A stretch of 64,000 nt of DNA, taken from the NCBI GenBank assembly GCA_028822935.1, contig JAPKCM010000007.1:1-64000 (forward strand), given 5' to 3'. The stretch comes from Akkermansiaceae bacterium (lineage in GTDB: Bacteria; Verrucomicrobiota; Verrucomicrobiia; Verrucomicrobiales; Akkermansiaceae). Below are positions 1 to 64,000 of this stretch, in pieces. The number at the start of each line of letters is the position of its first letter. Positions within the stretch are counted from its first letter, which is position 1. The notes under the pieces were generated by a model, which searched no databases, was not told the DNA's origin, and worked only from the letters and a program-made list of their open reading frames with translations. The position numbers and the translations under genes are program-made.

Positions 1-1215
1 ATTTCTGCCCCTGCTGCTTCTAGGAAGGTGGGCGCGTCGTCAAGATTTTGAACCATGTTCTCATCGATTGATCCGGGCTTGGTGACGCCGGGCCATTTGA
101 CGATGAGAGGCATCTTAAGAGATTCTTCGTACATCCAGCGCTTGTCGAACCAGCCGTGGTCGCCGATGTAGAATCCTTGGTCGGAGGAGTAAATGACGAT
201 GGTGTTCTCAGCGAGTCCCAGGTCTTCGAGATTTTCCATGATGGTGCCGACAGACTCGTCGACTCCTTTGACGCACCGGAGGTAGTTCTTGGCGTAACGT
301 TGATACTTCCAACGCACGAGATCCTTGCCCTGATGGTTCGCTTTGGTGGCTGCTTCGTTTTTTGGGATCCCAGTGGGAGTTCCAAATGGAAAGCTGGGTC
401 GGGATCATGCGGTGGAGGTTTCTTGCTGCCGAGCGATCAGAATTCTCTTTTCCCGCGAGAGGAGTCTTCACCGAGAAGTTGTAAAAGAGGTCGTAGTTGA
501 GGTGCATGTGGCCATCGATTTCCAGTTCCTGCCAACGCGCGGGTGAGGCATTATCCTCCCATTTGTCGAAAAGGGTGGCGGGTTCGGGGATGGTGATGTC
601 GTCGTAGAGATAGAGATGGCACATGGCGGGCATCCAGTTGCGGTGAGGTGCTTTGTGTTGGCACATTAGAAGAAAAGGTTCCCCGTCCTTGGCCTGCTGT
701 TTGATAAAGTTGACGGAGAGGTCGGTGACGACGTCGGTGCAGTGTCCTTCAAGGCGCTCTTTGCCATTCGCGGTGAGGACATCGGGATTGTAATATTGCC
801 CTTGGCCGGGAAGGACTTTCCATTGATTGAAACCTTGGGGGCTGGATTTGAGATGCCATTTCCCGAAGAGCGCAGTGCGGTAGCCGTTCTTCTGAAGAAT
901 TTTGGGGAAAGTTTGCTGGTCGCCATCGAATTTATTCCCATTGTTCATGAAGCCGTTTTGGTGGCTGTGCTTTCCGGTGAGGATGACGGCCCGGCTGGGT
1001 CCACAGATCGAATTATTACAAAAGCTGTTTTTGAAAAGCATTCCCTGAGCCGCGAGCCGATCGGTGTTGGGCGTGGGATTAACGCTTTTGAGCCATCCTT
1101 CGTAGGCTCCGATGGCATGAGAAGCGTGATCGTCGGAGAAAATGAAGACGATATTGGGCTTTTTCGCCGCAAATAAAGGGAGGGTTAAAAGGAGAGAGAG
1201 CAATATTCGATTCAT
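1..1215 (-). pseudogene. Sulfatase (Cys-type), frameshifted and cut by window edge
   Basis: This is a type I sulfatase, a family that hydrolyses sulfate esters and is often used on sulfated polysaccharides. A signal peptide covers residues 1-17. The metal-binding SDDH is at 27-30, and the formylglycine site CGPSR has its Cys at residue 71. Reading from 1215 stays in frame to about residue 285 (SHWDPKK), then continues as unrelated sequence to a stop near 208. A second frame resumes the family sequence (PKNEAATK, later [19 protein letters not shown] and MPLIVKWPG) and stays open to base 1. The shift coincides with a run of six T at 358-363; five would restore one frame. It is either a real inactivating indel or an assembly error. 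The C-terminus lies outside the window. Confidence 0.85.
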
Positions 1216-1252
1216 CCCTCATCAAAGCGAATCCCATCGGGGAAGGCAAATT

Positions 1253-2053
1253 CTAAGACCTTTGATTTTGGTCGAGGTGCCAAATTTCCTCTGAGTTCTC
1301 ATTTTGCCATGAGTGTGATCTGGCGAGGGCGCGATGCGTGAAAGCATGGGCCAAGGCAGCGGATTCGGAAAGGGATTGGCCTTTGGCGAGTCCTGCGGTG
1401 AGGGCCGCCGAGAGAGTGCAACCGGTTCCGTGGGTGCTGGGTAGGTCGATGTGGGGAGCGGTGAAGGTCTCCATTCCCGTCTCGTGAATGAGGAGGTCCC
1501 GATGTTCGGGGGTGCCTTCAAGGTGTCCACCTTTGAGGTAGCAGGCACAGGAGAATTTCTCTGCTAATTCGTGAGCTGCTTTTTCCTGCTCGGCGAGAGA
1601 AAGGACGGGGCGTCCGAGAAGGATTCCGGCTTCCGGAAGATTCGGGGTGATCACGCTCGCGATCGAGAGGAGCCGATTGGTGATGGCGTCCAGTGCCGAT
1701 TCTTCAAGAAGGGGATCTCCAGTGGAAGCAACCATGACGGGATCGACGACGATGGGGATTTCGCTATCTTCGAGAAGCTCGCTAACAGCCACGATGTGCG
1801 CCTTTGAGTAAAGCATCCCGGTTTTGAGCGCTCCGACAGGATAGGAATTTAGAAGGAGAGTGAGTTGGCGCTGGAGAATGACGGGAGGAAGTGGGTAAAT
1901 CTCGCTGACGACTTTCGGGGTTTCGGCAACGATGCAGGTCACGACATTTAGGCCGTAAGTGCCATTGGCTGCGAAGGTCTTGAGATCAGCCTGCAGTCCA
2001 GCTCCAGCTGAAGAATCCGAACCTGCGATGGTGAGTGCGATGGGATGGATCAC
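1253..2053 (-). CDS. thiD: Hydroxymethylpyrimidine/phosphomethylpyrimidine kinase
   Basis: ThiD phosphorylates HMP and then HMP-P to give HMP-PP, the pyrimidine half of thiamine. The protein has 266 residues, the usual family length. It opens with the ribokinase-fold glycine-rich GSDSSAGAG (11-19), has VDPVM at 103-107 and TPNLPEA at 136-142, and carries the GTGC anion-hole motif at 209-212. It is divergent from apaG with only about 65 bases between the likely starts, which leaves no room for a TPP riboswitch and none is visible. No other thi genes are nearby. Confidence 0.95.
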   Translation of the reverse strand: MIHPIALTIAGSDSSAGAGLQADLKTFAANGTYGLNVVTCIVAETPKVVSEIYPLPPVILQRQLTLLLNSYPVGALKTGMLYSKAHIVAVSELLEDSEIPIVVDPVMVASTGDPLLEESALDAITNRLLSIASVITPNLPEAGILLGRPVLSLAEQEKAAHELAEKFSCACYLKGGHLEGTPEHRDLLIHETGMETFTAPHIDLPSTHGTGCTLSAALTAGLAKGQSLSESAALAHAFTHRALARSHSWQNENSEEIWHLDQNQRS

Positions 2054-2117
2054 GTCGAAAGTGTAGTAGCAGGTGGCAATATTACGAGATCGACTTGCAC
2101 GATGGCGGCCTCCTTCT

Positions 2118-2519
2118 ATGGTCGGGGGCGTGTCAGGTGGCTTTTTCGAAATACCGGGATTGGAAGTAGAGTTGGAAGAGGTGGTCCATATGCCTCATCT
2201 GGACGCTCCGAAGGATCGCCCATTTCCCTTCGTCTATTTTATTTCGATCATCAACAACTCTGCGGAAAAGGTGACGATTTTCGGAAGAAAGTGGATTCTT
2301 AAGGAGGAGGGAGGCGAGACACTCGTGTTCGAAGGAGAAGGGGTTGTGGGAGAGTTTCCGGTTCTGAATCCAGGAGAGAGATTTTCTTATAACAGCTATC
2401 ACGTGATCAAAACGCGCACTGTGGTGACGGGCTCATTTTTCGGGAAGGATTCCGATGGAGGGAAAGTAGTGGTTCACATTCCAGGCTTCGATTTGGAGCC
2501 GCCTGGCGATCAGGAGTGA
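2118..2519 (+). CDS. apaG: ApaG domain protein (DUF525)
   Basis: This is a small single-domain beta-sandwich protein of the ApaG family, whose biochemical role remains poorly defined. The family core runs from LEVELEEV through VYFISIINN, the diagnostic GEGVVGEFPVLNPGERF and the closing VVVHIPGFDLEPP. The reading frame opens at 2073, but the ATG at 2118 (MVGGVSG) gives 133 residues, close to family length, and begins just before the conserved core, so it is preferred. No strong ribosome binding site decides the start. The 3' end overlaps the convergent cyclo-ligase gene by about 10 bases. Confidence 0.88.
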   Translation: MVGGVSGGFFEIPGLEVELEEVVHMPHLDAPKDRPFPFVYFISIINNSAEKVTIFGRKWILKEEGGETLVFEGEGVVGEFPVLNPGERFSYNSYHVIKTRTVVTGSFFGKDSDGGKVVVHIPGFDLEPPGDQE

Positions 2520-3046
2520 ATCACCTGTGAAACTTGGCAGTCATGAGCCTCGGTGGGGAGATGCGGCACCACCTGGATCTCGAAACATGCACCATAAACG
2601 ATCGCCTGGGGACAACGTTTCAAAAAGCGATCGTAGAACCCGCCGCCTTGACCGAGTCGATCTCCCTTTTTTGTGAAGGCAAGCCCGGGGCAGATGATGG
2701 TGTCGATTTCAAGTGGTATGATCGGCGAACCTGCCGTGGGCTCCATGATATCGAATGTGCCCGGAGTAAGTTCGTCAGGTGAGGAGACCCGAAAAAACTC
2801 CATCGTGTCTTTTTCCGTCACTTTTGGGAGCAACCAGATAGTTGAAGAAGGAGAGTCAAGAAGAGGGAGCAAACTTGGCTCATTTGGCGTGTTGGCGAAA
2901 ATGGCACAGACCTTGGGCTGCCGGGAGAGAATTTGGGAGCAAATGTCTTCCGAGGCGGTTTTTTTCTCGGAAAAAGACAGGCTTTGAAGACGGTATCGCA
3001 TCATTCGGCGAATGATCACCTTATTGTCTCTTGCGTCCGTCCACAT
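2510..3046 (-). CDS. 5-formyltetrahydrofolate cyclo-ligase
   Basis: The enzyme converts 5-formyl-THF plus ATP to 5,10-methenyl-THF and recycles an inhibitory folate form. The open frame extends to 3253, but the ATG at 3046 (MWTDARDNK) gives 178 residues, the normal family length. It puts the usual N-terminal basic helix (RRMMRYRLQSLS) at the start and removes overlap with the divergent gene that begins at 3066. The hallmark C-terminal motif KKGDRLGQGGGFYDRFL is at 126-142. The gene order gives no pathway context. Confidence 0.9.
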   Translation of the reverse strand: MWTDARDNKVIIRRMMRYRLQSLSFSEKKTASEDICSQILSRQPKVCAIFANTPNEPSLLPLLDSPSSTIWLLPKVTEKDTMEFFRVSSPDELTPGTFDIMEPTAGSPIIPLEIDTIICPGLAFTKKGDRLGQGGGFYDRFLKRCPQAIVYGACFEIQVVPHLPTEAHDCQVSQVIHS

Positions 3047-3065
3047 GGTGGGGAGAATAAGCGCG

Positions 3066-3626
3066 ATGAGATTGTTTTTGCAAGTCTGCCTCGGGTTCCT
3101 ATTCGCGATGGGCTGGTTGTCGTCCGCACAGGAGGCCCCTTTGTTCAAGTATTCCGGGCCTGACGTTCGGGTGAGTGTTTTTACCGACGTTCTTGGGATG
3201 CTGAACCGTGAACGAACCGAGTATGCCACCAATATCGTGATTATCGCGGGCAATCGTGTCGTCGAGAAAAAGGCAAATCCTGAATCACTAGCAATGGCAA
3301 TGAGGGCGACCGGGCTTGCGCTTCATCTTTCTCCAAAGAATCGAAGAGCGCTGATTCTTAATGGCCAGTTGAAAAAGGGAGTTCTCCCGAAAATGGCGAA
3401 AACTGAATACAGTCGTTCGACTTTGGCAGCGCTCTTGATGCAGCGGGCTAAAGTTCTCTTTGAGCAAAAAGGAGACGAAAATCGATTATTAGCGAGGGCT
3501 ATGGTCGATTTGGCTGCGAGTTTCGACCCAGGCAACGAGGATGCCATCTATGCCTTTGAGCTTCAGAAAATCGACCACGGAGAAGTTTCCTGGGATCGTT
3601 TTACTAAGATTCAATCTTCTAAATAG
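3066..3626 (+). CDS. Hypothetical exported protein
   Basis: I do not recognise the family. The frame opens at 3012, but the ATG at 3066 starts a clear signal peptide (MRLFLQVCLGFLFAMGWLSSAQ, cleavage predicted after SSA), so the mature protein would be about 165 residues and exported. The rest is helical with several Ala/Leu-rich stretches (MAMRATGLALHL, STLAALLMQRAKVLF, RAMVDLAASFDPGNEDA) that resemble TPR-like helices; this is only an impression. It diverges from the cyclo-ligase start and overlaps the convergent ECF sigma gene by 16 bases. Confidence 0.7.
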   Translation: MRLFLQVCLGFLFAMGWLSSAQEAPLFKYSGPDVRVSVFTDVLGMLNRERTEYATNIVIIAGNRVVEKKANPESLAMAMRATGLALHLSPKNRRALILNGQLKKGVLPKMAKTEYSRSTLAALLMQRAKVLFEQKGDENRLLARAMVDLAASFDPGNEDAIYAFELQKIDHGEVSWDRFTKIQSSK

Positions 3627-4204
3627 GAGGAGAGGATCTCGCGCAAGGCCGCGCGAGCCCGGAAGAGTTGGCTTTTGACGGCCGGCACGGAAAGCTCAAG
3701 CACGGGCGCCATTTCCTCATAAGGCATTTTTTCGTGGCGGCGGAGGATCACGGCGAGACGTTGTTTCTCGGGAAGTTGGGCGATCGCTTGATCGACGATC
3801 GACTGAAGTTCGGCATGCTCCAATGATTCGTCAGGTTGATTCCCGGGAGTGGTGTCGCTCAGTTGTTGATGCCAGCCGTCGGTTTGTTCTTCGAGCGAGT
3901 GTTCCTTCTGTCGCGATTTTTTGCGCGTGTAATTGAAGACAAGGTTCCGCGTGATGGTGAAGAGGTAGGTCGTGAACTTTGCGGTCGGCTGGTATTTTTT
4001 GGCCGACTTCCAAACGCGCACGAAAACTTGTTGAGCCAGGTCTTCAGAGTCCGGGGAGAAATTGGTCATTTTCCCGATCGTGCCAATCACGGCACGTTGA
4101 TGCTTTTCAACGAGATGTCGGAAGGCCGTTTCGTCACCGGAAGCGATGAGGCGCATCCACGCCACATCTTCTTGGTTTGTTTCCTCGTCGCCCGCTTGTC
4201 CCAT
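3611..4204 (-). CDS. RNA polymerase ECF-type sigma factor
   Basis: This is a 197-residue sigma-70 family protein with only regions 2 and 4. Region 2 spans about 20-95 (GDETAFRHLVEKHQ, DSEDLAQQVFVRVWKSA, FTTYLFTITRNLVFNY). Region 4 spans about 135-190 (LPEKQRLAVILRRHEKMPYEEMAPVLELSVPAVKSQLFRAR) and contains the -35-binding HTH. The linker is longer and more charged than usual. No anti-sigma factor gene is adjacent. The downstream gene is convergent and the upstream neighbour (lysA) is in the same direction ending at 4269, so its control and targets are not visible here. Confidence 0.92.
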   Translation of the reverse strand: MGQAGDEETNQEDVAWMRLIASGDETAFRHLVEKHQRAVIGTIGKMTNFSPDSEDLAQQVFVRVWKSAKKYQPTAKFTTYLFTITRNLVFNYTRKKSRQKEHSLEEQTDGWHQQLSDTTPGNQPDESLEHAELQSIVDQAIAQLPEKQRLAVILRRHEKMPYEEMAPVLELSVPAVKSQLFRARAALREILSSYLED

Positions 4205-4268
4205 CTACTGCAGTATAAAACTCTTCCAAAGGGAAAGTGTTTCAGAAAAGTTGAGGGGAAGGTATTTT

Positions 4269-5555
4269 TTAAATCTCCTCGGGGGAAATGAGCTCTTTGA
4301 GAGTCTGTCGCTTGCGAACCACCCGGCTTTCCGAGCCATCGACGAGAATCTCGGCAGGCAGAGGGTGCGTATTGTAGGTGGAAGCCATGGTGAAGCCGTA
4401 GGCTCCGGCGCTCATCATGGCGATGACGTCTCCTGGCTGGAAGCTGGGAACTTCCCGGTCTTGGCAGAAAAAGTCACCCGTTTCGCAAATTGGCCCAACC
4501 ACGTCGACGACCTCAGTCTCGCCAGTGGGCTCCTTGACAGGATTGATCTCGTGATAGCCCTCATACAAAGCCGGGCGGATGAGCTGGTGCATTCCAGAAT
4601 CGATGATCTTGAAGGTCTTGGCGGCACCCTTCTTCTCGTAAAGGCACTTTGTCAGAAGGACTCCAGCATTCCCGGCAATAAAGCGACCCGGTTCGAGGAG
4701 GATCTTCAGGTCGAGAGGTTTAAGGACCGGGACAACGTTTGCGGCATACTCGGTCGGAGTGAGTGGGCGCGATTCAGGATCTTGGGATTCCCACCAAGCC
4801 GGATCTCCTGATTTCAAGGCGGGATCGTAGACGATGCCGATTCCTCCACCGATGGAGAAGAATTCGATCTGGTAGGTTTCCTTGAGCTTGGCAGCGAGGG
4901 GGGCGACCTTTTCGACCGCCTCAAGGAATGGGTCTACCGTGGTGAGTTGGGATCCGATATGCATTTGCAGCCCTTTGAGGGTGACATTTTTCAGCTTTGC
5001 TGCTCGTGCGTAGGCGTCTTCGATCGACTCAAAATCGATTCCAAACTTGTTCTCGGACTTACCAGTAGAAATATATTTGTGCGTTTTGGCGTCGACATTG
5101 GGATTCACTCGGAACGCGATAGGGGCCTTTACGCCCATTTCACCCGCGATTTGATCGATGAACGTCGCCTCTTCCTCTGACTCTACATTGAGTGAGTAGA
5201 TTCCATGTTGCAGGGCAAATTCTATTTCAGCACGGGTTTTTCCGACACCCGCAAAGGTGCACTTTGCAGGATCGCCTCCGGCCTTGATGACGCGGAGAAG
5301 TTCTCCTCCCGAAACGATATCGAACCCACTCCCGAGCTCGGCTAGAAGCCGGAGGATCGAGAGATTAGAGTTTGCTTTCACGGCGTAGGCAACTTCATGG
5401 GGAAGGTCGCTAAGAGCCTTGTCGAGCTTACTGAAATGATCTCGAAAGGTGCCGGCAGAATAGACGTAGAGCGGGGTGCCGTGCTCTTTGGCGAGAGTGT
5501 TTAAAGAAACGTCTTCGCAGTGGAGGGAACCAGAAATATAGCGGAATGAATGCAT
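4269..5555 (-). CDS. lysA: Diaminopimelate decarboxylase
   Basis: This PLP-dependent enzyme makes L-lysine from meso-diaminopimelate, the last step of the DAP pathway. It has 428 residues, typical for LysA. The PLP lysine is K60 in VAYAVKANSN. Also present are HIGSQLT, the phosphate-binding IGGGIGI, EPGRFIAGNAG, the C-terminal active-site motif GPICETGDFF and the closing SAGAYGFTMASTYN. It is transcribed toward the ECF sigma gene, with 64 bases between them. Related decarboxylases use arginine or ornithine, but the CETGD motif and overall match favour LysA. Confidence 0.95.
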   Translation of the reverse strand: MHSFRYISGSLHCEDVSLNTLAKEHGTPLYVYSAGTFRDHFSKLDKALSDLPHEVAYAVKANSNLSILRLLAELGSGFDIVSGGELLRVIKAGGDPAKCTFAGVGKTRAEIEFALQHGIYSLNVESEEEATFIDQIAGEMGVKAPIAFRVNPNVDAKTHKYISTGKSENKFGIDFESIEDAYARAAKLKNVTLKGLQMHIGSQLTTVDPFLEAVEKVAPLAAKLKETYQIEFFSIGGGIGIVYDPALKSGDPAWWESQDPESRPLTPTEYAANVVPVLKPLDLKILLEPGRFIAGNAGVLLTKCLYEKKGAAKTFKIIDSGMHQLIRPALYEGYHEINPVKEPTGETEVVDVVGPICETGDFFCQDREVPSFQPGDVIAMMSAGAYGFTMASTYNTHPLPAEILVDGSESRVVRKRQTLKELISPEEI

Positions 5556-5642
5556 AGCGTCAGTGCGCGGTATGGTCGATGGGATCGTCTTTCTGTCAAG
5601 AATGACGAGAAAAATTGAGCAGTTTTATCTTTCGGTTGTCTT

Positions 5643-6437
5643 ATGGTAGACGTGGAACAGTTGAGTGCGATTCATCATCAGATAGTGAACAAAAAAAGGG
5701 GGGTTCTGTTAATCACCCCGGGGTTCAATGTGCCCACCATGGGTTGCTTGCTCCTGGTTGTGATCCACGCTTGGGTCTTTTTTACGGGGGGAACTCATCT
5801 TACTCCGAGTCTCCTCCGGCCACTCTATGAGAGTGTTGCCGTCTCATGGTCTGGTATTCAAGAGGGAGGGGTGGCTGCCCTTATTACCCATAGCTTGTTT
5901 CACGGCGATTGGACGCACGTCCTTGTGAATGCTTTGCTCTTTTTCTACGCATCCGCGAGACTGGGGCACGTTCTTAGGCCTTCTAGAATCTTGTTTCTTT
6001 TTGTGAGCTGTAGCCTTGGCGCGGCATTAGTGTATGTAATCTCTCAAGCACTCTTGTCGGGGATTTCTCCAAATCCGCTAGTCGGGGCATCCGGAGGGGT
6101 GATGGGAATGCTTTTAGCTCAAACAGTGATCTATCCTGATTCCAAAATGCTCCTTCTTCCGATCTCCGGACGCAACATGGGGAAGGGTTTGTTGGTTGCC
6201 AGCTTGCTCCTTTTTTTGATGACGCCGGGATTAGGGATCCCTCTTTTTAGTGATTTTGGGCAATGGATGGTGGAGGGGTTTGGGAAAGAGCTGTTTGAGT
6301 TTGGACATCTCTACCATTTTGCCGGAGGCCTTATGGGAATGACGACGGTGGGTTTTCTGCTGCCGCGATTGGTGAGCCTAGAGGAGCTCAAATCCCAGCG
6401 CTCACAACGAGAAGGCGAGATGGAAACCACGCGATAG
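5643..6437 (+). CDS. Rhomboid family intramembrane serine protease
   Basis: This integral membrane protease has 264 residues and about six to seven hydrophobic segments. The first loop/TM2 carries HxxxN (H92, N96, in HGDWTHVLVN). The catalytic serine is S150 in GASGGVMGM, and the partner histidine is H225 in HFAGGLMG. These are the defining catalytic dyad elements of rhomboids, so activity is likely. Substrate is unknown. The N-terminal 25 residues are cytoplasmic-looking, and a charged tail (SQRSQREGEMETTR) ends the protein. galE starts 38 bases downstream on the same strand, possibly co-transcribed. Confidence 0.92.
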   Translation: MVDVEQLSAIHHQIVNKKRGVLLITPGFNVPTMGCLLLVVIHAWVFFTGGTHLTPSLLRPLYESVAVSWSGIQEGGVAALITHSLFHGDWTHVLVNALLFFYASARLGHVLRPSRILFLFVSCSLGAALVYVISQALLSGISPNPLVGASGGVMGMLLAQTVIYPDSKMLLLPISGRNMGKGLLVASLLLFLMTPGLGIPLFSDFGQWMVEGFGKELFEFGHLYHFAGGLMGMTTVGFLLPRLVSLEELKSQRSQREGEMETTR

Positions 6438-6475
6438 TTGACGGCGCAGAATGGGCCTGATTGAATTTGCTTCGG

Positions 6476-7480
6476 ATGCCTAAGAGGATGATTTTAGTAA
6501 CAGGTGGAGCGGGCTACATTGGCTCTCACACTGTCAGGAGACTTCATGGGGAGGGGTATCAAGTGGTGGTGCTGGATAACCTTTGTTATGGGCATCGCGA
6601 TGCGATCATCGATTCAGATGTGGAACTGGTTGTTGGTGCCGTTGGAGATCGGGATTTACTGGTCGATCTCTTCAAGAAGCACAACTTTGACGCCGTTATT
6701 CATTTTGCGGCGTTCACCTATGTGGGTGAGTCAGTCACTAGTCCACTGAAGTTTTATCGAAACAATACGGCAGAACCAGTGATATTGCTGGAGGTTATGG
6801 AGGAATTTGGATGTAAATCTTTCGTGTTTTCTTCGACTTGTGCGACATACGGGGAGCCTCAAAATCTTCCTCTGACGGAAGATCACCCACAAAATCCAGT
6901 AAGCCCCTATGGAAGGAGCAAGTTGATGGTGGAGTGGATCCTTAAGGATTGTGAAGTCGCCTTTGGATTGAAGAGCGCTGCCCTTCGGTATTTCAATGCA
7001 AGCGGTTCTTCGTCAGATGGTAAGATCGGAGAAGATCACGATCCGGAATCTCATCTAATCCCTTTAGTTTTGATGTCTCTGACCGGGGAACTCGAGAAGG
7101 TTACCGTGTTCGGGACAGATTATTCGACTCCCGATGGGACATGTATTCGCGACTACATTCACGTTGAGGATCTTGCCGGGGCTCATCTTGCCGCCGTTAA
7201 TCATCTGATCAACGGCGGTGAGAGCTTTCAGTGCAATCTGGGGACTGGCGTGGGTGTTTCGGTAAAGGAAATCATCGATGTTTCTGAAGAAGTTACTGGG
7301 AAAAAGGTTCCTGTTGTCTATGGCGAACGTCGTCCTGGTGATCCTGCCCGTCTCGTGGCAGATCCTAAGATGGCTAAGGATCTTCTGGGCTGGGAGGCCG
7401 AGCAAAAAGATGTCAAGGCGATGATCGAATCGGCGTGGAAATGGCTTTCAGGGCCGAGTAGGGGACGTTTCGATGAATGA
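6476..7480 (+). CDS. galE: UDP-glucose 4-epimerase
   Basis: GalE interconverts UDP-glucose and UDP-galactose and feeds surface polysaccharide or LPS sugars. It is an extended SDR: the NAD-binding GGAGYIGSH lies close to the N-terminus, SSTCATYGEP and the YGRSK (YxxxK) catalytic segment lie mid-protein, and ALRYFNASG follows. The C-terminal GDPARLVAD is typical. The frame could open with TTG at 6461, but the ATG at 6476 is preferred and gives about 334 residues. It follows the rhomboid gene closely, while the next gene downstream is a separate prepilin-like locus. Confidence 0.95.
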   Translation: MPKRMILVTGGAGYIGSHTVRRLHGEGYQVVVLDNLCYGHRDAIIDSDVELVVGAVGDRDLLVDLFKKHNFDAVIHFAAFTYVGESVTSPLKFYRNNTAEPVILLEVMEEFGCKSFVFSSTCATYGEPQNLPLTEDHPQNPVSPYGRSKLMVEWILKDCEVAFGLKSAALRYFNASGSSSDGKIGEDHDPESHLIPLVLMSLTGELEKVTVFGTDYSTPDGTCIRDYIHVEDLAGAHLAAVNHLINGGESFQCNLGTGVGVSVKEIIDVSEEVTGKKVPVVYGERRPGDPARLVADPKMAKDLLGWEAEQKDVKAMIESAWKWLSGPSRGRFDE

Positions 7481-7558
7481 CCTAAGCTCATATTTACAGT
7501 GTAACTACAATTTTATTCTTGCTGATTGCCCGAAAAGGCGCAATTTTGATTCTTAGAC

Positions 7559-8239
7559 ATGGTGGACAACAGAAATTTGAAAACTGAAAGCGCATGTGGC
7601 TTCAGTCTCGTGGAGCTTCTCACAGTGATGGCCATCATTTCGGTCCTGCTTTCGGTGGCTTCCGTAGGAATTAGCCGCATGGGTCAGGCCCAAGGTGTGA
7701 CCTCGGGAGTTTCTGTTGCAGAGGGACTTTTCACCCAAGCTCAACGTTTAGCACGTAGTCGAGGCACGACCGCCCGAGTGATTATCCACGATCAAATGAT
7801 GGATGAGGATACCGAATCTCGCCGTCGATTTCGTAGATTGATGCTTGTAGTATACAAGGAAGTAGATCCCAAGACGGGAGCGGAAGCTGGAGATTGGTCG
7901 ATTTCAGGGGCACCTACCTTGCTGCCTGATCAAGTTTATTACAGTCCTGAGTTGAGCCGGGATCAGGTTGAAGACGGAAACGAAGTTCCCACCGCAATTC
8001 ATCAACTTACGAGCAATGCGGAAGATACCGCGGAGTGTCACTACTATGAATTCAATTCTCAGGGTCTTTGCACCATCCCTGGCGCTACCTTCGTTATCGA
8101 AGGTGGTCCCAGACCGCCTAACTCAGAAAGGCCGCGGCTCGGAAAAACGAAAAACATGGGTGGCTTTGTGATTTGGAGAAATGGTGGAACTTCTCGAATC
8201 ACGGACGTGGCACGCATTGAAGATTCAACCAGTAACTAG
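7559..8239 (+). CDS. Prepilin-like protein (GspH / Verru_Chthon cassette D-like)
   Basis: This is an exported pseudopilin-type protein of 226 residues. A short charged leader is followed by the type III signal GFSLVELLTVMAIISVLLS, cleaved after Gly and N-methylated by a prepilin peptidase (one is encoded at 28388). The remainder is a globular domain with no motif I can name. It is first of three consecutive prepilin-like genes, 6 bases before the next. From memory of the TIGRFAM families, this set resembles proteins D, B and C of the Verru_Chthon cassettes, lacking the large protein A. The role, pilus or secretion pseudopilus, is inferred. Confidence 0.8.
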   Translation: MVDNRNLKTESACGFSLVELLTVMAIISVLLSVASVGISRMGQAQGVTSGVSVAEGLFTQAQRLARSRGTTARVIIHDQMMDEDTESRRRFRRLMLVVYKEVDPKTGAEAGDWSISGAPTLLPDQVYYSPELSRDQVEDGNEVPTAIHQLTSNAEDTAECHYYEFNSQGLCTIPGATFVIEGGPRPPNSERPRLGKTKNMGGFVIWRNGGTSRITDVARIEDSTSN

Positions 8240-8245
8240 GAATTC

Positions 8246-8962
8246 ATGACGATTTCACGAAAAACATCACATAAAAGAGGGTTTACTCTGGCTGAATCTG
8301 TAATCGCTTTGGGTATATTAGTAGTATTGATCACCGGGTTTCTCGCCGTTTTCGGGCCTGCAGCCACTGCAATTAGGAAGACTCTTTCTGCCGAAGATGC
8401 CAGCCGTCTCAAGGCAGCGTTGGAGTTGGAAATGTCAACCCTAAGAGAAGGGCGTGATCAGCAGCAGTATGCGAGTTCGATGGGCAAAGCATTCGACTGG
8501 ATCGTGCGCTCTCATGAGAGAGGGAGCACGGTGTTTGTTTATCTCTATCGGGCTAGTATCGTCGAGTTACGTTCGGATGGCAGTTTAGCTCCATTCCCCG
8601 ATGTTGATGGAGTTGCGGGAAGAGATTATTTGATCCAACCGATGGTGAGAAGGATCGACGATCCTCTTTTAGAAGAAGATTTCGAAGCCTTAGAAGGGCG
8701 CGTGTTTTTTGTTAAGATGACCCAATTGATCTTTGACGATGCGGGGTTGAAAATCTCTGAAGAAGTCGGGAAGATTGTTGATCCGCACGCTGAGGAGGAT
8801 GATTTCTCGAACAAGGCAGATGAGTTCCCGGAAGCGGTAGTTCTTTTTGAAGCTGAATTTTACCGTCTTCCAACTCGGTCCATTGACTATGTGGAGGGAG
8901 CATTTGATCCTGTTGATTTCACACGACCATCTTTCCGTCGGAATCTCGGAGTTGCACGCTAA
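8246..8962 (+). CDS. Prepilin-like protein (Verru_Chthon cassette B-like)
   Basis: This 238-residue protein has a type IV prepilin signal: RGFTLAESVIALGILVVLI near the N-terminus, with Glu at +5 retained after the cleaved Gly. After the hydrophobic helix comes a conserved-looking segment (FGPAATAIRKTLSAEDASRLKAAL), then an acidic domain. It follows the previous prepilin gene by 6 bases and precedes the next by 20, so co-transcription is likely. The variant ESVIALGILVVL helix differs from canonical major pilins and fits a minor pseudopilin. Confidence 0.78.
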   Translation: MTISRKTSHKRGFTLAESVIALGILVVLITGFLAVFGPAATAIRKTLSAEDASRLKAALELEMSTLREGRDQQQYASSMGKAFDWIVRSHERGSTVFVYLYRASIVELRSDGSLAPFPDVDGVAGRDYLIQPMVRRIDDPLLEEDFEALEGRVFFVKMTQLIFDDAGLKISEEVGKIVDPHAEEDDFSNKADEFPEAVVLFEAEFYRLPTRSIDYVEGAFDPVDFTRPSFRRNLGVAR

Positions 8963-8982
8963 ACTATTTATTCTTCATTTTT

Positions 8983-9897
8983 ATGACTTTTTCGAAAACA
9001 AGGATCGTTAAAAAAGGCTTCACTCTTGTCGAGCTTCTCGTGGCCATGGCGATTACAGTCATTTTGGTCTCTCTGGTGGTCGTAATCACTGGGAATGCGC
9101 TGGATGCTTGGCGTGGAGCGAGGAATGAGATTAGAGCGGCACGTCAGGCCAAAATCATGCTTGATTCTCTCGGGCGAGATCTTGAATCCTTGGTGATTCG
9201 TTCGAACAATAATTTTGAATGGCTCAATGTAAAAAGCGAAACCAGGGATATTGGACCGGAAGGAAAGCCAAGCCCGAATGCTGCGAGCTTTATATTTTTG
9301 ACGGGTGCGTCTGATCGATACGACGGAAACGTCGGGGATTCTCTCGAGGACAAAGGGGGAGATATTTCTGCAGTGGGCTACAAGCTGGAATTTTTGGATC
9401 CGATCTTTTCAAATCCAGATGAACGCTATTCCACATTTGTTCTCTACCGAAATTTGGTTAATCCAGACCAAACCTTTCAGGGGCTTTTAGCCGTCGAAGA
9501 TCTCGATGAGGCATACTCGGGATCGGCAGGAGGTTCCGCCCAGGGTAAAAATTTCATGTGCGAAAACATCTACGAGATCAGCGTGGTATTTTCGGTGGAA
9601 TTTGTTGACACCTCTGGAGATCTTCAATCAGTGAAAGTGCCTGTTTTGGGTGCTTCCGGGGGCGTAAATGCCGTTAGTGAATTCAGCATCAAGGGAGATA
9701 TTATCAAGGCAGACGGACAGGACGCACGTTACTCTAAAGGAAGGGTTGTATCAGTCGATCTAAGTATCACCGTTCTTTCTGATACCGGAATGCGACTCAT
9801 TCGCCAAGTTCCTCTGGATGATCCTCAAAAACAGGCCAAGTTTCTCTCGGAAAATTCCTATAATTATTCGAAAACGGTGCTTCTTCCTCAGCCCTAA
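8983..9897 (+). CDS. Prepilin-like protein (GspJ / Verru_Chthon cassette C-like)
   Basis: This is the third gene of the prepilin trio, 304 residues. The processing site KKGFTLVELLVAMAITVIL begins around residue 10. The segment after the helix (DAWRGARNEIRAARQAKIMLDSLGRDLESL) is typical of GspJ-like minor pseudopilins. The remaining 250 residues form a large extracytoplasmic domain. It ends 66 bases before tRNA-Leu. Together the trio could form the tip of a pseudopilus, but no assembly ATPase or secretin is within the window. Confidence 0.8.
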   Translation: MTFSKTRIVKKGFTLVELLVAMAITVILVSLVVVITGNALDAWRGARNEIRAARQAKIMLDSLGRDLESLVIRSNNNFEWLNVKSETRDIGPEGKPSPNAASFIFLTGASDRYDGNVGDSLEDKGGDISAVGYKLEFLDPIFSNPDERYSTFVLYRNLVNPDQTFQGLLAVEDLDEAYSGSAGGSAQGKNFMCENIYEISVVFSVEFVDTSGDLQSVKVPVLGASGGVNAVSEFSIKGDIIKADGQDARYSKGRVVSVDLSITVLSDTGMRLIRQVPLDDPQKQAKFLSENSYNYSKTVLLPQP

Positions 9898-9915
9898 TTT
9901 TTTTTTAAACAAGTC

Positions 9916-9944
9916 TTGCCAAACATCGAAGGGAGAACTAAATC
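9916..9944 (+). promoter_or_regulatory. Candidate promoter of tRNA-Leu
   Basis: A TTGCCA hexamer at 9916-9921 is separated by 17 bases from TAAATC at 9939-9944, about 20 bases upstream of the tRNA. This fits a sigma-70 promoter for a stable RNA. The match is moderate and rests only on sequence. A long T tract just upstream (9898-9906) may help end transcription of the prepilin genes. Confidence 0.35.
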
Positions 9945-9963
9945 CTCCCTCGTCAGATCGTAA

Positions 9964-10050
9964 GCGCGGGTGGCGGAATTGGTAGACGCGCTAGACTAAG
10001 GATCTAGTGTCCGCAAGGACGTGGGGGTTCGATTCCCCCCTCGCGCACCA
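9964..10050 (+). tRNA. tRNA-Leu (anticodon AAG)
   Basis: This 87-base class II tRNA has a GCGCGGG/CTCGCGC acceptor stem, a D arm with GGCGGAATTGGTAGACGC, a long variable arm (GTCC-GCAA-GGAC), a T arm with GGGGGTTCGATTCCCCC and an encoded CCA. The anticodon stem is CTAGA/TCTAG with the loop CTAAGGA, so positions 34-36 read AAG. That is unusual for a bacterial leucine tRNA, where GAG normally covers CUY codons. A34 would be expected to be deaminated to inosine by TadA, which I infer and cannot see here. Confidence 0.95.
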
Positions 10051-10072
10051 TCTGATGTGGTTCTCTCTCAAG

Positions 10073-10116
10073 GCCCCCGCCAAGGGGGCTTCTGAGTTAC
10101 CAGAGATCACCTCTGG
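10073..10116 (+). repeat. Two hairpins between the tRNA genes
   Basis: GCCCCC (10073-10078) pairs with GGGGGC (10084-10089) around a 5-base loop, and CCAGAG (10100-10105) pairs with CTCTGG (10111-10116) around another 5-base loop. Neither is followed by a T tract. They may be processing or attenuating structures in a Leu-Val tRNA transcript, with the first possibly acting as a weak terminator. Confidence 0.4.
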
Positions 10117-10120
10117 ATAG

Positions 10121-10195
10121 GGTCGATTAGCTCAGTGGTAGAGCGCTTGCTTCACACGCAAGATGTCACTGGTTCAAGTCCAGTATCGACCACCA
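10121..10195 (+). tRNA. tRNA-Val (anticodon CAC)
   Basis: This 75-base tRNA has the acceptor stem GGTCGAT/ATCGACC, a D arm with TAGCTCAGTGGTAGAGC, the anticodon stem CTTGC/GCAAG with loop TTCACAC giving CAC (decodes GUG), a T arm with CTGGTTCAAGTCCAG and an encoded CCA. It lies 70 bases after tRNA-Leu on the same strand and may share its transcript. Confidence 0.97.
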
Positions 10196-10294
10196 TTCAT
10201 GCACCTTCTCTGATGATCTTTCATTTCTGGAAGGGTATTTCATCTTTTAGGAGACAAATCTTCGTCAATAAGGCATTTTCTTCACTGAAAGCTA

Positions 10295-10825
10295 ATGTCG
10301 AAGAGAAACCAACGCGGCCCTGAGTGGAAAGAGTGGGTGAGCGAAAACGCTCCGCGCCTTCTGGCGTATGCCCGCCAGCGGTGCCAGAGTATGACTGAGG
10401 CCGAGGATATCCTACAGGATACTCTGATTAAGCTTTGGCATTACCAAGAGGAACGTGATTTCTGTGCTCCCGATTTGCCTCTCGCGTTTTCCGTGATGCG
10501 TTACATTGGTCTGGACCGGGGGCGCAGCAAGGGTCGACAAGAGCGCCGTAATCAGAAGATTGTGCAGTTTCAGTCTGGGAATGATCTCTGGTTGGATACA
10601 CCAGCTGAAGACAACGAAGAAGCGAAACTGCTTCGAGGTGCGGTCGGTAAGCTGCCGGAAAAGCTTCGCGAGGTTTTGACTTTGAAAATTTGGGGAGGAC
10701 TGACCTTTGCTGAAATTGGGAAGGTGTTATCGCTCTCCAATAACACCGCGGCATCAAGGTATCGTTATGCCTTGGAGCAGCTTCAAAAGAAACTTGTATA
10801 CTTAAAAGACTCTCGACATGGATAA
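10295..10825 (+). CDS. RNA polymerase ECF-type sigma factor
   Basis: This 176-residue sigma factor has only regions 2 and 4. Region 2 includes AEDILQDTLIKLWHY, though the usual RNxxxD -10 recognition helix is replaced by AFSVMRYIGLDRGRSKGRQERR. Region 4 (LPEKLREVLTLKIWGGLTFAEIGKVLSLSNNTAASRYRYALEQL) is complete. Its stop overlaps the start of the next gene, which encodes a small single-pass membrane protein. The sigma/membrane-protein pairing suggests, but does not prove, a sigma/anti-sigma pair. A PDZ protein gene follows. Confidence 0.9.
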   Translation: MSKRNQRGPEWKEWVSENAPRLLAYARQRCQSMTEAEDILQDTLIKLWHYQEERDFCAPDLPLAFSVMRYIGLDRGRSKGRQERRNQKIVQFQSGNDLWLDTPAEDNEEAKLLRGAVGKLPEKLREVLTLKIWGGLTFAEIGKVLSLSNNTAASRYRYALEQLQKKLVYLKDSRHG

Positions 10826-11294
10826 ATCACTAAAAGAACTAGAAGCCCAACTGGAAGCGCTGACCCTGGTGGGGATGAGTGATCAGGCGGAAGCTCGTTG
10901 TGACGAACTCATCGATGAATTGTCTTTAAATTTAGGCAACCAATCTGCCCTCGGCTTGTCTTGGCAGGTGACTTCGATTGCTGCTGCGATCGTCTTGCTA
11001 ATCGGGCTCAGTTCTGGTTGGTGGTTGGGCCGAAGCGAGGCGAAGACTCCCATTACGGGGCTCGAGACAGCTCCCGAGGTTTACGCCTCCGCTTTTGATC
11101 TCATTGATGAGCGATCGTGGATGCAGATTGAGGGAGATCCGGTTTTGTATCTCTCCAAGAATGGTGAAGTTCGGGAGCGGAGGACGGAAGTCGATGTTTT
11201 TGAAGAGACGGTATTACACCGCGACTCGGGAAAGATGGTAACGGTGAGGATTACCACTCGCCAGCCTGTCAACGAGATTACGAATCAATTTTAG
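10818..11294 (+). CDS. Single-pass membrane protein, putative anti-sigma factor
   Basis: This is a 158-residue protein of no recognised family. Residues 1-45 are acidic and helical and would be cytoplasmic. One transmembrane segment lies at about 50-72 (VTSIAAAIVLLIGLSSGWWLG), and the C-terminal 85 residues would be periplasmic. The gene start overlaps the ECF sigma stop by 8 bases, the arrangement and topology expected for an anti-sigma factor, but I see no zinc-binding HxxxCxxC motif. The function is therefore inferred from context only. Confidence 0.7.
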   Translation: MDKSLKELEAQLEALTLVGMSDQAEARCDELIDELSLNLGNQSALGLSWQVTSIAAAIVLLIGLSSGWWLGRSEAKTPITGLETAPEVYASAFDLIDERSWMQIEGDPVLYLSKNGEVRERRTEVDVFEETVLHRDSGKMVTVRITTRQPVNEITNQF

Positions 11295-11297
11295 GGT

Positions 11298-11993
11298 ATG
11301 CGCCTTTTATTAATCTCTTTTTTCTCGGCCCTGTTCACTCTGGGACTCTTTGCGTGTGAAGAGAAGCAGGGGATGCCTTGGATGGGGGTCATCTTGGATA
11401 CGCCGAGATCACAGGTTGATCGACCTTCAGAAATGGGTGATGGCACCGGACTTCTGGTGGAAGCAATCGTTAAGGACGGGCCACTGGCGCTTGCCGGAGG
11501 GCTGAAGGGGGATCTTTGGTGGAAATTCGATGATCAAATCCTCGTAAATATGCGGCAACTCCTAGTTCTCCTTCGAATGAAAAAGGTAGGGGACTCGGTT
11601 CAGTTGAAATTCTTTCGCGATGGAAAACTTGTTTCAAAAGAAGCAATTTTTGGTGAACGGCCAGCCACGAAAAGGGAAAATAGGGAGTTTATGCCGAATG
11701 CGGTGAGGCCGAAGGGCCAAGAATCCGAAACTGAGGAAGCCGCCGAAATGAAAGACGGTGAATTGACCTACAAGCTCACTGAGAAGGGTGACTCCCTTAA
11801 CCTGTTGATTAGCAGAGAGGGCGAGGTGATATTTAACGGCCTAGTCAACACTGACGAAGAGATCGAGAAGATGGAGGTTAGATGGAAGTCGAGCCTACTG
11901 ATTCTCCGTCAAGCGCTTGTAATACATGCCAAGCCAAAGTCAAAAAAGGGGGGGCCACGTGTCCGCTATTTGCCTCTAAAGGCTAAGGAATGA
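11298..11993 (+). CDS. PDZ-domain exported protein
   Basis: This is a 231-residue protein with an N-terminal signal sequence ending in LFAC, which could be a lipobox (Cys20) although Phe at -2 is atypical. A PDZ-like domain covers about 30-120 (MGVILDT, GLLVEAIVKDGPLALAGGLKGDLWWKFDDQIL, LLRMKKVGDSVQLKFFRDGK), the pattern of PDZ domains in HtrA/DegS-type proteins, but no protease domain is attached. The tail is acidic then basic. It starts 3 bases after the putative anti-sigma gene, so it may sense envelope signals for that sigma circuit. Confidence 0.75.
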   Translation: MRLLLISFFSALFTLGLFACEEKQGMPWMGVILDTPRSQVDRPSEMGDGTGLLVEAIVKDGPLALAGGLKGDLWWKFDDQILVNMRQLLVLLRMKKVGDSVQLKFFRDGKLVSKEAIFGERPATKRENREFMPNAVRPKGQESETEEAAEMKDGELTYKLTEKGDSLNLLISREGEVIFNGLVNTDEEIEKMEVRWKSSLLILRQALVIHAKPKSKKGGPRVRYLPLKAKE

Positions 11994-12080
11994 AATTGAC
12001 TCCGCGTCTTAGATCATTAGAATATCGGGTTTAAGTCATCAGTTCTTGCCTTTCCTAGACGAAACACGCAGGCTTTCGCC

Positions 12081-13919
12081 ATGCATCCAGATGTAGCGAA
12101 GTTAGTGGAAGCGGGCCGAATCAATGCGGCCGTTGGGGAAAGGCTCTCAGGAATTGCACCCGGAAAGTATCGGCTGCATCGAGGATACGGCGGGGGAGTC
12201 GTGAAGGAATGGGACCTTTTCAATGGGAAGGTGGTCATCGACTTCGAAAAAGCTGCAGGAAAAGAAATGGGGCTCAAGCTCGCCTTGGAAAAGACTGAAG
12301 CTCTGGAAGATGACGACCTACGGGCGCAAAAGGTCAGTCAGATTGATGAGCTGAAGACTCTTGCGGTTGATAATCCGGTAGAGCTCATTTGTCGGACTTT
12401 GCAGTCTCGTGAGGGAAAGATGACTCTCGATCAAATGGACGCAGAACTCATGGGGAGTATCATCGAGGAACCTATTTACAAAAAGTGGTGGGAGAAGACC
12501 AAAAAGACACTTCGTGAGAGCAAGCGTGTTTCGGTTCCTACTAAAAGGACCGATTATTTGGTCCTTCGCGACGAATCTGCCAGCCCTGGTGAGGCTATGG
12601 TTGAAGATTTGGAGCAGGCAAGGAGTCCGAAAGCCCGCGTTAAAGCACTTGAGGCGATTCAGCGGGAGGCGCCCCTTATTGCTGCAGGAGACGGCCTGCT
12701 TGCGCAAGTTTACGGCATTGTAAACGATTCAATTCTTAAGCTAGTGAAGCTTTCGCCAGCTCAGTCACTCGAACTCGCAGCGCTTCGCGACGAAATCGTA
12801 GACGAAACAAAATCTGAAGATGTGGTTGGTGAAGGTGCTCCCTCGATTGCGGAGGTCCTCCAAGTCGCCGAAAGCACACTTTCCGATGATTTGGGACAGG
12901 TGGCAGCCGCACGTCTTAAGCGCATTCTGGAAGCATTCCCGGCGGCCTTCAACAACGATTGGGTAGGGCATATCCTCAAGGTTTTTGATCGCATTTCTTC
13001 ACGTGGAGTTTCTGAGATCGCCAAGCTTCTTGTCGAAAAGGAAGAAACCAAAAGATTCTATGAGCACATCCGAGTGGCGCTTTCCCGTCACGCTTTGGGT
13101 GCTGATGCGCTTGCTTGGATTAGTCGCGAGAGAAAGAAGGCATCCGAGCCCGTCTTCGATGGTTCGGTGGGATCGGTGATTCTCACGGTGCTCGAGCAGG
13201 ATTCTCTCGATGATGGCCCGCGCAAGGCCGGTCGTTTGGCGAATCTCCTCCTTGATGACAAAGAACTTGTGGCTGACTTGCTCTCAACGATGGAGATGAA
13301 TGATGTGCGGAACTTCGGAAGAAAGCTTCTCGCAAGCCCGGCATTTCCAGATCTCGATCGGAAGTCACTGATGGCACGAGTCATCAAAGCTGTTCCTGAG
13401 ACACAGGATATGGTCACCGGAAATACCTCAAGTAAGAAGGATGATACTCTGTTGGTTTCATGGGAGAGTCTCGATCGCCGGAAAGCGGAATACGAGGATC
13501 TCGTCAACAAGCGGATCCCCGAGAACATTAAGGAAATCGCCGTTGCGCGTTCCTACGGAGACCTTCGTGAGAACTTCGAATACAAGGCTGCCAAGCAGAT
13601 GCAGCAAGTGCTCAACCGACGCAAGGTGGAGCTTCAAAAGGATCTTGAGAGGGCTCGTCCCACCGATTTTAAAGGGGCAGATCCATCCGCTGTGAACATT
13701 GGAACCAAGTTCATGCTCGATGTAGCCGGTCGCGGCGACAAAGAGTATCGTATGCTTGGAGCCTGGGATGCGAGTCCTGATGAGCAAATTCTTTCTTACC
13801 TCTCAGTAATGGGCCAGGCCTTACTTGGTAAGGCTACCGGAGACTCTGCCGAGATCCCAGATCCCGATACTGAAGAGCTGATGACCGTCACCATTAAGGA
13901 GATTACCGCCATCGCTTAA
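12081..13919 (+). CDS. greA: GreA/GreB-type transcript cleavage factor with long N-terminal extension
   Basis: The last 160 residues (about 453-612) are a GreA: an N-terminal coiled coil with the tip ARSYGDLRENFEYKAAKQ, whose Asp and Glu match the catalytic acidic pair of GreA, then the FKBP-like C-domain with SVMGQALLGKATGDSAEI. These factors restart backtracked RNA polymerase by stimulating RNA cleavage. About 450 residues precede it: a small domain (KYRLHRGYGGGVVKEWDLFNGKVVIDF) that looks SH3/CarD-like to me, then a long helical region. Ordinary GreA is about 158 residues. Chlamydia also has an extended GreA of about 715 residues, so this is a PVC-type form. enolase follows by 18 bases. 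Confidence 0.88.
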   Translation: MHPDVAKLVEAGRINAAVGERLSGIAPGKYRLHRGYGGGVVKEWDLFNGKVVIDFEKAAGKEMGLKLALEKTEALEDDDLRAQKVSQIDELKTLAVDNPVELICRTLQSREGKMTLDQMDAELMGSIIEEPIYKKWWEKTKKTLRESKRVSVPTKRTDYLVLRDESASPGEAMVEDLEQARSPKARVKALEAIQREAPLIAAGDGLLAQVYGIVNDSILKLVKLSPAQSLELAALRDEIVDETKSEDVVGEGAPSIAEVLQVAESTLSDDLGQVAAARLKRILEAFPAAFNNDWVGHILKVFDRISSRGVSEIAKLLVEKEETKRFYEHIRVALSRHALGADALAWISRERKKASEPVFDGSVGSVILTVLEQDSLDDGPRKAGRLANLLLDDKELVADLLSTMEMNDVRNFGRKLLASPAFPDLDRKSLMARVIKAVPETQDMVTGNTSSKKDDTLLVSWESLDRRKAEYEDLVNKRIPENIKEIAVARSYGDLRENFEYKAAKQMQQVLNRRKVELQKDLERARPTDFKGADPSAVNIGTKFMLDVAGRGDKEYRMLGAWDASPDEQILSYLSVMGQALLGKATGDSAEIPDPDTEELMTVTIKEITAIA

Positions 13920-15230
<1,311 letters not shown>

Positions 15231-15254
15231 TCATCGGTATTTTTAGATCAAAAA

Positions 15255-15286
15255 CCGCTAGGGGATTTTCTCTTAGCGGATTTTTC
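15255..15286 (+). terminator. Rho-independent terminator after eno
   Basis: CCGCTA (15255-15260) pairs with TAGCGG (15274-15279) around a 13-base loop, followed by A and a T-rich tract (TTTTTC). It starts 24 bases after the enolase stop. Confidence 0.8.
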
Positions 15287-15358
15287 TTTGTTGGTAGTTA
15301 GGATTTCCTAAATTTTCTTTCGAGTTTTAGGCAACTTCTTGGTATTACTTTCCTCGAA

Positions 15359-15712
15359 ATGGCGCGCCGACAAAAACAGAGTGCAAAAGCTTCTCGTGAT
15401 CCAGAGTTTTCCAGAGAGTCTCACCGCAAGGGGCTTTTCGGAAAAACGACCGGAGTCGTTTTGGGGGTTTTTGTAATTGTCTTGGCTATGGCAGTGATTG
15501 TTCCAATCGCGCCAGAGTATCAAAAGCTGCGCGCCATCGAGGCAGAGCATACAAATGCCGTGGAAGAGGAAGACGCGCTCAAACGGAAGCGCCGGCAGTA
15601 TGAGCTAGAGGTCGAGGCTCTCGCAAGCAATCAGGACTATCTGGAAGCTCGCGCTCGTGACCGGGGACCCTATTACCGCCCCGGTGAAAGCGTCATTAAA
15701 ATCTCCGAGTGA
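15359..15712 (+). CDS. FtsB/DivIC-like septum formation protein
   Basis: This is a 117-residue protein with a basic cytoplasmic N-terminus, one transmembrane segment at about 30-52 (TGVVLGVFVIVLAMAVIVPIA) and a coiled coil at about 55-95 (LRAIEAEHTNAVEEEDALKRKRRQYELEVEAL). It ends with ARDRGPYYRPGESVIKI, which matches the ARE-x-GYxxPGE pattern of FtsB/DivIC. These bind FtsL and help activate septal peptidoglycan synthesis. eno is followed by a DivIC/ftsB gene in many bacteria, and that order is kept here. The convergent lptB gene ends 3 bases beyond. Confidence 0.82.
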   Translation: MARRQKQSAKASRDPEFSRESHRKGLFGKTTGVVLGVFVIVLAMAVIVPIAPEYQKLRAIEAEHTNAVEEEDALKRKRRQYELEVEALASNQDYLEARARDRGPYYRPGESVIKISE

Positions 15713-15715
15713 AGC

Positions 15716-16462
15716 TTAAAAACGAAAGTCGCTGCCAAAGTAGAGTCGGCGGGCCCGTTCGTCGTTGACCAATTCTTCGGACGAACCTTCGAGCATGACT
15801 TTTCCGTCCACCAGAAGAGAGGCCCGGTCCACGATGTCGAGAGTCTCTCTGACTTGGTGGTCTGTGATCAGAATGGACAAGCCATCCTGATCGCGAAGTT
15901 CACGGATGATTTTGTGGATTTCCTGAACCGCAATGGGATCGATGCCCACGAAAGGCTCGTCGAGCATCAGGAGCTTGGGCTCGGTGCAGAGGCAACGAGC
16001 GAGTGAGAGTCGTCGTTTTTCTCCTCCAGAAAGGGCCATCGCCATTGATTTACGAACATGACTGATCCCGAATCGGTCAAGAAGCATGTCGGCGCGTTCT
16101 TTTCGAGCTTTTCGGGAGAGCTTTTTGCGGGTTTCGAGAACTGCCAAAAGATTGTCCTCAACACTGAGTTTTCGAAAAATTGACTCTTCCTGGGGGAGAT
16201 ATCCCATTCCCTGACGAGCTCGTTTGTGCATCGGGAGTCTCGTGATTTCCTTGCCGTAGAGGCTGACGCGTCCGTGATCGGGAGGAATCAGGCCGGCAAT
16301 CATGTAGAACGTGGTCGTCTTACCCGCGCCATTGGGACCGAGGAGTCCTACAATTTCACCTGGTTGGACCCGCAGGCGTACTTCATCGACGACCTTGCGG
16401 CCTCCGTAGCTTTTTTGAAGGCCTTCAACTTCAAGGAGGGGGGAGGTAGAATCTTCGCTCAT
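15716..16462 (-). CDS. lptB: LPS export ABC transporter ATP-binding protein
   Basis: LptB is the ATPase that, with LptFG, extracts LPS from the inner membrane. At 248 residues it has Walker A GPNGAGKTT (about 39-47), the Q-loop region YLPQEESIF, the signature ALSGGEKRRLSLARCL, Walker B LLMLDEPFVGIDP and the switch histidine in ILITDHQVRETL. ESIFRKL and the LVDGKVMLEGSSEELV tail are typical of LptB rather than other ABC ATPases. Its start lies 2 bases after the LptA/LptC-like gene. Confidence 0.96.
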   Translation of the reverse strand: MSEDSTSPLLEVEGLQKSYGGRKVVDEVRLRVQPGEIVGLLGPNGAGKTTTFYMIAGLIPPDHGRVSLYGKEITRLPMHKRARQGMGYLPQEESIFRKLSVEDNLLAVLETRKKLSRKARKERADMLLDRFGISHVRKSMAMALSGGEKRRLSLARCLCTEPKLLMLDEPFVGIDPIAVQEIHKIIRELRDQDGLSILITDHQVRETLDIVDRASLLVDGKVMLEGSSEELVNDERARRLYFGSDFRF

Positions 16463-16464
16463 GG

Positions 16465-17733
16465 CTACTTCTTGATTTTATCGGGAAGGCTAGTTTCCCA
16501 ACCAGTAGGTGAAGTTTGGGCTCGAATGTTTTCATCGCCGATTAGGGAAATGACAACGTAACCATCTTTGTTGCGTGTTCGGAGGGCGAAGCCAGCAACG
16601 CGAAAAGAAAGATCGGCGCCGCGAATGGTGACTTTTTCGCTCTTAGCATCATAGACGGCCCTGCCACCGCGGACTTCGATCGGACGGCCTTTTTCATCGT
16701 TCCCTTTAATGAGGATGCCCCCTGCTACCGTAAACTGCTTTATCTCGCCGATGCCCTTAATGCCAGCAAATGGACTGTCATCTTTCTCCGCATCGTCGTC
16801 TTCTTTGGGCTTTGCGGAAGGAGGATCAAAGAGCACCTTCATTCCTTCCTTGGCGGTCATGATCATTCCTTTTCCTTTGAGCTCCACATTCCCCAAGTAG
16901 CTCATCTCTGAATTGACCCCATCAAAATAGAAGCCTTTGCTGGACTTGATGATGATTCTTTTTTTGTTGGGTTTGAAGAGATCTTCGAATGGGATCTCGG
17001 GCTCAACCGGAGCCTTTATTTGAGCGAGAATGTTTGCTTGTTCGACCACTGCTAGAAAACGTGCAAGACGCTGAACGAGACCGGCTTCATTTTCGGCGGC
17101 TTCTTCGAAGTTTTTGCGAGGATCAATGGTCGGAAGGACACGCGGAGCGACCTGTTTTTCAAACTCGACCAACTCATCGGCTGTGATCAATGGAGGAACC
17201 GCGGTGAGCATTTGAAGGCCAGCGAGAAAGGGGAGGATCGGAGAACGGAGATTCATGGTCGTGTTTTCTGTTTTCTTGTCTTGTTCCAAAATCATGGTCT
17301 CGGCGGGACCGAGAAGAATTCCTTGCCGGGACTTCAATATCAGGATCCCACCTTGTCCTCTGGCTAGAAAATGATCGTTGGCAGATTGAAGAAGGAGTTC
17401 GCCACTTGCGACCACTTGCTCCTTTTTCACCTTGTAGGTAGCAGCCTCCATTTTAGCGGTGCTACTGATCTTTTGATCTTTGTCGAAAAGGTAGATTACG
17501 AGTCCTTCCCCGTTGAGCCGATCCTTACTCTCGACGATCATCTTGTTGGCGGTCAGCAGGGAAGCTCGCCTCTTTTTTGCGTCAAATCGCGGGAGGGAGA
17601 CTCCGGTGAGTGTTGCCCCAATCGGGAGACGCGACATCGTGCCTTCCTCTTCGTCGTCTGATTCCTCGACAATCTGTCCAACCAGTGTTGAACACAGAAG
17701 GACGAGTGGGAGAGAGGAAAATTTCATAACCAC
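16465..17733 (-). CDS. LptA/LptC-like (OstA family) LPS transport protein
   Basis: This is an exported protein of 422 residues (signal peptide about 1-20) placed between kdsA and lptB, where LptA and LptC normally sit. The N-terminal part (about 36-160: GATLTGVSLPRFDAKKRRASLLTANKM, KMEAATYKVKKEQVVASGELLL) and the C-terminal part (about 260-400: IIIKSSKGFYFDGVNSEMSYLGNVELKG, GGRAVYDAKSEKVTIRG) each look like beta-jellyroll OstA units. The whole is more than twice the length of E. coli LptA. It may combine the LptC and LptA functions in one chain; this is inference. A charged linker (KPKEDDDAEKDDSP) interrupts the second unit. Confidence 0.75.
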   Translation of the reverse strand: MVMKFSSLPLVLLCSTLVGQIVEESDDEEEGTMSRLPIGATLTGVSLPRFDAKKRRASLLTANKMIVESKDRLNGEGLVIYLFDKDQKISSTAKMEAATYKVKKEQVVASGELLLQSANDHFLARGQGGILILKSRQGILLGPAETMILEQDKKTENTTMNLRSPILPFLAGLQMLTAVPPLITADELVEFEKQVAPRVLPTIDPRKNFEEAAENEAGLVQRLARFLAVVEQANILAQIKAPVEPEIPFEDLFKPNKKRIIIKSSKGFYFDGVNSEMSYLGNVELKGKGMIMTAKEGMKVLFDPPSAKPKEDDDAEKDDSPFAGIKGIGEIKQFTVAGGILIKGNDEKGRPIEVRGGRAVYDAKSEKVTIRGADLSFRVAGFALRTRNKDGYVVISLIGDENIRAQTSPTGWETSLPDKIKK

Positions 17734-17739
17734 TAAGAT

Positions 17740-18552
17740 CTAATGCGCGGCCTGATGAACGGCAACGAGTTTTTCCAGGACTCCTTCGATCTGGTCTAAG
17801 GGAATCTGATTAGGGCCGTCCGAGAGTGCTTTTTCAGGATTCTCATGCACTTCCATGAAAACGCCGTCGACTCCAGCCGCCACGGCACAGCGAGCAAGGA
17901 CAGGGGCTAGGACTCCGTCTCCACCTGTGGTGCCGCCCAGTCCTCCGGGTCGTTGGACAGAGTGAGTGGCATCAAAGATAACCGGAACTCCCTGTTCCCG
18001 CATCCAAGGCAGGGAACGCATATCCGCAACGAGGTTATTGTAACCAAAGGTGGTGCCACGTTCGGTGATGGAGTAGCGTTCGCATCCGAAAGCTTTTAAT
18101 TTTCCGATGATGGGCTCGATATCCCAGGGAGCGAGAAATTGTCCTTTCTTCACATTGACCGCACGTCCGGTTTTAGCGGCGGCCTCAAGAAGATCGGTCT
18201 GTCGGCATAGGAACGCGGGGATCTGCAAAAAGTCGATATTCTCGCCCGCGATGGTCGCTTCTTCCGGAGTGTGAATGTCCGTGGTGACCGGGACTCCGAG
18301 TTCCTTTCCGATTTCGCCTAAAATTCGGGTGCCTTCTTTTACTCCGGGTCCCCGATAGGAATCTACGGATGTCCGGTTGGCTTTGTCGTAGGAAGCTTTG
18401 AAGATAAATGGGACTCCGACACGCGAGGTGATTTCTTTGAGCGCGCACGCCATGCGCCATGCGAACTCTTCATTTTCCAGACCACAGGGGCCAAGAATAA
18501 AGAAGAGTTCGCCAGAGCCGACGGAAATGTCCGAGATCTTAAAGGTATTCAT
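17740..18552 (-). CDS. kdsA: 3-deoxy-8-phosphooctulonate (KDO-8-P) synthase
   Basis: KdsA condenses arabinose-5-phosphate and PEP to KDO-8-phosphate, the committed step toward the inner-core KDO of LPS. It has 270 residues. It contains FILGPCGLEN near the N-terminus, PFIFKASYDKANRTS, the GPGVKEGTRIL segment, TDIHTPEEA and FDATHSVQRPGG. The asparagine in KANRTS places it with the KDO-8-P synthases. Its ATG overlaps the DUF1844 stop by 4 bases and it lies 6 bases before the LptA/C-like gene, forming an LPS operon. Confidence 0.97.
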   Translation of the reverse strand: MNTFKISDISVGSGELFFILGPCGLENEEFAWRMACALKEITSRVGVPFIFKASYDKANRTSVDSYRGPGVKEGTRILGEIGKELGVPVTTDIHTPEEATIAGENIDFLQIPAFLCRQTDLLEAAAKTGRAVNVKKGQFLAPWDIEPIIGKLKAFGCERYSITERGTTFGYNNLVADMRSLPWMREQGVPVIFDATHSVQRPGGLGGTTGGDGVLAPVLARCAVAAGVDGVFMEVHENPEKALSDGPNQIPLDQIEGVLEKLVAVHQAAH

Positions 18553-18818
18553 TCTTGAGAGGTGTTGACAAAGAGTTCCCGCATTTTTTCGATCGCGACT
18601 CCCAGCAGTTTTTCTTCGGAAGGATTGAGGTTTCCTTTGGATTTCTCGCGTAGCATTTCAAGGTTATCGATGACGTTTCCAGCTTTTTTGAGATCCACTG
18701 CGGTCTCGTCGTTTGTCGGGTTGGCCACCTTTCCGAGAAACATCACTCCGGCTTGCGTTTGGTAGTAGACGAAAGCGGAGAAACGGGGATCGGGTGCTTC
18801 AAATTCGGGGTCGCTCAT
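18549..18818 (-). CDS. DUF1844 protein
   Basis: This 89-residue protein matches DUF1844, a family of unknown function found in Acidobacteria, Deltaproteobacteria and PVC bacteria. Features seen are a short N-terminal extension, SAFVYYQTQAGVMFLGKV, then KKAGNVIDNLEMLREKSKGNLNPSEEKLL and a C-terminal helix. No membrane segment is present. The gene overlaps kdsA by 4 bases (ATGA-type overlap), so it is translated with the LPS genes. Any role in LPS synthesis is only a guess from location. Confidence 0.85.
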   Translation of the reverse strand: MSDPEFEAPDPRFSAFVYYQTQAGVMFLGKVANPTNDETAVDLKKAGNVIDNLEMLREKSKGNLNPSEEKLLGVAIEKMRELFVNTSQE

Positions 18819-18851
18819 GTGAATTGAGGTTAGGGGAGGAAATGAAGTGGC

Positions 18852-21365
18852 TCAAGGGGAGACCGTGACAATTGTTGCCTTTCCGTCAGCGAAGAGTCGG
18901 GCTGCCAGGGATTTGATCGCCTCGGGAGTGACCTCGTCCATGAGGGCATCTTGTTGCAGATGGTGATCGGCGGAATGTCCCAGGAGGACGTCTAGTGCTG
19001 CCATGCTAGCGCGATTTTTGGGACTCTGATTTTGCAGGGCTTGGGCAGCACGGGCATTGGCCTTTACGTTCACCAGGGTATTGGGATCGATCCCCTCGTT
19101 TGCGAGCCTTTCGATCTGTCCCATAAGTTCCTTTCGGGCCAGCTCCATCTGTTCGGGGGAGGTGCCGAGATAAAAGGCCATGAGTCCGTCATTGAGTCCA
19201 AGAAACATTGTGGAACTCACAAAATAAGCGAGCCCTAGCTCTTCTCGAATCCTTGTGAATAAGGGGCCGGCCATATCGCTGCAGTAGCTGTGGATAAGCT
19301 CCAGAGCAAAGCGTTCAGGATCTGCTGCCGAAAGACCCGGGTAGCCGATCGCAAGAACGGCCTGCTCCTTGTCGAGTTTCAGGCTGTGCTCTCCAGCGAA
19401 GGCAGGAACTGGTTGAGCCATTTCGAGTGGGATTCCCGAAGGAATGTTCCCCAACGTTTGCTCAAGAATCGCTAGGGTTTCGTCGACATCGAGATCACCA
19501 AAAAAGGCGCAGACCATGTTCTCGGCGCAGAAGGCTTCCTTGTGATGACTCACCAGTAGTTCGCGGGTTAAGGATGGGAGTGATTCAAGCGAGCCTGAGG
19601 AGGGTGAGCCATAGCCTTGTCCATCCCAGAGTCGTTGGCGAAGTTCGCGGAAGGCTCTGCTGGCAGGATCCTCAAGGCTCTCTTTAACCTGATTCAAAAG
19701 CGCGGCTCTCTCGCGTTCCAAGGCGTCCCCGGGAAACACAGGGTGAATGAGGAGATCCTCAAGAAGTTCGAGCACTGGCGTGAAATCGTCCCGAAGGCAA
19801 TAGGTCGAAACCATAAGGGTGTTGTTGCCTGCGCCCGGTCGAACTGAAGCTCCCATATCTTCCATGAACTCAGCAATTTCCACCGCTGATCGGGAAGTTG
19901 TTCCTTTGAGAAGGAGGGAGGAAAGAAGCACGTTGAGGCCGGCGGTCTCTTGTGATTCAGAAAGGCATCCCGCAAGCATGGCAACGTTCCCATAGACCAC
20001 AGGAACGCGGGGAGCTCTCTGGAGAATGACGCGGACACCATTGGAGAGGGTCTTCTCCACGAGTGCCCCGGGGGGAGCAATCGCTCTATCCTTGGACGCT
20101 TCATTTTCCTGAGATTTGGGGGTCAAAGAGGTGACGCTCAGTAGCTTGGGAGTTAGCCAGGATTGAATGACGCGATGCAAATCTTCGGTGGTGACACTCT
20201 CAAGGTCGGCTAGGAAATCACGAGTGTAATCGAGGTTACGAGTCTGGTGCCAATTCGAGGCTAGATCCGATGCCCGACCTGATGCGCTTGCGAGAATTTT
20301 AAACTGCTGGGATGCAATTTGACGTCGGGCGCGCTTAATCTCAACGCTGAGATCTCGTGATGAAAGGAGAGTGATCTGAGTGATAATCTCCTTTTCTAAC
20401 TGTGGGATCTTTTCTGGATCAGCTTCAGCATAAACAGAGAAAAGACCAGGCCCTTCTGGCGAGATCCAGGCGTAGGATCCGATGGAGTGAGCCAGATCCT
20501 TTTCTTCTCTGATTACTCGATAAAGTGGGCTCGAACGACCACCACCCAATACAGTGCCAAGAAGTTCCAGCGCAGGAGTATCAGGGTGAGCGAGATCGCC
20601 CACTTGCCAGCTCATGCTGAATCGAGTTGAGGGAACGGCGAAGGACTCGGAAGCACGGCGGGTTCCAATTTGAGTCGATTCAATTGGGACAGAAACAGGA
20701 AACTGAGCGAAGGGGCGTAGTCCTTTCTTAAGCTCTCTGGCGATGATCTCTTTCGCCCTACGAGGGTCAAATCCACCGGACAGAACGATAAAGGTGTTGT
20801 CTGGTCGGTAGCGTGCATGGTGGTAGGCCACCATCTGTTCGTGGGTGATCGAATCAAAGAGATCAAGGTGTCCGATGATGGGCTGTCGACGGTGATCTTT
20901 CTGATAGATTGTGCGGAAGAGGAGCTGGTGTGCGACTGAATCTGGATCATCCAAACCCATCGCAATCTCGCGGCGAATGACATCTTTCTCCTTTTCAAAT
21001 TCCTCTTCGGGAAAGGCCGGACGAAAAACCATCTCCATAAGTGCGGAGAGAAAGAGGTCTAGGGATTCTGCTGGTCCATCGATGTAGTAGACCGTGCGGT
21101 CAAAGGTGGTATAGGCGTTCCACTGTCCGCCTGCGGCTTGCACTTCCTGGGAGAGGGCTTCGCCTGAGAAGCGGTCGGTTCCCTTGAAGACCATGTGCTC
21201 AAGAAGATGTGAAACTCCCGCGCCCGCAAGAGCGCTCTCGTGCACAGAACCGGTCGCGACCCAGATTTGGGCGCTGAGCACAGGCGAATCAGAGGAAGGA
21301 TCAAGAATTGCGTCCAGTGAAGAGCCAATCGTCTCAACAGAAGCAGTCGTTTTCGGAAAATTCAT
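18852..21365 (-). CDS. M16 family zinc metalloprotease
   Basis: This 837-residue protein consists of two M16 halves in one chain. The N-terminal half has the inverted zinc motif HLLEH (53-57) in AGVSHLLEHMVFKGTDRF, with the distal zinc ligand expected in the EEEFEKEKDVIRREI segment. The C-terminal half, from about 430 (ERTLSNGVRVILQRAPRVPVVYGNVAMLAG), lacks HxxEH, as is usual for the inactive half. No signal peptide is obvious. M16 enzymes degrade peptides; the substrate here is unknown. It lies 33 bases upstream of the DUF1844-kdsA-lptB block, on the same strand. Confidence 0.92.
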   Translation of the reverse strand: MNFPKTTASVETIGSSLDAILDPSSDSPVLSAQIWVATGSVHESALAGAGVSHLLEHMVFKGTDRFSGEALSQEVQAAGGQWNAYTTFDRTVYYIDGPAESLDLFLSALMEMVFRPAFPEEEFEKEKDVIRREIAMGLDDPDSVAHQLLFRTIYQKDHRRQPIIGHLDLFDSITHEQMVAYHHARYRPDNTFIVLSGGFDPRRAKEIIARELKKGLRPFAQFPVSVPIESTQIGTRRASESFAVPSTRFSMSWQVGDLAHPDTPALELLGTVLGGGRSSPLYRVIREEKDLAHSIGSYAWISPEGPGLFSVYAEADPEKIPQLEKEIITQITLLSSRDLSVEIKRARRQIASQQFKILASASGRASDLASNWHQTRNLDYTRDFLADLESVTTEDLHRVIQSWLTPKLLSVTSLTPKSQENEASKDRAIAPPGALVEKTLSNGVRVILQRAPRVPVVYGNVAMLAGCLSESQETAGLNVLLSSLLLKGTTSRSAVEIAEFMEDMGASVRPGAGNNTLMVSTYCLRDDFTPVLELLEDLLIHPVFPGDALERERAALLNQVKESLEDPASRAFRELRQRLWDGQGYGSPSSGSLESLPSLTRELLVSHHKEAFCAENMVCAFFGDLDVDETLAILEQTLGNIPSGIPLEMAQPVPAFAGEHSLKLDKEQAVLAIGYPGLSAADPERFALELIHSYCSDMAGPLFTRIREELGLAYFVSSTMFLGLNDGLMAFYLGTSPEQMELARKELMGQIERLANEGIDPNTLVNVKANARAAQALQNQSPKNRASMAALDVLLGHSADHHLQQDALMDEVTPEAIKSLAARLFADGKATIVTVSP

Positions 21366-21462
21366 TTCGGTGAAGCATTGAGGCTAAGCTGACGGGGGGC
21401 AAGGAGTTTAAAGGAACTAAAATTGTTCGTGCGCCCGAATTTTGACCTGCTACAAATTGGAT

Positions 21463-21909
21463 ATGAACAGTCGCATGCTCGCCGCTGGTGCTATTGTCCT
21501 CATGCTCCTTCTAGGAGGCGCAGGATTTGCATTCTATAATTCGAAAATGAATACCGAGATTGAGCGGCTGGTTCGTTTTTCTGTTGATGGGATGTCGGAA
21601 GCGGGGCGAATCGAGTGGGTGGAAGAGTGGAGTCGTCTGAGTGATGATGAGACGGTTCTCTTGAACGTCGTTAAAGAAAAAAAACTAGCTGCCGCTTGGG
21701 GTAGTGGAGATGAAGCAACCGCAGTCAAGGAGCTTCTAAAACGTAAATCAATTATTCTCTCGCCCGACGGAAAATCAATGCATGTGGCAATAAAAGGAAT
21801 CCGAAAGGAAATCGATCTCCTGAATTCTACTTCAGCCACTCTCTTTAAGGAGGTGAGGGAAAAGTTCATGGAAATTCACCCGGAATTTGCTCCTCAGCTA
21901 CAGCCGTGA
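21463..21909 (+). CDS. Hypothetical membrane-anchored protein
   Basis: I do not recognise the family. The frame opens at 21442, but the ATG at 21463 (MNSRMLAAGAIVLMLLLGG) puts a signal anchor directly at the N-terminus, giving 148 residues. The rest is soluble and helical with several charged segments, including EWVEEWSRLSDDETVLLN, so a periplasmic or surface location is likely. The gene diverges from the M16 protease and its last 12 bases overlap the convergent nitroreductase gene. Confidence 0.65.
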   Translation: MNSRMLAAGAIVLMLLLGGAGFAFYNSKMNTEIERLVRFSVDGMSEAGRIEWVEEWSRLSDDETVLLNVVKEKKLAAAWGSGDEATAVKELLKRKSIILSPDGKSMHVAIKGIRKEIDLLNSTSATLFKEVREKFMEIHPEFAPQLQP

Positions 21910-22545
21910 GATGAGTTCACTCTTTTCGTAGCGAACTTTAGGAAGCTCGGCATATTTATCTGCAGTGCTGCGATACCCGAGGGCGCAGGCGACCGATGCA
22001 CTAAGGCCCTTCTCCTCTAATCCGAGGATTCGATCATATTCAGCAGAAACAAAGCCCTCCATGGGGCAGGCATCAACGCCCAAGACGCTCGCAGATGCCA
22101 TGAGCTGTCCGAGGGCTATGTAGGTTTGTAGTTTCGCCCAATTAAGAAGTTCTTCTGGATTCATCTGAGCCATGAAACCGGACATCATTTGCCGGTAGCC
22201 GTCGAGAGTGGCAGTTTCCACTTTTCTTAAGGTGCTGGTACGATCCATTAATTGTGAGATCTCCACATCGCCGACATTTTTTTGAGCAGCGAGAACGACA
22301 AAGTGCGAGCATTCGGTCACTTGAGCTTGGTTCCAGGAATGGGGTAGGAGCTCAGCTTTGATCTCAGGATTGGTGATGACAAAGAAATGCCAGGGCTGAA
22401 GCCCAAAGGAGGAAGGTGTTAGAATGAGGCTATCTTCCAGTGATGACCAAATTGATTCAGGAATTTGTCGCTCCGAATCAAAAGCCTTCGTTGCATAGCG
22501 CCATTGAAGACTCTTGAGGAGATTTTCAGGTGAGATCACTTCCAT
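21898..22545 (-). CDS. Nitroreductase family NAD(P)H oxidoreductase
   Basis: This is an FMN-dependent flavoprotein of the NfsB/nitroreductase fold, 215 residues. The N-terminal SLQWRYATKAFDS has the conserved FMN-binding RYATK; SSFGLQPWHFFVI, AQVTECSHFVVLAA and VDACPMEGF follow the family pattern seen in NfsB-like enzymes. The frame extends to 22680 but that would overlap lptD; the ATG at 22545 lies 8 bases after the lptD stop and is preferred. Physiological substrate unknown. Its position after lptD is probably translational coupling rather than a functional link. Confidence 0.9.
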   Translation of the reverse strand: MEVISPENLLKSLQWRYATKAFDSERQIPESIWSSLEDSLILTPSSFGLQPWHFFVITNPEIKAELLPHSWNQAQVTECSHFVVLAAQKNVGDVEISQLMDRTSTLRKVETATLDGYRQMMSGFMAQMNPEELLNWAKLQTYIALGQLMASASVLGVDACPMEGFVSAEYDRILGLEEKGLSASVACALGYRSTADKYAELPKVRYEKSELISRL

Positions 22546-22553
22546 TGGGCGGA

Positions 22554-24911
22554 TTATTCCGTCCCAATTCGAACTGGCAAGGATAGCTTTGGAATTTCCT
22601 TGAGGCCGAAACTTAGGAGTAAGCCATAGTCGTCTTCTATGCTGTTGTCTCGATGGAAGAAGCCAACTGATCCAACCCAAGAATCGAAATCATAGTAGAG
22701 GCTGTAAGCTTGTAGTTCGAGGGTGCCGTCCTCGATCTCCCATCGATGCTCTGTTCCGATTCCCCATTTTTCGCTGAGACGGCTATAGAGCTCCAATTCA
22801 ATACGATTCGAGTCTCGAAGAATGGGATGGTCGTTGAGATAGCGATAACGAAGTGACATCTCAATATTTTCCGTAGGCATCACCGTTGCGGTTGTCGCTA
22901 CCTCAAGGAAATTGGAATCTTCAAAAAGTGGGATCTGAGTGTCAAACTCGAGATCGAACCAAGGCAGGGGACTCCAACTAATTTCATTGTAGAGGTTCGA
23001 AAAATTCCGAGAGAATTCAGGGTCATCGAAAAAGACATTGAGATAAGTATTAACGGACAGCCAGTCCTGGCTACCACCGTCCTGATGGGTCATGATTCGA
23101 TTGCGCGCGCCCAAGCGAAGAATCGACCAATTTTGCAAATCGTCGATGGCTGAGAAGCGGCCGACATTCAGGGGCCGGGATCGTGTGGAGGGAGTAAGCC
23201 GGTCGATGCCATAGAAGGACTGGTCCAGCTCATTCGTCGAAACAAAGGAAAATGAAGCATAGGGCTCCAAGACATGGAGGGCCCCATTGAGTCTCCATTT
23301 TTCGTTAATCCACTCGGGATAGGCCTTTGTGAATTTAAGGGAAGTGTCGATGCCCGCGTAGATTAAGGAACGACTTTGTGAATCATCAGGTCCTTTGACC
23401 GAGCTGTAGTTGGTGAAGCTGCCCCCGACCTTGGGGGTGATGTTAAGAAAGCCCACTTTGATTGACCTGGAGAGTTCGTGGTAGGAATAAAAGCGATTAA
23501 ATCCGTGGGGGGAAAGAAGGCGATTGATCTCAGTAAGGCGAGAGTCGCCAGGCACGAGCCCCAAAGATTCTGTGCGCAGCCTAACACTATTTAAATCGGC
23601 AAGGTGCTCCCGATAAATCCCGAGAGAGGTCTGGCTCTCATAGAGGAAGGGGGTGTCGAGGAGTGGTTGCCTGATCCAGTCGAAGGTAAATTCGGGGAGA
23701 CGCGCGTCGCTTTGATAGAAATCATTGATGCGCATACGTGCGCCAAACGTTGCCAAACCCTGATCATTTCGGCGTGTGACCGCGAGGGTGTTGTCGGGCT
23801 CTGGATTGGTGTTGTAGAGACTTGTGTCAAAGTCCTCCAAGTAAAAGGCATCACTAAGCCAAGTGAGATCGGCTTCGACGGAATAAGTCGCCCTTTGGGT
23901 CTTCCAGAGATCGCGACGATGAGCCAGCTCCACCCGGTAACGATCTTCATTGAGGTAACTACGAGGAATTCCTGACCGTTCTACTGAAGGGGCGAGATCG
24001 TTAATGTAGTAAAATTTAAAATGACCAAAGTCGTCTTCATCATCGACTCTCGTGTCGAAGAGACTGATTCCGGTTCCGAGCCCCCTGCGGGAATAAAGAT
24101 CCACATGCCACTGGGAGAGGATCCAGGCGGAGTCATTCGCTCCTGTGATGGGGTCTCGTTCTCCACCAATCATCACCCCGTAGCTATTTTTCAGGAAGAA
24201 CCCGAGATTGGATCGGGCCCCGGGCACGACGTGGTAACCTAATTCGGCATCAAGCGGCTGGGATAAATAAGGGAGCCAAAAGATAGGCGTGTCACCGGCA
24301 TAGAGTTTTAGATTTTTAAAAACGACGCGGTCACCGGGAAAGATGCTTGTTCGATCGGCGCGAAGCCACCAGTGGGGATTCTCGACGTCGTGAGTCGTGA
24401 TCCCTGAATCTTCTCCCACGTATGCAACTCCATTGGGAGTTTGCATGGATCGGAATCGGCCCGCCTCAAGGAGGATCGGAGCCATGCCAGCGCGGAGGCC
24501 TTTGGTGTCGAATTTTTTCTGATCGAGTCGGTAAATGGCGGAGTCTCCCCGGAAGATGAGGCCATCTTGGTAGATGCTAATATCTCCAGTGATCGTGATC
24601 ACCCGATCCTTCTCGTTGAGCACTGCGTGATCAGCAAATGCTTGAGATCCATCTTTCCCATCCATTACGACATTCCCTGAATAGACGAGAGTCAAATTAC
24701 CTTCGATGTAGTCGAAATCGACCTGCGTTGATCTTACAAACTTTGGCAGAGTGAAGGAAGGCGCTGCTTGATCGCTGAAAAGTCCTTCCCCTGGAGTCAC
24801 CTCAGGCTCCGGAAGCGCGCCAGTCGGGGGAAGGGAGGCTCCGGCTATGGCGTCATCTTGTGCCGCGAGCGGCACAAGATTGAGGAGAAAAAAAATTAGA
24901 GAAAGGCGCAT
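22554..24911 (-). CDS. lptD: LPS-assembly outer membrane protein LptD
   Basis: LptD inserts LPS into the outer leaflet of the outer membrane. The 785-residue protein has a signal peptide (MRLSLIFFLLNLVPLAAQ), an OstA/LptA-like jellyroll at about 60-175 (VDFDYIEGNLTLVYSGNVVMDG, ADHAVLNEKDRVITITG), then the start of the C-terminal barrel at about 190-250 (DRVVFKNLKLYAGDTPIFWLPYLSQPL, GYHVVPGARSNLGFFLKNSYG). The remainder has alternating polar/hydrophobic beta strands. Typical LptD disulfide cysteines are not obvious to me. It supports the nearby kdsA-lptB group. Confidence 0.9.
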   Translation of the reverse strand: MRLSLIFFLLNLVPLAAQDDAIAGASLPPTGALPEPEVTPGEGLFSDQAAPSFTLPKFVRSTQVDFDYIEGNLTLVYSGNVVMDGKDGSQAFADHAVLNEKDRVITITGDISIYQDGLIFRGDSAIYRLDQKKFDTKGLRAGMAPILLEAGRFRSMQTPNGVAYVGEDSGITTHDVENPHWWLRADRTSIFPGDRVVFKNLKLYAGDTPIFWLPYLSQPLDAELGYHVVPGARSNLGFFLKNSYGVMIGGERDPITGANDSAWILSQWHVDLYSRRGLGTGISLFDTRVDDEDDFGHFKFYYINDLAPSVERSGIPRSYLNEDRYRVELAHRRDLWKTQRATYSVEADLTWLSDAFYLEDFDTSLYNTNPEPDNTLAVTRRNDQGLATFGARMRINDFYQSDARLPEFTFDWIRQPLLDTPFLYESQTSLGIYREHLADLNSVRLRTESLGLVPGDSRLTEINRLLSPHGFNRFYSYHELSRSIKVGFLNITPKVGGSFTNYSSVKGPDDSQSRSLIYAGIDTSLKFTKAYPEWINEKWRLNGALHVLEPYASFSFVSTNELDQSFYGIDRLTPSTRSRPLNVGRFSAIDDLQNWSILRLGARNRIMTHQDGGSQDWLSVNTYLNVFFDDPEFSRNFSNLYNEISWSPLPWFDLEFDTQIPLFEDSNFLEVATTATVMPTENIEMSLRYRYLNDHPILRDSNRIELELYSRLSEKWGIGTEHRWEIEDGTLELQAYSLYYDFDSWVGSVGFFHRDNSIEDDYGLLLSFGLKEIPKLSLPVRIGTE

Positions 24912-25012
24912 CAGTTCGCGATAAATTTAAGAATTGCGCAAATTCTTGTTCATTGGATTTTATCTGGCTCCCACTGGCAAAGTAAAGGAAATGGTTTATA
25001 ATCTTAAACGAT

Positions 25013-25879
25013 ATGGCAAGAACGATAGGAATCATCGGTGCCTCGGGCTGGCTGGGCCGCCACCTTTCGAATGCGCTTTTGGGGAAGGGATACCGCGTTG
25101 TGGGTTTTTCTCGCTCTGAGAAAAGGAGGCAGGAGATGGATTGGCGGACCTGGAGTGGGGAGGGCGAAGTCGATTTATCGGGTATTGATGTCGTCATCAA
25201 TCTGGCCGGAGAATCGATCGATCAACGATGGACGGAGGCCAAAAAGAAGCAGTTTCACGAGAGTCGGATCGGAGTGACGGAAGAGATCGTCCGGGGCATG
25301 AAAAAGTGCGGAGTGCCTCGACTCCTCAATGCTTCTGCCGTTGGGATTTATGGCGATCAAGGGGAGCGCTCTTTGTCCGAAATGGTAGAGCCGGGAAACA
25401 ACTATCTCGCGGGGCTCTGTCTCGCTTGGGAAAAGGCGGCCAATGGTGCCCCTGAGTCGACGTTCTTAAGAACGGGAGTCGTTCTCGGGAAAGATGGAGG
25501 TGCGTGGCAAAAGATGAGGAAGGTCTTCAAGCTCGGTATCGGCGGGAACCTTGGATCAGGAAAACAGTGGATGCCCTGGATTCATTTGGAAGACGAAGTC
25601 GCTGCCATTGCCTTTTGTCTCGAAGAGGAAATCACAGGACCGGTGAATCTGGTGGCTCCGGAAAGTGTCACCAATTCCGAGTTCACCAAAATGGCGGGTT
25701 CTGCTCTCAGTCGTCCGACCTTTTTCACCGCTCCCGCATTTGCTCTCAAAGCCGCCTTAGGTGATTTTGCAGAAGAGGGGCTTCTTGCGAGTCAACGGGT
25801 GATCCCCAAGATCCTCCAGGATCGAGGCTTCGAATTCCGTTTCCCGGATTTGAGATCGGCACTGAAAGATCTGGCTTAA
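25013..25879 (+). CDS. TIGR01777 family epimerase-like protein
   Basis: This is an SDR-fold protein of 288 residues, of the group including YfcH/SDR39U1, whose substrate is not established. It has the Rossmann motif GASGWLGRHLSNALLGKGYRV, the family-specific VINLAGESIDQRWTEAKKK, SRIGVTEEIV, LLNASAVGIYG, RTGVVLGKDGGAW and the C-terminal LLASQRVIPKIL. It diverges from lptD and its 3' end overlaps the convergent Ahb-like gene by 4 bases. Confidence 0.92.
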   Translation: MARTIGIIGASGWLGRHLSNALLGKGYRVVGFSRSEKRRQEMDWRTWSGEGEVDLSGIDVVINLAGESIDQRWTEAKKKQFHESRIGVTEEIVRGMKKCGVPRLLNASAVGIYGDQGERSLSEMVEPGNNYLAGLCLAWEKAANGAPESTFLRTGVVLGKDGGAWQKMRKVFKLGIGGNLGSGKQWMPWIHLEDEVAAIAFCLEEEITGPVNLVAPESVTNSEFTKMAGSALSRPTFFTAPAFALKAALGDFAEEGLLASQRVIPKILQDRGFEFRFPDLRSALKDLA

Positions 25880-26979
25880 ACACCCGCGTGTTTCGCGTGC
25901 CAGTCGTGGTAGATCTCCGGCGAAATTTCAGATGGTTTAATTTCCGAGCGTCCACCCCAAAAGACGTTGGTGTAGGAAACCGGGATTCCAACAGATTCGA
26001 GATGACGGTCGATGGCCGCCTTATGCTCCAACACTTTGTCTTTCTCGGTGCCGTGGACCACTCCCATGACGTTGACGTTTCCAAACTGAGGGCCGCCTTC
26101 CCGCCAGTAGGCGTGGGTCATGCAGTGATGACGACCGACTTCGCTGCCGGCTTCTACTTCGCGACCTTTCGGGACGGCCCAGTGGAAGAGTCCATTGAAA
26201 CGGGTGACACGCTTGCCGGTGTCCGAAGGCTTGACGTGCTCCAGGAAGGTAGAGAAACGGCCGATGACTTTTTTTAAGTTCAGCTGCTCTGCGACTTCAC
26301 AAAATCTCTCCAAGCTCACACCTGCGATCTTTGCCCGTGTGTCCCAGCAGTTTTGAATAATTTCCTCTGGGGCGAGTTCTTCCTTCAGCGCCAGCAAGAT
26401 GCGCCATTCCTCCTCATTGAGTTCCACCACCGTAGTGGTCATCATCTCAGCAGCGACATCCAGTTTCGCTCCCGGTTCAAGTCCTTTTCGGCGAACGTGA
26501 CCGACGCCAAGAGTGAAGACTCCATTGGCAGGCATGAGGATGAATTCAGTGGCGCCTACGATTTTCTTGAGGACATTCCCGTGTTCTTCGAGAGATTCGC
26601 CCTGAGGAACTTTTAAGGTCGTCCAGAGGCGGTAGCCCGATCCTGAGATTTGACCGTCGGTTGAGCGGATGACGACGTGGCCGGAGAAGGGATCTTCCTT
26701 TGACATGAAGTCAAAGGCATCATTCAGCTTCTCTTCGGGAAGCTTCCAAGCGACAAGAGCTCCGTGGGCCAATTTAGTGGCGAGAAGAGTCTGCCGAACT
26801 CGGCGAATGACCCCTGCTTCAACCATCGCGCGAATACGTTCGAGAACGACTTCAAGTTCGACGCCTGATTCTTTTGCAATGGTGGAGAAAGGATCTCGTT
26901 GAAATCCGGAGACTAAGTCTTCAGAAATGCTTAAGATTTGGATGTTGATGGGGTCGTCGTGTTCCGTGGGAATGCTCAT
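25876..26979 (-). CDS. Lrp/AsnC-like siroheme decarboxylase fusion (AhbA-AhbB-like)
   Basis: The 367 residues contain two related halves. Half one (about 10-165) has an Lrp-type HTH (FSTIAKESGVELEVVLERIRAMVEAGVIRRV), then GYRLWTTLKVPQ and a closing ILMPANGVFTLGVGHVRR. Half two (about 180-365) has another HTH and the block HHCMTHAYWREGGPQFGNVNVMGVVHG, which recalls the SHCYxRP...NLFTMIHG pattern of AhbB/NirG/NirH proteins. AhbA and AhbB together decarboxylate siroheme to didecarboxysiroheme in alternative heme synthesis. A heme-related activity or sensor role is inferred. It starts 2 bases after the CCA-adding gene. Confidence 0.7.
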   Translation of the reverse strand: MSIPTEHDDPINIQILSISEDLVSGFQRDPFSTIAKESGVELEVVLERIRAMVEAGVIRRVRQTLLATKLAHGALVAWKLPEEKLNDAFDFMSKEDPFSGHVVIRSTDGQISGSGYRLWTTLKVPQGESLEEHGNVLKKIVGATEFILMPANGVFTLGVGHVRRKGLEPGAKLDVAAEMMTTTVVELNEEEWRILLALKEELAPEEIIQNCWDTRAKIAGVSLERFCEVAEQLNLKKVIGRFSTFLEHVKPSDTGKRVTRFNGLFHWAVPKGREVEAGSEVGRHHCMTHAYWREGGPQFGNVNVMGVVHGTEKDKVLEHKAAIDRHLESVGIPVSYTNVFWGGRSEIKPSEISPEIYHDWHAKHAGV

Positions 26980-26981
26980 AG

Positions 26982-28319
26982 TTATTTTGCTAAAGTTTTT
27001 ACGAAGGTGAGGGCCTGCTCTCTGTCATGAAGTCGGCCTTCGAGTTGTTCGGTTTGCACCGCTTTGAGAATTTCCCCCAGGTGTGGCCCGGGCGAGAGTT
27101 CGAGTTCATCCATCAGATCGCGGCCATTTAAAAGAGGCTTCGGGATGAGGGGTTCGCTGGCGAACTCCTCTTGCTTGAGGTGGAGGAAGTCGTAGTTATC
27201 GCGGAAGCCGTTGCTGCTATCGCAATCCACTCGGTGGAGTTCAAGCTCCAATGGGAAGACGTCGGACGACATAAAGCGCTTCAGTTTTGCGGTGCGCATT
27301 TCCTGAACATGCATGAAGCGCATGTGGCGAGAAACCATGAATGAGACTTCATCGATGATTTTATTAGAGTAGCGGAGACGACGAAGAATGACTTCGGCCA
27401 TCTCGGCGCCCACGCGATCATGTCCGTTAAAACGGTGTCTCTTTGCTTCTTCGTCCCAGGTCTGCGTGGCCGGTTTTCCAATGTCGTGGAGAAGAACCGC
27501 AAGACAGAGGTGAAGCGGGGCATCGCCCAAGAGGGAGAGCGCGATGCGAGTGTGCACATAAACATCTCCTTCAGGGTGCCATTGCGGTGGCTGCTCGCAA
27601 CCGATAAGATCGAGAAGTTCTGGGAAAAAGACCTTGGCCATTCCGGTATCGACCAGAAGGTCGAGGCCACGGGCGCGATCTTTGGCCGCGATGATACGAG
27701 AGAACTCATCGCGGATGCGCTCGGGGGAAATCCTTTCTAAGAGCTGTGCGTTTTCCTTCATCGCAGCGAGCGTGCCTTCTTCGATTTCGAAACCGGTGCG
27801 CGTGGCAAAACGGACGGCCCGCAGGAGACGGAGGGCGTCTTCTTGAAATCGCTTACCGGGATCGCCGATGGCACGCAAAAGTCCGGCTTCGAGGTCGGCA
27901 CGGCCGTTGACGAAATCAATAATCTCGCCGCTGAAGGGATCTTGAAAAAGTCCATTGATGGTGAAGTCGCGTCGGCTAGCGTCTTCCTCTGGGGTCGAAA
28001 AGGTGACTGACTCGGGGCTGCGTCCGTTTTCATAGACGCCATCGGTTCGGAAAGTTGCGACTTCGACCGCTTCGCCTCCCTGCTTCACCAGGATGACGCC
28101 GAAGTGCTCACCGATCGCATCGCTTTTAGAAAAGAGGGACTGAACCTCTTTCGGAGTCGCAGAAGTCGCGATATCGTAGTCCTTTGGCTCTTGTCCGAGG
28201 AGTTGGTCTCGCACGGCACCGCCGGCATAGAACACGGTGTGACCCGCATCCTTTAGGACGCGAGCCGTGCTCAGGGCTAAATTCGCTTGTGCGCTCACGC
28301 GCGGAGGCTTGCTCCACAT
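26982..28319 (-). CDS. CCA tRNA nucleotidyltransferase
   Basis: This enzyme adds or repairs the 3' CCA of tRNAs. It has 445 residues. The class II nucleotidyltransferase head holds YAGGAVRDQLLG (about 30-41) and DYDIATSATP with catalytic aspartates, RRDFTINGLFQDP, the neck RFQEDALRLLRAVRFATR and a C-terminal HD-type domain (LAVLLHDIGKPATQ). The tRNA genes at 9964-10195 already encode CCA, so at least there the enzyme would act in repair. The neighbouring Ahb-like gene follows by 2 bases. Confidence 0.96.
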   Translation of the reverse strand: MWSKPPRVSAQANLALSTARVLKDAGHTVFYAGGAVRDQLLGQEPKDYDIATSATPKEVQSLFSKSDAIGEHFGVILVKQGGEAVEVATFRTDGVYENGRSPESVTFSTPEEDASRRDFTINGLFQDPFSGEIIDFVNGRADLEAGLLRAIGDPGKRFQEDALRLLRAVRFATRTGFEIEEGTLAAMKENAQLLERISPERIRDEFSRIIAAKDRARGLDLLVDTGMAKVFFPELLDLIGCEQPPQWHPEGDVYVHTRIALSLLGDAPLHLCLAVLLHDIGKPATQTWDEEAKRHRFNGHDRVGAEMAEVILRRLRYSNKIIDEVSFMVSRHMRFMHVQEMRTAKLKRFMSSDVFPLELELHRVDCDSSNGFRDNYDFLHLKQEEFASEPLIPKPLLNGRDLMDELELSPGPHLGEILKAVQTEQLEGRLHDREQALTFVKTLAK

Positions 28320-28387
28320 TCGACGAGAGGCAATCGAGAAGTCGTCTTTTCAGTCGATTTTCTAACTTTGCCCGATACCTTTAAGGC

Positions 28388-29491
28388 GTGCTTCAAATCT
28401 GGCAAAGCGACGTCATTGGCATCGGGATCCTTTTTATCGGCCTCTGTGTGGGCTCATTTCTCAATGTCGCCATTTATCGAATTCCGCTCGGTCTCTCAGT
28501 GAACGACCCCAAGCGTTCGTTTTGTCCGCACTGCAAGACGCAGCTCCCGGCGTGGCAAAACATCCCGGTTTTGACTTGGCTCCTTCAGCGGGGGAAGTGC
28601 CGGAAGTGCCGAGCTCCGATTGCGGTGCGCTACCTCATTGTCGAGATTCTCACGGGGGTGCTTTATTTGATCTGCTGGAAGATGTTCCCAATGACGGCGG
28701 CGATTCTTGCGATCATTTTTCTGACCATTCTCATTACGATTTCGTTCATTGATGCGGAACATCAGATCATTCCGATTTGGTGGACCACTGCCGGGAGTGT
28801 GATGGCACTTCTGGGGGCTTTCTTTTTCTCCGGGCACCTTTTAAATTTTGCCACCTATCCTGCCGGTGGTCTCAAGGATGCTGCTCTGGGGTGGATCGCC
28901 GGTTTTTTGGCGCTTTGGGCCGTTCTGCACCTGGGTAAATTGCTCTTTGGTCGGAAAAAGCACCGCTTTGAGGAGGCGCTTCCGTGGAAGGTGGTGGAAG
29001 GTCATGAGGAGAATCCGCAAATTCACTTCCTTCTCGATGGTGAGGCCTACTCTTGGGACGATCTCTTTTTTCGGACGAGTGATGAACTCCTGCTCACTGG
29101 CCACTCGTTTAAGGTCGATGGTGAACGGGTTTCAGGAAAGGAACTGATTCTGCAGCGGGAGTCTTTCGCGATCGGTGATCAGAAGTGGGAGGTTGAGAAA
29201 CTCAAATCGCTCTCAGGGAAAACGACCGAAGTAATCATTCCACGGGAGGCGATGGGCGATGGGGATCCTCATCTACTAGGGATGGTCGGTGCTTTTCTCG
29301 GCTGGCACGCAGTCGTTTTTGTGATCTTCGCGAGTTCCCTTTATGGACTCATCGCCGGATTGATTGCCCGGGTGGGATTTGGAAAGCCACTTCCGTTTGG
29401 TCCCTTCCTTGCGCTCGGTGCGGTGACCTGGCTTTTCGGAGGATGGAAGCTCTGGATCAAGTATTTCGAGATGCTTCAGCTGAGCCTCTGA
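28388..29491 (+). CDS. Prepilin peptidase (A24 family) with large insertion
   Basis: This membrane aspartyl protease cleaves and methylates type IV prepilins. It has 367 residues. The N-terminal cytoplasmic methylase domain carries two zinc CxxC pairs (C46/C49 and C71/C74). D122 in FIDAEHQIIP and D293 in AMGDGDPHLL are the two catalytic aspartates. About 95 residues (187-285: soluble, charged, with FHA-like or beta-rich patches such as LLLTGHSFKVDGERVSG) separate the transmembrane helices between the two aspartates; typical members have only a short loop. Likely substrates are the prepilins at 7559-9897. The convergent dnaE2 gene ends 6 bases away. Confidence 0.93.
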   Translation: MLQIWQSDVIGIGILFIGLCVGSFLNVAIYRIPLGLSVNDPKRSFCPHCKTQLPAWQNIPVLTWLLQRGKCRKCRAPIAVRYLIVEILTGVLYLICWKMFPMTAAILAIIFLTILITISFIDAEHQIIPIWWTTAGSVMALLGAFFFSGHLLNFATYPAGGLKDAALGWIAGFLALWAVLHLGKLLFGRKKHRFEEALPWKVVEGHEENPQIHFLLDGEAYSWDDLFFRTSDELLLTGHSFKVDGERVSGKELILQRESFAIGDQKWEVEKLKSLSGKTTEVIIPREAMGDGDPHLLGMVGAFLGWHAVVFVIFASSLYGLIAGLIARVGFGKPLPFGPFLALGAVTWLFGGWKLWIKYFEMLQLSL

Positions 29492-29497
29492 GGTGGC

Positions 29498-32400
29498 TTA
29501 GTGGAAGTCATGAGATCGGGGCGCGAGACCTCCTTCGATTCCGCTCAGTGGCTCCACGCGTGCGGTGTAGATGGTCGGCTGCTTGCCTTCGCTGATCTGG
29601 ACGTGCCCCGAAACCATGAGGAAGGGCTCGGTGGTGATGGTGAGACGTTGGGCGTGGAAGGTTTTCCGGGGAACGAAGAGGTTGGCGATGCCATATTCGT
29701 CTTCGAGCGAGATGAAACAGTGACCTTTGGCGGTGCCTGGACGCTGACGGCAGATCACGAGGCCGGCAATCTTGACCGGAGTTCCGTGGCTCAGGTGATG
29801 TAAGTCCGCGGAATTCACGCAAATGTCGCCATTCTTCTGTCGCCACAGCCTCATCGGGTGCGGCCCCACGCTATGTCCCTGAATCGCCAAATCGGTGCTG
29901 AGTCGCTCGACGGGAGACATCTGCGCAAGCGGAGCTGGATCCTCGTTCAGCACCGCTCGCGCAAAAAGATCATCCTCGGGGAGCCGCTCAGCCTGCCACA
30001 GGGCGTCCCGGCGGTGTCCCACTTCCGGCAGCGCATTCAGCGCGCCTGCTGCGGCGAGAAGGCGACGTTCTTTTTTGTTGGGGCGCACGCGATTCAGAAA
30101 GTCAGGTAGCGAATCAAACTTGCGCATTACCCGAGTTTCTTCGAGTCGGTCAATCGTCCGCTGCTGCAGTCCTTTAATTCGATTTAAGCCCAAGCGCAGA
30201 GTTCCATCGTCAATCACCGTAGTTTGTCCCTGCGAATTCACCACGCAGCCCGGTTTGCTGCGCACTCCGTGACGTTTTGCATCCTGCATGAGAGTGTTCA
30301 CCGAGTAGAATCCCATCGGCTGGTTGTTGATGAGTCCGCAGTAGAATTCCACTGCGCGGTGCACCTTCAGCCAGCAGGAGGCGTAAGCGATAAGGGCAAA
30401 GGAGATCGCGTGAGATTCGGGGAAACCATAGAGGGCGAAGGATCCGATGGAGTGAATAATCTTTTCCTGCACTTCCTTGGCAATCCCGCGCGCGCTCATG
30501 CGCGCCTCCAATTTTCCGGTGATCGCCACCATGAGTTCATCGGCTCGCTTGCAAGCCATCGCGCGCCGGAGTTCATCGGCTTCAGTTCCAGTGAAGTCGG
30601 CAATCTCCATCGCCATCCGGAGCACCTGCTCTTGGAAGAGAGGAACCCCGAGGGTGCGCTTCAGGATGGGTTCGAATGACGGATGGATGTAATCAATCGC
30701 TTCTCGGCCGGTGCGGCGATTGAGATAGGGGTGCACCAGATCGCCGACGATCGGCCCGGGGCGGATGATGGCCACTTCGATGGCGATGTCGTAGAATTTC
30801 CGGGGCTCCATAATCGGGAGCGTCGCCATCTGTGCCCGGGATTCGACTTGGAAGGTGCCCACGGTGTCGGCACGACAAAGAAGATCGTAAGTGGCCGAAT
30901 CGTCCTTCGGGATCTTTGCGAGATCGATCGGACGACCTCTTTGCTGGCAGATGTAAATGGCGTCCTCCATCGCGGCGAGCATCCCGAGACCGAGGAGGTC
31001 GACCTTCACGATTCCAAGATCTTCACAGTCATTCTTATCCCACTGCAGGATGGTGCGACCCGGCATGGTCGCGGGTTGGAGGGGGACGATGTGATCGAGC
31101 CCATCATCGCAGATCACCATGCCTCCCGAATGCTGGCCGAGGTGCCTCGGGGAATGTAGAATAGCGTGATAAAGATGGAGGAGGGACTTGAAACGAGGGT
31201 GCAAATAACTCACTCCCGAGCGCTCCACGGTGGCCGCGAATTCCATCACTTGGTCCCGAGGGTAGTAATTCGACATCGAGAGCTCCTGGGAGGGGGCGGG
31301 AGAATCCGCTTTTTCGTCGTGCACCTTCGGTGAAGCACACAATTCTGAAAAGCGATTGGCGATCGACTCCGGGAACCCCAGCACTTTGGACATTTCCCGG
31401 AAGGCTGATCTCGGGCGATAGGTGATCACGTTCGCCGTCATCGCAGCGCCCCTTGGAGCATACTTTTGGTAGACGTATTGGATGACCGCTTCCCGTCGTT
31501 CTCCGGAGGGGAAGTCGATGTCGATGTCTGGCCAGGACCGTCGGTTCTCAGAGAGGAAGCGTTCGAAAAGGAGGCCTCCCGCGACAGGATCGACATTGGT
31601 AATTCCCAGCGCGTAGCACACGAGCGAGTTCGCGGCCGAGCCGCGACCCTGGCAGAGGATCCCCTGAGAGCGGGCAAATTGGACCAAATCCCAGACGATG
31701 AGGAAATAGCCAGAAAACCTCAGTTTAAAAATTACAGACAATTCATTTTCAATTTGTTGAGTATGTTTTTTACTTTTTTCTAAATTAAGTAATTTAAGGC
31801 CTTTTTCAGTAGTTGTTCGCAGTAATTCACATTCCTGCTCCGATGTGAGTAACTCCTTATTCACCGGATCTTGATAGGAGGGGAAATGGTAGCCGAGATT
31901 TTCGAGCGTGAATTCACAGCGCTCAGCAAGCCGATAAGCGTGGTCGACAGCATGTGAATAACCTGTAAATAACTTGTGAATCGCGGTGGATGATTTCAGA
32001 TGGCGCTCAGCGTTGCATTCAAGGCGGCGGCCCGCGTCATCGAGGGTGCAGTGTTCACGTAAACAAGTGAAGGAATCAGCTAAAAGGCGATCAGGGCGCT
32101 GGGCATAAAGGGGGGCATTGGTGGCCAAAAGAGGGATTTTTAGGTGGGCGGCCAGATCGGCAAGAATGCTATTCATGCGTTCCTCTCCTCGGCGCTGATG
32201 TCGGTAGAGGGCGATGGAGACATTGTGGGCCCCGAAGGTCCTTTTGAGTGATTCTGCCGCTTCGAGGAGTTGTTTTTTTGTCGGATTCCGGAGACTTTCA
32301 GGAGTGAGGATAACCTGTAAATAGGTGAGAATATCTGGGGGCGGGAGTTCCGGGGCGCAATGTCGGGCGGTGAGGAGTTGGGAGAGTTGCTGATAGCCTT

Positions 32401-32668
32401 TTCGCTGCTCCACGAGGACGGGAAGTTGGGAAAATTGAGGGCCGTCTTGAGGAGACCAATCGGTCAGAGTGGCTCCTACGATGGCTCGGATTCCGAGTTT
32501 CTGAGCGGTTTGATGGGCTCGGGCGGAGCCGTAGAATCCGAGGTGATCGGGGATCGCGATGACCTCATGACCCAGCTCTGCTGCGCGGGTGACAAGGGCC
32601 TCAGGGGTGCTCGCTCCGTGGAGAAAGGAAAAGGAAGATTTTGCGAGGAGTTCCATCGTTTTATCCAT
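29498..32668 (-). CDS. dnaE2: Error-prone DNA polymerase III alpha subunit, DnaE2
   Basis: DnaE2 is the polymerase of the SOS mutasome and carries out translesion synthesis with ImuA and ImuB. The 1056-residue protein has an N-terminal PHP domain (FSFLHGASTPEALVTRAAELG), the catalytic SWPDIDIDFPSGERR with its aspartates, QGRGSAANSLVCYALG, GVPLFQEQVLRMAM, and a C-terminal OB-fold (GLVICRQRPGTAKGHCFISLEDE) typical of DnaE2 rather than DnaE1. It overlaps the imuB stop by 8 bases. An alternative Met lies four codons inside. A markedly AT-rich patch lies at about 31720-31830. Confidence 0.95.
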   Translation of the reverse strand: MDKTMELLAKSSFSFLHGASTPEALVTRAAELGHEVIAIPDHLGFYGSARAHQTAQKLGIRAIVGATLTDWSPQDGPQFSQLPVLVEQRKGYQQLSQLLTARHCAPELPPPDILTYLQVILTPESLRNPTKKQLLEAAESLKRTFGAHNVSIALYRHQRRGEERMNSILADLAAHLKIPLLATNAPLYAQRPDRLLADSFTCLREHCTLDDAGRRLECNAERHLKSSTAIHKLFTGYSHAVDHAYRLAERCEFTLENLGYHFPSYQDPVNKELLTSEQECELLRTTTEKGLKLLNLEKSKKHTQQIENELSVIFKLRFSGYFLIVWDLVQFARSQGILCQGRGSAANSLVCYALGITNVDPVAGGLLFERFLSENRRSWPDIDIDFPSGERREAVIQYVYQKYAPRGAAMTANVITYRPRSAFREMSKVLGFPESIANRFSELCASPKVHDEKADSPAPSQELSMSNYYPRDQVMEFAATVERSGVSYLHPRFKSLLHLYHAILHSPRHLGQHSGGMVICDDGLDHIVPLQPATMPGRTILQWDKNDCEDLGIVKVDLLGLGMLAAMEDAIYICQQRGRPIDLAKIPKDDSATYDLLCRADTVGTFQVESRAQMATLPIMEPRKFYDIAIEVAIIRPGPIVGDLVHPYLNRRTGREAIDYIHPSFEPILKRTLGVPLFQEQVLRMAMEIADFTGTEADELRRAMACKRADELMVAITGKLEARMSARGIAKEVQEKIIHSIGSFALYGFPESHAISFALIAYASCWLKVHRAVEFYCGLINNQPMGFYSVNTLMQDAKRHGVRSKPGCVVNSQGQTTVIDDGTLRLGLNRIKGLQQRTIDRLEETRVMRKFDSLPDFLNRVRPNKKERRLLAAAGALNALPEVGHRRDALWQAERLPEDDLFARAVLNEDPAPLAQMSPVERLSTDLAIQGHSVGPHPMRLWRQKNGDICVNSADLHHLSHGTPVKIAGLVICRQRPGTAKGHCFISLEDEYGIANLFVPRKTFHAQRLTITTEPFLMVSGHVQISEGKQPTIYTARVEPLSGIEGGLAPRSHDFH

Positions 32669-34181
32669 AAATCCCGGTCAGATGCCAATCGTGCGGCGGG
32701 GTGTGAGTGACTTGTAAAAGGAGATTTTTGGGAAGAGCGACATCCCATTCACTTTGCTGCCAGGGCGATTCCCACCAAGAGCCAGAGAGTGGGAAGGGGC
32801 CTCGGAAGTCTTGGATCGTGCCTTGATGAGGACCGCTGAGAAGGGCGAGGGGCTGGAGGTGACGGCCTCGTTTCTCCGAAGCAACGCGGACCACAAGTGG
32901 CGGGCGTTGTCGTTTGAGCGGGAGTCGGGAATAGGCAGGGATCGGCTCTGGCGGGGTTGGGATATTGAGATCTGCTTCCAGTGGGTGGAGGTCGAACTCT
33001 CCGGGGCGATGATTTCCCGCAGGCTGAGGAATTCCGAGTTGGGCGATGCCCACGACGCCGCTGAGTCGTTTTAAGGTGTCGGCGAATTTGTGGGGATCGC
33101 TGAGCCCACGCTGAAAGAGTTGGTGCTGGGCCTGATGCGGGAGGGTTGGGAGGAGGCGGAGGTGAAACTCAGAGATGGGCGCGGGCGCGTGAAAACTGTC
33201 GAGGTGGGTGTGGAGCGAGCGCAGGAGGATATCGGGATCGAGAGTGGGCTCGGATTGGCGGAGTTGGCGGGAATGCGCGGCGCCGTTTTCGAAGGAAAGA
33301 ACGAGATGAAGAGCTTCTGCGGCCCGTTGCTGGCTCGCGAGCCGTTGGCAGAGGGCCTGGAGGATACGTCGAGCCATGAAGAGAAGTGGATCGACGCCTT
33401 CCACGGGAGGTTCGAAATGATGTGAGGTCTGATAGTCCTGTCGGGGCCGCGAGAGTTTGAGGAGGCGGTGATGCTTGCCCGTTAAAACATCGTGGAGCCA
33501 GGCGAGCTCGGGACCTAAGCGCTCGCCGAGGCCTTGTCGGGGGAGGTCGATAAGATCGCCCAAGGTCCTGAGCCCCCAGAGCTGTAAAAGATCGGCCTGC
33601 GGCAACGGGAAGGCGCGGTTTCGCCTCAGGAGATCGAGTGGAAGGTCGTAAATCGATGGTGGCTCGCTGAGGACGGAGAGGCTCGCTTTGGGTTGGTAGC
33701 GCAGCGAGGAGGAGGTTTGGCAGGAGAGCGCGGCCAAGTGCGCGAGGTCGGGCGTGTCGGCGAGACTGAGATTGAGCGGGAGTCCCAGTTGGCGAGAGAT
33801 TTCGAGTGCTTGATGGAGCCATTCCTCGCGGGAAGCGAAGAGGACGGTGGAGAGATCGAGGAGGAAGGTGTCGGCTCCGGTGTCTTCGTAATCCGGGGTG
33901 AAAGTATCGAGGAGTGCAAGCGCTTCGGCCCGAGCTTGTGTTTCCAGCTTGGAATCGGCGTCGTAGAGCGTGAGCTCGGGACAGCGGGCAAGGGCACGGG
34001 TCGTGTTCATTCCGATGCTGAGCTGGAAGCTGTTGGCGATTTCATTGAGGTGGAGCAGCGAGGACTTTTCCCGCTTCCCTGAGGAAAGAAGGGCGGCCGG
34101 CAGACTGGAATCGATCTGCTCACGTGCCAGCAGGCAGGTGAGCGGGAGTCCGGGGAGATGGAGCGCAGCGTAGTAAGACAT
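32661..34181 (-). CDS. imuB: ImuB, Y-family polymerase-like mutasome protein
   Basis: ImuB bridges the mutasome to the beta clamp; it resembles a DinB polymerase but is catalytically inactive. The 506-residue protein begins MSYYAALHLPGLPL, where a catalytic polymerase would have a DMDxFFASVE block, consistent with loss of catalysis. Family landmarks are ANSFQLSIGMNTTRALARCPEL, LLDLSTVLF and WGLRTLGDLIDLPRQGLGERLG. The C-terminal third is proline-rich. Coding overlaps dnaE2 by 8 bases. imuA lies 6 bases upstream. Confidence 0.92.
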   Translation of the reverse strand: MSYYAALHLPGLPLTCLLAREQIDSSLPAALLSSGKREKSSLLHLNEIANSFQLSIGMNTTRALARCPELTLYDADSKLETQARAEALALLDTFTPDYEDTGADTFLLDLSTVLFASREEWLHQALEISRQLGLPLNLSLADTPDLAHLAALSCQTSSSLRYQPKASLSVLSEPPSIYDLPLDLLRRNRAFPLPQADLLQLWGLRTLGDLIDLPRQGLGERLGPELAWLHDVLTGKHHRLLKLSRPRQDYQTSHHFEPPVEGVDPLLFMARRILQALCQRLASQQRAAEALHLVLSFENGAAHSRQLRQSEPTLDPDILLRSLHTHLDSFHAPAPISEFHLRLLPTLPHQAQHQLFQRGLSDPHKFADTLKRLSGVVGIAQLGIPQPAGNHRPGEFDLHPLEADLNIPTPPEPIPAYSRLPLKRQRPPLVVRVASEKRGRHLQPLALLSGPHQGTIQDFRGPFPLSGSWWESPWQQSEWDVALPKNLLLQVTHTPPHDWHLTGIYG

Positions 34182-34187
34182 TTTATC

Positions 34188-34799
34188 TTAGGAATGGACG
34201 ACCTCGCGGGCCTCTTCGGAGTTTCTTGTTCTCAGCTGGGGGTTTTCCAGTTCGAGGTTTTGGAGAGTAAAAGTAGAACTCAGAGTGAAGCGACTGTGCG
34301 GCGAGGGGAGGCAAGGTCGGGGCGTGAGCGCGAGGAGGGAGGCTCCAGAAGCGCGGGCTTCGGTCCGGAAACGGTGCCAGATCGCGTTGGGAATCCGCTT
34401 CAGTTCACGGGCGGAAGTTAGATGGAGATCGAGGAGGACGAGCGGTAGATTGCCATCGCGGAGGAGGAGGTCGGTGCACTGGATCGCCTGCATCGCTTTC
34501 CGGCAACGGATCCAGAAGAGGCGTTGGCATTTTTCCGAGCCGTAGGATGCCGGATCAAAGGAATCGTGGCCATCGATGAGCGCGAGGGGGAGATCTCGTG
34601 AGCACTCCAAGAGTTGGGAGATCATCAAGGAAACTCCTGAGCAAAGCCCAGGCGCGACGAGTTCGTGCAAGGTCCCGGCAGGAAAAGAAAGCGAGAGCGG
34701 ATCCAAGTCGGCATCCTCAGGCACGGCGACTCCACGATGCGCTCCAGGAAATTGTTCCTGGAGCTGCTTACGGAGATCGGTAATTTGCGAGATCCTCAA
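34188..34799 (-). CDS. imuA: ImuA, RecA-like mutasome protein
   Basis: ImuA is a RecA-fold protein, also called SulA-like, that activates the ImuB/DnaE2 mutasome. At 203 residues it has the N-terminal LRKQLQEQFPGAHRG, the LSFPAGTLHELVAPG block typical of ImuA, and RLFWIRCRKAMQAIQCTDLLL. A canonical Walker A is not visible. The only sensible in-frame start is TTG at 34797-34799, because no upstream ATG is in frame before a stop at 34821-34823. The TTG sits just 3 bases beyond the predicted transcription start region, so the messenger would be nearly leaderless. An ATT at codon 6, nine bases after a GAGG, is an alternative. Confidence 0.82.
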   Translation of the reverse strand: MRISQITDLRKQLQEQFPGAHRGVAVPEDADLDPLSLSFPAGTLHELVAPGLCSGVSLMISQLLECSRDLPLALIDGHDSFDPASYGSEKCQRLFWIRCRKAMQAIQCTDLLLRDGNLPLVLLDLHLTSARELKRIPNAIWHRFRTEARASGASLLALTPRPCLPSPHSRFTLSSTFTLQNLELENPQLRTRNSEEAREVVHS

Positions 34800-34803
34800 A
34801 ACA

Positions 34804-34836
34804 TGTTCATTAGAACACTTTTAAAGAATCTGTCAA
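34804..34836 (-). promoter_or_regulatory. LexA-type SOS box overlapping the imuA promoter
   Basis: On the minus strand TTGACA (plus 34831-34836) is followed by 16 bases and TCTAAT (plus 34809-34814), with TGT just before it as an extended -10. The perfect palindrome TGTTC-N4-GAACA (34804-34817) covers this -10. That is the form I recall being reported as the verrucomicrobial LexA operator. Placement over the -10 predicts repression until DNA damage, fitting the mutasome operon. The predicted start of transcription is within about 5 bases of the TTG codon. Confidence 0.8.
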
Positions 34837-34937
34837 GATGGACTTGCTGCTGAGAAAGTTACTCTAGTTACGCCAGAAATTCCTCCCACTCCTGTTGAAT
34901 CCAGCCAGCTTCCGGGCCGAGGGAGGTCAGTTTTTGA

Positions 34938-35040
34938 AAAGCCTCTTGAGAATGGAGCTGATCTCCGAAGGGTCCAAGAGATGCTTGGCCACGCCAATAT
35001 CACAACGACGAAAATCTACGACGACCAAGAGAAGAAGTGA
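34938..35040 (+). pseudogene. Tyrosine recombinase C-terminal remnant
   Basis: The frame beginning near 34938 reads [14 protein letters not shown], then [20 protein letters not shown] and a TGA stop at 35038-35040. This is the end of a tyrosine recombinase/integrase, with the LGHxxxxTTxxY segment containing the active-site Tyr. Everything upstream in this frame is unlike an integrase and there is no room for the catalytic Arg and His, so the remnant is about 34 residues. It implies a former mobile element at this site, between the SOS operon and glnII. Confidence 0.75.
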
Positions 35041-35075
35041 TTTTTCTTGGGTTGTGAGGGAGATTTTTGGATACG

Positions 35076-35109
35076 AAAAAACGGCCTCCGGGTTGAACCA
35101 GAGACCGTT
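35076..35109 (-). terminator. Rho-independent terminator after glnII
   Basis: On the minus strand AACGGTCTCTGG pairs with CCGGAGGCCGTT (two G-U pairs, 12-bp stem, 6-base loop), followed by TTTTTTC. It begins 25 bases after the glnII stop codon and lies beyond the recombinase remnant on the other strand. Confidence 0.88.
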
Positions 35110-35133
35110 TTGAAAGTTTGAGTCGTGAGGGAC

Positions 35134-36141
35134 CTAGCCGACTTCTTGGATCGTTTTAAGGATCCGGGAAGCGATGGCGTATGGGTCGCCCTGAGAGTTT
35201 GGACGGCGATCTTCGAGGTAACCTTTCCAATCGTTCTTGGCGAATCCGTGAGGAACGCGGACGGAAGCACCACGGTCGGCGATTCCCCATGAGAACTTGT
35301 CGATTGACTGGGTCTCGTGGAGGCCGGTGAGGCGCATGTCGTTATCGGGTCCGTAGACCGCGATGTGCTCCATGGTGTTCTTTTCGAACTGGGCCATGAG
35401 CTTGTCGAAGTATTCCTTACCGCCTTCGTCACGAAGTTTATCGGTGGAGAAGTTTGCATGCATTCCGGAACCATTCCAGTCGCCCTTAAGCGGCTTGCAG
35501 TGGTAGTTCACATCGACAGCATACTCTTCGCAGAGACGCTCAAGAAGGAAGCGAGCAACCCAGATCTGGTCTGCGGCGCGCTTGGAACCTTTTCCGAAGA
35601 CCTGGAATTCCCACTGGCCCATCGCCACTTCAGCATTGATGCCCTCGTGGTTGATGCCGGCGTAGAGGCAGAGGTCGAGGTGCTCGTCAACAATCGCGCG
35701 GCCGATGTCGCCCACGTTCTTGTAGCCCACACCGCAGTAGTAACCGCCTTGTGGCTCAGGATAGCCGCCCTTCGGGAAGCCGAGGATCCTTCCGCCTTTT
35801 TCGAGGAAATATTCCTGCTCGAAGCCGAACCATGCGCCCTCGTCATCAAGGATATCGGCGCGGGCGTTGGATGGGTGAGCGGAGCCGTCTGGAAGCATGA
35901 CTTCGCACATGACGAGGAAGCCATTCTCACGGGTGCCGTCTGGATAGAGAGCAACAGGCTTGAGGACGCAGTCAGAGTCACCACCTTCAGCTTGCTGAGT
36001 GGAGGAACCATCGAAGCCCCATTCAGGGAGCTGCTCGAGAGTGGGTGCGTCATCAAATTCCTTGATGCAGCATTTGGTGCGGAGATTTGGAACGGGCGTG
36101 TAGCCGTCCAGCCAGATGTAATCGAGTCGGTATTTAGCCAT
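35134..36141 (-). CDS. glnII: Type II glutamine synthetase
   Basis: This is a eukaryote-like glutamine synthetase II making glutamine from glutamate, ammonia and ATP. At 335 residues it is much shorter than GSI (about 470). It has MAKYRLDYIWLDGY, LPEWGFDGSSTQQAEG, PNARADILDDEGAWFGFEQEYFL, NHEGINAEVAMGQWEFQV, the ATP-site GSGMHANFS, and a GIADRGASVRVP segment where the GSI counterparts differ. It occurs in some rhizobia, actinomycetes, planctomycetes and others. It lies 126 bases downstream of the kinase-like/PP2C gene, with a strong hairpin at 36188-36211 between them, and has its own terminator. Confidence 0.95.
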   Translation of the reverse strand: MAKYRLDYIWLDGYTPVPNLRTKCCIKEFDDAPTLEQLPEWGFDGSSTQQAEGGDSDCVLKPVALYPDGTRENGFLVMCEVMLPDGSAHPSNARADILDDEGAWFGFEQEYFLEKGGRILGFPKGGYPEPQGGYYCGVGYKNVGDIGRAIVDEHLDLCLYAGINHEGINAEVAMGQWEFQVFGKGSKRAADQIWVARFLLERLCEEYAVDVNYHCKPLKGDWNGSGMHANFSTDKLRDEGGKEYFDKLMAQFEKNTMEHIAVYGPDNDMRLTGLHETQSIDKFSWGIADRGASVRVPHGFAKNDWKGYLEDRRPNSQGDPYAIASRILKTIQEVG

Positions 36142-36187
36142 TGGTCTAATTGATAACGTGGAATGTAATGTCCCGCGATTGAGTTGT

Positions 36188-36211
36188 GAGACTCGACAAG
36201 AATCGAGTCTC
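36188..36211 (-). promoter_or_regulatory. Inverted repeat upstream of glnII
   Basis: GAGACTCGA and TCGAGTCTC form a perfect 9-bp stem around a CAAGAA loop on the plus strand (complementary loop on the minus strand), 46 bases before the glnII start. No T tract follows in the minus-strand direction, so it does not look like an intrinsic terminator. It could be an operator or a leader structure controlling glnII. Confidence 0.45.
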
Positions 36212-36267
36212 TGGCAACACCATATTTAGGGACTTTCCACCAATCTGCAGCAGACTTCGTGCCAGTT

Positions 36268-37473
36268 CTAGATCCTTGAGAGATCAGCGACAACGAGGGT
36301 GGTGTCATCTCTGTGCGCGTTGTCCAGTGATCGCTTTAAAAGTGCTTGGGTAATCTCTTGAGCGGAGCCTTCTTGCGAGAGTTCGTCGACAATCACTTTA
36401 TCCCAGAGTCCATCGACGAGGCCATCCGAGCAAAGCATGAGTCGGGCTCCGTCTCCCAAGGTCTCTGATCCGGTTTTCGGGAAAATAGTGCGGCCGCTTC
36501 CACCAAGAACTTCGGTGAGAACAGAGCGACGCGGGTGCTGGCGATAAGCGTATTCGCTGAGCTGGCCTTGCTGATATTGATGCCAGGCGATGCAGTCGTC
36601 CTTGGTGAGCTGGTTGACCTCTTCATTCTGGAGGAGGAAGAGGCGGGAATCGCCCACATGAGCCCAGTGGAGAGTTTCAGGAGTGATCCAGGCGAGAGTG
36701 AGGGTGGCACCCATGCCGGTGGCGTTATCATTATTGGCCATCATCTCGATAAGACCCTGATGAGCATTCACGAGAAGATCGCCAAGGAGTTTGTCGACAT
36801 CTCCACCAGAGGTGAGGCCATGATAGAGGGCATCCGCTTCATGACGGACGTAGTTGGTGATGAGACGAGAGGCGAACTCTCCAGCCTGACGACCGCCCAT
36901 GCCATCGGACACGGCAAGGACAAGATGCTCGGGATCGAGAAGTGCTTCTCCGCTGTCCGCGAGCACACGGACACCCTTCGGGCAAACGGCGAGGACGATG
37001 GAAGAGTCGTCATTTCCATCGTGACCGGTGCCTTGCTCAGTGAGCACCTGCCAGTTCGTGCGCCAAACATTAGTTCGATGCGTTTCTTCTGTTGGGAGCG
37101 GTAGGATTTCGGCGAGTTCGAAGTCGATGAGGCAAAATCGGCCCAGTTTTGCCGAGTAGGTGACGTTTCGAGGCTCGGGGTCGTCGTGGCGAATGCCGTA
37201 GCACTCTTCGAGTTCATTAAAGAGAGCGGTGGCCTTTTCCTTCGTTAAGAGGGGAGCCGGGGCTCCGCAGTTTGTCGTGATGATGGTGAGGGTGGATTCA
37301 TCGGACCCGAGAAGTCGGGGGACATTGGGACAGTCGCGTTCTTCGAGGGCTTGCAGGACTTTGATCTCGTTGGCAAAACGGAGATCGGAATCGGTTCCAC
37401 GGAACTGCTTGTGGACATTTCCTTGAAAATCGATGCGGACAAGGGCGCGGATTCCGTCTTTCAATTCCTTCAC
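36268..37473 (-). CDS. Kinase-like domain fused to PP2C-type phosphatase
   Basis: The 401-residue protein has two parts. Residues about 1-130 look like a small protein-kinase-like fold: Glu36 in FANEIKVLQAL as a possible helix-C Glu, HDDPEPRN at 96-103 matching the kinase HxDxxPxN catalytic loop (D98, N103), and IDFELAE with D117 in place of DFG. Residues about 145-401 form a PP2C metal phosphatase: GNDDS, AVSDGMGG (D190), GMGATL, AHVGDSRLFLL (D275), LMLCSDGLVDGLW and HRDDTTLVV. PP2Cs reverse Ser/Thr phosphorylation. The neighbours glnII and rex do not explain the target. I know no named family with this exact fusion. Confidence 0.85.
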   Translation of the reverse strand: MKELKDGIRALVRIDFQGNVHKQFRGTDSDLRFANEIKVLQALEERDCPNVPRLLGSDESTLTIITTNCGAPAPLLTKEKATALFNELEECYGIRHDDPEPRNVTYSAKLGRFCLIDFELAEILPLPTEETHRTNVWRTNWQVLTEQGTGHDGNDDSSIVLAVCPKGVRVLADSGEALLDPEHLVLAVSDGMGGRQAGEFASRLITNYVRHEADALYHGLTSGGDVDKLLGDLLVNAHQGLIEMMANNDNATGMGATLTLAWITPETLHWAHVGDSRLFLLQNEEVNQLTKDDCIAWHQYQQGQLSEYAYRQHPRRSVLTEVLGGSGRTIFPKTGSETLGDGARLMLCSDGLVDGLWDKVIVDELSQEGSAQEITQALLKRSLDNAHRDDTTLVVADLSRI

Positions 37474-37579
37474 GACGGAAAAATCGCAGATCGAGAGAGA
37501 AAGACAAGGCGAGGGTCTGGTATTTAAGTATCCTTAAGGGTTCCTTGACAGATGGCTCTGCGGGCTGGATTGTCAGCAC

Positions 37580-38263
37580 GTGGGAAAGGATAAAATTCCA
37601 GGAAAGACGATCTATCGTTTGTCGATTTATCATCGCTGTTTGAGACGTCTCGAAGATGCTGAAAAATCGACCATTTCTTCTTCCGCTCTCGCGAAAGCTG
37701 CCGGGGTGAATCCTGCCCAGCTTCGACGAGACCTGACTTATCTGGGAACCTTCGGAACTCGAGGCTTGGGGTATTCTGTTTTAGAACTGACGACTGCCAT
37801 CGCTGAGATCTTGGGAAGGGCCCATTTGCAGCCTGTGGTTTTGATGGGTGCTGGAAATTTGGGAGCGGCGCTTCTCCGTTATGAGGGATTCCACAAGGAG
37901 GGATTTGAAGTAGTGGCAGCATTTGATGCAGCTCCTGACAAAGTGGCTCGCCGTGGAATTTCCATCCCGGTGTTTGATGTGAAAGAGATGCCGCAAATGG
38001 TCAAAAAACAGAGCATCCGGCTCGCGATTCTTTCAGTTCCGGTTGAGCACGCTCAGTCGGTGACAAATGACTTAGTAAAAGCAGGAATCCAGGGAATTCT
38101 GAGTTTTTCGCCAACCGTTTTGCAGGTTCCTAAAGAGGTCACAGTGAACAGCGTGGACCTCGCTCTGGAACTCGAGCAGGTTAGTTTGTTTGTGAAGTCG
38201 GCAGATCAAGCAGTTCCCGACCTGCGATCGGAGCTACCTCTTTCCGAGAAACCCAGCCCTTAG
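37580..38263 (+). CDS. rex: Redox-sensing transcriptional repressor Rex
   Basis: Rex represses fermentation and respiratory genes and leaves DNA when the NADH/NAD+ ratio rises. At 227 residues, the N-terminal winged helix spans about 10-80 (SSSALAKAAGVNPAQLRRDLTYLGTFGTRGLGYSV) and the Rossmann domain about 85-210 holds VVLMGAGNLGAALL, VVAAFDAAPDKV and the C-terminal family segment NSVDLALELEQVSLFV. I see no Rex-type TTGTGAANNNNTTCACAA box upstream. It overlaps the convergent batD gene by 83 bases. Confidence 0.96.
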   Translation: MGKDKIPGKTIYRLSIYHRCLRRLEDAEKSTISSSALAKAAGVNPAQLRRDLTYLGTFGTRGLGYSVLELTTAIAEILGRAHLQPVVLMGAGNLGAALLRYEGFHKEGFEVVAAFDAAPDKVARRGISIPVFDVKEMPQMVKKQSIRLAILSVPVEHAQSVTNDLVKAGIQGILSFSPTVLQVPKEVTVNSVDLALELEQVSLFVKSADQAVPDLRSELPLSEKPSP

Positions 38264-40457
38264 AGCCACCCGGAAGTTCGATGAAACTCCAGTCACCGCT
38301 AATACCCTCGATTTTTCCGATACTTCCGAGAGGGATTATTCTTCCTGTTCCGGCTCCCTCAAAGGGCGCGTCGCGAAGAGCTTGTTCTGTCGTCACGATA
38401 GAAAGTTCCTTGAGAGGTTCAAAACTGATATCCCGAGGGTAGTAAAACTCGGCGAGCAGCCAGAGGGCTCCGGTGGCCAAGGTGATCGGAATTAGAAAAA
38501 AAGCCCACCGTCGGACTCTCATCACCAGAACGAAGAGCGACATTCCCAGCCCCCATAAAAAGGCGATGCCACAGTGGTGGAATAACGAGCGAGGGAGGAG
38601 GGTGATCATTTCCATGCCTCTGGGCTCCGCCAGACGAATCGAACCAGCGCTGTGGAGGAGAGGGGTCAGAGGTTCACTTTTATCGCCGTAGGCTTGATAG
38701 CGGTAGTAGTAGAGAATGGCGGCTGCGGTATTTCCGCGATCTTCCTCTTCGAGGGCCAAATTGTAAAAAGCCTCGGGGGTTGGGTTTGCGGTGATCTGCT
38801 CGATTAGTTCACCTCGTGTTTCGGATGCGTTGAGAAGCGATGGACTCAGGATGAGAGCGAGCAAGACGAGGGGAGCGAGCTGCCGGAGAACGGCAACGAG
38901 GGAACTTTTTTCCTTAGGAAGAATCAGCTCCGCTTTGGAGTCGGGATTGAAGCAGATTTTGTCTCGAGTTTTGATGATTTCGCTCGCGCCTTCGGGAAGT
39001 TGTTTTTTGTCACTCCAGCGATCCAGAAATCGGGAGGCACGGCGGAAGACTTCGGTTCGATCTTTCGAGGAGGTCACGTCATTTAGTTCCCTTGCGAACT
39101 CTCTTTGGGAGAGCGACTGTTTTTGTTTTTGCGCAAATTTGGGGCGAAGTGCCTTGATCAGCAGGTAGAGCGAAAGGAGTGCGGGGAAGATTTGCCAGAA
39201 CCAAAGTGGTTGTGAAACGGCGACCGCCGGGATGACGTAGGAGCCGGAAGTGAGAGGCGCGCTTTTACTCCCTTTCTCCGTGGGTGAAGCGGTGACAGGG
39301 TTGGGATTTTTAGAAGCGGATACGGTGAGCGGAATTCCCGGAGTTAGGGAACTGCTATATTGGGAAAGGATGGGATCGAAGTAAACGAGCTCATAAGGAG
39401 GGAGCCGATCGGTGACTTGATTAGGTCGAACCACTTGGGAGAACTCCACTGTGCCGGAGAGAGTGCGGCGGTCGGTTCCCTGGGGTTTCTTGGTGATATC
39501 GAATTGTTTAAAGTGGCTCGCTTCATCGAGGAACCTCGGAGGTCCGAGTTGGTCAAGGTTTCCTGATCCGGTGATTTGAAGTTCTACCGTGAGAGGGTCG
39601 CCGACTTCGATTTCGCGGCCGGCGACACTCGCTGAGAGCCGGAAGTTACCGATCGCTCCTGCGAATCCTGGAGGGGAGGGGCTGGGGAGTTCTTTGACAT
39701 TAAGGAGAATCTCATCAAAGAGGCATTTTATTTGATATCGTTCCCATGAAATATTTCCCCGGCCCGAAGAGCTGCGGGTGACCAATGGTTCTACGGTGCC
39801 GGGCCCAATTTTCACCGGGCCGGTCTTCAGTGGAGTGACGGCGCTGCGATAGGTGACGGCGGAAAAAGATTGACCATTTTGCTGAAGTCCTCCGGCGCTC
39901 TTGACGGGATCAAAACGCCACATCACCGCTTCATTTTTCTCAATTTCGGCATAACGCGCATTTACGAGCTGGAGGCGATCGGACAAGTAGAGGCGCGCTT
40001 CGATGGTCTGCGTCTCACCGAGATAGGGAGTGAGGTTGTTGATGAAAATGGTCGAGTAGTAAGGGTAGTTCTGCCCTCCAATTGAGATTGAATTCTTTTT
40101 GAGTTGATTCCTCGATGCGACGGTAAGAGTGAGGGGATTGCTGACAATCTGCCCTATCCTGAAAGGAAGGATGGTGAAAGTTCCACTCTTGATGGAGGAA
40201 ACGGCATAAGTAAATTTGACCGAGACATCTCTGTTCACAATGTGGCGGCTGTATCTTTCCTGCCGAAGAGTGAGTGGGCTGACGTTAGGCTGGGTGGGCC
40301 ATCCGGTGACGTTGATGTTTCGCACCGTAATGGTGACGAGTGCCACCTCTCCTTCAACGACAAAAGAGCTACTCAGCTCGGCTTGAAGCGAGGGAGTCTG
40401 GCCCCAAAGAGATTGGGCCAGGAGCAAAAAAAGAAGGGCGCGTAACATGCTAATCAA
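38181..40457 (-). CDS. BatD-like oxygen tolerance protein
   Basis: This is the last gene of the first Bat operon, 758 residues. The signal peptide is followed by an N-terminal BatD domain (LQAELSSSFVVEGEVALVTITVRN, repeated beta-sandwich modules), a transmembrane segment near 425 and a second at about 540, then TPR-like helices (FYNLALEEEDRGNTAAAILYYYRYQA) and a C-terminal SH3-like segment (IGKIEGISGDWSFIELPGGSKGWV). The Bat proteins are linked to aerotolerance in Bacteroides, and their mechanism is not settled. It overlaps rex by 83 bases at the 3' end and starts 15 bases after the BatB/C gene. Confidence 0.88.
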   Translation of the reverse strand: MISMLRALLFLLLAQSLWGQTPSLQAELSSSFVVEGEVALVTITVRNINVTGWPTQPNVSPLTLRQERYSRHIVNRDVSVKFTYAVSSIKSGTFTILPFRIGQIVSNPLTLTVASRNQLKKNSISIGGQNYPYYSTIFINNLTPYLGETQTIEARLYLSDRLQLVNARYAEIEKNEAVMWRFDPVKSAGGLQQNGQSFSAVTYRSAVTPLKTGPVKIGPGTVEPLVTRSSSGRGNISWERYQIKCLFDEILLNVKELPSPSPPGFAGAIGNFRLSASVAGREIEVGDPLTVELQITGSGNLDQLGPPRFLDEASHFKQFDITKKPQGTDRRTLSGTVEFSQVVRPNQVTDRLPPYELVYFDPILSQYSSSLTPGIPLTVSASKNPNPVTASPTEKGSKSAPLTSGSYVIPAVAVSQPLWFWQIFPALLSLYLLIKALRPKFAQKQKQSLSQREFARELNDVTSSKDRTEVFRRASRFLDRWSDKKQLPEGASEIIKTRDKICFNPDSKAELILPKEKSSLVAVLRQLAPLVLLALILSPSLLNASETRGELIEQITANPTPEAFYNLALEEEDRGNTAAAILYYYRYQAYGDKSEPLTPLLHSAGSIRLAEPRGMEMITLLPRSLFHHCGIAFLWGLGMSLFVLVMRVRRWAFFLIPITLATGALWLLAEFYYPRDISFEPLKELSIVTTEQALRDAPFEGAGTGRIIPLGSIGKIEGISGDWSFIELPGGSKGWVSRKEVAPIAGRELLDLPTSQTN

Positions 40458-40472
40458 TGAAAGAGGGGCTGA

Positions 40473-42428
40473 TTACCAATCCTTTTTAGGACGGCGAAGA
40501 ACACGACGCTGAGAGCTTGGGGGACGTTTGCCGAAGTCAGCTTGTTGATTAAGGATACGGCGGGCCCGCTCTTCAGCGGTCTCTTCCTTGGGAGGTTTTT
40601 CTTCCGGTTGAAGGTTCGCCATTTCTTCCTCCTCGCCCTTTTCTTGATCGGATTCAGATGCCTCGGACTCTTGGGGATCTGATTCCTTCTGGCCGTCCTT
40701 CTTTTCTGATTTGTCAGGCTGACCTTCTTTGCCCTCTTCTTTTTTAGGGTCACCCGCCTCTCCATCTTTTGGATCCCCGTCTTCGGGCTTGGGATCTCCT
40801 TTCTCCTTGGGGTCATCGGACTGTTCCTCCTTGGGTTTGCCTTCTTGATCCTTCGGATCGTCTGCGGCTTTCTCGGAGTCTTCTTGATCGTCCTTTTTTG
40901 ACTCCTCTTCGTCCGATGATTCTTCTTTGTCGTCTTTTTCTTCCGACTCGTCTTTGTCTTCCTGCTCCTCGGATTGATCTTTCTTGAGGAGAGATTTGAC
41001 GAAGGAGAGATTTTCCTCGGCCTCTTTAGTGGGCTCTATTTTGAGACTTTCCTCATAGTGCTTCACTGCACCTCCCCAAGCTTTCTGCCGTTCGGCTTGA
41101 TCCTCATGAGAAGAGCCGAGGTAGAAGAGAGAGTTCGCCAACCCGTAGTGAGCATCTTGTCGGATCTCGGTATTGCTTGCTAGGAGCGCTTGGCTGTAGG
41201 ACGAGACGGCTGACCCCCAGAGCTTGGCTTTGGAGGCGGAGGCGCCGGAAGCGAGGTGGAGTTGGGCACTTCTTTCACCGGTGGCCGATTCCGCCGCTTC
41301 GTAGAAATGTTCGTGAGCTGCTTCATGATCACCGCGTTCGTTCGCGGCTTTTCCTTGGTAGATTTCCCTGAGTTCTCCAGCCTGCGCTTGGTCCACCGAA
41401 GAAAAGAAGACCATGATCGCGAGACAGGCTGCGATCGGGGCTGAAGGGAGACGACTGACAATGACTGAACTCATAAGAAATAGGAGGCCTGGAAGAAGAA
41501 ACCATTGATAGACCGGTTTCGCAATCCGTTGGTGATTTCCTTCTTGCTGAAAAACATCCATGCGATCAACGGCGGCGTTGAGGGTTTGAAGAAAATCACC
41601 GCCTGCGCCCTTTGAATAAACACCTCCTGTCTTCGCCGCAATGGTGCGGAGGGATTCTTCTTTGAGCTGGCTGACGACCCGATTGTTTCGTCGATCAACG
41701 AAGAAGCCGTCGCGCATCCGAGGATCCCTAATGAAGTCACCTTTTTCAGACCCAAAACCGAGTGAGTAAATGAAGACCCCTTGGCCCTTCGCGCGCCGTG
41801 CCGCGGACTCAATTCCGGATGAATGATCTTCGCCGTCGCTAAAGACGACCATGACATTATTGCGTTGCTTCGTTTCGACGAGAACCTCGACGGCATCCTT
41901 GAGTGCCTGAGAGAGATCGGATCCACCCAGAGGAAGGTCGAGCGGATTGAGTTGGCTGATAGTCTGGGTGAGGAAGGTATGATCGATGGTGAGCGGAACG
42001 GTGATCTGAGTTTCACCGGAGAAGATAAGGAGACCGATCCGGTCATTGGGGAAACGGTCCACGATTTCAAGGGCAGCAGCTTTCGCGGCATCAAGCCGAC
42101 TCCCTGAGCCGACATCTTCGGTGAGCATGCTTTGAGAAATGTCCATGCAGAGCAATAGGTTACGGCCTTCATTGCGGGTCTCGATCCATTCTTCTCCCGC
42201 TTCCGGCATCGCCAGTGAAGTCACCAAGAGCAGGAGGCCTAGCATCGCCAAAGCAAGTCCAACAAAGTGCTTCGTTACCGAACGTGGGTGACTGAGGCGC
42301 TTTCTGAGTCTTTCTGCAATGAGTTGTTTCCAAGCTTTACCACGTCGCTTCCAGATAAATATCTGAAGAACGATCACCAGGGGGATCGCGATCAGCAAAA
42401 GAAACCAGAGAGGCACGGCGAAACTCAT
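40473..42428 (-). CDS. BatB-BatC fusion: vWA domain plus TPR and charged tail
   Basis: This protein has 651 residues. A membrane N-terminus (about 5-25) is followed by a vWA domain (about 80-270) with a MIDAS motif (DISQSMLTEDV), and a second transmembrane segment near 320-345. TPR repeats occupy about 360-480 (AANERGDHEAAHEHFYEAAE, SYSQALLASN, HYEESLKIEPTKEAEENLSFV), then a 130-residue tail of Asp, Glu and Lys and a final RRILNQQADFGKRPP segment typical of BatC. In Bacteroides BatB and BatC are usually separate, so this is a merged form. It starts 3 bases after batA. Confidence 0.88.
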   Translation of the reverse strand: MSFAVPLWFLLLIAIPLVIVLQIFIWKRRGKAWKQLIAERLRKRLSHPRSVTKHFVGLALAMLGLLLLVTSLAMPEAGEEWIETRNEGRNLLLCMDISQSMLTEDVGSGSRLDAAKAAALEIVDRFPNDRIGLLIFSGETQITVPLTIDHTFLTQTISQLNPLDLPLGGSDLSQALKDAVEVLVETKQRNNVMVVFSDGEDHSSGIESAARRAKGQGVFIYSLGFGSEKGDFIRDPRMRDGFFVDRRNNRVVSQLKEESLRTIAAKTGGVYSKGAGGDFLQTLNAAVDRMDVFQQEGNHQRIAKPVYQWFLLPGLLFLMSSVIVSRLPSAPIAACLAIMVFFSSVDQAQAGELREIYQGKAANERGDHEAAHEHFYEAAESATGERSAQLHLASGASASKAKLWGSAVSSYSQALLASNTEIRQDAHYGLANSLFYLGSSHEDQAERQKAWGGAVKHYEESLKIEPTKEAEENLSFVKSLLKKDQSEEQEDKDESEEKDDKEESSDEEESKKDDQEDSEKAADDPKDQEGKPKEEQSDDPKEKGDPKPEDGDPKDGEAGDPKKEEGKEGQPDKSEKKDGQKESDPQESEASESDQEKGEEEEMANLQPEEKPPKEETAEERARRILNQQADFGKRPPSSQRRVLRRPKKDW

Positions 42429-42431
42429 GGA

Positions 42432-43436
42432 CTAGGGGAAAGGCGGGGGATTGAAGGCCATCATAAGGAAGTATCCCACGAGTGCGATGACGCTGGGAGC
42501 GAGGAACCACGGGTAATATTCTTTCACTTGAATCCAGCTGGAGCGCACAACTTCAGTTTTCTCCAAGTCATCGATACTTTTAAAAGCGTCACGGAGATCA
42601 GAAATATCTTTGGCCCGGAAGAATTCTCCACCGGTGGTGGATGCAATTTTGATCAAGGTATCTTCATCGTATTCCTGCCGGGCCACTCCCTGAAGCCGGC
42701 CTTCTTCGCTTCCGATGGCGATGGTGTAGATTTTGATTCCGAGATCGTTTGCCAACTCGGCAGCTTGTTCGGGAGAAATCTTTCCGGAGTTATTGGCGCC
42801 GTCGGTGACGAGGACGACAATTTTACTCTTCGATTCTTTTTGGTTGTCGAGTCGGATGCTGGCGGCATTGATAGCACTTCCGATGGCGGTTCCACCTTCT
42901 TCAGGGCGACCATTGAAGAGGATGATGTCGCCGATCTTGCTCTTCAAAATTTCGTGCTCAAGTGTCAAAGGAGCAACGGTGTAAGGACGACCGGAAAAAG
43001 AGACGAGGCCGATTCGATCATCGGCACGTTGCTTGATGAAGGTTAGAATGACGTCGCGAGCCGCATCAATCCTTCGCTGAGGGCGCATGAAGCGTGGATC
43101 GGAGGACTGAAAATCCCGCGTGTTCATGGATTGGGAAATATCGAGGGCAACCAGGATATCGATTCCGCTAGCCGTTCGTGAGCTCCTTTCGTTTTGCCAC
43201 TGTGGTCGAGCGAGAGCAAAGATCGCGGGGATCAGGATGAAAGGTAGAATGAGGGGTGCAAGTTTGAAGGGACGATCCTTCGACTTATATCCCAAGGTTC
43301 CCAGAACACGAAGAGTAGGATAGATGACCCAGCTTTGAGCCCCTTGCTTGTATCCAAACCAGATGAGAGCCGGAAGGGCCAGAAGGAGCAAGAGCCACCA
43401 AGGTTGCGCAAAGACAAAGTGATCGGAAGCGCTCAT
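42432..43436 (-). CDS. BatA-like vWA membrane protein
   Basis: This 334-residue protein has an N-terminal membrane segment (WWLLLLLALPALIWFGY), a second hydrophobic stretch at about 57-75 (LAPLILPFILIPAIFAL), a vWA domain with the metal-binding LDISQSMNTRDFQS (about 93-106) and TDGANNSGKIS, and a final C-terminal TM. BatA is the canonical partner of BatB, as suggested by adjacency. Its start overlaps the stop of the DUF4381 gene by 4 bases (ATGA-type), indicating translational coupling. Confidence 0.9.
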   Translation of the reverse strand: MSASDHFVFAQPWWLLLLLALPALIWFGYKQGAQSWVIYPTLRVLGTLGYKSKDRPFKLAPLILPFILIPAIFALARPQWQNERSSRTASGIDILVALDISQSMNTRDFQSSDPRFMRPQRRIDAARDVILTFIKQRADDRIGLVSFSGRPYTVAPLTLEHEILKSKIGDIILFNGRPEEGGTAIGSAINAASIRLDNQKESKSKIVVLVTDGANNSGKISPEQAAELANDLGIKIYTIAIGSEEGRLQGVARQEYDEDTLIKIASTTGGEFFRAKDISDLRDAFKSIDDLEKTEVVRSSWIQVKEYYPWFLAPSVIALVGYFLMMAFNPPPFP

Positions 43437-43957
43437 GCTGGGGTCTCCGAAGATTGGGATTGGCGGATCTCGTTTAGCACAGTGGACGCTTGTTCGAGGA
43501 ATTGAAGTGCGCGCTGGTCATCGACCTGGGATCGAGCGTATTTCGCGGAACTGAGATCGAGGAGAAAGGAGCGCACGGAAGAAGGGACGCGATTCAGGCT
43601 TTCCAGACGCACGGCCATTTCTTCATCAGTTTCGTAGAGAGCTGGATCGTGGAGGACGTGTGAGAGGCATTCTCGCATGATGAGTGAAACCGCGGATGCG
43701 AATCGGCCGATGGGGAGTGAGGTAACCTGATCCGTCAAGTTACCCAAGCACTGTTGAGCGAGGATATATTGATCAGGACCAAATGCCACTGGCTGGGCCT
43801 TCTTGGTGCAGAGACGGCGGATTAGGCAGACGATAATCGCGATAATCGCGAGCGACACCACGGCGATAGCGACCCAGACCCATAAAGGAGTGCCCGGGAG
43901 GTAATCCTCCGGGGCTCCGATATCGTGGGGAAGCGCGGGCAGTTCTTCGTCTGGCAT
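43433..43957 (-). CDS. DUF4381-like small membrane protein
   Basis: This 174-residue protein occupies the slot between the DUF58 and batA genes, where a DUF4381 protein is common in Bat/MoxR operons. One membrane segment lies at about 26-48 (LWVWVAIAVVSLAIIAIIVCLI), followed by a cytoplasmic helical domain with SAVSLIMRECLSH and a segment (ALYETDEEMAVRLESL) typical of the family. It starts 3 bases after the DUF58 stop and overlaps batA by 4 bases. Role unknown. Confidence 0.8.
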   Translation of the reverse strand: MPDEELPALPHDIGAPEDYLPGTPLWVWVAIAVVSLAIIAIIVCLIRRLCTKKAQPVAFGPDQYILAQQCLGNLTDQVTSLPIGRFASAVSLIMRECLSHVLHDPALYETDEEMAVRLESLNRVPSSVRSFLLDLSSAKYARSQVDDQRALQFLEQASTVLNEIRQSQSSETPA

Positions 43958-43960
43958 TGT

Positions 43961-44851
43961 TTAGTTTTTTCGCCGGGCGCGGCGCTGGAAAAGTTGATGG
44001 AGTGAGGGGAGGTAGTCTTCAGTGGTAGAAATCTCCACGTGATCGATGCCTTGCTTGTTGAAGAAAGCGGTAAGTCCCTCCCGATATCTTCGCGAAAGTT
44101 TCGAAAGTCCCATTTGGGCATTCGGATTCGAGGTGTTTACGACCGTGGAAAAGCCCGATTCGGGATCTTTGAACTGAACTTTCCCAACTGCAGGGATATT
44201 CTGCTCTAGCGGATCGATGAGAGAGAGGGCGACCACGTCATGCTGCCGGGCCAGCGACCCCAGCGTTTTTTCGAAGCCCCAGTCAATGAAGTCGGAGATG
44301 AAGAAGATCAGCGATTTTCTCTTGAGTGACTGATGGAGGAATTCGCACGCGGAAGAGATCGAGGTTGTCGGATCTTTGGGTTTCGTGGTGAGAACTTCTC
44401 TAATCGCTCTGATCACGTTTTTGCCACCCTTTCTGGGAGGGAGGTAGATGTCGGGCCCCTTGGAAAAGAGGAGAAGTCCTACTTTGTCTCCATTGTAGCG
44501 CGCGCTAAATCCCATGAGAGCAGTAAGTTCAGCGGCTCGTTCGCGCTTAGAGAGTCCTTCACTTCCGAAATCAGTTGAACCAGAGATATCGACGACGATG
44601 ATTACTGAGAGTTCACGCTCTTCCTTAAATTTGCGAATGTAGGTTTCATGCATCCTTGCCGTGACATTCCAATCAATGAAGCGGATTTCATCACCTGGCT
44701 GATATTCCCGGAATTCATCGAAATCGAGTCCCGCACCCTTGAAAGAAGAGTGATATTCACCCGAAAAGGTCTCACTTGCTAAGCGGCGGGCACGAATCTC
44801 CAGCCGGCGCACTTGCCGCATCATCTCTTCGATGCTTTCCTCGTCTGTCAT
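43961..44851 (-). CDS. DUF58 domain protein (first copy)
   Basis: This 296-residue protein of the DUF58/vWA-like group is associated with MoxR ATPases. It contains SEGEYHSSFKGAGLDFDEFREYQPGDEIRFIDW (seen as FSGEYHSSFKG through FDEFREYQPGDE), then RKFKEERELSVIIVVDISGS with a MIDAS-like DISGS. It begins the five-gene Bat-like operon (44851 to 38181), all with gaps of 15 bases or fewer. No MoxR gene is adjacent. A second DUF58 protein lies at 50179-51072 beside the moxR gene. Confidence 0.92.
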   Translation of the reverse strand: MTDEESIEEMMRQVRRLEIRARRLASETFSGEYHSSFKGAGLDFDEFREYQPGDEIRFIDWNVTARMHETYIRKFKEERELSVIIVVDISGSTDFGSEGLSKRERAAELTALMGFSARYNGDKVGLLLFSKGPDIYLPPRKGGKNVIRAIREVLTTKPKDPTTSISSACEFLHQSLKRKSLIFFISDFIDWGFEKTLGSLARQHDVVALSLIDPLEQNIPAVGKVQFKDPESGFSTVVNTSNPNAQMGLSKLSRRYREGLTAFFNKQGIDHVEISTTEDYLPSLHQLFQRRARRKN

Positions 44852-44950
44852 CCTCCGTGGGATCTTCTCTTCTTTGGAAGGGCTTTTCGAGCTGAAATAC
44901 CATCATTTTAAAGGAACATTAATCTAGGTTTCGTTTCTGAACTTGTGGAG

Positions 44951-44970
44951 TTTTCGGTAATTACTGAAAA
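44951..44970. promoter_or_regulatory. Near-perfect 20-bp palindrome upstream of sigma gene
   Basis: TTTTCGGTAATTACTGAAAA reads the same on both strands except for one mismatched pair (positions 6 and 15). It lies about 77 bases before the sigma gene start and 100 bases beyond the divergent Bat operon start. The size and symmetry suit a dimeric repressor or activator site that could serve both directions. The regulator is unknown. Confidence 0.5.
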
Positions 44971-45046
44971 TTAGTGGCTTTTTTCTAGCGGAAGTGGGAA
45001 TTAGCACTATTCTGACTTCATACCCAATCACAAGGTTCTTAATCCC

Positions 45047-45904
45047 ATGACAAAAAGCTCAGAAAACAGCAGCACGAGTGTCTACATGCGTGAAATCATG
45101 AAGACTGATCTAATCACTCCTGAAAAGGAGATCGAACTGGCAGATCGTATTTCCAAGGGTGATGGAAAGGCAAGAGAGCACCTCATCAAGGCAAATCTTC
45201 GCTTGGTCGTGAAAATTGCCCGCGACTACTCAGATTACGGACTTCCTCTTGCTGACCTTATTTCGGAAGGGAACATTGGCCTGATGAAAGCGGTTGATAA
45301 ATTTGATCCTGAAAAGGGAGGGAAACTCTCGACCTACGCCGCTTGGTGGATCAAGCAGTCGATCAAGCGCGCCCTTTCGAACCAGAGCAAGACGATTCGT
45401 CTGCCGGTCCACATGATCGACAAGTTGGCCAAGGTGCGTCGGATTTCCGCGATTCTTTCGGAGGATCTGGGTCGTCTTTCGACAAACGAGGAGTTGAGTG
45501 AAGAGCTTGGTATTCCCCTCAAGAAACTAGTCCTCTTGAAGCAGTATGCCATGCGCCCGGTCTCGCTTGACGCGCCTCTTGGCGATGATGACGGAACTCA
45601 GCTTGGAGAAATAGTTCAAGACGAGAAGGCGGCTGATCCCTCGATGACTTTGGAAAACAGCAATCTCCACGGGGAACTCGATGAACTCCTCGGTAGTCTG
45701 GATGAGCGGGAAGCGCACATCATTGATCACCGTTTCGGACTCAACGGAAAGAAGCCTCTGACGCTTGAAGAAATTAGCCGAGACTTCGGTGTGAGCCGGG
45801 AACGGATTCGCCAGGTGCAGAATATTGCCCTTGCGAAGATGAAGAAGATCCTTGGCAAAAAAGACGAGCCTACAGCCTCGTCGATGGAACCTCATCGCGC
45901 TTGA
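45047..45904 (+). CDS. RNA polymerase sigma-70 family factor (group 2/3-like)
   Basis: At 285 residues it has regions 1.2, 2, 3 and 4 but no long region 1.1. The primary-sigma-like blocks are SVYMREIMKTDLITPEKEIELADRI, LADLISEGNIGLMKAVDKFDPEKGGKLSTYAAWWIKQSIKRAL, the -10 recognition region, and region 4 LTLEEISRDFGVSRERIRQVQ. This is closer to RpoD/RpoS-type than to ECF factors, but the length and the missing region 1.1 suggest an alternative sigma. It sits alone on the plus strand between two minus-strand Bat operons, and its terminator is shared with the vWA gene. Confidence 0.94.
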   Translation: MTKSSENSSTSVYMREIMKTDLITPEKEIELADRISKGDGKAREHLIKANLRLVVKIARDYSDYGLPLADLISEGNIGLMKAVDKFDPEKGGKLSTYAAWWIKQSIKRALSNQSKTIRLPVHMIDKLAKVRRISAILSEDLGRLSTNEELSEELGIPLKKLVLLKQYAMRPVSLDAPLGDDDGTQLGEIVQDEKAADPSMTLENSNLHGELDELLGSLDEREAHIIDHRFGLNGKKPLTLEEISRDFGVSRERIRQVQNIALAKMKKILGKKDEPTASSMEPHRA

Positions 45905-45933
45905 TTTTAGATCGCTTTCTTAAATTTGATTCC

Positions 45934-45955
45934 GGGACCTTCTTCAGAAGGTCCC
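45934..45955. terminator. Bidirectional hairpin terminator
   Basis: GGGACCTTC (45934-45942) pairs with GAAGGTCCC (45947-45955) around a TTCA loop, a 9-bp perfect stem. It lies 30 bases after the sigma gene stop and overlaps the last codons of the convergent vWA gene. It could end transcripts from both sides. A T-rich run (TTTAGTTT) follows on the plus strand. Confidence 0.75.
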
Positions 45956-48181
45956 GTTTAGTTTACGGCCCATCCAAAAGAGGGCGAGGAGGACAATGAG
46001 TAAGGTGGGGGCTAGCCAATGGGCCCATAGTTTACCCGAGTTGACTAAAGGTTGCGGCTCGGGCAGGGCGTTGATTTCATTCACGAGGTCGGCCAACTGA
46101 GATGGTGTTACGAGACGTCCCTTGGACACTCGGGACATTTCATCGAGGACATCAAAACGCGCGGGGAGTCCCGCTTTTTCAATGGGGTCGGCTTGAGCGA
46201 TGATTTTGGTTTCAACCGAGGCGTTTTCATCTCCGGCAACAAAGGCTCGCAAGGACCAAGTGCCCGGCTGGTTGATCTCGAACTTCCCACTGAAAGCACC
46301 CCATGCTGAATCTCCTTGTGAAAGCTCCAAGCGACGGGAAGTGCCATCGGGAGCAGTAAGATCGACTTGCACTGCACCATCAATGAGTGGAGCTCCTTCA
46401 ACCGAAAAGGCATTGGCAGAAATGAAAACCGATTCGCCGGGTTTGGGGCGTTCTGGCGAGAAGAAGACACGGACACGCTCACCAGCAGCCATGTTCCGTT
46501 GATAGGACATCCAGCGCGCCACTTGTCCCCAGAAGCGATAGTGATAAAGGTCTTCGACTCCCCGACGCCAACGCCAAGCTGAATCGATTGCCATGTAGAG
46601 AACCTTTCCAGATCCCGCACGTGAGGTCACGAGAATGGGAATGCGGCCTGAAGAGTTTCGACGATTGTCATTTACCGCGAGAACCTGGGTTCCGGCTTTG
46701 GCTTTTACGACAGGAGCATGCCAGTAGAATCCAGGGAGACTCTGCCAGATGGATTCATTCTCTCTTTCGTCGTCGCCAAGCATGGTAAGGAGACTCTTTT
46801 CGCCCTCTGAAGTAAGCCGCATGGGCGAGGCGGTGCTATCGCTGTAACCTTCCTTTTTCGCCTCTTCCAAGACGACAGGAATGAGATCGGCGAGTTCGGA
46901 CTTAGCGAGCTCAAATTGATTTCCTTGAGGGCCCGGGATAAAGACGACTCCAGAAGCTTGGTTCTCAACGAGACCTTTGATGAGGTTCGCCTGATCCACA
47001 GTCAAGCCGCCTTCGCCGATGCCGACGTCCCCAACAAAAACGACATCGTATTTCTGCAAGTCTTCAAGTTTCTCAGGAAAGGCCTCGATGTAGTCGGGGC
47101 CATCACCACTTCCAAGCTGTGGATGGAGAAGGAGGCAATCAACATCGACTCCGGGATCGCGGGAGAGGGCATTGCGAATGAAGCGATATTCCCAGCGGGG
47201 GAGGGTTTCGATCACGAGGACTTTGATGGACTCGGGCTTGCCTGCAATTACGAATTCGCGGGAGTTGTTGCTCTCGACTAATTCGTCGTTGGCGTAAGGA
47301 ATCGAGAGTTCAAGTTTGCTAGCACCTTCCTTTTCAATCCGCCATAGCATGGAGTCGTAAAAGGTGCTGTTGGCGGGAATGACAATATCCTTGGTCCGTT
47401 CTTTTCCACTATCGCTCCGGAGTCTTACGATGGTGCGCACATCCCGAGAGAGGGACGACTCGATGGTGAAGGGGATCTGCACGTTCTCGCCGACGATTCC
47501 GTAGGTAGGCGCATTGACCGATTCAAGATCGAGATCGGGAAGTCGATTGGCTGCTCCGGTCCCGAGGCTGTAGATAGGGACTCCACGGATGCGCATTTGC
47601 TGAGCGGCATCAACAGGGGGCTTGCCGATATTCCAAGATCCATCGCTCAGAAGAACAACGGCGCGGAGGTTTCGACCTGTTTCGAGAGTGTCCTTGAGTG
47701 CTTGATTGAGATCCGAGCCAGACATTGCGATCAAGGCAGGATCTCCATCGATGGGAGGTGTTCCGAAGCTGGAAAATGTGACTCGATTTTTGTCATCCGC
47801 TTCAAAAGGTTTCCAAAACTCGCTTTCTCGAATTTTTTCTACGAGATCCTGTCGAGCCACGACCTTTTCATCTACGGAGAGGGATTTAGGGAGGCGTGCA
47901 TCTTCGGTCGACATCGAGCGGGACTCGTCCCAAATGATCGCGATTTCGGGTTGTAGATCCGACGATTCCACCGTGCGCCACTCCGGTCCAAGGAGCATGA
48001 TGGCGACAATGAGGACACAGAGAAAACGAAGCCCTTCAAGAATTCCGGTGCGCTTTGGTCGAAGGGACCTTTTAACAGCCATGAAGCACAAGATTGCGGT
48101 GGCAACCAGAGCCAAGACAACCAGCACTAGGATAAAGGTGCTTGCTTGAAAGTGGAGGTTACCGAAATTGAAATGTCTCAC
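45944..48181 (-). CDS. vWA/GATase-like membrane protein of the MoxR-Bat operon
   Basis: This 745-residue protein starts with GTG at 48181, sharing a 4-base GTGA overlap with the stop of the upstream gene; the frame extends further to 48298 but inside the neighbour. A TM segment lies near the N-terminus (FILVLVVLALVATAILCF) and another follows. A vWA-like domain with DESRSMSTEDA spans about 90-230, then beta-sandwich modules, a GATase-like domain (LVIETLPRWEYRFIRNALSRDPGV) and a C-terminal TM. Large proteins of this composition follow MoxR and DUF58 genes in PVC and other bacteria. Exact function unknown. Confidence 0.85.
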   Translation of the reverse strand: MRHFNFGNLHFQASTFILVLVVLALVATAILCFMAVKRSLRPKRTGILEGLRFLCVLIVAIMLLGPEWRTVESSDLQPEIAIIWDESRSMSTEDARLPKSLSVDEKVVARQDLVEKIRESEFWKPFEADDKNRVTFSSFGTPPIDGDPALIAMSGSDLNQALKDTLETGRNLRAVVLLSDGSWNIGKPPVDAAQQMRIRGVPIYSLGTGAANRLPDLDLESVNAPTYGIVGENVQIPFTIESSLSRDVRTIVRLRSDSGKERTKDIVIPANSTFYDSMLWRIEKEGASKLELSIPYANDELVESNNSREFVIAGKPESIKVLVIETLPRWEYRFIRNALSRDPGVDVDCLLLHPQLGSGDGPDYIEAFPEKLEDLQKYDVVFVGDVGIGEGGLTVDQANLIKGLVENQASGVVFIPGPQGNQFELAKSELADLIPVVLEEAKKEGYSDSTASPMRLTSEGEKSLLTMLGDDERENESIWQSLPGFYWHAPVVKAKAGTQVLAVNDNRRNSSGRIPILVTSRAGSGKVLYMAIDSAWRWRRGVEDLYHYRFWGQVARWMSYQRNMAAGERVRVFFSPERPKPGESVFISANAFSVEGAPLIDGAVQVDLTAPDGTSRRLELSQGDSAWGAFSGKFEINQPGTWSLRAFVAGDENASVETKIIAQADPIEKAGLPARFDVLDEMSRVSKGRLVTPSQLADLVNEINALPEPQPLVNSGKLWAHWLAPTLLIVLLALFWMGRKLNGTF

Positions 48182-50169
48182 GGGGTAGAAACGGGCTTGG
48201 TGACACCCTTGATCGGGGTTTGTCCGGGCTTGGGCTGAAGGCAGAGGAGGGCTTCCGTGATGAGAAATACGAGGACCGCAATGAGGAAGGCGCGCCAAGC
48301 TTCTTTGACGAAATCGTCCTTGCTGTTTTCGTCGCTGAAGAGCGAGTAGGAAGTGTCTCCCAAGAGATCTTTGAGCCCTTCCTTCGTGACTTCCTCGGGT
48401 GAGGATTCGGCAGGTTTTCGATTCACCGCGATGACGCGTTCGCCAAGCCGATAAATGCCGGCCCGGTAGTGCTCTTGTGAAGGGTCGTGCTCCTCGAAAG
48501 TGTCGAGTCGCTCACGGACTTCATCATTTTTCGTCTCCGCTTTTTCACTTCCAGCGACGGCGCGAAAGCCAGAGTGAAGACGATCAGTTCCTTTTTGAAT
48601 GAGGCGCTGGGCGGCGACAAGATGAAGGGCGGTGAACTCAAGATTGGACCACCGGTCATCCGGAAGAGTTCCCATAAAGATGACGGTTCCTTTTCCGGTG
48701 AGGTAGCGGACCAAGAGAGGGGACTTGTCGTCCCATTCGGCGAGAATAGCAGCTTCGCCATCAATTTTTCGGCGTTTCACAGCCCGCAATTCCTTCAGGG
48801 GAAGAGGGATTCCATTGGTTCCATGCGCCCAGGGGCCATCGTCGGGAACCCACGGTCCGGTAATGAAGAATTGGTCATCGGGTGCGGTCTGTTCTTCTCC
48901 CCAAGAGAGTCCAAAGATGGACTCGGTTGACTCGACTTCAGGAGGGGCAAAAAGAAGTGAACCTCCGGCCTCGACAAACTGGAGAATCTCGGAGGCTACC
49001 GCGCCCTTAGGAATGGCAGTTTGCCAAATGATGAGGGACGCTCTTGACCAATCAATTTTGCTCGTTTCTACCGGCGTGAGAACCTGGCATTCCTGTCGGG
49101 TGAAACCCAAAGGGGCGGCGGCCCGATGGAGGAACCGTGCGGCCTCGCTCGTGGGAGCATCAGACACCAAATAACTCAGGACGTTAGAGCGTGGACCATA
49201 AGCAAAGAAGACCGCATTATCGCGCGGGTTGTTGTCAGAAGTTAATCCGACCCAGCCATGACCATTTTTATTGCCTTCGCCGAGCGGGAGGCGTTTTTGA
49301 AAACGGGAGTCCTGTCCAGTAATCGTGACACGTTCTGAAGTGCGGGCCCCATTGAGAGAAAAGGTCAGTGCCGCCGAGGCATCACCCGTCGTCTCAGCCC
49401 GGGAGAGTTTCAAATCAAGAAAGAGGTCGCTATCGATTCTCCTGGAGGAGACCAATTCGAGTGAGAAATTCTGTCGTTTTTTGGTGTCCGCGGCCAAGAT
49501 GCGAAGCATGGTTTTTGTCGGAAGGGTATCGATCCCGCTTTGCACCGCTTGCCAGCGAGTGTCGGTCGTTTTCCAATCCCCACGCTGGAGGTCGGAGGCG
49601 AGCCAAATCTCAGCTTTCCCGGGATTCGTTTCCTGAAGGTAGTCAACCGCAGTAATGAGGAGTCCGGGAATGTCAGCTTGCGTGTCGGTTGACTGAGTGC
49701 TCGAGAGTTCAGGGAGAACTTCGGGGGAGGCCACATCTTGCACTTCCCCGGTGGCGCTGTCGATGAGGACGAGACGAGGTTCCCCCATGCTCTTGAGCGA
49801 GGCCGCGATGCGCTCGAGAACCGCTTCGCGTTGACTCGGTTGTCCATCCGCTCCCCGTATTTCCATGCTGGGCGAACGATCGAGAACGAGAACGACTGTT
49901 TCCACGGAGCCGCTTCCCCAACCTAGAAAACTTCCGACGAGTGGACGGGCGACGGCAAAGATGAGCGCGGCGATGGCCAGGGTACGGCAGGCCAAAATAA
50001 GAATATGCTTGAGCCGCTTTTTTCCACGAGATTCCCGCGAGGCCTTTAAAAGAAAGGTCGTGGCAGCCCACTTCACCGTGCGGAAGCGGCGCCGGTTCAA
50101 GAGGTGAATGATCACCGGAATGGCTGCTGCAAGGAGCCCCCAAAGGAGCGCTGGTACGAGGAAGTTCAA
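48178..50169 (-). CDS. BatA N-terminal-domain / vWA-like membrane protein
   Basis: This 663-residue protein begins with the aerotolerance BatA N-terminal module (MNFLVPALLWGLLAAAIPVIIHLLNRRR), followed by VKWAATTFLLKASRESRGKKRLKHILILACRTL and a vWA-like domain (LVLDRSPSMEIRGADG with a MIDAS-like DRSPS). Then come a longer region of beta-rich segments and a C-terminal TM near 635. It lies 9 bases after the DUF58 gene and overlaps the next gene by 4 bases. The predicted role is within a MoxR-dependent membrane complex. Confidence 0.88.
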   Translation of the reverse strand: MNFLVPALLWGLLAAAIPVIIHLLNRRRFRTVKWAATTFLLKASRESRGKKRLKHILILACRTLAIAALIFAVARPLVGSFLGWGSGSVETVVLVLDRSPSMEIRGADGQPSQREAVLERIAASLKSMGEPRLVLIDSATGEVQDVASPEVLPELSSTQSTDTQADIPGLLITAVDYLQETNPGKAEIWLASDLQRGDWKTTDTRWQAVQSGIDTLPTKTMLRILAADTKKRQNFSLELVSSRRIDSDLFLDLKLSRAETTGDASAALTFSLNGARTSERVTITGQDSRFQKRLPLGEGNKNGHGWVGLTSDNNPRDNAVFFAYGPRSNVLSYLVSDAPTSEAARFLHRAAAPLGFTRQECQVLTPVETSKIDWSRASLIIWQTAIPKGAVASEILQFVEAGGSLLFAPPEVESTESIFGLSWGEEQTAPDDQFFITGPWVPDDGPWAHGTNGIPLPLKELRAVKRRKIDGEAAILAEWDDKSPLLVRYLTGKGTVIFMGTLPDDRWSNLEFTALHLVAAQRLIQKGTDRLHSGFRAVAGSEKAETKNDEVRERLDTFEEHDPSQEHYRAGIYRLGERVIAVNRKPAESSPEEVTKEGLKDLLGDTSYSLFSDENSKDDFVKEAWRAFLIAVLVFLITEALLCLQPKPGQTPIKGVTKPVSTP

Positions 50170-50178
50170 GAGTGAGAA

Positions 50179-51072
50179 TTATCTTCTTTTTCTGAGTCGT
50201 CCGGTGATGAAGTTCGAGACAATTTCTTCGGTATTCGCATCGGTTTGGAGGAGCTGGTAGTCGGCGTTCACGTTGTGGCAATTCTTCTCAATCGTCGCGA
50301 GGAACTCGTTGAGCGCGGCGTGGTATTCATCGACGATGAGATTGGGCTCTGCCACCACGGTGGTCCCGTCTTCAAGATCGATAAAACGGTGAGGTCTTTC
50401 GAAATGAAACGCGATCTCTTGGGGATCGAGTAAGTGAAACATGGCAATGTCGTGCTTGCGGAAGCGAAGGTGCTGGAGGGCGTCAGCCAATTCATCGGTT
50501 TCCACGAAAAAATCCGAGAGAACCACAACAAGCGCACGTTGCTGGATTTTTTCGGCGATCGTGTGGAGAGCTTGGACGAGGCCTGTTTCCCCTTTGGGTT
50601 TGACCGTTTGAAGCGATTCAAAAATGTGCTGCAGCTGGGCAGGGCGACGGCTTGGAGGGATCTCCAGATGGAGTTTTTCGTTACAACAAGAGAGGCCCAC
50701 GGAATCACCTTGGTTGACGATGAGATAACTCAAGGTGGCGGCAATGCGTCGGGCGAATTCAATCTTGGGAGGATTTTCACCCGAGGAAAAATTCATCGAG
50801 CCCGAGGAATCAACGACGAAGTATGCGCGGAGATTGGTATCGGCTTCGAACTCCTTGATGTAGTAGCGGTCGGAACGGGCAAAGGCTTTCCAATCAAGGC
50901 GGCGGGTGTCATCGCCGGGGACATACTTTCGGTATTCCGCAAACTCAACGGACGATCCACGGTGTGGGGATCGGTGACGGCCCGCGACATTTCCGATCAT
51001 CGGAAAACGCGACTCCATCGGGATCGCCTTAAGTCGGGCGAGCACGTCAGTATCGAGGAAATCGTATTTCAT
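50179..51072 (-). CDS. DUF58 domain protein (second copy)
   Basis: This 297-residue paralogue of the first DUF58 protein has HRSPHRGSSVEFAEYRKYVPGDDTRRLDW and the later RSDRYYIKEFEADTNLRAYFVVDSSGSMNFSS, with a MIDAS-like DSSGS. The sequence diverges clearly from the 43961 copy. It lies between moxR (20 bases upstream) and the BatA_N protein (9 bases downstream), as in many MoxR operons. Confidence 0.93.
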   Translation of the reverse strand: MKYDFLDTDVLARLKAIPMESRFPMIGNVAGRHRSPHRGSSVEFAEYRKYVPGDDTRRLDWKAFARSDRYYIKEFEADTNLRAYFVVDSSGSMNFSSGENPPKIEFARRIAATLSYLIVNQGDSVGLSCCNEKLHLEIPPSRRPAQLQHIFESLQTVKPKGETGLVQALHTIAEKIQQRALVVVLSDFFVETDELADALQHLRFRKHDIAMFHLLDPQEIAFHFERPHRFIDLEDGTTVVAEPNLIVDEYHAALNEFLATIEKNCHNVNADYQLLQTDANTEEIVSNFITGRLRKRR

Positions 51073-51092
51073 GTGCCTCTAGTAGAGATCAC

Positions 51093-52352
51093 TTAAGCAT
51101 CATCCCGCATCTCCTCAATCAACCGAGCAACGATCTTTTTAGAGGTCATGCCCTGCGATTCAGCAGCGAAATTGGTGAGAACTCGGTGGCCTAGGACGGG
51201 CTGGGCGACCGCTTCGATGTCATCAAGCGAGGCCATATAAGTCCCACGAAGTGCGGCACGGGCCTTACATCCGAGAATGAGATACTGTACCGCACGAGGA
51301 CCTGCGCCCCAGCCCACGAATTCTTTGATCCATTCGGGCGCTGCGTCGGAATCTGGACGGGTGCGTCGGACGATCTCCACGGCGTAATCGTAAATATGAT
51401 CGGGGACAGGAACCTTGCGAACGAGATTCTGGTAGTTGATGACTTCCTCGCCGCTGAGAAGGGCGTTGAGAGGGGGCTTGTCGGCTCCAGTGGTCTCACG
51501 GGCGATCCGGCGCTCCTCCTCCTCTGTTGGATATTCTACTTCGATGAGGAACATGAAGCGGTCAAGCTGAGCCTCGGGCAAGGGGTAGGTTCCTTCTTGC
51601 TCGACGGGGTTTTGAGTCGCGAGAACGAAGAAGGGCGGCGCAAGAGGGTAGGTTCTGCCGAGAACAGTGACTTTTCGCTCACCCATGGCCTCAAGCATTG
51701 CCGACTGGGTCTTGGCGGGTGCGCGGTTAATCTCGTCGGCGAGCACGATATTGGCGAAGACGGGCCCTTTGACGAACTCGAATTCACGGCGGCCTTCTTC
51801 ATTTTCCTGAATGATGTCGGTTCCTGTGATATCAGATGGCATCAAGTCGGGCGTGAACTGGATGCGCTTGAAATCCAGATTAAGAGTCTCTGCGACCGAG
51901 GAAACGAGAAGAGTTTTTGCTAAGCCAGGAACTCCCATGAGGAGACCATGACCACGGGAGAAGAGGCAAATGGCGAGCTGCTCGATGACCTCTTCTTGGC
52001 CGATGATGACCTTGGAGAGTTCACTCTTAAAGGCCTGGTATTTCTGACCGAGCTGATTGATCGCAGCAACGTCATCAGCCGGGAGACTTCCGTTGTCCGA
52101 TGGAAGGGTGATCTCCGGGACTTCGTTTGCAGAGGCTTGAGTCGCTGGGCTATCCGCCACGGTAGCTGACTCCTCGCCTGACGAATAGCGGACGTTACCA
52201 GTAATCTTAACGGGAGAGGGAGGGACGATGCGTTTTTGGACCTCGTCACTGCTACAATAAACGACTTTTCCCGTAATCCTCGCTGGGGAAGGAGGGATGA
52301 TACGGAGTGTTCCAGGAGGTTCGGCGAAGGGTGAGATCGAGCTGTCTTTCAT
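51093..52352 (-). CDS. MoxR family AAA+ ATPase with repeat-bearing N-terminus
   Basis: MoxR ATPases are AAA+ chaperone-like enzymes usually encoded beside vWA proteins. The AAA core starts near residue 100: VIIGQEEVIEQLAICLFSRGHGLLMGVPGLAKT (Walker A GVPGLAKT), then a Walker B IVLADEIN, LEAMGERKVTV and the sensor region ATQNPVEQEGTYPLPEAQLDRF. The first 100 residues are not typical: two copies of RIxPPSPxxITGxVxYSS lie at 17-36 and 41-60, a 24-residue tandem duplication. The gene heads the operon moxR-DUF58-BatA_N-vWA and could also serve the second Bat operon, which lacks its own. Confidence 0.94.
   Translation of the reverse strand: MKDSSISPFAEPPGTLRIIPPSPARITGKVVYCSSDEVQKRIVPPSPVKITGNVRYSSGEESATVADSPATQASANEVPEITLPSDNGSLPADDVAAINQLGQKYQAFKSELSKVIIGQEEVIEQLAICLFSRGHGLLMGVPGLAKTLLVSSVAETLNLDFKRIQFTPDLMPSDITGTDIIQENEEGRREFEFVKGPVFANIVLADEINRAPAKTQSAMLEAMGERKVTVLGRTYPLAPPFFVLATQNPVEQEGTYPLPEAQLDRFMFLIEVEYPTEEEERRIARETTGADKPPLNALLSGEEVINYQNLVRKVPVPDHIYDYAVEIVRRTRPDSDAAPEWIKEFVGWGAGPRAVQYLILGCKARAALRGTYMASLDDIEAVAQPVLGHRVLTNFAAESQGMTSKKIVARLIEEMRDDA
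52173..52304 (-). repeat. Two tandem 24-residue repeats in the MoxR coding sequence
   Basis: Residues 17-36 (RIIPPSPARITGKVVYCSSD) and 41-60 (RIVPPSPVKITGNVRYSSGE) of the MoxR protein align without gaps at a period of 24 residues. The DNA copies have diverged, so this is not a recent slippage repeat. The proline-serine segments look like short linear binding motifs in a disordered tail. Confidence 0.85.
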
Positions 52353-52542
52353 CTATTGGAATAGAACGTTAAGGTGGTAGCGAATGTTGCGCGCTAGTTT
52401 GTCTGTCGGAAATTACTTTCTAAGGCCTGTCTCATCTGTCGATCATCTTTTGACGCTTTTTCTGAGATGTCATTGCAGAGTGAATGAAGGAAAAAGAGAC
52501 CTCGCTTTTTGGTCGAGAGTTTTTTAGCTCTCACGCACGGCG

Positions 52543-53454
52543 ATGAATTCCCCCTACGAGGTTCTTCTTTATTACAAGTATTCCCGCATTTCGGATCCCG
52601 AAGACTATGCGGCGAATCACCGTATTCTCTGCGAAAGACTCAAGCTCAAGGGCAGGATTCTCATCGCCCGGGAAGGGATCAATGGCACGGTTTCTGGCTC
52701 AATCAGCGATACCGCTGAATACCGATGTGCAATGGACGAGGATCCAATAACTGCTGGGATTTCCTGGAAAATCGACCATTCCGATACTCATGTTTTCCCA
52801 AAACTCTCACTCAAGGTCCGTGACGAAGTGGTGTCCCTTAATTTAGGAGGCGACGATTTCTCTCCCGAAGATCTTACCGCAACTCATTTAAAGCCAGAGG
52901 AATGGCGGGAGATGATGAATGGCGATGACGTCGTCATCATTGACGCTCGAAATGACTATGAGTGGGAAATTGGCCGTTTTGAAGGAGCGCTCCTCCCAGA
53001 CGTTCCAAGCTTCAGAGATCTCCCGGGATGGGTTCGAGAACACCGTAAAGAACTGGAGGGTAAGAAAATCCTAACCTACTGTACCGGCGGCATTCGCTGC
53101 GAAAAGTTTAGCGGTTTTCTATTAAAAGAAGGGCTTTTCGACGTCTATCAACTCGATGGCGGAATCGTAACCTACGGAAAGGACGAATCGGTGAAAGGAG
53201 AAGGTTTCGAGGGCGAGTGCTACGTCTTTGACGAACGTCTGAGTGTTCCGATCAATAGGACTGAAGGTTCGTCGATCATTTCCCATTGCGCCATCTGTAA
53301 TGAGCCCTCCATTCGTTATCGTAATTGCAGCTGGAAGCCCTGCAATGCCCAGTTCTTCTGCTGTGAACGTTGCGAAACGGAAGTGGGCCGATTCTGTTTC
53401 CCGGTGTGCAAAGAAGCAGCGACGATGAGCCCCGTGGCTGTGGAGGGGCGATAA
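52543..53454 (+). CDS. trhO: tRNA uridine(34) hydroxylase (rhodanese-like)
   Basis: TrhO hydroxylates U34 of certain tRNAs and is a member of the UPF0176 group. The 303-residue protein has an N-terminal domain (YYKYSRISDPEDYAANHRILCERLKLKGRILIAREGING) typical of this family, a rhodanese domain (VIIDARNDYEWEIGRFEGALL) with the catalytic loop CTGGIRCEKF, and a C-terminal Cys-rich segment CAICNEPSIRYRNC, CCERC that could bind zinc. It is divergent from moxR with about 190 bases between. phoH starts 41 bases downstream. Confidence 0.93.
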   Translation: MNSPYEVLLYYKYSRISDPEDYAANHRILCERLKLKGRILIAREGINGTVSGSISDTAEYRCAMDEDPITAGISWKIDHSDTHVFPKLSLKVRDEVVSLNLGGDDFSPEDLTATHLKPEEWREMMNGDDVVIIDARNDYEWEIGRFEGALLPDVPSFRDLPGWVREHRKELEGKKILTYCTGGIRCEKFSGFLLKEGLFDVYQLDGGIVTYGKDESVKGEGFEGECYVFDERLSVPINRTEGSSIISHCAICNEPSIRYRNCSWKPCNAQFFCCERCETEVGRFCFPVCKEAATMSPVAVEGR

Positions 53455-53495
53455 TCCCGCTCGTTTTTTCACTCCAAGCAATCTAGGAGGGATCC

Positions 53496-54476
53496 GTGCT
53501 AATTGAACTCGATGACGAACATCAGCTCCGACTGGAATACGAGACACCGCGTTTTCTTCAATCGCTTTTTGGGCATGATGAAAAAGTCCTGAAGTATTTG
53601 GAGCAAAAGGCAGGCGTAAGAATTGTCACTAGAGAAGGGTGGATCACTGCCACGGGGAATGAAGAAGGGTGCAATCTTGTAGAGAGAATTTTTGAAGATT
53701 TGGAGGGCGCTCGTCGCAATGGCACTGAAATTGCGGAACGGGAATTCAAAACAGCGGTCGACTTTGCAAATGGCATGGGTGACAGCTCCGGAATATCGGA
53801 CCTCGTTCGAGTCCAGCTTGTCGGCGCTAGGGGGCGAAAGCCGGTGGTTGCTCGAACCACCCACCAACTGGAATATTTGAACGCGATGCTCGAAAATGAA
53901 GTCGTCTTTGGACTCGGCCCTGCGGGAACCGGAAAAACCTACCTCGCGGTCGCTATGGGTTTGCATATGCTGAGAAAGAAAGAGGTCCAGCGGGTGGTTC
54001 TCACTCGACCAGCGGTGGAAGCAGGAGAAGCCCTGGGGTTTTTACCTGGTGATATGCGCGACAAAGTAGCGCCTTATCTTCGACCGCTTTATGATGCGAT
54101 CGATGACATGCTGGGCTTCGAGGATGGCCAGCGCAGGCTCGAGGATGGAAGTATCGAAATTGCGCCCCTCGCCTATATGCGAGGCCGCACTCTTTCTAAG
54201 AGTTTCGTGATTCTCGATGAGGCGCAAAATACCACGCGGGAGCAAATGTTTATGGCTCTCACGCGATTAGGAGAAGGTTCTCGTTGTGTGATTACCGGCG
54301 ATGGCTCGCAGGTCGACTTAAAGCGCCAATCCGATTCCGGGCTTTTGGAGGCAGAAAATGCGCTACGTGGAGTTCAAGGAGTGTTCTTCAATCATTTCGA
54401 CACCAGTGACGTTTTGCGTCATCCGGTTGTCGGAAGAATCATTGGTGCCTACGAGAAACACCGCGATCACTCGTAG
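53496..54476 (+). CDS. PhoH family ATPase
   Basis: This 326-residue PhoH-like ATPase, probably tied to RNA metabolism as in YbeZ-type proteins, has an N-terminal KH-like segment (about 1-90), then Walker A GPAGTGKTYLAVA, RPAVEAGEALGFLPGDMRDKV, Walker B ILDEAQNTT, and the motif TRLGEGSRCVITGDGSQVDL. The start is GTG at 53496, chosen because a strong AGGAGG lies 5 bases upstream (53485-53490) and no better ATG is near. It follows trhO by 41 bases and trkA by 56, so it may be in the same operon. Confidence 0.95.
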   Translation: MLIELDDEHQLRLEYETPRFLQSLFGHDEKVLKYLEQKAGVRIVTREGWITATGNEEGCNLVERIFEDLEGARRNGTEIAEREFKTAVDFANGMGDSSGISDLVRVQLVGARGRKPVVARTTHQLEYLNAMLENEVVFGLGPAGTGKTYLAVAMGLHMLRKKEVQRVVLTRPAVEAGEALGFLPGDMRDKVAPYLRPLYDAIDDMLGFEDGQRRLEDGSIEIAPLAYMRGRTLSKSFVILDEAQNTTREQMFMALTRLGEGSRCVITGDGSQVDLKRQSDSGLLEAENALRGVQGVFFNHFDTSDVLRHPVVGRIIGAYEKHRDHS

Positions 54477-54532
54477 ACGATTTTCCTTCGCGAAAAGCCT
54501 CAAGAGGGCGACAATACGAGAAGCAGAATATT

Positions 54533-55879
54533 ATGAATATCATCATCGTGGGAGCAGGGGAAATCGGTCGTCATTTGGCCATCGAGCTTTCCCGTCGGGG
54601 CCACACTATTTCCGTCATCGAGAGTGATGGGCCTCGAGCGGCCGAACTCGAACGAAAAATTGAAGCTAAAGTGATCGTCGGAGATGGTTGCAGCCTCAAT
54701 CTCCTTGCCGAGGCGCGCATTGGTGATTGCGAATTGTTCCTCGCATTGACGAGCGAAAACACAGTAAACCTCATGAGCGCGAGCATTGCGAAATCGCTTG
54801 GGGTCGAACGTGTTATTAGCCGTGTCCACCCAGGTTTGCAGCGGGAAGAGTGGCTCTTTGACTTCCGGGGGCATTTCAATATCGATCACATTTTCAGCTC
54901 CGAAAGATTATCAGCGATTGAATTAGCAAAATTTATCCGGAATCCGGATTCCTTGGTTGTCGAGGAGATTGCGCGTGGAAAAATTGAACTTCAGCAGGTT
55001 AAAGTAAGTCCAAAAAGTGACGTTCTTGGCAAGCCGCTTCGGGAAATTAATTTTCCTGGCCGCACGCGGATTGCGTTGGTGAGTCGCGGCGATGTCCATG
55101 AAGTTCCTAATGCGGAAACCATCCTTGAGGCAGGGGACATCATTACCATCTTTGGAGAACCAAGAAAGCTGCGCCAATTGGTAGAGAGCCTTCAAAAGGA
55201 AGTCAGCAAGAAGGAAGGTCCCAGTGTCGTCATCTTCGGTGGTGGCGAGTATGGCTTTGCGCTCGCACAAATGTTAGAAAGCTGGAATTGTCGGGTGAGA
55301 ATCTTTGAGCGTGACGTGGATCTTGCGAGTGATCTGGCGGATAGGCTCTCAAACACCACCGTGATTAATGCGGATGCGACGTCACTTTCTGAGCTCGAGG
55401 AAGAGCAAGTTGGTGACGCCGATTTCTTCGTGGCGACAAGCAGCAGTGATGAGGACAATGTCATGACCTGCCTGCAGGCAAATAGTCTGGGTGCACAAAA
55501 CTGTCTTACTTTAATTCACCGTGCTGATTATGCAAAAGCGATCAGTGGCTCTGGTCGGCACTTTGGGGTGGTCGCGGCCGTCAGTCCGCGAGAAGCCTCG
55601 AGGAAGGAAATTTCACGGTTCCTCACAACAGAGAACTTTCATGTGGTCCGTAAATTGGGACATGGCATGGTGATTGAGACCCAGATTAATGAAGGAGCTA
55701 AAGCCGACGGGAAAAAAGTGGGTGAGATGAAGTGGCCCGAAGGCTGTGTTCTTGTGGGACTCCTTAAAGGTCTTCAAGCAATTGTCCCAAGCGCCGATGA
55801 CGTCCTCAGTAAAGGTGATCAGGTTTTCGCGGTGGTCGCCAATAAGGCCGAGAAGAAATTCCTTAAGCTCGTTCATTAG
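54533..55879 (+). CDS. trkA: Trk potassium transport regulator TrkA
   Basis: TrkA is the peripheral NAD-binding subunit of the Trk K+ uptake system. The 448-residue chain has two TrkA_N (GAGEIGRHLAIELSRRGH and FGGGEYGFALAQMLES) and two TrkA_C domains in N-C-N-C order, as in classic TrkA. It follows phoH by 56 bases. No trkH/ktrB membrane subunit lies within the window, so its partner is encoded elsewhere. Confidence 0.94.
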   Translation: MNIIIVGAGEIGRHLAIELSRRGHTISVIESDGPRAAELERKIEAKVIVGDGCSLNLLAEARIGDCELFLALTSENTVNLMSASIAKSLGVERVISRVHPGLQREEWLFDFRGHFNIDHIFSSERLSAIELAKFIRNPDSLVVEEIARGKIELQQVKVSPKSDVLGKPLREINFPGRTRIALVSRGDVHEVPNAETILEAGDIITIFGEPRKLRQLVESLQKEVSKKEGPSVVIFGGGEYGFALAQMLESWNCRVRIFERDVDLASDLADRLSNTTVINADATSLSELEEEQVGDADFFVATSSSDEDNVMTCLQANSLGAQNCLTLIHRADYAKAISGSGRHFGVVAAVSPREASRKEISRFLTTENFHVVRKLGHGMVIETQINEGAKADGKKVGEMKWPEGCVLVGLLKGLQAIVPSADDVLSKGDQVFAVVANKAEKKFLKLVH

Positions 55880-56209
55880 GTGATTTTTCTAAAGGCCCTG
55901 AGAATCGCATATTTGAATACGAACTGCACGTGGGGTCGGTCTGGGCAATTTGCCATTTTCCTCGTCAGCTGTCGTTCCGCGGCCAACCCGCGAGACCAAA
56001 GAGAAATCTGGGGAGGTTGCCTTTGGGGAAAGCCGGTACCAAAATCTTAGATGCGGCCGAAGGGAAGAGAGATTATCCGAAAGTTTGCCGGGATTAGGAG
56101 TTGGCACCGATTCTGGAAGGAACCACAGGAGTGGTCGCTCTTTTATAACTTCACACAATATATGTAATGCTTAATTAGTGACTGGTTTATATCCCCTAGG
56201 GTAAAGCAC
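55880..56209. other. Intergenic region without a recognisable gene
   Basis: About 330 bases between trkA and the RDD remnant. Short open frames on either strand (for example minus 55889-56158) encode nothing I recognise and show no ribosome binding site or family motif. The last 70 bases are AT-rich (TTTATAACTTCACACAATAT, then ATGTAATGCTTAATTAG), which may include a promoter for minus-strand transcription into trkA's 3' side, but I see no clear element. Confidence 0.5.
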
Positions 56210-56812
56210 TTAGCCTCCTGGATTAACTGGTTCGACTCGTTCTCGAATCACCCGGGTTCCGCCCATGTCGTCATGTAGGCAGTTATGCTCAGATCGGAAG
56301 ATCATGAGGACGTTGATCAAATCAAAAAGATTTCCAAGTTTTGGAATATTTGAAATGACAGTGGGCAAAACACTCCCGCTTCCAGAAAATGGTGCTCCAA
56401 GTTGCACCCGAACCGTCTAGCATCACAATGCGTGTTCCGCGTCGCAATTTTTCCGATGCTCTCCTCTTGTGTGCCAGAAAAAACTCTGGACCCCAAAATA
56501 AGCTCCCATCATCGCAACCGTCGCTAGAATAGAATCGGACCAATCTGATTCGCGTTCAAGCCACTCATCGCATGAATCTACCGTTAAGCCATCACCGATT
56601 ATGATGACTGGGAGTGCTACGACAAGTAAGACAATCGCGTCGATGATTGCACCACCCAAGCGCGCCCAACGACTCGCGTAATTAGAGGCACTGGGGATTT
56701 CAAAATTACGTGAATCTGAACCCTCGGCGACAACTTCACTCGTTGGCGGCGGCGTAAGGATTTTCTTCGGTAACCATCTACATTTCGAGCATGAGACGCG
56801 TCGGGTTCTCAA
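56210..56812 (-). pseudogene. RDD family membrane protein, multiply frameshifted
   Basis: The family signature SNYASRWARLGGAIIDAIVLLVV is followed by FGVQSFFWHTRGE in one frame. The next segment (SEKLRRGTRIVMLDGSGATW) lies in a second frame, and the last (PTVISNIPKLGNLFDLINVL, then HNCLHDDMGGTRVIRE) in a third. Two indels are therefore needed: one near 56467, one at the T run near 56371. Two hits in a 600-base gene argue for real decay over sequencing error. Its 5' end overlaps the odhB stop, so upstream sequence of an intact gene may be missing. Confidence 0.8.
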
Positions 56813-58157
56813 TGCTATTCTTAACGCTGATTAGAAATGTCACCGCTTCCCTTCCGTCGACGAGTCGGTGATCATAGCTCATTGCCAAATACATCATCGG
56901 GAGAATCTTCACCTCTCCATTCACCGCCATCGGGCGTTGTTGGATGGTGTGCATTCCTAGAATACCGCTTTGTGGAGGATTTAGGATTGGCGTGCTCAGG
57001 AGTGAGCCATAAACGCCGCCATTCGAGACTGTAAAAACGCCGCCAGAGAGATCAGTGAATTCGATCTTTCCGTCGCGAGCCTTCATCGCGTAATCCAAAA
57101 TATCCTGCTCAATCTGCGCGAAACTCTTTTGATCGCAGTCCCGGAGGACGGGAACCACAAGCCCTTTTTCTGTTCCGATCGCGACTCCGATGTCAAAAAA
57201 ATGATTCTCGATGATGTCGTTTTCTTCAATGCGGGCGTTGATCGAAGGCACCTCTTTGAGCGCTTGAACCACGGCTTTAATGAAAAAGGACATGAAGCCA
57301 AGTTTCACGCTATGTCTTGCGACGAAGTCTTCCTGAACTTGTCTGCGGAGCTTCATCACGGCCGACATATCGGCCTCGTTAAAGGTGCTCAGAATGGCCG
57401 CAGTTTGCTGGGCGGTGACGAGGTGCTGGGAAATTTTGCGACGTAGCGGCGTCATCTTTTTCCTGGTGAAGCGGCCTTCCTCAGCTGACGGCGTAATTTT
57501 CTTCTTTTGAGTCGAAGCTGGAGTCGCTTGAGCGGGCGCTTTTTCCTGCAGTGTTTTTTGCACGGGGGAAGTCCCCTTCTCTTCCTCTACTCCCCCACGA
57601 ACTGGTCCTGTGGTGAGCGTTCCGAGAGTGGCTCCGATATCGATTTCTGATCCCTCGGAAACCTCGATTTTGATCGTTCCCGCGACTTCGGCTTCAAGTT
57701 CGGATGAGACCTTATCGGTGTCGAGAGTCACCATGACTTCTCCTTTTTTGACATAAGACCCATCGACTACCGACCATGCCGCGACCGTGGCAGAAGTGAT
57801 CGAATCTCCGGCCGCTGGGACTTTGATTGGGACGACTTCGGCTTGGTTTTCCTGGGCAGGAGATTTCTTTGGCTCCTCTGTCTTCTTCTCCGGTGTTTGC
57901 GTTGGAGGGCCCGCGGTGACTGCTCCTTCGGCAATCATTCCAACGACAGTTCCAATAGCGACTTCTTCACCTTCTGGAACGGTGATGGAAAGAGTGCCAG
58001 ATACCTCTGCTTCAAGTTCGTTCGACACTTTGTCTGTTTCGAGGGTGACGAGAGTTTCCCCTTTTTGGACGGCGTCACCCTCTCCTTTATGCCATTGAGC
58101 AACGAGAGCAGAGGTGACTGATTCACCGACTGGTGGAATTTTAATTTCGTGAGACAT
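56778..58157 (-). CDS. odhB: Dihydrolipoamide succinyltransferase-like E2 with two lipoyl domains
   Basis: This is the E2 acyltransferase component of the 2-oxoglutarate dehydrogenase complex, which transfers succinyl to CoA. The 459-residue protein has two lipoyl domains (lipoyl lysines K43 in ETDKVSNEL and K149 in DTDKVSSEL), a linker, then a catalytic domain with [17 protein letters not shown]. OdhB normally has a single lipoyl domain and a peripheral subunit-binding domain; here residues 186-240 show no PSBD pattern. Placed 25 bases after odhA. No E3 gene is in the window. A different acyl preference (pyruvate or branched chain) is less likely given odhA next door. Confidence 0.9.
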
Positions 58158-58182
58158 CGAAGTAAGAAAAAAATGTAAAAAA

Positions 58183-60957
58183 TTAGACGGAAAAGGCCTT
58201 CTTTACGAGCATTTTCTGCTCGCGTTTATGAACGGCTTTGGAGCCAGTTGAGGGGCTGGATGCACGGTCTCGGCCGGCATAGCGGACACGGGATTTTGTA
58301 ATGCGCTCGAGTCGCGGTTGGATGAATGACCAAGCACCCATGTTGAGAGGTTCTTCCTGGCACCAAATGAATTTTTTTGCCGAGGCATAGGGGCTCGTTG
58401 CCATTTTAATCCCGTCGGCATCAAGAGGATAGAGTTGCTCAACTCGGACAATCGCAGCGTGTTTGATGTTATTTTCCTCCCGGTGAGCAAGGAGATCATA
58501 GTAGACTTTTCCACTACAAAAGATGACTCGATTCACTCGCTCCGGATTATCAAATTCGTGATGATCGGGGATGATTTCCTGGAACGCTGTTTCATCGAGG
58601 AAATCCTCAAGATGGGAAACTGCTTGAGGATGATTCAGGAGACTCTTGGGCGTCATCAGAATCAGCGGCTTCCGGGTCGGTGAATGCTTTTGTCGACGCA
58701 GAGCGTGGAAGTATTGCGCTGGTGTCGAAAAGTTCCCCACGATCATGTTCTTCTCTGCGCAAAGCTGGAGAAAACGCTCCAGTCGGGCGCTGGAGTGCTC
58801 GGGCCCCATGCCCTCGTATCCGTGAGGAAGAAGCATCACCATCGAGCTAGGGGTTTGCCATTTGGATTCCGCAGAGGAAATGAACTGATCAATAATGACC
58901 TGAGCCCCATTGGCAAAGTCGCCGAATTGAGCTTCCCAAAGGATGAGCATGTTGGGGCAACCTAGAGAATAGCCGTAGTCGAAACCGAGCACCGCCGTTT
59001 CAGAAAGAAGCGAATTATAAACGCAGAATCTCTCCTGTTTTTCACTTAGATTCCGCAGGGGAATATAGCGCTCACGAGTGTCATAATCGTAGAACACCGC
59101 ATGACGCTGCGAGAAGGTACCGCGTCGACAATCCTGCCCCGAGAGACGAACTGGATATCCCGCAATCAAGAGAGCTCCAAACGCCAATGATTCAGCGAAT
59201 GCCCAATCAAAGGGCCCCCCGTTTTCAAGCGCCTCAATTCTTCGTGGGATGAAACGTTTCGCGAGAGTCGGATGCAGAGAGAAAGTTTCAGGAATTGTCG
59301 TGAGTGTCTTCCCGATGTGCTGGAGCTGTTCGACTGAAATTCCGGTTGTGACATTGTCAAAACTAAACTCCGGCTGAACCTCAGCAGTTGAACCCGTGAA
59401 GACCGTCCTGTCACCTTCATCGCTGTGTTTCCGCATCTTGCTCAACCCCTCCTCAAGCTCCTCCCAAATCTTGTCGTGGATCGCTTGGCCTTCAGATTCC
59501 GAAATCACCCCTGCTCCGATGAGCTCGTTTCGATAGAGCTGTCCTGCTGTCTTGCGACCCATTATCTTGCGATAAATGTGTGGCTGAGTGAATGCCGCCT
59601 GATCGTTTTCGTTGTGCCCTTGGCGACGGTAGCAATACATGTCGATCACGACATCGCGGCTGAACTCCTGTCGGAAATCGAGTGCAAATTGCGCGGCCCA
59701 GATGAGTTCCTCGGGACGTTCGCCATTCACATGAAGAATGGGTGCTTCGATCATTTTGGCCACATCGGTCGCGTAGGGCGAAGAGCGCGCGTCCTCCGGC
59801 ATCGTGGTGAATCCGATCTGATTATTAATAATCAGATGGATTGTTCCCCCGGTACGATAACCCTCTAGCTGTGAAAGATTGAGGACTTCGGCTACCGGAC
59901 CTTGTCCTGCAAAAGCGGCATCGCCATGGATGAGGAGCGGAAGGACCACGGTGCGGTCCGTTTGAGCGCCGTCATCACCAATGAGGCGTTGCCTGGCTCG
60001 TGCCTTCCCCTCAACCACCGGATTCACCGCTTCAAGGTGGCTCGGGTTGGCTGCCAGACTGATGCGGACTTCGCCATCCGGAAGTTTGCGAACCTTTTCG
60101 TATCCGAGATGGTATTTCACATCACCATCCCCTGCCACCAGATCTGGGACATAGTTCGGGGTGAATTCGTAAAGGAGAGTCGATAGTGATTTTTTGACGA
60201 AATGCGCCAAGACGTTCAACCGGCCCCGGTGAGCCATGCCCATTTCAATTTCGCTCACTCCCGCACTGGGACACGCTTCAAGGATTCGATTGAGGAGGAC
60301 GATCAAGCCTTCTCCTCCTTCGAGGGAGAATCGCTTCTCCCCCAGAAACTTTTTACCAAGGAAGCTTTCGAAAAGCTCTCCTTCGAGGAGCCATTGCAGT
60401 GCTTTTTTCTTATCCTCTGTCGTGATATCAGGCCGGGCCACCCGGTTTTCGATACGCTGTCTGATCCAATGGCGCACCTCCGTCTGGTGGATGTGCATGA
60501 ATTCGAAGCCGATTTTCCCAGAATAGGTTTCGTGAAGAGCTTCGATCAGTGATCCAAGAGGAATCGCTTCCCCTTTTCGAAAAAATTGGGTGCTCGCTTC
60601 TTTGGCGAGATCACTCCTCTTGAGTCCAAATGCCGTCAATTCAAGTCTGGGATTCTGCTTTGGAGCATCATCGAGCGGATTGATGTGAGCTTGAGTATGA
60701 CCCAGTGTGCGGTAGTTGTAGACAAGGCTCACGACCTTCCCCCGGAACATCAGCTGTTCCTCAGAGAGAGCTACTGAGCTTGTAGTTGCGGGATTACTGC
60801 CATTAGGACCGCCCTTTTTCGGTTCGGTCGAGCCCAACTCAAATCCCTCGAAGAACGCTGACCAGACAGGCTCCACTGATTGAGGGTCGTTCTCCCACTC
60901 CGCATACTTTTCATCTAGAAGTGACGCATTGAGGCGTGATGAAATGTGCGAGGACAT
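58183..60957 (-). CDS. odhA: 2-oxoglutarate dehydrogenase E1 component
   Basis: E1o decarboxylates 2-oxoglutarate with thiamine diphosphate and passes the succinyl group to the lipoyl arm of E2. The protein has 924 residues. It contains the N-terminal [27 protein letters not shown] (the short E2-docking-like helix of E1o), [14 protein letters not shown], the ThDP-binding [12 protein letters not shown] region, NNQIGFTT, then [20 protein letters not shown]-type sequence (seen as [20 protein letters not shown]) and a C-terminal [18 protein letters not shown]. Its start lies 126 bases from the divergent ABC gene. odhB follows by 25 bases. Confidence 0.97.
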
Positions 60958-61083
60958 GGTAATAAGTTGGTAAGGAGGTTGAGATTCGAGCTTGGAATCG
61001 TACGACCTGTGTCGTTAGTTAGTTCCCACACCTTCGCGAGTCAATCGCTCAGCTCCTAATCCCACCTCTATTTTCACCATCGC

Positions 61084-62016
61084 ATGATCGAGATTGTAAA
61101 TCTCAGTAAGCGCTATGGCCGCCATTTGGCGGTCGATGAGATTTCTTTTGAAGTCCAGCGCGGAGAAATCGTAGGATTTCTGGGGCCTAATGGCGCCGGA
61201 AAGACCACCACCCTAAGAATGCTCACCGGTTACCTCCCACCTAGTTCCGGGGCAGCACGCATCGCCGGACTCGATATTTTTCGAGAGTCACTCGAGGTGC
61301 GAAAGAAGATCGGCTACATGCCGGAAAATGTTCCTCTTTATATCGAGATGCGCGTTAAGGAGTATTTGCGCTTCCGTGGGGCACTGAAAGGACTTTCCGG
61401 AGGGAAGCTCCGCACCCGGCTTGGCGACGTGATGGAAACGTGCGGGCTCACTCATGTGCGGCGCAAAATGATCAAGACCCTCTCCAAAGGCTACCGGCAA
61501 CGGGTTGGCTTGGCGGATGCCCTCATCCACGAACCTGAACTCCTCATTCTCGATGAACCCACAAACGGTCTCGATCCCAATCAGATTCGGGCGATCAGAC
61601 GATTGATCCAAAATTTGGGCCAAGAGCACACCATTCTCCTTTCGACCCACATTTTGAGCGAAGTCGAAATGACCTGTAGCAAGGTCGTGATTATCGATGA
61701 GGGGAAGGTGAAGGCAGCGGACTCTCCGTCGAACCTCATATCTTCGATGAGGCGGGCTGGTAGAGTGACAATGGAACTCAAGATTGCTCCAGAAGTTGGA
61801 GAGACTGTTCTCCCGACCTTAGACAATGTCACAAAGGTCACGAGTGAACCTCTGCAAGATGGATGGACAAGATTCTCGGTCTTTGTCGCTCCAAACACCG
61901 ACACCCGGATTCGTCTGGCCGCTTTGGCTGCCGAAAAAGGGTGGCCTCTTCGTTCCCTCGCTCGTCGAAACGCGAACTTGGAAGAGGTTTTCGTAGAACT
62001 CACGAGAAAAGACTAG
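61084..62016 (+). CDS. ABC transporter ATP-binding protein (GldA-like)
   Basis: This 310-residue ABC ATPase resembles GldA and the NosF/CcmA group. Walker A is GPNGAGKTTT (about 33-42), the signature is LSKGYRQRVGLADALIHEP, and Walker B LLILDEPTNGLDP and the switch His in STHILSEVEM follow. The C-terminal 90 residues form a domain common in this subfamily. The permease starts 4 bases downstream and the GldG-like gene overlaps the permease stop by 4, so the three form an operon. The trio resembles GldA-GldF-GldG, linked to gliding motility in Bacteroidota but widespread elsewhere. Confidence 0.9.
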   Translation: MIEIVNLSKRYGRHLAVDEISFEVQRGEIVGFLGPNGAGKTTTLRMLTGYLPPSSGAARIAGLDIFRESLEVRKKIGYMPENVPLYIEMRVKEYLRFRGALKGLSGGKLRTRLGDVMETCGLTHVRRKMIKTLSKGYRQRVGLADALIHEPELLILDEPTNGLDPNQIRAIRRLIQNLGQEHTILLSTHILSEVEMTCSKVVIIDEGKVKAADSPSNLISSMRRAGRVTMELKIAPEVGETVLPTLDNVTKVTSEPLQDGWTRFSVFVAPNTDTRIRLAALAAEKGWPLRSLARRNANLEEVFVELTRKD

Positions 62017-62020
62017 TTAG

Positions 62021-62773
62021 ATGCGCACCTTCCGAATTCTCTTTTTCAAAGAGCTGAAATCCTACTTTCTCTCGCCTTTTGGCTGGTTGATCTGTGGGTT
62101 TGCAGCACTCATGCAGGCTCTCTCGCTCTCGACGACGATGAAAGGCTTTTTGGACTCTCCCCGGTCTGAAAGCCTCGTCTTCGCGACCTTTCAGGCGCCC
62201 ACCTTTTGGTTCTATTTCCTGTTCCTCTTCCCTGTTCTTACCATGCGCCTCTTTTCGGAAGAGAGCCGGGCGGGAACTCTTGAAGGACTCCTAACCGCCC
62301 CGGTGAAGACCTGGCACGTGGTGCTTTCCAAGTATTTCGCGTCGTATGTTACTTATCTGATTCTGTGGATACCTGCCTTTTTTCACTTTAAACTCTTCAC
62401 CATTATCACTGATGTTCCCCCTCCCTTTTCAAGCGGAGAGCTAGTTGGGGTATTCTCGATTCTAGCCCTCATGGGAGCGCTGTTTATCGCCTTCGGCTGT
62501 TTGGCATCGTGTCTCACTTCGAGCCAAATTATTGCCGGAGTCGTTTGTGTGGGAATCCTCTTCGTCCACTTTCTCCTTGGGCTGATCACCTTCTTCTATG
62601 GAGATCAGATCGATGCAGCTCCCTTCTTTAGCTTCATCTCATCTCGAGAACATCTCGCAACCTTCTCCCGTGGCCTGATCGATACTCGACCCATTGTCTA
62701 CTATCTTACCGCCACCAGCTTTACTCTTTTCATTACTCATCACTTGCTGGACTACCGCCGTTGGAAGCCATGA
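62021..62773 (+). CDS. ABC-2 type transporter permease (GldF-like)
   Basis: This 250-residue membrane protein has six hydrophobic segments of the ABC-2 family. The N-terminal FKELKSYFLSPFGWLICGFAAL is characteristic of GldF-type permeases, as is RLFSEESRAGTLEGLLTAPVKTWHVVLSKYFA in the middle. It starts 4 bases after the ATPase gene. The substrate of these exporters is uncertain. Confidence 0.9.
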   Translation: MRTFRILFFKELKSYFLSPFGWLICGFAALMQALSLSTTMKGFLDSPRSESLVFATFQAPTFWFYFLFLFPVLTMRLFSEESRAGTLEGLLTAPVKTWHVVLSKYFASYVTYLILWIPAFFHFKLFTIITDVPPPFSSGELVGVFSILALMGALFIAFGCLASCLTSSQIIAGVVCVGILFVHFLLGLITFFYGDQIDAAPFFSFISSREHLATFSRGLIDTRPIVYYLTATSFTLFITHHLLDYRRWKP

Positions 62774-64000
62774 ATGACGATCCTAAAACAAATCTCTCCG
62801 AGATGGCTCCCCCACCCACCCCCATTACCAGGATGGGAACGGGCTCGCGTGTTGCCATTCAACTTCTCCTTGCTGTTGTGATTCTAATGAGCGCCTTTTA
62901 TATAGGGATTCTCCATCATGACCGGATGGATCTGACCAAAACTTCGCAATTCACCCTTTCAGAACAGACTACGAGCCTTTTAAAGTCATCACAGCTTCAG
63001 GATCGCGAAGAGCCAGTTAAAGTCATTGCGGCGTTGCGGAAAAACTCCACGCATTATGCGCGCTTGCGCACTTTGATCGAGGAGTATGAACGATTGGCCA
63101 AAGGGAAGCTCGATGTTGATTACCTTGATCCCATTCGAGATCAAGATCGTTCCTTGGAGGTCGCTAATAATTACAGCGACTTGCTGGCTGATCAGCTATT
63201 CAGCGATGACATCTTCATCATCGACGGTCGCTTGAGTCCACCGCTTGATCCCACATCACCGAATGCTGGCCTGAGTTTTGTCAGAGTTGAAGACATGCTG
63301 GTGATGCGCTCCGATGAGAATAAGCAACGCCGGGTGATCGGTTACCAAGACGAGGAAATGCTCACCTCCTATCTGCAGGCGGCAATCGAACCACGTCCAC
63401 GAGTCATGTACTTAATTTCCGATAAGAATGACCTCGATGCCAGCGCCTCAGCAAGCCCCAGTCAAGTTTTGTCCGAAACGATGGGACGTCTCAACGTTTT
63501 TCTTGCGCCCATCAGAATTTCAGAAATTGATAAGATTCCCGAGAATGCGGAAGGAGTCGTTTTTGCAGCTCCGCAGTATGATCTCACCGATAAGGAACTC
63601 GCTGTCGTTGAAGAATATTGGAAGAGACCAAGCTCGTCGATTTTAGCCTTTCTCGATCCCTCTGCAGACCTCACTAATCTCCGCTCTTTCTTTCGAAAAC
63701 ATGGAGTCACCCGCCGTGATGATCGTGTCTTGAAAGTCACGAACGGTCGCACCGACAGTCAAGTTCAAGCACTCTTCTCGGTGAACGCTCCGGTGAACAG
63801 TGTCACGGTCTCTCTCGAAGGAAAGGCCACACGTTTTGAAGGTCGTGTTTCTAGTTTGGAAATCCGGGAAGGCGCGGAGGATCTTGTGACACAGGGAATC
63901 CGCTGCTTCGCAGTGATTGAGACCGCGCCAGGTTTTTGGGGCGAAGTTGACTATAAGCAGCCTGATCCAAGTTTTGATGATTCCTCGGACCACCCCGGAC
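62770..64000 (+). CDS. GldG-like ABC-type auxiliary protein (partial)
   Basis: The frame starts with ATG at 62770, overlapping the permease stop (ATGA), and is open to the window end, so the C-terminus is missing. It has an N-terminal TM (RVAIQLLLAVVILMSAFYIG), then DLTKTSQFTLSEQT, characteristic of GldG-type proteins, and an extracytoplasmic ABC_transp_aux region (GKLDVDYLDPIRDQDRS; RPRVMYLISD; LAFLDPSADLTNL). It is the third member of a GldA/F/G-like operon. Confidence 0.85.
   Translation, partial: MNDDPKTNLSEMAPPPTPITRMGTGSRVAIQLLLAVVILMSAFYIGILHHDRMDLTKTSQFTLSEQTTSLLKSSQLQDREEPVKVIAALRKNSTHYARLRTLIEEYERLAKGKLDVDYLDPIRDQDRSLEVANNYSDLLADQLFSDDIFIIDGRLSPPLDPTSPNAGLSFVRVEDMLVMRSDENKQRRVIGYQDEEMLTSYLQAAIEPRPRVMYLISDKNDLDASASASPSQVLSETMGRLNVFLAPIRISEIDKIPENAEGVVFAAPQYDLTDKELAVVEEYWKRPSSSILAFLDPSADLTNLRSFFRKHGVTRRDDRVLKVTNGRTDSQVQALFSVNAPVNSVTVSLEGKATRFEGRVSSLEIREGAEDLVTQGIRCFAVIETAPGFWGEVDYKQPDPSFDDSSDHPG

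Follow-up and report, generated by a model that had tools for sequence, protein, structure and literature searches.

An Akkermansiaceae genome encodes, in one protein, a kinase-like domain of ~125 aa followed by a PP2C phosphatase domain, and the next gene specifies a type II glutamine synthetase (GSII). On balance, we favour the reading that the kinase/PP2C pair reversibly phosphorylates GSII, in the place of GlnE and fed by GlnD and PII. The wider proposal, that a class-wide family of such kinases forms with PP2C a GSII switch which replaces GlnE as the last GlnD-PII step and was fused more than once, is plausible but in our estimate falls somewhat short of an even chance.

The fused gene and its two domains

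The window, that is the whole stretch of 64,000 nucleotides analysed here, contains the fused mini-kinase/PP2C gene on the minus strand at 36268..37473 (401 aa). Its GTG start at 37473 fits the N-terminus conserved in relatives, and a search of its own genome with the window protein gave a single match. A first-pass annotation had described a kinase-like part and a complete PP2C domain in a single chain, and this description holds, the former being recognised by its predicted fold and the latter by Pfam and NCBIfam. All motifs quoted there could be located: HDDPEPRN at residues 96-103, IDFELAE from I116, SDGMGG at 189-194, VGDSR at 273-277, CSDGL at 348-352 and HRDDTTL at 387-393. A model of the full chain shows both domains folded (pLDDT 76, pTM 0.60), residues 103-112 being poor.

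The PP2C domain (residues 139-401; 36271..37059, minus strand) is, judged from its sequence, complete beyond doubt. N154, D156, D190, D275, D350 and D389 are invariant in 86/86 aligned rows, and we take the aspartates among them to be the metal ligands; the 86 rows, like the 92 loci discussed below, hold two repeats (L109 = L022, L110 = L014). Pfam PP2C_2 matches at 1.3e-12. The NCBIfam Stp1 model matches at 1.2e-43, yet its 149.3 bits lie below the curated 230, so that the domain does not belong to the Stp1/IreP equivalog (NF033484).

The mini-kinase domain (residues 1-129; 37087..37473, minus strand) corresponds by homology to a separate gene in many relatives. On the same strand lie the VAIK-type lysine K22 (37408..37410), the helix-C glutamate E36 (37366..37368) within a predicted helix 29-45, the catalytic loop HDDPEPRN (37165..37188), in which D98 is the H-x-D aspartate, and DFE (D117-E119; 37117..37125), which replaces DFG with an invariant Glu in the place of the glycine. 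In 72 aligned rows, window included and with one repeat (L026 = L002), K22, E36, H96, D98, R102, N103, D117, F118 and E119 never vary, and a second alignment of 62 rows gave the same invariant catalytic set. Since every catalytic residue is invariant, the mini-kinase is by its residues not decayed, and the decayed kinase that the first-pass annotation had offered as an option can be dropped. The residues expected of the PKL fold, namely the VAIK Lys, the helix-C Glu, HxD, the catalytic-loop Asn and the DFG Asp, are present in 72/72 rows, whereas a Hanks-type Ser/Thr kinase would have the DFG glycine, an activation segment and later C-lobe helices. The conserved region stops a few residues past DFE, and because nothing is conserved beyond this point the activation segment and the later C-lobe helices must be regarded as missing.

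Structure prediction for the N-terminal domain returned a kinase fold, not a structure unlike a kinase. The AlphaFold model of the mini-kinase, built from four sequences, is a minimal kinase fold (pLDDT 83.6, pTM 0.80). The predicted chain begins with strands and helix C (29-45), continues through two strands into helix E (78-92) and ends with the catalytic loop and a further two strands. The top match of this predicted model was the archaeal RNA kinase Ark1, both in Foldseek (E 9e-6) and in VIA-align (Z 10.1, rmsd 4.2 over 120 residues), followed in these searches by Bud32/PRPK, RIO and ordinary kinases; that a family is missing from the lists of fold matches carries no weight. As a single sequence, residues 1-129 matched no family above cut-off. 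Residues 1-137 alone matched Pfam APH at 7e-4, the whole protein at 0.015 and below the gathering score, and an NCBIfam search gave Bud32 at E 0.017. Profile searches with the 62-row alignment led to kinase families: at E<=0.1 all 62 rows matched APH (best 3e-8), 30 matched Kdo kinase, 19 choline kinase and 3 Pkinase, and PHROG 3297, labelled 'kinase', was matched by 45 (best 1.5e-11). A PDB profile search found Cdc7 (7.6e-4).

A kinase/PP2C module beside glutamine synthetase

At many loci of relatives, the two domains are encoded separately by adjacent genes. The 92 loci chosen for comparison divide into 45 split and 41 fused ones and 6 that have no PP2C next to the kinase; a frameshift or annotation artefact was rejected on the strength of the fused ORFs. 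The first-pass view of a fused protein was thus incomplete, since the fusion recurs in relatives as one state of a two-gene module, and the link to glutamine synthetase had been missed. In 288 genomes of the order, the matches listed include at least 77 uninterrupted full-length fusions in 75 genomes, and at least 13 further ones broken by one or two stops. On a midpoint-rooted kinase+PP2C tree of 86 loci, from which the six loci without PP2C were omitted, the fused/split state changes 5 times by parsimony, versus a mean of 29 for shuffled labels.

The search for the mini-kinase covered genomes of the phylum as well as phages, plasmids and viral contigs. A phage or plasmid origin was rejected, because tblastn with the kinase of one relative found no match in either collection. 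With the full window protein, no place covering 80% of it was found in the phage or plasmid collections, and its matches there fall within the PP2C half or close to it (best 20 of 21 phage and best 20 of 173 plasmid records). Phages do encode similar mini-kinases, 133-175 aa among the matches listed and most of them unnamed (PHROG 3297; BFVD A0A6G8R208, A0A514TUS8).

The GSII gene (35134..36141, minus strand; PF00120, PF03951) is the next gene downstream on the same strand. It encodes a glutamine synthetase (GS) of ~335 aa that has both a beta-grasp and a catalytic domain, closely resembles rhizobial GlnII and is 75% identical to a Rhizobium GS that we take to be GlnII. GSII lies within 1.5 kb of the kinase at 65/79 loci, upstream and divergent at 57 and downstream and codirectional at 8. 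Clustering of ORFs around 43 loci identified GSII as the only neighbour that keeps returning beside the module (26 loci); no cluster beyond kinase/PP2C and GSII occurred at more than five, and one five-locus cluster looks antisense to GSII. One genome (G129) carries two GSIIs, 72% and 50% identical to the window GSII, each beside its own fused kinase-PP2C (L066, L067) and in two different arrangements. At L093 and L095 a third arrangement is seen, in which GSII lies upstream of the fused gene and runs in the same direction; L093 was taken from the viral collection, although its remaining genes look chromosomal by eye.

Against GSII as the partner stand the 14/79 kinase loci without adjacency, eight of them in genera g3 and g6. 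At these eight (8/8) the kinase overlaps or follows mgtE, identified by Pfam in L057 and by tblastn in the others, and in 7/8 of the same genomes, but not in one, PP2C stands divergent beside GSII, a point in favour of GSII. The kinase behind mgtE could have another role, and a tie to the Mg or ATP-Mg state is possible. Stand-alone kinases linked to mgtE in g3 and g6 were recorded at L053, L055, L057, L059, L060, L061, L135, L136 and L137. At the remaining six, the kinase-PP2C pair and GSII are each intact, but they lie in separate places: neither partner of the pair accompanies GSII within the region covered, and the kinase lies with PP2C elsewhere (6/6). In family f2, 10/13 fetched fused loci show no GSII in the stretch covered, some having short flanks. 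In six genomes of the phylum with GSII only, neither kinase nor PP2C was found near GSII.

In the window, the divergent upstream neighbour of the fused gene (37580..38263, plus strand; PF06971, PF02629), which we take to be a Rex-like redox regulator, is kept at only a small number of related loci (L014, L015, L017, L018, L023 and L067); it probably stands outside the module. Behind it follows an operon for three VWA/DUF58 proteins (38181-44851, minus strand), presumably of the Bat type and not conserved beside the module. We took the VWA genes upstream as a possible sign of a TerY-type triad, a candidate that was rejected because VWA neighbours do not recur. A probable mutagenesis cassette (29498-34799, minus strand) presumably encodes a DnaE2-like polymerase, an ImuB-like Y-family protein and a small ImuA-like protein, this small third protein having no Pfam match. 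Two tRNA genes lie in tandem at 9964-10192.

Kinase and GSII also occur together across genomes. The phylum sample of 387 genomes contains 78 with the kinase (E<=1e-3), all of which also have GSII (E<=1e-30, found in 86 genomes), whereas 8 have GSII only, 301 neither and none the kinase only; the kinase-bearing f2 genomes are covered by the order sample instead. In the 288 genomes of the order, both genes were found in 217, GSII only in 11, the kinase only in 4 (these being 53-89% complete) and neither in 56. For the 225 order genomes of at least 90% completeness and at most 5% contamination, these numbers are 173, 3, 0 and 49. The three genomes with GSII only (G039, G283, G284) have rather low GSII scores of about 1e-127, which a few kinase genomes nevertheless equal or undercut. 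GSII without kinase (11/288 in the order, 8/387 in the phylum) is the counter-case. A GSII-only genome, G232, holds a kinase fragment at a contig edge, and when 26 genomes lacking a kinase match were searched with a profile, only this fragment and a weak partial match in G308 were found. Both genes are absent from 44/44 genomes of genus g2, which is probably Akkermansia, and from five f2 genomes of genera g20, g33 and g34, and therefore they were probably lost jointly at least twice within the order. The co-occurrence is largely shared ancestry.

The nitrogen cascade and the candidate substrates

In enteric bacteria, GlnE is the adenylylating and deadenylylating enzyme of type I glutamine synthetase. 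We surveyed PII, GlnD and GS in 42 chosen genomes (31 with the kinase, 5 with GSII only, 6 of g2). PII and GlnD are both present in 31/31 kinase genomes and both missing from 6/6 g2 genomes, while the GSII-only genomes have PII in 4/5 and GlnD in 0/5. GlnE, recognised by two strong PF03710 domains (best 189 bits), was searched in 66 genomes, 54 of them with the kinase, and found in 2/54 kinase genomes (G400 and G581). At E<=0.001, PF03710 matched in 29/66 genomes, in 21 of them above the curated cut-off. The other 27 matches are single and weak (<=43 bits) and lie in long frames; 15 of the 27 were covered by the GlnD search as well, and in all of these (15/15) GlnD was found in the same frame, so that such matches look like GlnD where checked. 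Neither the window protein nor the window genome has a PF03710 match. The two genomes with GlnE, both of family f16, also have the only type I enzymes (GSI) above 450 bits among the 42 genomes, and two GS control systems appear to stand there side by side.

Since genomes with GSII and the module mostly have GlnD and PII but no GlnE, the module may be placed in the seat of GlnE. We propose that the minimal kinase and PP2C would work in opposite directions on one substrate, as a bifunctional switch, and that the GSII encoded next door is its most likely substrate. The glutamine-sensing pair of GlnD and PII would feed this switch, PII or glutamine would control it, and phosphorylation would lower GS activity, the switch taking the place of GlnE. 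The steps that we infer are the phosphorylation of protein, GSII as its target, the direction in which GS activity would change and the control by PII or glutamine. The earlier idea that a phosphate may be both added and removed by the same protein gains support as a reading. GSII is favoured by the repeated fusion and adjacency, by co-occurrence, by the presence of GlnD and PII and by the rarity of GlnE. GSII is the sole GS found in 21/31 kinase genomes, but as the window genome and nine more carry further GS it is not always the only available target. A search for phosphosites yielded no GSII-specific site; the class-conserved T233, Y244 and Y308 seemed to set the class apart in a comparison with six GSII-only rows, yet they also occur in rhizobial GlnII, for which no annotated kinase or PP2C was found within 4 kb.

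Phosphorylation of glutamine synthetases is on record elsewhere. A 2015 review states that plant GS is phosphorylated and that the responsible kinases were still to be identified (PMC4515544); B. subtilis GlnA is described as phosphorylated by PrkC (PMC6213207), and a phosphoproteome of S. thermophilus is stated to contain GlnA (PMC6593474).

Co-occurrence does not single out GSII, because PII and GlnD co-occur as well. The main rival to GSII as substrate is Ser49 of PII: kinase and PP2C would act on the T-loop as in cyanobacteria, and GSII would merely be a neighbour of the same regulon. We consider this unlikely. PII is present in all 31 kinase genomes and 0/6 g2 genomes, and its T-loops carry in 20/20 cases the residues that we take, by alignment to known PIIs, to be Ser49 and Tyr51. 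One genome (G568) has its PII gene directly beyond kinase-PP2C (C7:19548-19865), but this is the only such case among 31 genomes, compared with GSII near the kinase at 65/79 loci. Moreover, GlnD, the usual modifier of PII, is present in 31/31 kinase genomes, and PII occurs without the kinase in 4/5 GSII-only genomes surveyed. The cyanobacterial precedent itself points both ways, as the account in PMC4285133 has PII dephosphorylated by the PP2C PphA, with a PII kinase not known in 2015, but also mentions Ser49 as conserved in some cyanobacterial PIIs that are unphosphorylated.

The kinase domain could instead be a nucleotide-binding sensor without phosphate transfer, which reads the ATP state and controls PP2C, in cis if fused, while another kinase modifies the target; we regard this as quite unlikely. 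The very small size of the domain, the exchange of the DFG Gly for Glu and the absence of the activation segment and later C-lobe helices fit such a sensor, as does the better conservation of the kinase half than of the PP2C half (e.g. 60% vs 39% in L054). However, a pure sensor would not need H96, D98, N103 and D117, which are invariant in 72/72 rows. DFE alone is no proof of an inactive enzyme, since ArkI carries it too and is reported to be active with DFE and with HGQ instead of HRD (PMC9095486). We hold it very improbable that RNA or a small molecule is the substrate of the mini-kinase, in the manner of Ark1 or of APH, Kdo and choline kinases, with a separate role for PP2C. The nearest fold is indeed the RNA kinase Ark1, the best Pfam matches are small-molecule kinases and DFE is described for ArkI (PMC9095486), but the domain is repeatedly fused with a phosphoprotein phosphatase, and its conserved part ends after DFE with no ArkI-like C-terminal region.

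Known kinases and phosphatases and the control of GSII

Within a GSII switch the module would resemble GlnE in its place in the GlnD-PII-GS cascade and in the possibility of two opposed activities in one chain. It differs from GlnE in lacking any sequence match, in that it would add phosphate and not AMP, and in pairing with GSII and not GSI. Ark1/ArkI (COG2112) is the closest solved fold by the model-based Z of 10.1, and it is likewise small and carries DFE. Its chains of 171-173 aa are longer than the ~125 aa of the mini-kinase, and ArkI is described with HGQ and with C-terminal helices bearing a YKR motif (PMC9095486), whereas the mini-kinase keeps an invariant H-x-D and has no conserved region after DFE, which sets it apart from COG2112. 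Bud32/PRPK and RIO, the next named fold matches, are compact kinases as well, but the matched chains have at least 189 aa, and by sequence Bud32 was matched only at E 0.017. With PHROG 3297, a profile of 160 positions, the mini-kinase aligns over nearly its whole length (4-121 of 160 for L047), but that family consists of phage proteins whose role is not given.

The pairing with a phosphatase has parallels too. PrkC/PrpC and Stp1-type systems share a Stp1-like PP2C, the pairing of kinase and phosphatase and, for PrkC, the phosphorylation of GlnA; the mini-kinase is not of the Hanks type, and its PP2C partner stays below the NCBIfam Stp1 cut-off. Fusions of PP2C and kinase in one bacterial protein were described for Pseudomonas (Krupa and Srinivasan 2005, PMC1262709), where according to that account PP2C is N-terminal and the kinase an ordinary Ser/Thr/Tyr kinase homologue. 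The first-pass statement that no named family with this order was known is incomplete in that the combination had been described in 2005 in reverse order (PMC1262709), whereas in the window the kinase precedes PP2C. Among open-licence papers, judged by titles and the beginnings of abstracts, no published kinase/PP2C-GSII system was recognised. GSII sequences are placed in Verrucomicrobia by a 2010 study, in whose text a term search does not find the word 'kinase' (PMC2978018); the searched text of a microbial kinome survey does not contain 'Verrucomicrob-' (PMC1821047).

Glutamine synthetase is a textbook example of an enzyme under covalent control, in which the classical bacterial GlnE acts on the type I enzyme. 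To our knowledge, control of bacterial GSII after its synthesis has been little described, and we know of no kinases smaller than this ~125-aa family. A tiny kinase and a PP2C beside GSII would be a directly testable candidate for GSII control, and the mini-kinase may indicate how little of the kinase fold evolution can keep with all catalytic residues intact.
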